From Apostichopus japonicus (lineage: Eukaryota; Echinodermata; Holothuroidea; Aspidochirotida; Stichopodidae): a stretch of DNA of 64,000 nucleotides. Under the pieces are notes generated by a model. That model made no database searches, was not told the DNA's origin, and was given only the letters and a program-made list of their open reading frames with translations. The translations under genes were made by a program, and so were the position numbers. The stretch's first letter is position 1. Every line of letters begins with the position of its first letter. Of this stretch, positions 1 through 64,000 are shown piece by piece. The DNA lies in the NCBI RefSeq assembly GCF_037975245.1, contig NC_092563.1, positions 1,701,001-1,765,000 on the forward strand, given 5' to 3'.

Positions 1-2
1 GC

Positions 3-15760
<15,758 letters not shown>

Positions 15761-16875
15761 ATTGTTCCGGATTGTCACCTGGGACCTGAAACAACAAAAG
15801 TCAGTAGTTATAGAATCATTATGTCATAGTTTACTCAGTCTCATCAATTTCCCTTTCTCTTACAAATTAAAAAAAAGACCATAGTCAAGCAAAATATACA
15901 TATTGGAAGGTATGTATGTTCACATTGTTACCATGGCAATCACCTTACAACCAATAAGTTGCCAATCACCATCATTTATGTGGATAGTTTTACCAACAAT
16001 GTAAGGAAAGCAACATGCAAAAACCTAACCTAGTGAACAGGCATGATAAGTTGTAGGGATGCAACGGATCCAAATTTTTGGATCAACCAGAATGGACCGG
16101 ATCCTTCACAAAATCCGCTTGGATGTTACCCAAGAGGACATGAAATCAGAGAAAACATTAATAAAACTGTTCACAGACACCCTATCAGCTGATCAATGTG
16201 ACTAGGTTTAAATCCCTTCCCACTAAAAGCTCACCTTCTATGACCTATCATCTAATGATCAAAATCTAACATAAACCCTAGGAGAGTATAACCTATCCTG
16301 TGATTTGCACTGCTTTGATTAGATTATATTCATACTTTCGTAAATTTATATGTACAAACCTGGCCTTTGTTTTCTATCACTTTTAACTTGTAAAAAAAGT
16401 TGAGCCCAAGATTGAGCTTGGGTAGAATTCTGCGAGAACAAGTCTTCTGCAAGGTAGAGTTCAGATCAGAGTTACCGATAGCTTCACATGTTGATGTAGA
16501 ACACAAAACATCACAATGGAAATAGCAAATCAATCTGGAATAAGGAAAAACAAAAGGAATATGAGTAACTTTGTGTAACTTGTAATTCACTGGGTTAGCG
16601 GTGTAACGTGGAATGACACTTTACAGGTCCCTAACAAAACATCACCTTAAACTGTTAAATTATATATATACTTGAAGCATGTTCATAACCATTATGTGGC
16701 TTCCAGAATATTTTTATGTATATTCGAGTTGGTTGGAATCATGTTTGATCTCTAGAGTAAGGCAAATATGTCACCAAAAACAGTTCTAGTATTGTTCAAT
16801 ACAAGTGACAAACGCCTACAGTGGAATTACGACCTACAGTATCTTACCGGTTTCGAACCTCTGGACATACAATCA

Positions 16876-16946
16876 GCGTCCATAGCCTAGTGGTTAGGGT
16901 GTCCACATATAAAGCGGGAGGCCCGGGTTCGAATCCCGGTGGAGGC
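16876..16946 (+). tRNA. tRNA-like gene or tRNA pseudogene with intact Pol III promoter
   Basis: The 71-nt sequence folds as a cloverleaf. The acceptor stem GCGTCCA/TGGAGGC has one G-G mismatch. The A box TAGCCTAGTGG and B box GGTTCGAATCC match the Pol III consensus, and the T stem CCGGG/CCCGG is perfect. A run of six T at 16953-16958 would terminate Pol III soon after the acceptor stem. The anticodon stem has an A-C mismatch and a G-T pair, and the loop ATATAAA gives anticodon ATA, unusual for an animal tRNA. A pseudogene or young tRNA-derived copy is therefore likelier than a working tRNA. Confidence 0.6.
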
Positions 16947-19900
16947 TGGAAGTTTTTTCGCTGTTCTAAATTTTCCAAATCATTATGTTTTCAATTATAT
17001 AATGCAGCTCCATATTCTTGAAGTTCTGCCCATGCTGTGATTTTAACAATCAAAATCTACTAATTGCCTCAAGCAGACAGGTGAAGTTCAAATAAGTAGT
17101 GATATATCATTCAAGCAAAGCAGGAACTACAATACTATAGCAAGTAGAGCATACTGACAAATATATCATATTTGTCTTTCGTTTTCTCCACTATAAAGTT
17201 TTGGAATAATGCTTCATTCAATCTTTCATTTCAAATGGTACTTTATATAGGTATATGAATCTGGCAAATGTTTAATTTCATATCCTTACATTTTCATAAC
17301 AAACTGCAATATACATAATGTATACAGTAGGCAGGTTCTAATGAAAGTCACAAAAGAGGAAATGCAAACAGGTTAACCCAAACACTAACCAGGATCTTTT
17401 CAGAAGTCTCCATAAAGTGGTAAGTGCATATATTAAAGTGTTTGTATGTGTATTGTTGACCAAGTATTTATAGACTGGTGCTATGCCACTCAGGGTAGAT
17501 AGCTTTTGAGGTTCCTGGCTCTTTAAGCACAAATGCAAATTTCAATCAAGGCTGTGAGTCGATATTCTGCTTAATAAGGGATGTAAATGATGACTAAACG
17601 AGTGCACACCTTGTAGTAATACCATGAATGCAGGATGAGATCAAATGTGCAGTGCGGCTCTTGTGTATAACACAAATGAGTTATTAGGGAGTGAACTTTA
17701 CAACCAGACTATATGAATAGTCATGAACATTGTTCCTTGGAATACATTACATTAAGTGGTAACAATTCACGATGATATCGTGTACAATGCCTCATACTAA
17801 TGTCAATATCATTCTTAGCAACTGTCAACTAAGTAAGTACTGTGCCAATATTCCATTATGATCACATCAGTACATCACCTACTACTTAAGTATTAAATCT
17901 ACTCAATTGTAAATATAATTCATCAGGGAAAAACTGACTAAATGTGTGGTTGAATCTAACACGTATAGAGCTGTGTTCTTAGTTTATAAATGTAATATAT
18001 CTGACAGTTTTACCCAGGCCTCGACAAATATGGTCACTAACTTGCCATTGGCGAGTAGAATTTTGCTTTGGCCAATAATAGCAAATGTATTACGCCCGAC
18101 ATTTTGGCTAGTAGTGACTCGTGGGCTAGTCAAACCCCAATATTAGCAAGGCTATTGTTACAAACATGTCACAGAATGATAAAAGTACCTTGGTGAATTT
18201 GAAGCAAGGTGTAAAATGATTTTTATTTATCTATGACCAATCTCAATGCAAATTACCTGTGTAAAATGATTCGCTACCTGGGGGTGAATTGTGTACGGGA
18301 AGTTTTCATGTGCAGAGATTGTTCACAAACTTCACAGAGCATTTATAAACATTCAGCGAAAATCTCATTTAAAATCTAATATATCCATTTATTACAGGGA
18401 ACAGTTTGACCTTACGAAGTATGTAAGGTGTTTTAAAGGCATTCATAAATATGTTGTGTCCATATATAATTAAAGTTACTGAACATCGATATCACAACGG
18501 CTTGGTTATGCACCGGCAAAACCTACACAGTAGAGTATAGTACTAGCAGCCCAATTAGACTACAAGGATATCATGCTTGTAAACAGAATGTATGGCTGGT
18601 TTGTTTCATTACCATCATACATATATATATTTACAAGGAGTTATACGTACAGTACATCCACCTCAACTGTAACTTTATTTATTCTAAGATTATCCACACA
18701 CATACACACACACTATTAACTTTCCAGAGCTGTAATCAATAATTATAGATTGGAAATATCTACAGTACTGTACCTTACAGTATGCACTATAACACTTGCC
18801 AAGTTTGTTGTCAACCGGATGAGATATAATCTTATGATAAATGGGACAAGTTGTTGTGCATTTGGAAAGACTAATGTATAAAATAGGGGCCATATATGAT
18901 ATATATATATATATGTAACATGGTTTTGACAGGATAGTAGAATACATGCAGTGTACAATATGGAAGGGAGTTCACACTTTAAGGCACATTGATGATGCAT
19001 GTGAGGAATCATTGTGGCTGGCATGCATACAACAATGACTAACATTAGGAAGTCCTGACTGCTGTACCACACTGTAACTTTCTAATTGTGTATTGACTTC
19101 TAGCACATCCTCGTACATACTGTCTTGCGTTATGTAGATCTGGTGGAAGAATCATGAGTGGGAGTTTAAAATACATGAAAACTCTTCTCTCAGAGACAGG
19201 ATATCCTCCTGACCTTTAGCAGTAATAAGGTTTCATTCCCAGAAATGGAAAGTTTTAAATTACCCTGAAAATGCTAGATAATAATAGATTTGATCATTTG
19301 ACCCTGACACGTATAAAAACTTCAAAATAAATGATCACACATGTGGACTGGATTCTTTAAGATGATTGTGTTCCAGTATTTCATAAGAAATGTTTATGTC
19401 ACATCCATCTATAAACAGGTTGTATGGACTCTTCAATGAAGGTATACAGTACTAATACATCTACATGGAAGTTTAACATAACAGAGTAGACTAAAGTGCA
19501 CTTGTTGTACAATGTACTGTAGGTACAGTGGTGCTTTACATCAGCATGACAGTAGTGCAGTACAGTCTTACAGCTTACAGTTCTTACATCTTCCCATGCT
19601 TGAATTAACACCAATGGCGGCGAAAAATCTACAACAGTAAACACAGTATTATGAATGAAAATTGATGGATTACTATTGCTTCTGTATGTAGGAAAAGCAT
19701 GCAAATAGTAGGCAAAGCCTACTGTACATCTGAGTTTCCACTATTTATCACAGATTTAGATGAAGTTGATCGTTAAGTAAATTACCCAAGCCAGAGCCAA
19801 TATAAATTGTAAACTTTTAACAGAGAGACCAGCAATGGGACCACATTGCACTTCTTCCTAATCCACCTCAAAAACACAATTGGATCTCTCTTAGGATTCC

Positions 19901-21269
19901 CTGCCAACACAGGGTGAGATGGAAGTGGGAGGGGATGGGAAGAGTGGCAGAAGTCCAATTGAGTGAGGCTACAGTAAGAGTTCAGTGGTGTTGAAAGTAT
20001 GGTGCCATGTGCCATATCTCTTAATATGCTTCCAATTCTACAGATCCCCAGAATGTTATTTCAATTCAATGTTAACTCTCCATTACAGTACTACACCTGA
20101 GAAATCTCAAATGCACAGCAGAAAATGATCGTTTCTGAGGACAAAGAGCCCAAAACTTGATGGTGATGAGGTTGTATGTTAAATTTTATTGTAGGCAATT
20201 TCTACAGAACATTTTCAATGGGCATGAAACCAAAAGCTTCCACGGATAATGTATACGCAAGCAGATTCTGCAAATGACATTAATTGAGTAATTCGTTATG
20301 CAATTCTTCTAGAAGACAATCAGAGGAATGTTACATTTCTCTAGTACAGGACTTGCTACATGTATAGCAGTACCACATCACAGAATCTACCAGCTTTAGG
20401 AAACAAACAGTGAGCCTTTACCTACAGTAACCAGTGTCTTCTTAAATAATGAACAACTGGTACAAAGTTACATATTTACTTTATACAATTTCTGCAACAA
20501 TCTATGGCTTTATGTCGTGTTTGTCAATGAAACAAAAAATGTTACCAGAAAATCTGATAATCTCTATGTACAGTTTTGTCTCTAAAACTTCTAAATAGTT
20601 ACGTGACAAAGGGAAAGAAACATAGGCCCTAAGACAGGGGTCGTTGGAGATGTAGCTAACATATTCGTCAGTGCATTTGTACATGTATGGTAGATGAACA
20701 AGCTATTGCATCACTGCAACAGAAGGGTAAACAGGTCAGAGAGAATGAAATGCACTTACTAAAGTTTAATAGTACTTAAGTACTAATGGCATGTAGTGTT
20801 GCACACACTACGGGTATCTTGCAGACTACATTCTCGAAATATAACTGTACATTTATTTACCTTCAAGCACTTCCTTGCTAATAAAGATTTCGTCTTGCTT
20901 ATACACTGTATAATAACAACTAATCCAGAATTTTACCTGCCTACTACACTTACTGTAAGGTGACAGACCTGACCTATACTGAAGTACAGTAATCCACAGC
21001 ATTGTATTAACACCTAGACTGTATCTCACTGCATATATACTGTACTCAGTAAATCTGTTCATTCCTGTTACTTGGGAAGTTAATGGTGACAGTCAAGAGT
21101 TTGATATAAATCAAGCAAACATCTATATATTGTATTTAATTTAATGAAAATTATTTCTTTTGAATCACACAATGTAGTTGGTGCCTCAATTAGCAAGGTT
21201 AGATTTCAATGTTTAAATTCATATATGTATATATATATAAATGAAAAACGTAATGAGTTGGAAAATTAA

Positions 21270-21338
21270 GAATATATATATATATATATATATATATACA
21301 GTATATATATATATATACAGTATATATATATATATACA

Positions 21339-21395
<57 letters not shown>

Positions 21396-21440
21396 CATAT
21401 ATACATACTGTACATATATACATACATACATATATGTGCT
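21270..21440. repeat. TA microsatellite with TACAGTA interruptions
   Basis: Long (TA)n runs are broken at intervals by CAG and CTG steps. Tyr/Ile-rich open frames across it on both strands are artefacts. Confidence 0.95.
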
Positions 21441-24400
21441 ATGAAGTATTGGAAAGGAACAAAATAGAAAATGAAGCCAAAAATTAATATAGGTCATGCA
21501 TCTGATCAAATCTTCTGGGATAGTCTGTAAAATGCAATTCAATGTAGTCGTAGAGACTAGAGAGACTTTAATGGGGTTCTTAGTGCTTGGGAAGTTTTCC
21601 TAATATATAAGAACAATTACACAGCAAATTTCATTCTTTCATTGCCAAAAACTCAACAATGAGGCTGAAAGAAAAAAAGGAAACAAAAACCACAACAAAA
21701 CAAACAATCAATATGTACAATGCAAACAAGTACGTACGTAGTAGCCTAATTATATCTCCCAAAGGTAGTTTTTTTTATGTAATTTTTTTTTTTATGGTAC
21801 TACTGTGTGAAACTGATCCAGTTTACGAAGTGTATGAACTAACAACTTAATGATAACAAAGTCCAGCCAGATACACTATATTTGATTCTTAAGGCAACAG
21901 CAACCTGCAGGATCATGAAGACTCTTGTGCGTGTATACTGTATGTAACACAGGTCTGCCCGTATGCATGTTAACGTACAGAAGTACCCATTGGTTGAACA
22001 TCCTTGTTTAGCATGAATCCCCTTTGGTGATTCAGAAATCGGTGAACCTTGAAGGTCAACAAAGGTTAGCAAACAAAATCTTGTAATTTCTCCAAAACAG
22101 ATGCAAATTCAGACAAAACTAGCAGGTATATATATAGGTGGTGTTCAGAATGGAGTGTTGTTTTTATAATTTGTTTTGTGTAAAGCGGGTGTGTCATTTT
22201 GAGGTCAATATATATATCAAATTGTGAAAAACTTGTAACATTTACTATTCTGGATACTGAAGTTTTGATGCATAACATACTTAATATGGCTCTACAGAAC
22301 CTTAATCAATTTGATGTCAAGAACCCTATTTGAAGATGTTGAATCTTACTTATATGTACAATCAGTAGAGGTCAATGTATGCAAACTTTATGTGTAGTTA
22401 CACCTCCTACTGCTTTCAGTTGTTGTTTTTTTGTGGATGTCAAATGTCATTTTGAAAAATTTTAAAAATAAAGAGTGGATGAACTTCACATATAGAATGT
22501 CTATTCGCAACGTGTGAGTGGAGGTATCAAGGTTATGAGATTAACAGAGGCGAAGGCATTGTAACCACCAACCCAAACCCAAAAGTAAAGTGTGGATAAA
22601 CCAATTTTCAAGAACCTAACTTTAGGTCAATCATGGTCAACACTTATAATTATTGTGTGCAGTGTTGCATACATGGAAGTTTTCCACATAAAATGTGACA
22701 TGAATGGGAATCACTTGTGGACCTGTAGGCTGTCTGGTTAATAAAGTGGTCCCCAAGACTTTTCTGCTTGTACCAACTGTAGTACCTCTCTCTTTCCCTC
22801 CCTCCCTCCCCCAAAATATTATATAACATTAGGCTTAAACACTTACTGTCAATATATGACTGGAGTATATTACCTCATATATGAAGTAATGGTGCTACTT
22901 CTAATTTGAAAGAGTTGTATCCCTAGACAAATTGTTGACAAATATTATTTCAAATCTAATCTAGATTAGTCTTGTACAGTCTACTGACTCTCAATGCCCC
23001 CTTCCCCCCCCCCTCCCCTTCCCCTCATTATATCAAATTCATTAATAAAATCTCTTGTTAGATAAATCTTTCGAGATATATATATCTTAGTTTGAGTAAA
23101 TACTTATACTTAATAATTTCGACTTCCAATTTTACATAGCAGTTTTGTAGCCTCTGAACTCCAATAACAAACTATGATTTCTGTGTTCATAAACACTTTG
23201 CAGCAATTTGCCCATTTTTGCATAGAATATTTCAATGCGATACCATATATATTATTCCCTGGCTAAAACAGGATGTAGAATACATCTAAAACATGCTAAC
23301 AATTAAGTCAGTGATGCAATAGGATTGAAATAAATAGCGGACTTATACTGTATATGGAACTGCAAACATCAACGTCTGTATTGATTGCGTACTGGCACTA
23401 TAGACGTACGAGTAAGCTAATACACTAATACCTATCGTAGGAAGTTACTAAGTTTCCTGCCAACATGACCTATCAAATTGTACCGTCTCTAAACACGAGT
23501 ATGACAGCGTATCTCCTCATTGAACAAAGGAAACTACTAAGATAATTACAAGCAACCAGTGTAATCAAGTTTGAACACAACACAGTGTTATGAACTATTG
23601 AAAACTTGGCAATAACGACACTTCTTATGACACAAATTCACAATGAGGAAGACATCCAAATTCTAGATAGACCAATAATCATCTGTACATGAAGGAAACT
23701 ATTTATTAGGGTTAACCACCTTAACGCCATACACTGTGGTAGTGCGGTTCAGTCAATGAACCAGTGGTATAGTATTAGCCAGGGAATACTTCTGTAAGGC
23801 CATAGACCCCAGAGACATTTAATTCTTACCACAATGATTCAGAAACATTGGAAATGTCCAATCTCTCCACTTTGCACTGACTTGCAGATAGAAATTCTGA
23901 GCATCTAATGAAAGGGGCATTCCCTCACAAATTAAAATTATTTATGAAAATGTGAAAATATGCCCAAATTGCAGAACAGCAGATTAAATTGCTTGTACTG
24001 TATTTCTAGTCACTACAGTCTATTGCTATATATACAGTATGACTTCTACATTTTCAAAATCAGAATACTTATGAAACTCTTCAACTTCCAAAGTTTGATG
24101 GAGGTCTTGCTGCCAGTTAAAACTCTATGACTATAGTAACAGTTCGACAGCACAGTACAGAGCGATTTGTGTGTTATGTACATTCTGTCACATATCACAT
24201 GTGTGTTACTTCAGAATGGTAGCTTTGAGAGCAAGACTATTTAAGTGGGTATGACCCAGAAGTTGGTCAGAGAGAGCTCATTGCTAAACTGGCTACTAAT
24301 TAGGTAACAGGTAGTGCATGCTTTGAGAGGAGACAGGTAAGAGATGAATAAAATAAACTGATAGTAGCCGGTGTGACTGACATTCTTCCTTATTGGCCTA

Positions 24401-25029
24401 GCACCCTCTTCTCCATGTCTTCTGTACTAACTTTCTTGGGGACTTAACTTGGGGACCAAATCTGCAGATTATTAAATACTTTTTAAGATACTTAGTCATG
24501 GAAACAATGCCATTGCAGCATAGGTGCAACTAAACTTAATTGGAGCACATGTATGTAAGTTGCAGTGTATTCTCATTTCCTTTTAAGTATGTAAAGTACA
24601 TACTATCATGATTCCCACATATCATTTAGCAAATAACTTCCTTTTTAGTTGAGTTAAATCTGTAACAAAGTATTCCAACTAAACTGACTTTCTTAAGTTT
24701 AATAATTAATTATAATTATTATGCATTGCATTATAAATTTATGCATTATGATTATCATTTAAATACTTGTTGAATACAACAGATTTCTCAGTCCTTTTCA
24801 CTCCAATGACAAAACCTACACAGGAGAATCCCAACGTAGAAGTGCACAGAATTGAAAGTTTGTATCATAAACATTAACATCAAACTTCACCTGTTTTCCT
24901 CACCTAAAAGATATAATTCATAGCCACACAACAATTTTTGTTAACTCCTGTTAAATCACTCATGTTGACATTATCAGCTAGATGCACACAGACCTGAGTA
25001 CATATTCAATAAAACCTTTCACTGTTATT

Positions 25030-26170
25030 AAGTAGATAGATCTTTCATTATAAAGATGTGTCAACATCACATAACATACTGTATTAAACAATGACACACT
25101 GCACAACAGTACAGTCTGTACATGTCTTAGCACTCTGACCCTACAAGGAGATCTATGAGAATAGTGTTAGAAAAGCAATAACTGTCAGTACTAGCTCCAT
25201 ATTTCTGTCAATACTCTTGAGAGTTCCTCTTAAAACTTCAAGAATAGCACAGATTGTGCCATGTAGGGTGCAACAGGTTCAACTGGGAAGAATATCATAT
25301 ACAGCATATTGTAATTAAAGCTATTGTATGATCAGACAATTGAAGGCTAAACCCAACAAGGGTTTTTCCCAGTGTCACTAAGTGCAGATAAAGTGTCTGT
25401 GTCTGTGCATTGTATGACATTGTGTGCAAACCTTCTCAAATGTATGAAGTGCCAGTGTATTGTATGAGCATACTGTACTGTATAAAATCACAGCTTATAC
25501 ACACAATGAAACAGATATCACAGTCCAGCTAAAACTTAGCAACTATAGTGTCAGTAACAATTGAACAATTGTTTCCCCATTATATGCTAGATCTTTTCAT
25601 TTTAAATAAATTTGATCTTAATAAAGATCTACAACTGCCACACATTCCCCTACACTGCCTTACAGTGTGTCTGAATGCTTTAACATTCTGACCATACAAG
25701 GAGACCACCTATGATAATAAGCTGGAAACAATCACTATCAGTACTTGATCTGGACATATTTTTGTGGATAACAGCTTTTACTCTGAGATGTCTAACTTCA
25801 TATTTCTGTGGTTAAGGGCTTTTACTCTGAGATATCTACTTTTCTGAGATTGGCAAAGATTGTGTCATGTAAGGTGAAACAGGTTAACATTAAGATCATA
25901 TCTATTGTAATAAGAGCTATTGTTGATCAAACCACTGAAGGCTAATAACAAGCACTGGCTTTCCCAATGTCAAAAAGTTCAGATAAAATGTCTGTGTCTG
26001 CATTGTATGACACTGTGTGAAAACCTCCTCAAATGTATGAACATTGTACAAGCAGTGTATATTAGTATGATGTACTGTATAACATCACAGCTCATGCACA
26101 CTATTAAACAGATATATCACAGTCCAGCGAATACCTAGCAACTATACTGTAAACTAACAATTGTTCCCCT
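25030..26170. repeat. Diverged local tandem duplication of about 580 bp
   Basis: The segments at about 25,030-25,585 and 25,590-26,170 align along their length, with shared words such as ACAAGGAGA, GTGTCTGTGTCTG, TCACAGTCCAGC and GCAACTATA in the same order. Divergence is considerable, by eye about a quarter of sites plus indels. No coding potential is seen. Confidence 0.75.
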
Positions 26171-29100
26171 TACATTGTACAGCTTTGAGTTTTATTTAGA
26201 ATTTAGCAATGACGTTACGTTTTGTAATTTGTCAGTTTTTTGGAGGCCAGTTACATGAATGGACCAACAAAGTGTTATTTGCACAAAGAGTAAAGAATAA
26301 CTTAACGTCAACACTTCTACAATTGCATGACACCATCTTTTTTTTCATTCTCCAAACTAAGTGTAATTGTTTCAGATTTAGTTAGGTTTTGGAAGAATGA
26401 AAGTTATCGAGTTATTCAGTAAAGATGAGTCATGTATCCTTTTTCACTGGCATTAGTGAAAGCCAGTCTGGGAGCCCACAATCTACAGCTTTCGAATGGT
26501 AGATTCATAAGGAGGAGGACAGTGACCTTGGAAGGGATTATGAGGGGGGGGGGGGCAGTGCAAGAATGTTGGTCAGTTATGAGGCTAAGGTAGATGGGTG
26601 TGCATAGGTAAAGGAGACAGGTAAGTGACGAGTGAAGTAAATAACAGTATCTATATCAACATCAACATCAAGAAAATAGGAGTCGACTGATAAATCAGAT
26701 CGGATATAGCTGAAAATATTAATAGCAACAACATATGTGGTTTGACAAAATATGTTTCCTTATGAATGAGATATATTTGATTTTGATTTTTAATCATTTT
26801 GTAACCTGACAAACACCAATCCTGTCTTGCTATGACCTTCATACTCACTGAACTTACTGGTTTGGATATTTACAAGGAATGATACCTACACGTACAGTAT
26901 AGTTAACTTCTGATATGGTAGATTGGGAAAGTAAAAGGTGTCCCGGAATGGGATATTATGGGCGCAGTTCTAAAACTTTTCCACACATATAGTTTACGTA
27001 GATCATAGATGGAATGATGCATTTGAGTGTATTTTGAAGAATTTGCAAGAGAAGGGCAAAGTAAACAGTAATATCCTTCCAAGGTCTGTGCAAGTGTACC
27101 CTTAAGGCAGCATACAAATGATGCTCAACACAGTACCTCACAGATACAATGCATCATGTCTGTTGATTTACTGTATGTCAGGTTTGTGTCAAGAAACCAA
27201 TTCTCCAGGAATATACATTTGTCCTGCTGATTTTTTTTAACTTTATGGGACTTGTTCTTCAAAACCATTGTTATTTCTTTACCAACGGTAACAAATCTGT
27301 CTGGGTTTGCTTCTCCTTTCAAATGTTGGCTATGTTTACTAATGATTGGTGCACTTTTAGTATGTAAATTCAATAAATATAATATAAGAAAAATACTGTA
27401 AATGTGTAAGTACTTTGTTATAAAGATATGTAGTATAATTGTTGCTCTCTAACCAGTGTTGTCAAGAACACTACAGCTTTTTGCAGAGATCAATGCCTAG
27501 ATACTGTACCATACTGTACATTAAAGGTGACACAACTGGCTTGAAAGATGATAAGTACTATCTGTGTAGAACATCTCACAATCTGAATGATACTGAAATC
27601 AAATTCAGACTGGTGTAGAACTAAAAGATTACTCAATTACATCAGCACAACTGAATTGTTACATCAGCACAACTGAATTGTCTTGATGGTTAAGTCTATT
27701 CATTCTTGCCACCAAGATGTACTGTACAGTACTATACACAACTATAGGTGCAAAGTACAAAGTACACACATTGAGATAAGTGCAAAGTAAAAAAGATATC
27801 AAGTTATTGTATGTACAGCCCTACTCTACACACTGTGCAGTTAACTATTAAAATTAGCCTATAACGTCATCCTACAGTAATGAGTCACATGCACGGAAAG
27901 CAATCATCAAAACTTCTCTACATTGAAACAATACTATATTAAGAATGTAAATGTCCTGTGATGGTGATTTACAAAACATTCAACAGAAATAAACACAACT
28001 AGAATAAATCAGAGTTTTTCAAATCTGATTTAAAGAAGAAACAATTCTTGCACATTTTAAGTGATCATTGAAACATCTCAATATACTCTCCTGTCACTTG
28101 AGTTGACAAGAATCTGCTAAATCTAATGTCACTTGACATTGCTGTACTGATGCTAACTTATATAAGGATTTATATAATAGATTCTGTGTACAAATGCAGA
28201 GACTTGTAGCAGTACTGTAGTGAGTCAGAACGCATACATACTCTAGCATGGAGATAGGTCTGCATTGTACTCACCACCCTTGTCGACTTGTGCTCAACAC
28301 TTGTACTTACGGCATTTTGGAAATCTACCATGTACAGATAGTACAGTGTGCAACCTACAATAGTCAAAATAGCTTTGCTACTGGTTCGGCTTCTACTCAT
28401 ATTCACAAAAGGTAATTATCCTGGGCCTGTACTCGCGCTTGTTGCACTTGTACTTCAAGTCTGCTAATAGATACATGTATGCACGGTCAACAGTTTCTAA
28501 GACAATACTTGGTAACTAGTGTGACTTTATGCATAATTATCGTCTTTCCCCCTCCCTCCCCTTAACCCACCCTGGCAATGCAAAATCTCTATATCCTATT
28601 TCCACACGTATGATAAATACAAATTATAAAAAATTATGGAACCTATTCTTACTGTTCATCAATTCCTCCCTAATTGTTTAGGAACATAATTCCCACATAC
28701 ACTGAATAATACTTTTAAACAGTCGGTCAAGCTAGAATATTGGTTTGACAGGATATTCTGGTTCCATGTACAGTGATCACATGGGAATCAATGGGAACCT
28801 GTTGGGATTAGTTGGAATCCCACCTTGCTTACTGTAAATCCATCATTGGAAATTTGCTTGCACAGAGATTTTTATGAATTATTATTATTTTTTGTAACAC
28901 ATGTTTCATGTTGTGTAGTTATCTCAACAACAGTACAGTACCTCTGAATTGCTGCGAGTTCTTAATTTTTTTTTAAATCAATAGTCTAACAGGCCAACTA
29001 TGAATAGTTTCGAAAGTTAGCGCATAGCGACATATCAGGGATCCTGACTGGCCCCTCCCTTTGCTATCTTTGCTGGCCAAGGACATTAGCTTATATGCAA

Positions 29101-30303
29101 TATGCATGCATACTTATGCGATAAGGATGTCACATGTCACACATGTCACATATCACATATATGGCATTAACGTCTAAAGGCCTATCATTGCTTTCAAATA
29201 TGTTGTGTTGTTCGTCTACAAACAAACACTACAGCTTACTTGGTTGAAATAAATCAGTACACATGCCCCACAGCATTTAGTCGAAGAGTAGCATTTTATT
29301 GTTACCGCAGTAGGACAAATATGTCTTCAGTATAGAAAGCCTCCTTGTTTTAAACACATGGAATTCCAATTGCTGTACAGGTCTACGGACATGATAGTGC
29401 AGGAAACATTATAATCAAGTAAGTTTTACAAAGTTAGAATTTGGATACTCTGAACTTTGTCTACTTTACGAGTGACACAAACACTTTTCACTGCTGATAT
29501 TCTATTTTTGAAAACCACATTTCCCTATTATTTGCCATTTTGGCAAAATGAAATTTCAATCACATAATTGTGGAGGTGAGTAGGCTTCTTTGTGACGTAC
29601 ACTAACAATACTACTTATACTAGGATAGATTTCATTTGGTAATACAATAAATTGAATCAACACAGTATTGTGACAGAATTTTTGGGAACTTTTGATATAT
29701 ATATATGTTTCCTGTAGTTCTATAAATATGATGTTTGCAAAGTATTTTCAGATATATATTTAATAAAATTAGGCTGCATAATCAGTACATAGTGTCAAAG
29801 CAATGTGCTATGAAGAATGTAGAGCTATCTGAGAATAGCATAAAATAGAAAAATAGATGCAGTAGATTGTCTTAGGTTAATATTTTTTTCTGTTTGTTTG
29901 TTAAGTTTGCCGGTTATCTATATAATACTGCCATACCAGACTCAAGTAAGGATCCAACAGGTTAGGCTATAATGCAAGGCTTGCAAGCTCCGAATAGCTA
30001 CAGTGGTGAAAACAAAACCAAATTGCAAACCTAAGTGAGTAATCAACTTTGCTCTTGGATGCAAAAGATATATATTGGATTGTTATCATGGACAAAATTC
30101 ATGGGCATTAAACCATCATCGTTGGAACATAGAAATGTAAAACCTGAGATGCCCTCAAATTTCACATCTACCTTTAAATGTACAGTGCAGGTAAACTGCC
30201 CTTTAGATGTCAGTTTAAGGGTACCAACAAAAATTGTGTTCCTGGATTTCCTGACAAAAATATGGTCACCTAAGTGTAGCCTTTAGTTAGTTAGTGGCTA
30301 TAT

Positions 30304-30770
30304 TGTATTTATAGGTTGGGAGGATTTGGTCTAGAATATGAGAAACAGCCTTGGCTCTTCCGTTCCATGGTACCTTCACTCATGGTCTATTGTGCTCTTG
30401 TGTGGCTCTCTTCCTATATCAAGACTCAACTCAAATTGATAAACAGACATTTCAGAAAGTATTATTCTATAGATGATCAGTACATTGAAGAATTTGTACT
30501 TCATTATGTAAGAGGAATTTTGACTGATCCTGACCATCCTCTCCATAAATATTACATTACTCCACTTAGGTTGTATACCCTACCTCGTATGCGTACTGAA
30601 CGCTTTAGACATTCTTTTTTACCGAGGAGTATAAAGCATTTGAACTGTCATATAACTAGATGATATTTTTATCATATTTTTGTACATATATTTTGCATAT
30701 TTTTAAGCTGCGGAATCCATTTTATTATATCTTCATTTTATGATTGATATCAATAAATTTTACTTTACTC
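30304..30770 (+). pseudogene. 5'-truncated LINE: C-terminal end of reverse-transcriptase ORF plus 3' UTR
   Basis: The frame 30316-30663 encodes a tail typical of non-LTR retrotransposon proteins: LMVYCALVW, then SYIKTQLKLINR, then YYITPLRLYTLP and FRHSFLPRSIKHLN. It ends with a stop and an AT-rich tail containing AATAAA near 30,750. The reverse-transcriptase core is absent, as usual for dead-on-arrival copies. The clade cannot be fixed from this fragment. Confidence 0.75.
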
Positions 30771-31691
30771 TAATTTACTTTAACCTTAAAGGAATGTGTA
30801 ACCAATAATGTTCTAGGCCTATATCCAGTAGCTCAGTGGAAGAGAGGTTAAGTAAATATGCAATGGAAAAATGTTCAAAACTAATAACACTGAACATTCT
30901 GACATAACATCCTCTATGGAATCCTCTATGTTAAACTCAAGGCCTAGTAAGAAGTAGCCCTTACTCTATGTTATGCCATTGTTACCCTAAAAAGTGGTTA
31001 CAGAGGCCATATTCGTTTCTTCAATTAGCCTAACGTTAGGCATTAGACCTTGACACAAGCTAGCTTTTAAAAAACTTGCATAACATAAGCTAACGTACAG
31101 CTGACTATTGTGCATCAGTCTACACTAAGTTAAAAATGTTTTTGTTACTAGTATTGTACTTGCCTACAAAGTAGTATAACTACTACACTAGAACTAGGCC
31201 TTGTACTGTAGTACTAGTACAAGTGGCCGCTAGCGGCTACTTTGTAAATTAGGAACTAAAACCGAGGATCATGAACTCAAACTGAGCGATTACTAACATA
31301 TCTATTTATACAATATATCAGTATCATCACTTAACTTACACATATGCTCAACTTTGAAAGAATTTTCAGCGTCTAACACCGTAAACGAGCAGCACACTCC
31401 CTACTGCATCAATCATCGTTCATAAGTGTATCCTGGAAAATACGTAACACTAGGCCCATGTAGGCGGCGTTTGGATTACGTTATCATTACATGACATAGT
31501 GTACCAAAAATAGGATTACAAACTAGCCTTTCGTGTTGCACTGTGTACTGACATAAGTACACCACTACAAGTACAGTACTAGGCCTACTGACACTGCCAG
31601 TCATCGACTAGACGAAATCGTATTACTTTTCTCATGTAACACAACTTGAAGCGTCTGAACAAGATTACAATGTAATACATCCCAGACTTAC

Positions 31692-31860
31692 CAAATGAAC
31701 TGAACATATGCCACAACTAGAAAGCCAATTTTTATGACGAAAATCACGTTCAGCGTGTAAGTCAGGAACGAATTTGGTCATACCAGTCACAAGATGGTTC
31801 CGGTCGAGTTATTTATTTAGTCACGTGACGTATGATAGCGACCCGCTAACAAATATCAAC
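31692..31860 (-). other. Probable 5' noncoding exon of the HECT ligase gene
   Basis: A strong minus-strand splice donor (G|GTAAGT) falls at 31692/31691, and the sequence just upstream carries promoter-like motifs. No long reading frame is present. It would splice across about 15.9 kb to the coding exon beginning at 15785. The 5' boundary is a guess. RNA reads would settle it. Confidence 0.4.
31819..31834. promoter_or_regulatory. E-box/CRE-like motif, candidate promoter of the HECT ligase gene
   Basis: The palindrome TCACGTGA at 31821-31828 holds a CACGTG E-box and overlaps a TGACGTA CRE-like half site. It sits about 130 bases before the proposed first-exon donor. Motifs this short also occur by chance, so position is the main support. 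Confidence 0.35.
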
Positions 31861-34824
31861 TTACAATGTCAAGATACGCATGGATGGCAACCATCGAAGT
31901 TAGAAATAGATTAGTATCAGTTAGGAGTAATAATGATTGGTTTTGTGCCTCTTTCCCTACTGTTTCTTAATGGGGACTTGATCGTCCTCCCCTGATCGCT
32001 TTTTCTACTAAACTAAATTTTCTTGAGGAATGTGTCAATGATTTGATTTGGTTTCCGATATAAGAAATCAAGTACAAATTTAATAGAAGGAACAAACCGT
32101 CCGCTATTTTAGGTTTCGAGTTCATTGAAACAGAAGACTTTTTTTGCAAATCTGTTTGAGGAATATAGTACAATCATTGGTAATCAAACTTAACAAAATA
32201 GTCTTTTAGCTCATGCATTCTAACAGCTGCCTGCATATCCCAATAAACAACATTTGCTTTGTTAATTATTGACTTTCACTTATTTTAAAGACTTTTTTTC
32301 ATCACTGATCAAAGTCCGGATAATGGTGAACAGGACTACTTAATCAAGGACCAATTAAACACAGAAACCTCAAACATGTTTTCTTCTATCCAAGTAGACA
32401 ATTACCTTAAGTTGTAACCGTGTCATAAGTTATGCCATGCCCCAATCTTCATTTTCCCTTTTGTATATTACGAAAATGAGAATATATTTCCCCCTGGATC
32501 CAGGGATGGTATCTCCCCTCTTTTCAACCTTTCAAGTTTAGATATAGAGTAAAAGCAAGTGGGCTCGACGTTTCAATCCTTCACGATCTTCTTCAGAAGC
32601 TGCATTGATTCAGCCTCTGAAGAAGATCCTGCTAGTATCGAAACGTCAGGCCCACTTACTTTCACACATTCTCTTACACAGGCTCTTTAGTGGATCAGCA
32701 TTTTTTTATTTATATTGATTTTAAGTTTAGATATAGCTTGCATAGTGCACAGGCTAAAAATCCTGCAGTGGTAATAATATTTGTCTTCTAGGATATGAGG
32801 TGCATAGGCTGCTCTAGGCGGATAGTCATATAAAATACAATTATAAATTATGTATTTTGTTAACACAGACAGACCCGATGTGATAGCAAAAGACTGGTTG
32901 GGGAGGGGGAGGGGCGGGCAGGGTGGTGTGGGAGAAGGATGAGGTGGTAAGTGGATGTCATCCTACATATCTTGACTTACTGACCTGTTGTCAAATTGAG
33001 GTACAATTATTTAATGAGATATTTCTGTGGCAGACAAAATATTCCAACTTTGTTAGTTGGATACCCCATCTAAATACCTGGTTATAGATTGAATATAACT
33101 TATCTGGACCAGGAAGTCCTTCCTTTACTCCAGTCAGTGCATCACAGTAGGTGGTGTGTCATGTTATGCTCTTCTGACTTAGGCTATTATAATCTTCTTG
33201 TTGATTTTGCCTTGAACCCTGGAAATCATTCCCAGGAATATTTAGGCTATAAATTAGGTTAAACTTAGGGAAACATGCAAGGTTATGCTAATAATAACTG
33301 CTCATAATTTTGTTTTGCAATCTTTACTTAGCTGTCAATGTTCTCTTAGTTAGAATTTATTTCTTTAATTTCCTTCTGCGGATAAATTATTCAAATAAGA
33401 TAAAGTACATTTCCAGCTCAATTTGCCCTTACGACATTACTCACTCTACTGTTGCCAGATGCATTTACAATATAATCACACACATAAAACAATTCATATC
33501 TTCACAACACAATATGCTATGAGGAAGTGGTTTTGACCTAAAGATGCAGCAGTTAATTGTTTGTTAATTAAGCAATCAGCTTCAGCCAATGGAATGTCTC
33601 TGTAATTGAGAACACACAAGAAATGTTTGTTCCCCATCCCTTGCAGTGTATCGACAAAATTCCTTGCAACTGAGTGAGATCATGAACAAATTTTTAAACA
33701 AAAGTATACCAAACAATAATAGAAAACAAGGTTCTTTCACAAAAAGGAAATTTATTCTCGGGTTTTCAGTAGGGTCCAGGACAAACCAAATTCTTTTTCA
33801 TTTAATTGGAAATCAGAGACGTTTTGAGACACATACATATTAACTTTTTCAAGATGGTGCTACTTAAATAATATTACTTGGCTACAGATATTTACTGATA
33901 AAATGAGTTTATAAAACCTTGTTAAAGTTACATACATAAAGTTACATACCAACTTTGGTCAATGAATCATGTGAGCATTAGTTAATTTACTTCACAAAAA
34001 ATTGATATAACTGGAAGGAACATAGCAATACCAGTTTTACCTACTAGAATCTCTTACCGCACTATGTAATAGATTCCAGTTTCATTCAATAGTTTATCTT
34101 AGAAAACAAGTCTCTGTTATTTCAATAACATTAAGTGTTACCTAAGGCTAATAACCTCCATATATATGTGAAAGGCTATACCCATTGATCAAATGAATCT
34201 GACTTGAGTTATAAAAAAAAACATTAAAAAAAAAAAAACTTTGCAAATAAACTACCTGCCATTCAATCCTAATTTTCTGTTGTGTTTGGCTCAAAGATGT
34301 AATTATGGGAAAGCTTTTACAGTGACCCAATTCTTGTTATCAAGAAACCGGCCGAATACTCCAAAATAGATATGAGACCAAATGAACACAGATGCCATTT
34401 TCTAATAATCCACCACACGCATTACCCTATGATGTATGAAATTCAGGATATTGATCAATGTGTGCCTGTTGCTGTTAACTTTCGGTTAAGTGAAAGTTGA
34501 CTGCCTCAGTATTGATAAATGCAACTTATAACATCTACAAGACTTCATAGAGTTTCATAGAGTTACATGCCAGGTCTGATTATGACAATTATATCACTGA
34601 GTTCTGCGGTAATGAACCTTGCAAACTGTTCTTGTGGTAATGGGCAGGAGGGAAGGGGAACAAAACTTTTAGAGGGTCCTGTCCTTAACCAGAATTGCTA
34701 TAGTTTCCAACACTGTAAACTTTCATCATGTCTATGAATCTGAAGGAAGGGGCTGGAGCCAGAATTTTACACTATGCCTTGAGGTATTTGCAGGTTGCCA
34801 TGGTTTTGCAAAGCAGTGGCAACA
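31861..34824. other. Intergenic stretch between HECT ligase promoter and PSMB5
   Basis: No credible gene is seen. The stretch holds an inverted repeat at 32,557-32,660, a G-rich tract near 32,900 and AT-rich unique sequence. Short open frames here have no family features. Confidence 0.5.
32557..32660. repeat. Inverted repeat with hammerhead-like motifs
   Basis: The left arm (AAGTGGGCTCGACGTTTCAA...CTTCTTCAGAAGCTG) and right arm (CAGCCTCTGAAGAAGATC...CGAAACGTCAGGCCCACTT) pair over about 45 bases. Each arm, read outward, carries CTGAAGA followed by GAAAC, close to a hammerhead ribozyme core (CTGATGA...GAAAC) but with one changed core base. Such motifs are known in Penelope-like retroelements; that link is inference. 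Confidence 0.6.
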
Positions 34825-34830
34825 TTTATT
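34825..34830 (-). terminator. Candidate polyadenylation signal of PSMB5
   Basis: AATAAA on the minus strand lies about 265 bases after the PSMB5 stop codon, a reasonable 3' UTR length. Other A-rich signals could also be used. Confidence 0.45.
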
Positions 34831-35094
34831 TCTTTTCAATGTAAGTGTACAAGCCAATAGACAGACACACTTATAGCCTCAAGAGAAAGTTTCTGAGACA
34901 AGCAAAAGTCACAAAGAAATTCAAACTTATAAAGTAATGTAAGAACTTGGACCAAAAGTATGACAAGTGATGATGTAATCCCACTGGACTCAATGTTGAC
35001 ACTATCAGTCTATGTACACCATATTGTTCAGACAATGAGGGCCTGTTGTTGCCCAAAGAGGAATACAAAGAAACCGATCCAAAAGGGATTTGAC

Positions 35095-41253
<6,159 letters not shown>

Positions 41254-41828
41254 TGTCAAGCTGTCGTGGTTTCTATAGTTAGGCCTAGCGAGCTAGTTCA
41301 GTTTATAGATAATATATTCCGTCCGTGGTTACCGCTCCATTCATGAACTTCATTCTGGTCACATCTGTGTAACTCTTCTTTACTTACATCTGGTGCAGGC
41401 TGTAATCGATAGCTAACGGCAAATCCATCAGAAAAAATTGTTGTTGAAGCTAGCATACCATCCGAGTCCAAAAATAGACCACAGTAAATGGACCCGCACT
41501 TTCAGCCGCGTTTTCAAACGAAGAGAGGTTAAAACAATAATTGAACAATAATTGAAGTTAGAGTACACATATCCATAGTGTGCGACGGGTCGAGTTAGCG
41601 AGACGCAATTACGGTGTCTTGTAAATTGTAATGCCCATTAGTAATCATAACTCTGACAACAGGTACATTCAGTTTTACATTGAATAATAATACTAATAAT
41701 CTCAATTTAACATAACTTGACTACATATATTCAATATTTTTTTTTCATTTTTTTACAGGCTCAAACTGTCGAGCTTCGTGATGAAAAGAAAAAATCACCG
41801 TTCGACGCAATACGAGGACAAACGTTCA

Positions 41829-42915
41829 CAATGTCATACAGTTTTTCATGTAAATCGAATGTGCGGCTGAGTTTATATCGGCATTTTGCCTAATAGAATA
41901 TCCTTCAAATTATCATATGTTATGGCACTACTCTTCCTCTATACCCTCTGGTAAAGATTGTAGTGATCCCGTACCAACACAAGGAAATACGACGTCATCA
42001 AATACCGCCTTCCTCACTAGTAAAGTACCCCTAAATAAAAATATTACTATATTTTTTCGCTTAAATTGAATGTGCGGCTGAGTCTGCATTTTGCCTTAGA
42101 GAATATCCTTCGAATTAATATATGTTGTAGCACTGCTCTTCCTCTATACCCTCATTTTACGATTGGAGTGATCCCGTACCTACACAAGGAAATATGACGT
42201 CATCAAGACCCCTTCCTCACAGGTAAAGTACCACTTAATTCACAATTTACATAGTTTTTCACATACATTGAATGTGCGGCTGAGTTTATATATGCATTCG
42301 GCCTAATAGAATATCCTTCGAACACTACTCTTCCTCTATACCCTCATATAAAGTTTGGAGTGATCCCGTACCCACACAAAGAAATATGACGTCATCACAG
42401 ATCCCCTTCCTCACAAGTAACGTACCACTAAATTCACAATTTACATAGTTTTTCACATAAATTGAATGTGCGGCTGAGCTTATGCATTTTGCCTAATAGA
42501 ATATCCTTCAAATTACCATATGTTATTGAATTCATTTGTTTTATCACCAATTGTGTACAATGGGAAAGGAAGTCTCCTATAAAGTCTTAAAAAGACTTAA
42601 CAAGGTAGGAGACTGTTATGGCACTACTCTCCCTCTATACCCCCATATTAAGATTATAGTGATCCCGTACCCACATAAGGAACTATTACGTAATCAAAGA
42701 CCCCCTTCCTCAAAAGTAACGTACCACTAAATTCACAATTTATGTAGTTTTTCACATAAATTGAATGTGCAGCTGAGCTTATATCTGAATTTTGCCTCAT
42801 ATGATATCCTTCAAATTAATATATGTTGTAGCACGTACTCTTCTTCTATACCCTCATATTACGATAAGAGTGATCCCGTACCTACACAAGGAAATATGAC
42901 GTAATAAATAACCCC
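41829..42915. repeat. Tandem array of about 200-bp units, five copies
   Basis: The marker GAATGTGC(G/A)GCTGAG recurs at 41857, 42068, 42270, 42464 and 42763. Each unit also has GCCTAATAGAATATCCTTC, CTCTATACCC and GTGATCCCGTACC. The last interval is longer because of an 87-bp insertion in one unit. A stray relative of the marker lies near 44,565. The array sits upstream of PSMB5. Confidence 0.9.
42527..42613. mobile_element. 87-bp hairpin insertion with TGTTAT target duplication
   Basis: One unit of the array is interrupted here; sister units read ATATGTTATGGCAC without it. TGTTAT occurs on both sides (42521-42526 and 42614-42619). The insert contains AGTCTCCTA and TAGGAGAC(T) as an outer stem and AAGTCTT and AAGACTT as an inner stem. 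It is too short to encode anything. Confidence 0.75.
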
Positions 42916-42929
42916 TTACCCACAACTGT

Positions 42930-43076
42930 TGGCTCCCCTCGGCTCCCCCCGCGACTCTCGGCTCCCCCGCGACTCTCGGCTCCCTCCGCGACTCTCGGCC
43001 ACCTCCGCAACTCTCGGCTCTTCCCGCGACTCTCGGCGCCCTCCGCGACTCTCGTCTGCCTCCGCTACACTCGTAT
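42930..43076. repeat. GC-rich 19-bp minisatellite
   Basis: About eight imperfect copies of GGCTCCCTCCGCGACTCTC run in tandem, much richer in GC than the surroundings. Open frames here are Pro/Ser/Arg-rich artefacts. Confidence 0.85.
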
Positions 43077-43225
43077 GCCTACCTTGGATTTTTTTTTATC
43101 ACCTTCACAATAAGTTCTCTTTGTGTATCTGATGGTGTATCTGATTGGTGGTACACCACCTGACAATGATCACTCAGTGACAATCTCGATGCAAGGGGTC
43201 TGGGGTTGAGAGCGGATCAGTCGTT

Positions 43226-44430
43226 TAGCCCGGCAGCCCAGTGCACTTTGATCAAACGAACGAGGTACCAATATCTGAGTATTAGAACATTTGTGGAAAA
43301 ACCCAGTATATCCAAAAGTGGATGTCTGCCGTGGTCCCTCTGCTGCATGTGGCCCATGGGGCCGGTTAAAGGGGGACCAAAAATGCATCTGATCAAACGA
43401 ACGAGGTACCACTTGAAACCAATGTCAACTTAATGCATGAATGCCACAAAGTACTGAATGGCCCATGCCAGACAAATTTTCCGCTGCTAAGGGCCCGCCA
43501 GACGCCCCCAAATATGGCCCAAATGCCCATTATCGTAGCATTGACCCAGATTAAATATGCAAGGTACCACTCAAAACCGGTTTGGAATGTTCGGGTTGAT
43601 CTTACAGACTATGGAAATCATCATGCCAGACAAATTTTCTGCTACAAAGGGCCCGCCAGACGCCCCAAAAGGGCCCCTAAAAATGCATTTGATCAAACGA
43701 ACGAGGTACCACTTGAAACCAATGTCAACTTAATGCATGAATGCCACAAAGTACTTAATGTTACAAATGTCATGTCACAGGGCACATATAGTCTGCGTCA
43801 ATATACAATTCATTAGGCCCATATAGGGCCGCATTGGGCCACCTATTCTTTCTATCTGGTGGGACCTATGCAGAAGAAAATTTGTCTTGCATTGGCAGTT
43901 CTTTACTCTGTGGAAAGTACCTTTGCATTTGTTATCGGTTTTGTGGTACCAACTATGATTGATCATAGCCCATTTGGGGGCCCTTTTTTTAGTTGTCTGT
44001 TGGCCCCTTTGTAGCAGAAAATTTGTTTGGTATGATAATTTCCATAGTCTGTAAGATCAACCCGAACATTCCAAACCGGTTTTGAGTGGTACCTTGCATA
44101 TTTAATCTGGGTCAATGCTTCGATAATGGGCATTTGGGCCATATTTGGGGGCGTCTGGCGGGCCCTTAGCAGCAGAAAATTTGTCTGGCATGGGCCATTC
44201 AGTACTTTGTGGCATTCATGCATTAAGTTGACATTGGTTTCAAGTGGTACCTCGTTCGTTTGATCAGATGCATTTTTGGTCCCCCTTTAACCGGCCCCAG
44301 GGGCCACATGCAGCAGAGGAACCACGGCAGACATCCACTTTTGGATATACTGGGTTTTTCCACAAATGTTCCAATACTCAGATATTGGTACCTCGTTCGT
44401 TTGATCAAAGTGCACTGGGCTACCGGGCTA
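43226..44430. mobile_element. Palindromic (foldback-like) DNA element with GTT target duplication
   Basis: The ends are inverted copies: TAGCCCGGCAGCCCAGTGCA at the left and its near-perfect reverse complement at the right. Arms of about 450 bp (43226-43677 and 43978-44430) pair almost throughout. The middle 300 bp holds degenerate copies of the same subrepeats around the small palindrome GGCCCATATAGGGCC (43816-43830). GTT flanks both ends (43223-43225 and 44431-44433). Subrepeats such as GATCAAACGAACGAGGTACC recur within the arms. It has no transposase; short frames inside are repeat artefacts. The superfamily is unknown. Confidence 0.85.
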
Positions 44431-45750
44431 GTTCGGTAGTTTGGTTTTCGTGCCCAAGTTTTTTCCTGGGTGACTTTTCTTAATAAAAAGTAGTAGCGGC
44501 AGCGGTGCTAAACGTGCATGCTAACTTCAATCTGGTTTAATTACCTTATATTACGAATGTACGGCTGAATGTGCGGCTCGAAAATAGAAATCCTTTTTTA
44601 TTTACATTAGAAATGGAAGTTAGGTCAAACACAATATACTCTGTATATTTTGGTGCTATTCGTGCAATCTAGCCTTGGACTTCACCTGAAGAACGCAATA
44701 CTATTACTAAGAAGAACGAGCCTAAAGTACCAGGATAAATCACTTTGCCTCTTGTAAGTGACGTAGGCATTAGTCAACAAGAAAAGATTAATATTTTTAC
44801 TATAGCCAAAGTATAGGCTATTGTACAATAGTATAGTAAAGGCTTCATAATTGACGCACCCCCGTAATTGGCGCACCCTCAATTATTACTAGCAACGATA
44901 TAGAAGGCCACCTAAACTTTTTGCAGTCAAGCAGAATTACATATTTCATGAGTTTGAATCCATTTCAGCTATTTGCTGACCAAATTGTGGTATTTTTTAA
45001 GCTTTTAACACCCTCCCCCCAGTTTTACACATTTTTTGGACATTTGGAAATCTTACTCCCTAAAAATAACCAAAATTACTTCAATATGATACCACTTCTC
45101 TCTGGGACCTGACCTGTCTAAGCTTAGAGGTTCAGAGCATAGCAAACAGCATCCAAAGTCAATGGATGTATACTTAGGCCTACACTACAGTTAGCTTATC
45201 GACGAATGTGTCAATTTAGGGGTATGAAAGAACTTGACACAGCAGACATTTTGTGGTCAAATTCTTCTCAATTGTTCGTTGCGTAGGTACAGAACAATAA
45301 ATATTTTGAGATCATTAAATTTCTAAGGAACTAAACATATGAAAAGTGCATGCAGTTGAGTGATTTTGATTTTAAGTTGACCGACATTGTCAATCCAATC
45401 CTTAAGTGCGTCAATTATGAGCCCACCATGCTACTACTTACAGTAGTACAAGTTAACGTACAAAGTTATTTACAAATCAGTTATTACAAAAATCACACAT
45501 TCACAGCCCCAATGGGACTGGGGTTGAGAGCGGATCAGTCGTTTGGTAGTTTGGTTTTCGTGCCCAGGTTCTTTCCTGCGCGACTTTTTCTTAAAAAGTA
45601 CCCTCGTTATTGACGTCAAATATTATTAGCAACGATACAGCAGGCAACCTAAAATTTTTGCAGTCAAGCAGAATTACATATTTCATGAGCTTGAATCCAT
45701 TTCAGCTATTTGCTGACCAAACCGTGGTTCATTTTATAATTTTTTTCATA
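44425..45750. repeat. Local duplication flanking the palindromic element
   Basis: The sequence 44,434-44,480 resembles 45,544-45,595, and 44,884-45,003 resembles 45,628-45,746 (GCAGTCAAGCAGAATTACAT and following bases). The left flank of the element (43,200-43,225) also recurs at 45,518-45,543. The two copies differ by an insertion or deletion of about 380 bp. Confidence 0.8.
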
Positions 45751-46450
45751 ATCATGCATGTGAAGAAATAGGGAGTTGGGATACTGCCTCTGGCAATGGT
45801 GTCAATAAGGTGGCACATTGAAATATAAAGGTGCCCCTTTTTACATTATATATACAGAGGAAGGATGAAGAAGACAAAAAGGAGATCCTGTGACACAACT
45901 GTCCCCAGGGACCAACGTAGCTCTAGATGTCTCTGGTCTAGATAGTTATGCTACTGTAGTTCTCATTTGTGATCAGTCTGATTTATTGGTAAACAGGTTG
46001 TCAATGGTCAGTAAAAAAAACAGGAGAAATTCATGTGATATTGCAATTAAACAATGAACTTTTACTATCATGAATTAATCAATGGGGACATGTATTAGCT
46101 AACTGACTGTGATTGGATGAATAAGCAAGACTGTCTTCCTGATTTAAACAATGATTGCAACAACAAAAAACAATATCAAATACTTGATCAAAACAGCTCA
46201 AGCATAAAGAAAAAGATTTGGGCTCTCTATTACATTTTACATATTGGCCTAGATACATTTGCAAAAGAAGGTAAAGAACAAATAAAACTTTGTATCAGTG
46301 CATCAGGTAAGAATGAGCATCAGAAGTGACTAAGCATCAGAAGTCACTGAGAACTACAACTCAGGTATTGAGCTAAGGTTTCAGTTTTTAATATTTCCAG
46401 GATCTCTTCTAAGTATAATTTGTTTTTTGTGTGATTATCTCCATGCATAG
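45751..46450. other. Region upstream of ATMIN
   Basis: It is AT-rich with no recognisable gene. A promoter and 5' noncoding exon of ATMIN are expected here, but no core element is clear. The TATATATACAG run near 45,850 is simple sequence. Confidence 0.4.
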
Positions 46451-46507
46451 ATGATGTTATCAGGGCCACAAGATGGCGGGCTCACCTATCATCATCTGTC
46501 CCAGTGA
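46451..46507 (+). other. Short upstream frame overlapping the ATMIN start
   Basis: ATGATG at 46451 opens an 18-codon frame that ends at TGA 46505-46507, overlapping the ATMIN start in another frame. A splice acceptor (TGCATAG) could end at 46450, so the frame may be the first sequence of the exon. Its effect on translation is unknown. Confidence 0.3.
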
Positions 46508-49500
46508 GGAGGAGTTACAGTCAGATAGCCAGAGAAACATCAAATGCCTTGTCACTGGTTGTGACAAGCTCTTTTCAACTCTACCTGCAATGTGGATGCA
46601 CAGTGCTAAGACACATCATGTTTACAAGGTGAATGTTGTATAGACTACAAAGGTGCATGTACTTTAGTCTAGCTTTAAACATTGGCTGCTTTACAGAACA
46701 TTTAACATCACAAATTCAGACATCCTTGTAATTGAATCAAGTTTTTAAATCTTGCATTTATGTCTAAGTGCATTGACTGACCTTAAAGTCACTTATTCTT
46801 TATATCTTGCCAAAGGCAAAAGGAATAGATTAGAGGGGGGCAATGACATGTAACTTGTGTGTGTATGGTGACTCTCACGCTGTTAAACATTATGACTCAA
46901 AAAGTGTAGGATTGATGTTCTTCATACTGGATATTTGGATACTTCATGTGGTGAGTTGTATGAACGAGCTTGATGGCCAAATCCAGAGGTCAGTGTAGAC
47001 CATAAATCTGAAATCTTAGACTAATACAGCCGGGAATAATTATCCAGTATCACATTGGAAAATGCCATACAAAATGGTCAAGCTGCTATACAAGAGTAAA
47101 GATGTATACCAATTTTTCTACACAGAAAAAAAAAGGATTCAGTCAGAGAAAAAAATTCTGAGCCTAGAAAATTCTACACAAAATTTGATGTTTTAAGTAT
47201 GCTCTGACTTCACAAGCTTGTTAGAGTTAATTTGAAATTTAGAGACTTGAATGGTGACACATTGCAATGTTCACTGGTTGAAACGTCCAATCAAAGTTCT
47301 TTATTGGACTCATGTAATATGTATTTTAAGAACTGTAATTGAAGCTCTAAGGTTAAAGTGTGTCCTAAGCAATGTGACAGCAGATTAGTATCACTTAGTT
47401 TGCATGGCATCCCACACGGTGCATCCGTCCTCGTAATGTTACATCAACAATACATTTTTTTCCCCTTCTTTTCTCAATACCAGGATGAGGCATTCAAACA
47501 AGCAATGTCAAGCACCAAGAAAAAAGATCGCTCAAAGTCGGTCATCAAGCAGTTTTTTTGTCCAATGGCTGGATGCAACAGGGGAGAAAGCGGCAATAAA
47601 CCCTTTGATCGACTAACCACTTTGAAAATGGTAAGAAATGACTACCTCTTGATCCAATCTTGTAAAACAATGTTTTGTGTTTATCTTGGTTAACATTGAA
47701 CATTGGATATATTCACTCTTCAATAAAATATTTTAAGAAATGTTGTCCATCACTTTGACCAGTAAAGTTTCAATTCAAACAAAGGACAAAACTGTCTTTT
47801 GTTTTTCAAAATTTCAGCTTTTGCTTTTTGGATGTCATACTGATATGAGAATAGTGCCTGTTTTACAAGATTTTCAGAGACTAATGGAATCTGTAACATT
47901 TTCATTGTTTTATGATCATGGGATGAACGCCTCTGAGGGTGTCCTAACTTGATCAATTGGAGTCTCGTATTGAGTTCATACTAAGATTTGTCAATTAATT
48001 TGGTTAAAATTGCTGGTAGACAGTAATGGAGTGGTAGAAAAGTGCAATATGTTGCTTTAAACTAGTGTTATGGCCCAGTGAATAAAGGCAGTGGCATAAG
48101 AAGCAGTGAAAGCTAACATATAGGGAGTGTCATGGGTTAGAGTCCTGGTTAGCTAAAAGTAAGATGGGTTTTTTATCCATGGTAGTTAGAAGGGGCCTTC
48201 CAAATGGTACAAAAAATAAAAAATGAACTATGGCTATTCCAATTGTGAAGTGTACGTAATAAGCTATACAGCCTCTCCCACATGTGACTGTTGAACAATT
48301 ACAAATAACTGCCCTTTCAGGTGGTCCGTTATAGATATTAGATTATGAAGGAAGGCCAATTGTGATCAACTCCCCATCACTGGTATCTATTGCTAGATAA
48401 TTGATTTTCTTGAAGTTGATCTCAAAATGTTTCGGTCTTAACCGAAGGGGTTAGAACTAATTTTCTTTGTCTCTCTCTCCAAATTAGCATTATATCAACC
48501 AACATGCAGAGAAAAAGTTTGTATGCGAGAGGTGCGGCAGCAAGTTTGGCAGTTCAAGTTACCTGGATGTCCACGTCAGCCGCTGTGGTCAGATGTTTAA
48601 ATGCAGCTGTGGAGTACCATATACCACACCAGAGGCATTATATGTACATGCTAAGAGACAAAAACATGAACTTACAGAAGAATTCCTCAAGTCTCGGTGA
48701 GTGTTGACACTTTATATCGGAAGAGTAGGTCGGGCAATATGGCTTTTGGCTGCACAGGAACAGGACCTTTTAGATTTAGTGGTTTATTTGTATACTATTT
48801 TCAAGATCGGTACTTTCATATTTGGAACAGAAATTTCTATGCTTTAGAATCCTCTTTGTGACCCTGGAGAGACCAGCTGCAGTTTTATTGAACCTAATAG
48901 AATAGGTTCATAGTAGTTAGGTTAATTTTTCCTGAAATCGGAATTTTCTGCATAGTTTTTGGAAAAGTGTGAAATTTCATTCAATTATAAGATTCCTCAT
49001 AGAATTTTTTGATGGTTATTTACAAGAATGTTAATTTGCCTAGGTTTAAGGAGAGATTCAGGTTTTCATTTTGAGGTAGTATTAGTTAATTGAGAAAACA
49101 CTGTGACTTCATGCAGTGATCGGGAAGCTTCATTCACTTTTTCTTTTTTCATTAATTTCTTTTTAGAAAATACAAATGGCGCAGGAAAGACTTGGAGGCT
49201 AAAGCATTTAACAAACCCACTGTTAAAAAGCGAGGCCTTGTTCCACTGCTTCCGAAACCACCTGTGTTTATACTTCACCAAATAGTTTGCCCAGTAAAAG
49301 TTTCCACCTGCACCCAGACAGATGGAGGGCATTTACCTTCGTACCCAACCCCAAAGAAGAAAAGGCAATCCATCACTAACGAGAAGAGACTAAAACAGCC
49401 TACGACAAAAAGGAAAAGAATTGACCGAAATGCTGAGGTTTTATCACAACGACATGCTAATACTGGTAGTGATCACTTTGCTTCTCAACAGTTACAAAGG

Positions 49501-50796
49501 TTAGCTTCAACTGCAGAAACAGAGTTGACCAACATTCCTTACAATGTTATTCAAGTCATTTCAGACAGACAAGGTCCAGTGACCATTCAGCAACCCCCTC
49601 ATGAGAGGAATGGTAGAGCCCATTTTGCAAATTACTCCCGTACACTGTCGTCTGCATGCAATCAGTTAACCTCGCAATCACCTTTACATTATTCGAGTGC
49701 TGCCACAGATGGACTCTCAAGTCAAGGTATTCAAAGTTCAAATTTGGTATCTGTTGGAAGTTCACTAGCGGGTGGGATACCCAGCAGCTCCTCTCATGGG
49801 TCAGGTTGCATGATGACAAACATAGGGACATCAGCACCATCCAGTAGCTATCAAACTAATGTAGTGACAGTCTCCACTGGTTCAGATCCGGAGCAAGCTG
49901 GCACAGTGCAAGCTGCGTCTAATTTACTCACTATGGCAACGGGGTCGAACGTGATATCTACAGCAAATGAACCGCAAAACGCCCTCTCCTTCGCAAATTC
50001 ATCGACCTCCACAGAGAGTAACGATTCGATTAATTTCCGCAGCATCGGTACAACGTTTGAAACCTTCGGAGTGCCGACACAGACGGATTTCAGCTTCTTG
50101 GATTTGTTTGCCTCTTGTGACATACAGACTCAAACCATAGAGAGCATATTTGCCTGCAGTCCGGTCAACCAGGAAACGTCAGCTACCCAGACACAACTCC
50201 AGTTGCTTAGGGACAGAGCAGTGGAGACTATTGCAACTACCACGACGGATGCAGAGACATTGGTGAACAATATGCTGGAAGAAGATGCACATCAGACGTC
50301 CATGCAGACCCAGACATTAATAGCAGAACAGAGTACCATGGAGACACAAACTCCCAGCAGCAGTACCCATGCTCTGAATAATATGAGAACAGTCGAACTC
50401 CAGACTATGACCCACTCCACGATTGCTACCTCTCCTTGCCCTCTTCCTGAAGGAGAGGGGGGTCTGCAACAAGAAACACAGGAAACACAGACAATGAAAA
50501 CATTGTCATCCCACGATCTACTCTCTCTTGATATCTACACCCAGACGGGACTGAATGATGTCGACCTCTCAGATAGAACTCATCTGGATGACCTGGAGTT
50601 TGCGGACATTCATACGCAAACGATGGACGACTTTGATTTGGGAGTTTTTGGAATGGATGGGAACAGCACGTCTGTCCAAACAGATGTCCCACTCGTCAGC
50701 AGGGGAGAGGGTAGCCATACTGTAGGTACACAAGTTCAAATGGAGACGGTCTCAGCTGACGTTCAGACTGATGCACATACTGTACGAATAGTCTAG
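46473..50796 (+). CDS. ATMIN: ATMIN/ASCIZ-like zinc-finger protein with LC8-binding TQT array
   Basis: In vertebrates ATMIN is a transcription factor that activates the dynein light chain LC8 (DYNLL1) gene and interacts with ATM. Four exons (46473-46628, 47484-47630, 48488-48696, 49167-50796) join in phase to give 713 residues (human about 823). The N-terminus holds four zinc-finger-like units: C25-C30-H43-H48; C78-C83-H102-H107; C114-C117-H130-C134; C140-C142-H155-H161. Their order and the HAEKK linker match ATMIN. A basic stretch follows near residues 230-256 (PKKKRQ and TKRKR), a likely nuclear signal. The tail has nine TQT motifs plus VQTD and TQV variants, one near residue 219 and the rest between about 474 and 705; such motifs bind LC8. 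The ATG at 46473 has a good context (A at -3, G at +4). An ATG at 46451 is out of frame. Confidence 0.93.
47028..47215 (+). repeat. Dispersed repeat, copy B
   Basis: This is the partner of 35,256-35,440 in the same orientation, lying in the first ATMIN intron. Identity is moderate with several small indels. No Pol III boxes or coding frame were recognised. Confidence 0.6.
48060..48277 (+). mobile_element. tRNA-derived SINE, copy 2
   Basis: It aligns with 39,252-39,484 from CTAGTGTTATGG through TGTGAAGTG. The A box (TGGCCCAGTGA) and B box (GGTTAGAGTCC) are more degraded than in copy 1. It lies in the second ATMIN intron. Confidence 0.7.
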
Positions 50797-52980
50797 TTAT
50801 TACAAACAAGTATAATGGATGGAAAGTTTGTAACGTAATCATGTAGCTATGTGTTATGAACGAATCAAAATTCAACTGAAGGAGTCCAGTGATTTCAAAC
50901 CAGTATAACGGATGTAAATTTGTAATGTAATTATGTTGGGTACGTTCTGACTGATTCAAAACTCTACTGAAGGAGTCAATCACCAACCATACTGAAGGAT
51001 GGTCTTAGAGTACAGATGATGTTTCTTTACCAATTGATCAAGACATTTTCTCAATGTTTGTTGTGTTTTTTGTCATTTGATCACCAAAGGGATATGGTCA
51101 CATTATGATTAGTGATAGAGAAATACAAGAGAAATGTAATGATTTGATAGTGTTCTGGAAACTTTGTCAAATATCCTGGGAAATGACCTCTTTATTATCT
51201 TTCGGGACCATCCAGGTGGATCGACAAAGATTTTTTTGATGTAGTCACAAACTTTTGACAAAGTTATATTAAAGCCTGTAGTTGATAAGCTTTCTCAATG
51301 GTAACTTGCTATTCTAGCTACTCCAATGTGAGCACAGAAAATGTCAGTTTGTTAATGTCATTTATTTCTAAATTTGTGTCTAACTTAACAATTCAGTTGG
51401 AATTGTTGTATTCCCAGTGTATGCTGGATTTAGCTTCAAGTCTAGTACTATCTTCATGTAGAGTGTAACCTCTTGTACTCTTTTCCTCAGATAATTAACC
51501 CCTCATTTGGTATGCAATCTGAAATTGAGTTCTCCTGTAAGAAGAGTGTTGAGAGGTTTTAGTCTTTCATGTATGATTCCCATTGATTACAGTGTGTGTA
51601 TGCTTTATGTAAAGCGTCAAGCTCTTTTGTCCATATTTTATTATATCATAAATTATCATTGTCCTGAATGTATTGAAATTTCCTTCCTCTTGTTACAGAA
51701 TTAATAAGGACAGCAGCAGTAATGAAACAAAACAAAATGGATATTTTGTTAAATGCATTTTTTGTATTTCTATCAATTTCGTCAACAACTTTTAATGAAC
51801 TACAATATCACCTGAGACTTTAGCAAGTTACAGTTGAAAGACTATACAAGACCTGTAGGCCAATGCCAATGATATATTATTCAATACTGATACAGAAACA
51901 AGTAGAATAGTAATGAAAGAAGACTAGAAAGTGAGACTTAAGAAGTCACATCTCCAAAAGGAAGAAGGCAACTCAACATGTTTAAAATGAGACTGGCAAT
52001 TTCATGCATCCAGGTGTAGTATTAACACAAGTACTGATGCAATACAATACAACAGTAGTTACATGCAGGATATGATACTGTGTGTTATAAATAACTGACA
52101 AAAATCCAAAACAAATGAAGGGTTCCTGGTTACTACTGCTTTGGTATTTACAGAGTCAATGTGTTTTCATTTGCAGTGCAATTTCCCCACCCCCCCCTCC
52201 CCCCATGAAATACATTATCAACATATAAAGACACAGTACATTGTTGGCTAAGGGGACAGTTGTTAGGTTAGGGCGACCAGATGTCCCATAGTTTTCAGGG
52301 AGTCTCCATGTATGATGTACCTGAATAAAGTTTCCCCTGTATTTACGGTCCCCATATCATACCAAGAATCTCTGAACTGTTCCCATAATCATAACAAGTG
52401 TCCACGGAACTACTCCCCACTTTGAAAAAGGTCAATATGATCTACTTGGTGTTTATAAATTCCAAGTCAATGAAGATAATGATATGCTATATATATATTT
52501 CTGTGGAATTTTTTTGGCTAGGTGGCACCCAGGTATTAAATCTCAACTATGATTAGAAAGTCACAATTTTAAGTAAGAACATTGTCTGCAATGTGGAGGA
52601 GTACAGATTGTCAAACAATCAAATCCATACCAAACACTTTAATCATGTGGACAACGTTGACTGTTCATTGAAACTGTAACAAATCATTCGATCTACAGTG
52701 TACAAACATCAATATTGATTGACAGTGCAAGCACTCTGGGGCATCTATATTCCAGCAATGTCAAGTGTACATTTTAGTAAATGTAGCACCATAGCAACAC
52801 ATTCAGTAAATTAGAACTGGCTTATTCAACGGCAAACTACTCTTCACCTTTCATAGTATGAACGGTATCCAAATCAGCTTAATTTGGGAAACGGAAGAAA
52901 CTAAACGATTGATATAAAAATTTCAAAATGCATTAGAACAGACACAAAATGCAACCATCATTATTAGCTTAATTGACAGA
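50797..52980. other. ATMIN 3' UTR and intergenic sequence
   Basis: No further coding exon is evident. A short repeat occurs just after the stop (CAAACAAGTATAATGGATG near 50,803 and CAAACCAGTATAACGGATG near 50,898). AATAAA near 52,322 is a possible but distant polyadenylation signal. Confidence 0.45.
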
Positions 52981-52984
52981 CTAT

Positions 52985-53540
52985 AAGTGATAAACCATTC
53001 CCCCAAATAACTAGCTGACCATTTTTTTGCTCTGTCTGTGTTTGGGGAATGACCTTCTGTAAATTTATGATGTCATAGTGACGCTTGGATATGAAACGTT
53101 ACTTCTCATTGCTTTGCTTTACACGTTTTCAAAGTACTGTCAACAGTGTTGACACTAACAGCAATGCTATAATAAGGTCATGTTTACAGTTTTATGATTT
53201 AAAACTTAGCATTTGTAAAACCAATTTCCATTTACAGAAAATAATGGGGATAAATAAATTAAATAAAAATGATGCACAGGAGACTTGATGTTATCATATT
53301 TATTATTTAGACTTGATCAAGTCTTCAGCACTGTGTGTGAAGGAACAATATATCTGTGATATCTCCCAGACAGAATATGATTTGTCTTCTTTGTCTGGGG
53401 GGGAGGAGGGAGGGGAGGGGGTTGCTCATGAAAGATAACTGTCTTCATCAAATAGACCTATGATGATGGTTGGATTTGTGTCCCTTTAATAATGACAACT
53501 TTTCACTTTAGATGAACACCCTGGAAGACCCTTACCTTAC
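52985..53540 (-). mobile_element. Dispersed MITE-like element, copy 3
   Basis: The reverse strand matches copies 1 and 2, with GTGTCAACACTGT, GTTTCATATCC and the intact 16-bp palindrome AGACTTGATCAAGTCT at 53,310-53,325. A block near 53,465 (GATGATGGTTGGATTTGTG) matches the right flank of copy 2 in the opposite sense, which supports inverted ends. It lies between ATMIN and the C16orf46-like gene. Confidence 0.6.
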
Positions 53541-54543
53541 CCATCAGACACAACCATCCATCTTCAAAGTTTTACATTTTATTCATCAAGCCCAGGAAGA
53601 CTAAAACAAGATTCACAAATTGGAAGTAACATGCTAACAGTTCCATCAATATTTAGTACTGATTATAATTTTTCTGAACTGTTTGGACGGAATGTTGCAA
53701 TACTTAACACCAATGATAATTCGTGAATGCTTCACTGGTATTACAGTAGAAATGTGAAAAGAGTGAGAAAAAAGTAATGTGATATTTCTTTTCTATTTGA
53801 ATCATATAAATAAGACTATTTTCAAAATGCCCAACAAAGGAAAGGATTTAAAATGACATAAATTGCTAAAAAATTGCTAAAACAATTAGGAATGTACAAG
53901 ATATATATGTGTCATCATATGTGTCATCATATGTGTCAATATCAGAAAAGTGGCTGTTCTAAAATTAATTTCTACCATTCCAACTACTTCGCTGTGAAAT
54001 GAAAAATTTCTGAATAATTTTCTTCACCTAAAATATTGAATACAATAAATGCACAACCTGACCATCCAAATTCTTACCATCTCAATTTTACATCATGTAG
54101 ACACACACGTCATCCCCATTGCAATGATTCCTTCAAAAGTTATAAATGTATAACATTGAACAACAAATTACCAGCAAGATAATAAGAATCTGTATCCAGA
54201 ACAACTGCAATGATATAGCTGTCCAGACCACCCACTCTACTACATTTCCTGGAAGAGAAAAGAAGGCACATTGCATTTTCCAATTTTTTTACCTTCAATC
54301 AACTACATCTACCTGTAGAGTTTATGAGAGGACTGGAAATGCGGTATTCAACTCATGTTCTCCCATGTAGTGTCATACTCTCTATCATGGTTTATATCCC
54401 TTTGAAGCAGATAATCAAATTACCACAAATCTGCAACCGTTTAGATCAAACCTGTCAGTCATTCCGATATTGCTATTATATGCTTCACAACCAAGCATTT
54501 ACTCCATCGGGCAGGTACAGTCAATGGGACTGGATAAATGTTC
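53541..54543. other. 3' side of the C16orf46-like gene
   Basis: It is AT-rich, probably 3' UTR or intergenic. A minus-strand AATAAA candidate lies near 53,577. No independent gene is seen. Confidence 0.4.
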
Positions 54544-56046
54544 TCATATAATTCTGTTAGCATAAAGAGGAACATTTAACCCTTGCCCACTCACCCCGGG
54601 CAATAATTCTGTGGCTAAGTCCGAGGCTGTTTTCCTGTCTATGATACCTCTGTGAAGGGGTTCTCCCAAGTCTTCTGTATGCGGCAAGTCCCCACCACCT
54701 CTCATGCCAGTAGGGAGCGTTCTAAGCCGATGAGTCTTATGATTCTTTCTGTCCGTTTTTTTATTCAACTGCTGTGATAAATATTTCGACGCTTGCAGAA
54801 TCTCTTGGACGGACTGTAATTCCTTGGCTAGGGAGAAATCCTTCTGTGAATATTGAGAAGATGTGTCCATGTTGGACTGGTTTCCATCTGGATCTGTGTC
54901 TAATCTGAAACATAACTGTTCGAAGCGCTCTGTTGGAAGAACTGTGTACTTTGGCTTCTCCTTGTACCTTCCTTCGGCTGGTTCAGAATTTGAGTTTGAG
55001 GTAGGCAGTCGAGCTGATATTTCTGTGAATTCATTAGAACCCCTGGAGTAGCGATGTTCGGCGAATTCATGATCATCACGAATTCTCCTCTGTTGGGGAG
55101 TGACTTTCTTCAAGGGGTTCAAATCGTTAAGTAAACCTGCTTGATGAAGTAGCATTGATGAATTAGAGCTTCCCCAGCCTGTCATTGCAGTTGGTCGTTG
55201 CCGAACATTATTATGGTCTTCAAGTAAATGGGTGAGACGCAAACGGTGAAGCCCTTCAGAACTAAACGGGTCATTTATTTCAACTTTATGAACCTGATAT
55301 TCTTGCAAATTATGATTTCTACTTTCCTGTTGATCATTAGATGACTCTGCTACCAATTCTGCACTCTTTGTCTGAGTGAGGTCTCCCTCACTGATGTCAT
55401 GTTTACTCCTTCTCCTTGTACTATGGGCATCTCCAACAGCGCTGGACTCTTTAACTCTTCCCTCTGACGCTGATTTTTGGGGAGCACGTGACTCACTTTT
55501 CTTTTCTTTCCAACTTGATAATTTCGCTGGTTTGTTAGCAGCCTTCAAGGTTTTCTCAAAATGATCTCTCACTCTTTCCAAGTGAATTAATAGTTTCCTT
55601 TCATCGGAATTTGTGAAGTGATCGCTTGGACAGGGTTCAACAATTTTCCGATGAAAACCTCCCGGGCTGTAACGATATGTACCTGGTTCAACCGTGCATC
55701 TCCAATTGACTTCCTTTCCATGAGGCTTCTGTGTCTTGACATTTCCTCTGTTTTTCTTGCTCTCTCCAGTGCCATCAATTGTGTGCTTTTTAGCTTGAGA
55801 CCAGGCATATCTAACACATGGTGCTGCTGAACGCCAGCCGACAACAGCTTCCTTCCAGTCATTGCAGTATATAGTTGAAACTACATCATCTTCCAAGTCG
55901 CTGCAATCAACAAGACTTCTAGTTGAAGCACTGTATTCCTCACTATGAACTTCTTTTCTTGTCTGGTCTTTTGGACATGATGTGTTAACCAAGTGCAGGT
56001 CAAAATTTGGAGTTATACATGTTCTGGTATTGACATCATCTTCCAT
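54544..56046 (-). CDS. C16orf46-like protein of unknown function
   Basis: A single open frame of 500 residues starts at ATG 56046 and is preceded by a probable splice acceptor (TTCTTCTACAG) ending near 56084, so a noncoding first exon lies upstream. No enzymatic domain or membrane segment is visible; the protein is hydrophilic, charged and probably largely disordered. A block around residues 63-71 (DWKEAVVGW) and the extreme C-terminus (LP...VP....RII) resemble human C16orf46 as I recall it, and the gene converges on ATMIN as in human. A good donor-like GTGAGT sits just before the last 16 codons (near 54593), so an alternative spliced end is possible, although the C-terminal resemblance favours reading through. 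The family's function is unknown to me. The orthology call rests on memory and synteny, not on a search. Confidence 0.72.
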   Translation of the reverse strand: MEDDVNTRTCITPNFDLHLVNTSCPKDQTRKEVHSEEYSASTRSLVDCSDLEDDVVSTIYCNDWKEAVVGWRSAAPCVRYAWSQAKKHTIDGTGESKKNRGNVKTQKPHGKEVNWRCTVEPGTYRYSPGGFHRKIVEPCPSDHFTNSDERKLLIHLERVRDHFEKTLKAANKPAKLSSWKEKKSESRAPQKSASEGRVKESSAVGDAHSTRRRSKHDISEGDLTQTKSAELVAESSNDQQESRNHNLQEYQVHKVEINDPFSSEGLHRLRLTHLLEDHNNVRQRPTAMTGWGSSNSSMLLHQAGLLNDLNPLKKVTPQQRRIRDDHEFAEHRYSRGSNEFTEISARLPTSNSNSEPAEGRYKEKPKYTVLPTERFEQLCFRLDTDPDGNQSNMDTSSQYSQKDFSLAKELQSVQEILQASKYLSQQLNKKTDRKNHKTHRLRTLPTGMRGGGDLPHTEDLGEPLHRGIIDRKTASDLATELLPGVSGQGLNVPLYANRII

Positions 56047-58359
56047 TCTTTAATTTGATGTCAAAGGTCATCTAAACTTGGCCTGTAGAAGAAAAATAAA
56101 ATTGTGCAGTGCGTCTGTCTAATATCAAAAGCAAAACATGATGACAACAAAGATATCATGATATCACAAGAATGACTAGCCAGTGTCACGAATAGACAAA
56201 GCCTGTGAAACTACACAATTATGGCAGGATCATTTAACATTAAACATACATGTATGTAACAGAACATTTCAGGTTGCATCCTCTAAATATATAACTTAAT
56301 AATGTAGCTAAATTTTTGTTTTTCTCTTGTTGGACTTTTATCAAAATTTCTAGAGTTGTTGTCAGCATCACCTTCTCTATGTTCCTGTAGCAACAACAGT
56401 CTAGGCAATGCACATTTATATCATGGTTTGCTGAGATTTTTACCATAAAAGCTCTAGGACTCTGTGAAAAACAAAAGCACAGCTCCATGAAAGTCACATT
56501 TTTCAAGATGCAACTGTAAAAGCTGATGACTGATGCCAGCAGGCGATAGCTAACGTTAAGTCTGCATAGTTATTAAAATTGGCATAAACAACGTTTTCTT
56601 TTTAAGGTAGGATCAGGCCTAGACCTAGGTACTAACGTTATGCCTATAGGCCTACAGTAGTTGGCCAAAGGTAGGGTAGCCCTTAGTCTTACGTAGTCTA
56701 GGCCGATTTTATAGCAAATTGTTACACTGTAGTCTGTACAAACTAGTATATTTACGTGATTTCGGGAATCTTCCTCCTAGCTCCTTCAGAATTGAAATGA
56801 TTAGTCATACTTCATAGGACATAATTTGTGATTAAGTTGGTGATCTTATCACTTGCAACAAAATCGTTTCATTTTTAAAGGAGAGAACATCAACAGATTC
56901 ATTGCTGCTATTTACTAACTTGTATCTCACACAATTTACAAACACTGCGCTCAGTACATGCTAGTACAGTGAGATTTACAAGTGTGAAGTTACAACAATA
57001 TATACAGTGTAACAAATTCAAGTTGTACTTTCACAGAATGGCTTTCTGTACACTTGACGACCGAGGCCTGTTGATCGATAATCTGATTCATTATGGCACG
57101 CAGAAAGTGCATAAAACCTTTATACAAGTCTTTACCACATACGCAGATTGAAATACAACCTGCGAACTTTTCCGTCTAAATTCAGCGATGTACTTCCGTA
57201 GCAAGTAAATGTTCAATATTTAGGGAAAGAGCCTAAGAGGCGTTGAGATTCAGGATCATAGCCTCTGTTTTGTGACTCCACATTCATCCGAGCCTTAATT
57301 CATTCATATTTTCCAGAAACCCTAATTGACCCTGGATCCAGGGGCTACTAAGGCCCATCGCCCTCATCCTCTTGTCAATGTAAATTTCCATACGTATCAC
57401 TGAATCAAAGTTAAGCAGAGCAATCTCGTTCTATGCTAAGTATATGACTAATGATGTAATTATTTTGAGAAACAGACCACAGCATGTTATAAAAACAAGT
57501 ATCATATCGAGTGTCATAAACAACGTGGCTGTTTATATTCTTTTGCAGTTTTATACGTCCTAGTTTTGTCCCCGAAAATTTCCGCGTTGTAGGGTGGGGG
57601 CACTACCTTCCTACCAAGTTTGAGAGGAGTTTTTTTACACAAAATTGCAGATGTAACGTACACGCACACCTCATATTATTGCATCATCCTATGATACCCT
57701 GTCTACTTAGTCAGACCAACCCACCAAGTTTTAGTTCAGTAACTCAAGGGATGAGTTTGGCAGCAAGTATAGTCACAAATCATGATTTTGCATAAATCGT
57801 CGATATATTGACGTACCTTATCCCCAGTTTATTACATGTAGGGATGAGACCAAAAACAAATTACTTTTTTTAGTAATTTCAAATGCACCTGAAGACTCGC
57901 CCCAAACGGCGTGCCGCCCTCTGAAAAAGTTAACTTTCCGTTGCTTGCAAGTAAAAAAAATTCTTGTCGCTACAAAATGCAGACAGTAATGAAACATGAT
58001 ACCTTGTTATCTTTTATTTGGACCTGAGATCAGGGAGTTCCATAGCAACTCCCTGCTGAGATGTCCATAGCTGCTATGTACACTGTGTTGTGGGTATTGA
58101 CCGTAGCTGCATGCATTGAGTGTACACGAGTATCTAATTACCGACGGTAGCAAGTTGTGTGTATTTTCTTGGATCGATGGCGGTGTCTAACATTTCTGTT
58201 ACACCTCATTCGAAACTAGGTCAGATTACCGGCATCAGACGTTTCTTTGTGCGCGAGTCTTCACTCCCTTAAAGCTACGAATACATCACGATTTGTTTTT
58301 AATAACTGTACCTACTTTTAGTTTACCATTAAGGCAAATTACATTAACAGTGTAACATA
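56047..58359. other. Upstream region of the C16orf46-like gene
   Basis: It contains a probable 5' noncoding portion close to 56,050-56,084 and then unique AT-rich sequence. No coding gene was recognised in either strand. Confidence 0.4.
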
Positions 58360-59298
58360 TGTAGTATCAGGCGCGTATCCAGGATTTTCAAACCCGGGGG
58401 GCGCGAATTACTATCTTAGCGGAGCGCCACCATCGGCTGTCGCGCAGCGTACAAGAAAATTCCTTGTTTTGAAACCCCCCCCCCCCCAGATGACCGGAAA
58501 CGGCACTTCTCGGGCTTGAAATGACCAACCAGATGTACACTTTTTGCCTGAGAACCAGGTATTTCCTAATAGTTTTTTTTTCCATCCATAACCTTTTTGA
58601 AGTTTGTCAACCCGGCACACATCATGTTCGACCTGATGGCATCTCCTGTGGGTCTTTGCTTTTGTAGGTGATTCTACGTCGCGGCCCACAATACCCGTCA
58701 GCCCCACTTTTCAAGGTTTTAAGCCCCATATTTGTTGAGAATTTGAAAATTCACATTTCTCGTGAATAAACTCACTTGAAAACATACCCATAATGTTGTA
58801 CAAAATTTCATCTATGGACAACCAATATAGAAAAACTTCCTTGAACCCCTAACAGACCGGTCAAAATTGCACGAGTAGAGGGAAGTGTGATGCAGAATGT
58901 TGGTCAGAAATTTTCGAAAATTCAGACACAGTTAATTTATTGGTGTACAAACATTAAAACCTCTTATAACGGCTATTATAAAACTTGGTTGAAGGAAATG
59001 AAAAATACCAGATATTTCCGATATCAGATAACCGAACACTACACACATAGGCGTAGGAGGCGGGGGCTGCAGCCCCCCCCCCCCTACCAGATATTTTCCC
59101 CCTGAAAATTCGGGCAGTATGCTGAGAATTTTTCGGGCACCTACTGAAAGAAAAATTAATAGCAATGGTGTAGCGGAAATGAATAGTTTAAAAATGATCT
59201 CCTTGGTAATTAAAATAAAGTTCTAAGCTTGGCCGAAAAAAATAGCAGATATTTCCTTCAACCGAACACTACACACATAGGCGTAGGAGGCGCGGCGG

Positions 59299-59682
59299 CA
59301 GTGGCGGAGCTAGGGGTATTGGTCAGGAGTGGCGAGAATGGTCTGTAGGAGTGCTTTCGACACTATCTAAGCGGAGCGCCACCACTGGTTGGCGCGTAGC
59401 GTACAGAAAATTTTTGAATAAAGATACTCCCTAGATCGCCGGAAATGACCCTTTCCAGGCCTGGCTAATTTGCAAATAAACGAAGAATAAGGTGTCATCG
59501 CCAAATTACACGAACAAAATGTGACAAATGTCAATAAGTAGATGAGAGCGCAATAAAAAAGTTAATAATCTAGAAAAAGTAAAAAGTGGTAAAGAGCTGA
59601 AAAAGGCGCCAGCAGTCCATTTGAGTCCGTCGGGGGGGGGGGGGGTCATCCACCCCCCGACCGTATGGACGCTCCGCCACTG
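59299..59682 (+). mobile_element. hAT-type MITE, copy 1
   Basis: It starts CAGTGGCGGAGC and ends GCTCCGCCACTG, a perfect terminal inverted repeat. The flanking 8-mers are CGCGGCGG (59291-59298) and CGTGGCGG (59683-59690), differing at one base. It is 384 bp and aligns along its length with 60,832-61,229. It inserted into a repeat whose other copy begins near 59,043 (ACACATAGGCGTAGGAGGCG). Confidence 0.88.
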
Positions 59683-60007
59683 CGTGGCGGGGGTGCAGCC
59701 CCTAATTCGCCATTACTAATGTGAAAGAGAGTTTTGACATAATTGGACCTCCATGCTTTTTATACATCTACATGAGACATGTCGTTGTTTACATTAGCAA
59801 CCCGCGAAATACTGCGCAATTTGAACGGACCGTACGGTACATGATGGCATGCGATGTAATAACCGATGCTTGCTTATATGATATTGACATGAACACGTTT
59901 TTGGTTATTTTTTCAGGCAAGTCGGACAGTTTTGAGGCTTTTCATCCTGGAACGCCATTTTCATGCTCACTGATATGATGTGATATCTGCTGTTTGCGTT
60001 ATTCGAA

Positions 60008-60360
60008 CAGGCGCGTAGCGAGGAATTTGCCAAGGGAGGGGCGAAGCCTGTAGGCAAATAATCTAAGCGTAGCGCCACCATAGGTTGGCGCGAAGCGTAG
60101 AAGAAAATTTTGGCCGAAAATGCCTCCCAGATCGCTGGAAATGGCACTACCCAAGATCATTTGTTAGCGCGAAGCGTACAAGCAAATTTTGGCCGAAAAT
60201 GTCTCCCAGATCGCTGGAAATGACACTTCCCAGGCCTTGTAAGTTGCCTCTAAGCACTTTCTATTTTGAAATTACTTAGCGATATCATTTAAAAAAATGC
60301 TGAGTGGGGGGGGGGCGGGCGGTCGCCCCCATCCCAAAATGCGTCATGTTCCCCGACGAC
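60008..60360 (+). mobile_element. Fragment of another hAT-like element
   Basis: The left end CAGGCGCGTAGCGAGG resembles the other ends in the cluster. It carries the shared hairpin module, partly repeated (60,061-60,112 and 60,160-60,198). No matching right end was found, so it is probably truncated. Confidence 0.5.
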
Positions 60361-60520
60361 ACGGTCGAGTTCGAGACCAGCCACAGTTGGTTTCATAGCA
60401 CAATTCTACACACGCGTTATGATAGACCATATATAGTACATATATAGATCATTAGTGAGAGAGGAAAATGGAAATGTAAAAAAATGGAGTTGTCGGTGTA
60501 AGGGGTAGGGTGAGTCACAC

Positions 60521-61596
60521 CAGGCGCGGCGGAACGGAAAAATTATTGGGGGGGCTAATGTGTGGAGACTATCTAAGCGGAGCGCCACCATCGGTTGGCG
60601 CGGAGCGTACAAGAAAATTTTGGGTTTTTTCAAACCCCCAGATGGCCGGAAACGGCACTTTCCGAGTGTTTTATGCTGCGAATACCTAGCCCTAAAATAT
60701 GGGTCTCAAGCCTGCAATTTCTCAGATTGCACGTAAAAGTCTGTAAAACATTGTAATTTGTATATTCGATGGTTTATTAAGAGAGTATACTCGTAGTGTA
60801 CTCGCAAAGATGTTTTTGAGTGTAGTAAGGGCAGTGGCGGAGCTAGAGTATTGGTCAGGGAGGGCAAGAATGGTCTGTAGGGCGCTTTCGACACTATCTA
60901 AGCGGAGCGCCACCACAGGTTGGCGCGGAGCGTACAGAAAATTTTTGAGTAAAGATACTCCCTAGATTGCAGGAAATGACCCTTTCTGGGGCCTTGCTAA
61001 TTTGCAGATAAACGGAGAATAAATAGGTGTCGTCGCCATTTTGTCGGAAAATTACACCAACAGAATATGACAAATGTCAATAGGTATATGAGAGCGCAAT
61101 AAAATAGTCAAAAATCTCGAATAAGTAAAAAGTAGTGAAAAGCTGAAAAGGGCGCCAGCAGTCCATTTGAGTCCGTCAGGGGGGGGGGGCATCCGCCCCC
61201 TGACTGTACATATGGACGCTCCGCCACTAAGTAAGGGGATGTTGGAGAACTGGCTGAAATGAGGCAAGTCATTGGCCTAAGACGAAGTTGTGTTACGCTT
61301 ACCGGTACTCACACTCACTGCTTCCACTTTTCACGGGGCGTGAAGACGCGGTTGGGGTGACATTGTGGTCTATACCCAGGGGACGGGCCGAGGGTCCCCC
61401 AGCAATTACTAAAATTATTACACCTATAGAGTATACGTGTGCATCGGACAGATCGACAAGTATGCATTGAAAAATGGGCAGATGCACGTTTCGGAGCCTT
61501 GGTAAATATTGGGGGGGCTTATCATGCATTTGCCCCCTCGACTTTTTTATTGGGGGGGCTGAGCCCCCCCAAGCCCCCCTGGTTCCGCCGCCACTG
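60521..61596 (+). mobile_element. hAT-type element with exact 8-bp target duplication
   Basis: The left end CAGGCGCGGCGGAAC and right end GTTCCGCCGCCACTG are inverted copies with two mismatches. AGTCACAC flanks both ends exactly (60513-60520 and 61597-61604). It is 1,076 bp including the nested element 60,832-61,229, so about 670 bp without it. It is non-autonomous, with no transposase frame. Confidence 0.88.
60832..61229 (+). mobile_element. hAT-type MITE, copy 2, nested
   Basis: It starts CAGTGGCGGAGC and ends GCTCCGCCACTA. AGTAAGGG flanks both ends exactly (60824-60831 and 61230-61237). The 398-bp element is a sister of 59,299-59,682 and lies inside the element 60,521-61,596. Confidence 0.92.
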
Positions 61597-61873
61597 AGTC
61601 ACACTTTTACGGAATCATTGATCCGTCACTGGCTACCCTTCAGCGCTGTAATGATGTCACTGTTCCTCTTTCTCTCCCCGGTGTCTTCGCGTTTTTCTTT
61701 TACTCCCTCCTTTTCTCCTTTTTCTCTTTTTCTTCTTTTTCTTTTCCCTTCCTTCCTCTCCTCCTCCTCTTTTTTCCCCTCTTTTTTCCTTTTTTCTTCT
61801 CTTTTTTTTCTCTCCTCTTTTTCTTACCCGGGGGGCGCGCGCCCCCAACGCCCCCCCCCTGGATACGCACCTG

Positions 61874-63179
61874 AGTATGCCTGAAGCTTTTCATACCTAC
61901 GTAGCCAACACATAATTGTAGTACGAGTTACAACCGCCGCTTTGATACGGTTAGCAAATAAAATCCCCGGAACTACTAGTAAAAAAGCAAGCTTATAAGC
62001 GCGAGTACTTAATATTTCATTAGTATGTTTATTAGATTTCCAGAGTACAAAACTAACGAACGGGAAAATACATAAGTAAATGTGAGTACCATGAACTAGT
62101 AGGATATAAATTGACTAATTATTGTCCATAGAAATTGAAGTAAGTCAATTTCTATGTGAGCCTAACTCAATGGAAAATACCGTCCCTTTTGGCGTCCCAT
62201 ATAATAATCTATTGACACTGTACAACTCAATATTTTCCAATATAGTTTTCAGCATTCTCAGCTGCTGTTTCTCATTTGGTAGAAACCTCTAGGTATGTCT
62301 CATACAATTTAAGCTTGAATTTTTCTTTTGTGCGGTGGATATGGTTTTCAAATCTAACTTAACAATAGGCCTAAAGAGTAAGGAGATGCAAGCCTAACCA
62401 AGGAACTGGCAGTGGCAACATGCGAACCTATTTCGCGAATATTACTAGGCTACTCAGTTACGCAATTGATGTGGTCGCAGGCTAAACGTACACCTCTTTG
62501 AGTTAGTCAAATGTGATGACAAGGTGTTTTTCAAAGTTAAAGGCAAAACTTAGAAGCCTTAAGTTGGCTATAGGAAAAGAAAAGTCCTTTACAATAACAA
62601 GGTACTATACCTATAGCCTAATCCAACATTAAGAAACATTGCAAATTGTTCATTCCCTGAGGATCTGGTCTACAAGTTCAAAGATTCCCATTTATGATTA
62701 CTTTTCAATTGACTCTTGCTTCCATGTTAACCTCTGAGAAGGAAGATTCGAAACTAACTGATAATTACCTTCCATATACTAGTGCTGATAGTTGACTCTT
62801 AATTTTGTAGTCGATTAATTGCATAGCTCTTCTCGCGATTACTCGGTTACAGATATGATCTCATCACTGTCATTTTTACATTGCAGAAATGGTAAAAACA
62901 AATCTTGCTCCATGGTGCACTGTCTTCATTTTCTTTCGTGTCTTGCATGGTGTCTAAATCATGTTAAAACATCTACCAAACAAAACTGTGAACAAGTTTC
63001 AAGCTACGTTTCTTAAAATCATCCATAGTCAATCAAAAACTTTTGAATGAATCTACGAGGCTACAACAGCCACAAGCACTAATAAAAGCAAACATGCAGT
63101 AATAAAAGCAACCATGCAAACAATGGTTGTTACACCTTGTAGCGGTGTGATGATCAGTGTGCAATAGTTTGCTGTAGAA
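61874..63179. other. Unique sequence between transposon clusters
   Basis: No gene is recognised. The one notable structure is a 12-bp perfect hairpin (CATAGAAATTGA and TCAATTTCTATG, 62127-62156). Confidence 0.45.
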
Positions 63180-63554
63180 CAGGGTTGTCCAACCTTTTGC
63201 AGAGGAGGGCCACATGGAATGATTATGATGAAGGAGGGGGCTGCATGAACCCTACGCTCGATTTTTTTATTTTTTGCCCGAAGCCCAACGCAACAAATGT
63301 GAGCACTTCCTTCCTGATAAAACAGATGAATAAAGCCCAGCCGCCCCCCCCCCCTCCGCTGAGAGTGTCACACAAACTGACCTGTATGCAGTTTTTTGGA
63401 CCCAGAAGGTTCGAATGATTGATTATATAGCTTCAAATTGTTATCAATAAATCTGCTCACTAAAATTTTGCACCGTACAGCATCTCTGGCGGGCCAGACG
63501 CAACCCTGCGGCGGGCCGGACTGTGGCCCGCGGGCCGTAGGTTGGACAACCCTG
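63180..63554 (+). mobile_element. hAT-type MITE with exact 8-bp target duplication
   Basis: The ends CAGGGTTGTCCAACCT and AGGTTGGACAACCCTG are perfect 16-bp inverted repeats. CTGTAGAA flanks both sides exactly (63172-63179 and 63555-63562). The 375-bp interior is GC-rich near the right end (GGGCCGGACTGTGGCCCG) and has no coding capacity. Confidence 0.93.
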
Positions 63555-63562
63555 CTGTAGAA

Positions 63563-64000
63563 GGATGTTCTAGGCTAGGCTTCAGCCTAGTGCGATAGCA
63601 GGCACATATTTTGCACATTGAAATGAAACTCCACCGCAATCGACACACTCTATCACACATCCGATAAATGTGAGCCAGGCCAGTAATGAAGTGATTGTAA
63701 ACATGTCTGAAGAAATGACAAATACTTTGGCAATCCTAAGAGATTAATAAGTTACGAACTTGCGATTATGTGCAATGATTAAACATTGCTAGAACTGAAT
63801 GTTGCACTTTATAACGAGCGTATTATTGACAAGCAAATGCATGAATCTAACTGGAGCAGATGCTTGCCAATTTTTAACACAGCACAGTGCTAGTGTAGCA
63901 TTGTGAGAACCTGTATACTTATTGCGATATTTGCTGACAAACTGCTTTAGTGTTGTTTTTGATAGCTTAGGCTATTTTTTAAAGCAGATTATGTGTAGTG
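63563..64000. other. Window end, no gene seen
   Basis: AT-rich unique sequence with no splice-linked reading frame or repeat recognised. Confidence 0.4.

Follow-up and report, generated by a model that had tools for sequence, protein, structure and literature searches.

What kind of event places a 1.2-kb, nearly symmetric palindrome in one copy of a duplicated host sequence and leaves the other copy without it? This question is raised by positions 43226 to 44430 of the 64-kb stretch of DNA analyzed here (the window). We conclude, with a probability of roughly 0.78, that the palindrome is a non-autonomous, non-coding foldback/MITE-like DNA transposon that inserted, with a 3-bp stagger, into one member of an older pair of host-sequence copies, and, with the same probability, that the other member retained the pre-insertion site. 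The element most likely fits a known kind, the long-arm transposon that lacks genes, of which it offers a neat though rather ordinary example at one locus. Its value is as a clear single-locus case in which such a transposon can be compared with a paralogous empty site.

Arms and centre of the element

The whole element (43226..44430, no strand assigned) is 1,205 bp long, begins with TAGCCC, ends with GGGCTA and has TAGCCCGG...CCGGGCTA as its outermost sequences. A repeat search paired arms at 43226-43685 and 43971-44430 over 460 nt with 95% complementarity, and the mismatches between these arms are unevenly placed, with 9 located within the first 426 positions (417/426 paired) and 14 within the last 34 (20/34 paired). 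This jump in mismatches after position 426 indicates a well-matched arm of ~426 bp that ends near 43651 on the left and 44005 on the right. The left terminal inverted repeat is thus placed at 43226..43651 (plus strand, 426 bp, 417/426 paired with the right arm), the right terminal inverted repeat at 44005..44430 (minus strand, 426 bp) and an asymmetric centre of 353 bp at 43652..44004 (no strand). The left part of the centre (43668-43760) reproduces 43368-43460, the start of the internal unit L2, at 94%, and the right part corresponds to the diverged unit R4; both units are described below. Transitions make up 7/9 of the differences between the arms.

The inverted repeat is genuine. There are 467 reverse-complement matches of 30 nt inside the element, as compared with 1, 0, 0, 0 and 0 reverse-complement matches of only 12 nt in five mononucleotide shuffles of it, and when folded as a single DNA strand the arms pair lengthwise with a minimum free energy of -601.3 kcal/mol, a value computed without a shuffle control. 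The palindromic element that the preliminary description had reported at 43226-44430 is therefore upheld by arms that pair at 417/426 positions and then break off sharply. Among the 25 inverted pairs listed for the window, the only others are shifted versions of the element, and the 25 of 31 pairs listed in the repeat search are those of the element itself together with AT-rich ones at 21.2-21.4 kb. Chimeric inverted reads are another source of long, near-perfect inverted repeats, so that an assembly or library artefact could explain the arms. Such an artefact is extremely improbable here because the arms differ at 9/426 positions, because the asymmetric centre retains an older symmetry between diverged units, and because a clean empty site can be read from the flanks.

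The insertion site and its paralogous copy

The sequence flanking the element is found a second time at 45510..45743 (plus strand), where the element is absent and the empty site reads CAGTCGTTTGGTAGTTTGG. This 19-base string lies at 45536-45554, which corrects the interval of 45,537-45,553 given in the preliminary description, as that interval holds only 17 bases. The three junction strings quoted there are accurate, with the filled site reading CAGTCGTT, then TAGCCC...GGGCTA, then GTTCGGTAG, and the empty site reading CAGTCGTTTGGTAG. The two flank copies are collinear, with 2/34 differences between 43192-43225 and the sequence from 45510, 8/49 differences between 44434-44482 and the sequence from 45544, and 15/128 differences in a third block that aligns 44879-45006 with the sequence from 45616. 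Homology to the left of the insertion extends for 34 nt only, with no match reported further left. Additionally, the filled copy has ~373 bp at 44488-44860 that the empty copy lacks (the copy spacing is 1,110 versus 737), so the element is not the sole difference between the flank copies, which also differ through either an insertion or a deletion of this extra sequence.

When the element and one GTT are taken out, the filled site differs from its paralogous empty counterpart by a single transition at the junction, and the claim that the duplicate preserves an empty site accordingly holds. The element is flanked by GTT on the left (43223..43225, no strand) and GTT on the right (44431..44433, no strand), which together form a putative target-site duplication. 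At the ends defined by the terminal inverted repeats, the direct match between the flanks is 3 bases when lengths of 1-11 are tried. A 3-base match across a distance of 1,205 bp occurs at 1,222/62,690 window positions (1.9%), such that GTT..GTT would arise by chance alone in about 2% of cases. A duplication of TCG, present as TCG..TCG when the flanks are taken at offset -2, was set aside as the empty copy would then need extra bases.

The assertion that the empty site fixes both the ends and a 3-bp duplication is nevertheless too strong. The same site is fitted by GTTT, then AGCCC...GGGCTA, then GTTC, which is a 4-bp duplication with one mutation, and strictly fixed ends are also contradicted by a 1,208-bp insertion without any duplication, which explains the empty site with no mismatch at the junction. 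Relative to the 3-bp model, the likelihoods are 0.15 for no duplication, 0.02 for 4 bp, 0.002 for TCG and 0.0001 for TA, ratios that are rough as their rates and length weights were assumed from the 64-kb window.

The 4-bp version involves the same kind of transposon with ends AGCCC...GGGCTA and a duplicated GTTT, one copy of which has mutated to GTTC. One substitution accounts for the empty site in this case, just as in the 3-bp model. We consider it improbable, as the T..A pair that ends the inverted repeat would then be coincidental and the mutation would have to fall in the short time since insertion, giving the rough likelihood of 0.02 cited above. An origin that does not involve transposition is also quite unlikely. 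Fold-back repair or template switching could have built the palindrome where it stands, or the 1,208 bp could have been inserted without duplication. The presence of a single copy agrees with such an origin, as does the local alignment score against the empty site, which is 61.0 upon removal of 1,208 bp that include GTTC, with neither a duplication nor a mismatch needed, and 59.0 under the 3-bp model; relative to the latter, the no-duplication model has a likelihood of 0.15. Conversely, nothing else in the 64-kb window matches the inserted sequence, and a palindrome that grew in place would be expected to contain flanking sequence. The next bases outward from TAGCCC..GGGCTA, T and G, are unpaired. 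Finally, TA-duplicating elements are common and TA is present at both ends, which would allow for a Tc1/mariner-type element, GCCCGG...CCGGGC, with a TA duplication. We regard this as very unlikely, since TA at both ends is expected of any inverted repeat that begins with TA, and since the empty copy lacks TA, which would call for a 5-bp deletion exactly at the site in addition to a chance GTT..GTT (rough likelihood ratio of 0.0001 versus the 3-bp model). Thus, a 3-bp GTT duplication is likely rather than proven, as judged from one locus and one paralogous empty site.

The order of events may be read from divergence. The flank copies differ at 25/211 positions (11.8%) and the element arms at 9/426 (2.1%), and with flanks that are more diverged than the arms the simple reading is that the element inserted after the flank duplication. 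Conversion between the arms could keep their identity high, in which case the element may look younger than its true age.

Other repeats occur beside the element. Just to its left there are a 194-bp array of 3 copies with an 82% match (41926-42509) and a 19-bp GC-rich minisatellite, CTCGGCTCCCTCCGCGACT (42938-43073). On the right, a perfect inverted pair of 15 nt, TCATAATTGACGCAC and GTGCGTCAATTATGA, bounds 576 bp at 44845-45420, within which lies the first of the 128-nt repeat copies; this interval is possibly a second, older non-coding transposon.

Outward-facing units and their 22-bp motif

Each half of the element consists of four ~150-bp units, all facing outward, with a version of a 22-bp motif at the head of each. 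The heads are spaced 141, 158 and 142 bp apart in the left half and 141, 158 and 143 bp apart in the right half. The motif, TGATCAAACGAACGAGGTACCA, is exact in five of the eight units, namely L1 (43249..43270), L2 (43390..43411) and L4 (43690..43711) on the plus strand and R1 (44386..44407) and R2 (44245..44266) on the minus strand. The heads of L3 (43548..43569, plus strand) and R3 (44087..44108, minus strand) each match at 15/22 positions, with GGTACCA kept and TGATCA lost, and that of R4 (43944..43965, minus strand) matches at 16/22, with TGATCA and GGTACCA both kept around a different 9-bp spacer. GGTACC is thereby kept in 8/8 heads, and TGATCA as well as the composite TGATCA-N9-GGTACCA in 6/8. 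The 1.2-kb element contains 8 GGTACC sites, with 7 present across the rest of the 64-kb window, and the longer pattern TGATCA-N9-GGTACCAC has 4 matches in the window, 4/4 of which are inside the element (mean of 0.00 over 100 shuffles).

Conservation of the heads contrasts with that of the remaining unit sequence. For example, L1 and L2 share the motif at 22/22 positions and have an identity of 0.49 in their remainders, versus a mean of 0.48 and a maximum of 0.54 for shuffled sequences (n=50). Because units 1 and 2 share the motif exactly while their remainders do not align, and by likeness to the Galileo element, we infer that the 22-bp motifs are protein-binding sites. In Galileo, a member of the P superfamily in Drosophila, internal repeats contain tested transposase sites, and the same paper describes a binding-site role for tandem repeats in Foldback and Phantom elements as untested (PMC3688188). 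Other unit tails are related, with values of 0.63 for L2-L3 (shuffle mean 0.51) and 0.63 for L3-R4 (shuffle mean 0.49), and the unit 1 tail is weakly like the unit 3 tail (L1-L3 0.55 and R1-L3 0.57, shuffle maximum 0.53), from which it follows that common descent accounts for part of the motif's spread. The motif copies are also partly non-independent, as the left and right arms are near-copies of one another and as L4 opens with a 93-nt near-copy (94%) of L2. A second block of ~33 nt is common to L2, L3, R2, R3 and R4, which match a composite at 28-32/33 positions, figures that are inflated since the composite was built from the same units that were scored. This pattern suggests an old array in which the ~150-bp units have diverged while their heads were kept or re-copied.

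A cut-and-paste mechanism can be proposed for the gene-less transposon favored above. Transposase would be provided in trans by an autonomous partner and would recognize the outer ends of the element. The 22-bp motifs, each with two 6-bp palindromes 9 bp apart and repeated outward every 141-158 bp, may bind the transposase or an accessory protein, and the motif-bound protein could hold the two long arms together ahead of transfer. The excised element would then be joined to a target with 3-bp staggered ends, the repair of which would yield GTT twice. If the ladder of motifs does represent transposase binding sites, then the element would join Galileo as an example of long arms that act as multi-site recognition platforms, and its short duplication would assign it to another transposase family.

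Coding capacity and relationship to described transposons

No coding capacity was found in the element. There are 13 stop-to-stop open reading frames of at least 60 aa (one of 148 aa, one of 93 aa and 11 others of 60-107 aa), of which a Pfam scan covered those of 148 aa and 93 aa. The 93-aa frame matched no Pfam family, and the 148-aa frame gave only a sub-threshold match to Kre28 (E of 0.012; 15.1 bits with a cut-off of 27), so no transposase was found in the two of 13 frames scanned. There is likewise no Rfam match at gathering score within the element and no second element copy elsewhere in the 64-kb window. Searches of sequence collections gave 0 matches to an exact 20-mer derived from the motif (viral_contigs and genome_contigs), 0 to a terminal 21-mer pattern (viral_contigs), 0 to an inner-block pattern (viral_contigs and genome_contigs) and 0 element copies by distant blastn against plasmids and phages; these collections are prokaryotic and viral and possibly lack records of the source genome, so these misses weigh little for an animal repeat. 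None of the titles and abstract openings listed for open-licence papers describes the element, a 16-mer text search returned 0 papers, and the element may belong to a family already listed in Repbase or Dfam.

Galileo and the foldback elements (FB, Tetris, Tm1 and sea-urchin TU) are like the element in that their long terminal inverted repeats are composed of internal repeats. Target duplications of the foldback type are about 7-10 bp. The element, which would work in the manner of a foldback element, differs from these systems in that its 3-bp duplication lies outside this range and is too short for Tetris or Tm1 as described. Tetris has long arms of iterated units with an inner repeated motif, copies found without conserved ORFs and target duplications of 8-9 bp (PMC4079207), and Tm1 has duplications of 8-10 bp, mostly 9, and tandem units of 13-15 bp (PMC3169594). 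The latter contrast with the ~150-bp units of the element, in which the 22-bp head is best kept.

Superfamilies can also be compared by their ends and target signatures. PIF/Harbinger elements have TWA as their target, and GTT/AAC fits neither this sequence nor the ANT, CWG and TNA of Pangu, NuwaI and NuwaII on either strand. Published descriptions give signatures of ANT for Pangu, CWG for NuwaI and C|TNA|G for NuwaII, with inverted repeats that usually start with AG or GG in Pangu and with GGG in NuwaI (PMC4482050), duplications of 3 bp for canonical Harbinger elements (PMC12730594), and 0-4 bp for PHIS as a whole (PMC10045372). Also described are CMCT elements, which mostly have CA..TG ends with 2-5-bp duplications, PlavakaA having TGT..ACA (PMC12730594), Chapaev with ends of 5'-CAC..GTG-3' and Chapaev3 with TWA as its target (PMC4079192), and TRC elements that start with CCC and duplicate 2 bp (PMC4298943). 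The 2-5-bp range of Chapaev, Chapaev3 and other CMC or CMCT elements is compatible with the element, but the CAC..GTG ends of CMC (EnSpm, Chapaev and Chapaev3) are not found, as the element has TAG..CTA with GTT; odd-ended CMC members exist. IS3EU/GingerRoot elements share TA..TA termini with the element and usually have a 6-bp duplication (PMC10045372), which is absent here as GTCGTT and GTTCGG are mismatched. A TA duplication of the Tc1/mariner type is not found at this one locus, where the empty site reads GTTTGG without TA, and the TAA target described for Fot-type pogo elements (PMC7386202) differs from GTT/AAC. Consequently, Tc1/mariner, PIF/Harbinger, Pangu, NuwaI, NuwaII, Chapaev/EnSpm and IS3EU are disfavored because each fails one feature at the element locus. 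Zator makes 3-bp duplications (PMC10045372) and is alike at this locus when compared by duplication length, with no transposase found in the element. Within PHIS, the signatures compared are those of PIF/Harbinger, Pangu, NuwaI and NuwaII, so that ISL2EU and Spy remain candidates, along with Zator, CMC members with atypical ends and lineages yet to be classified.

These comparisons bear on the preliminary description's view that the element matches no superfamily that can be named with confidence. GTT and TAGCCC..GGGCTA do oppose the commonest groups with 3-bp duplications, but several known superfamilies make duplications of this length. Its further suggestion that the element may be undescribed is neither supported nor excluded, given that non-coding elements of long, symmetric build are already known. 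An undescribed DNA transposon lineage would be one in which the ends are TA..TA, the 3-bp duplication is free in sequence and a nucleosome-sized ladder of outward TGATCA-N9-GGTACCA sites assembles a multimeric transposase complex; we consider such a lineage unlikely.

The surroundings of the element include proteasome-subunit exons on one side (36567-36842 and 39708-40010, minus strand; Pfam PF00227) and a TQT-rich open reading frame on the other (49156-50796, plus strand), which has no Pfam match up to E = 1 and which we take to resemble ATMIN. Pfam C2 exons are also present in the window, and this gene content (a proteasome subunit and C2 exons) fits that of a eukaryote, which we take to be an animal. 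Elsewhere in the window there are a 38-bp tandem repeat of 7.2 copies with a 94% match (8735-9009) and a satellite-like 109-bp tandem repeat of 7 copies with a 96% match (11646-12411). The one Rfam match in the window at gathering score is a tRNA at 16876-16947 (50.8 bits), and ARAGORN calls tRNA-Tyr with the odd anticodon ATA at 16875-16948, a tRNA-like sequence that may be a tRNA-derived SINE or a pseudogene.
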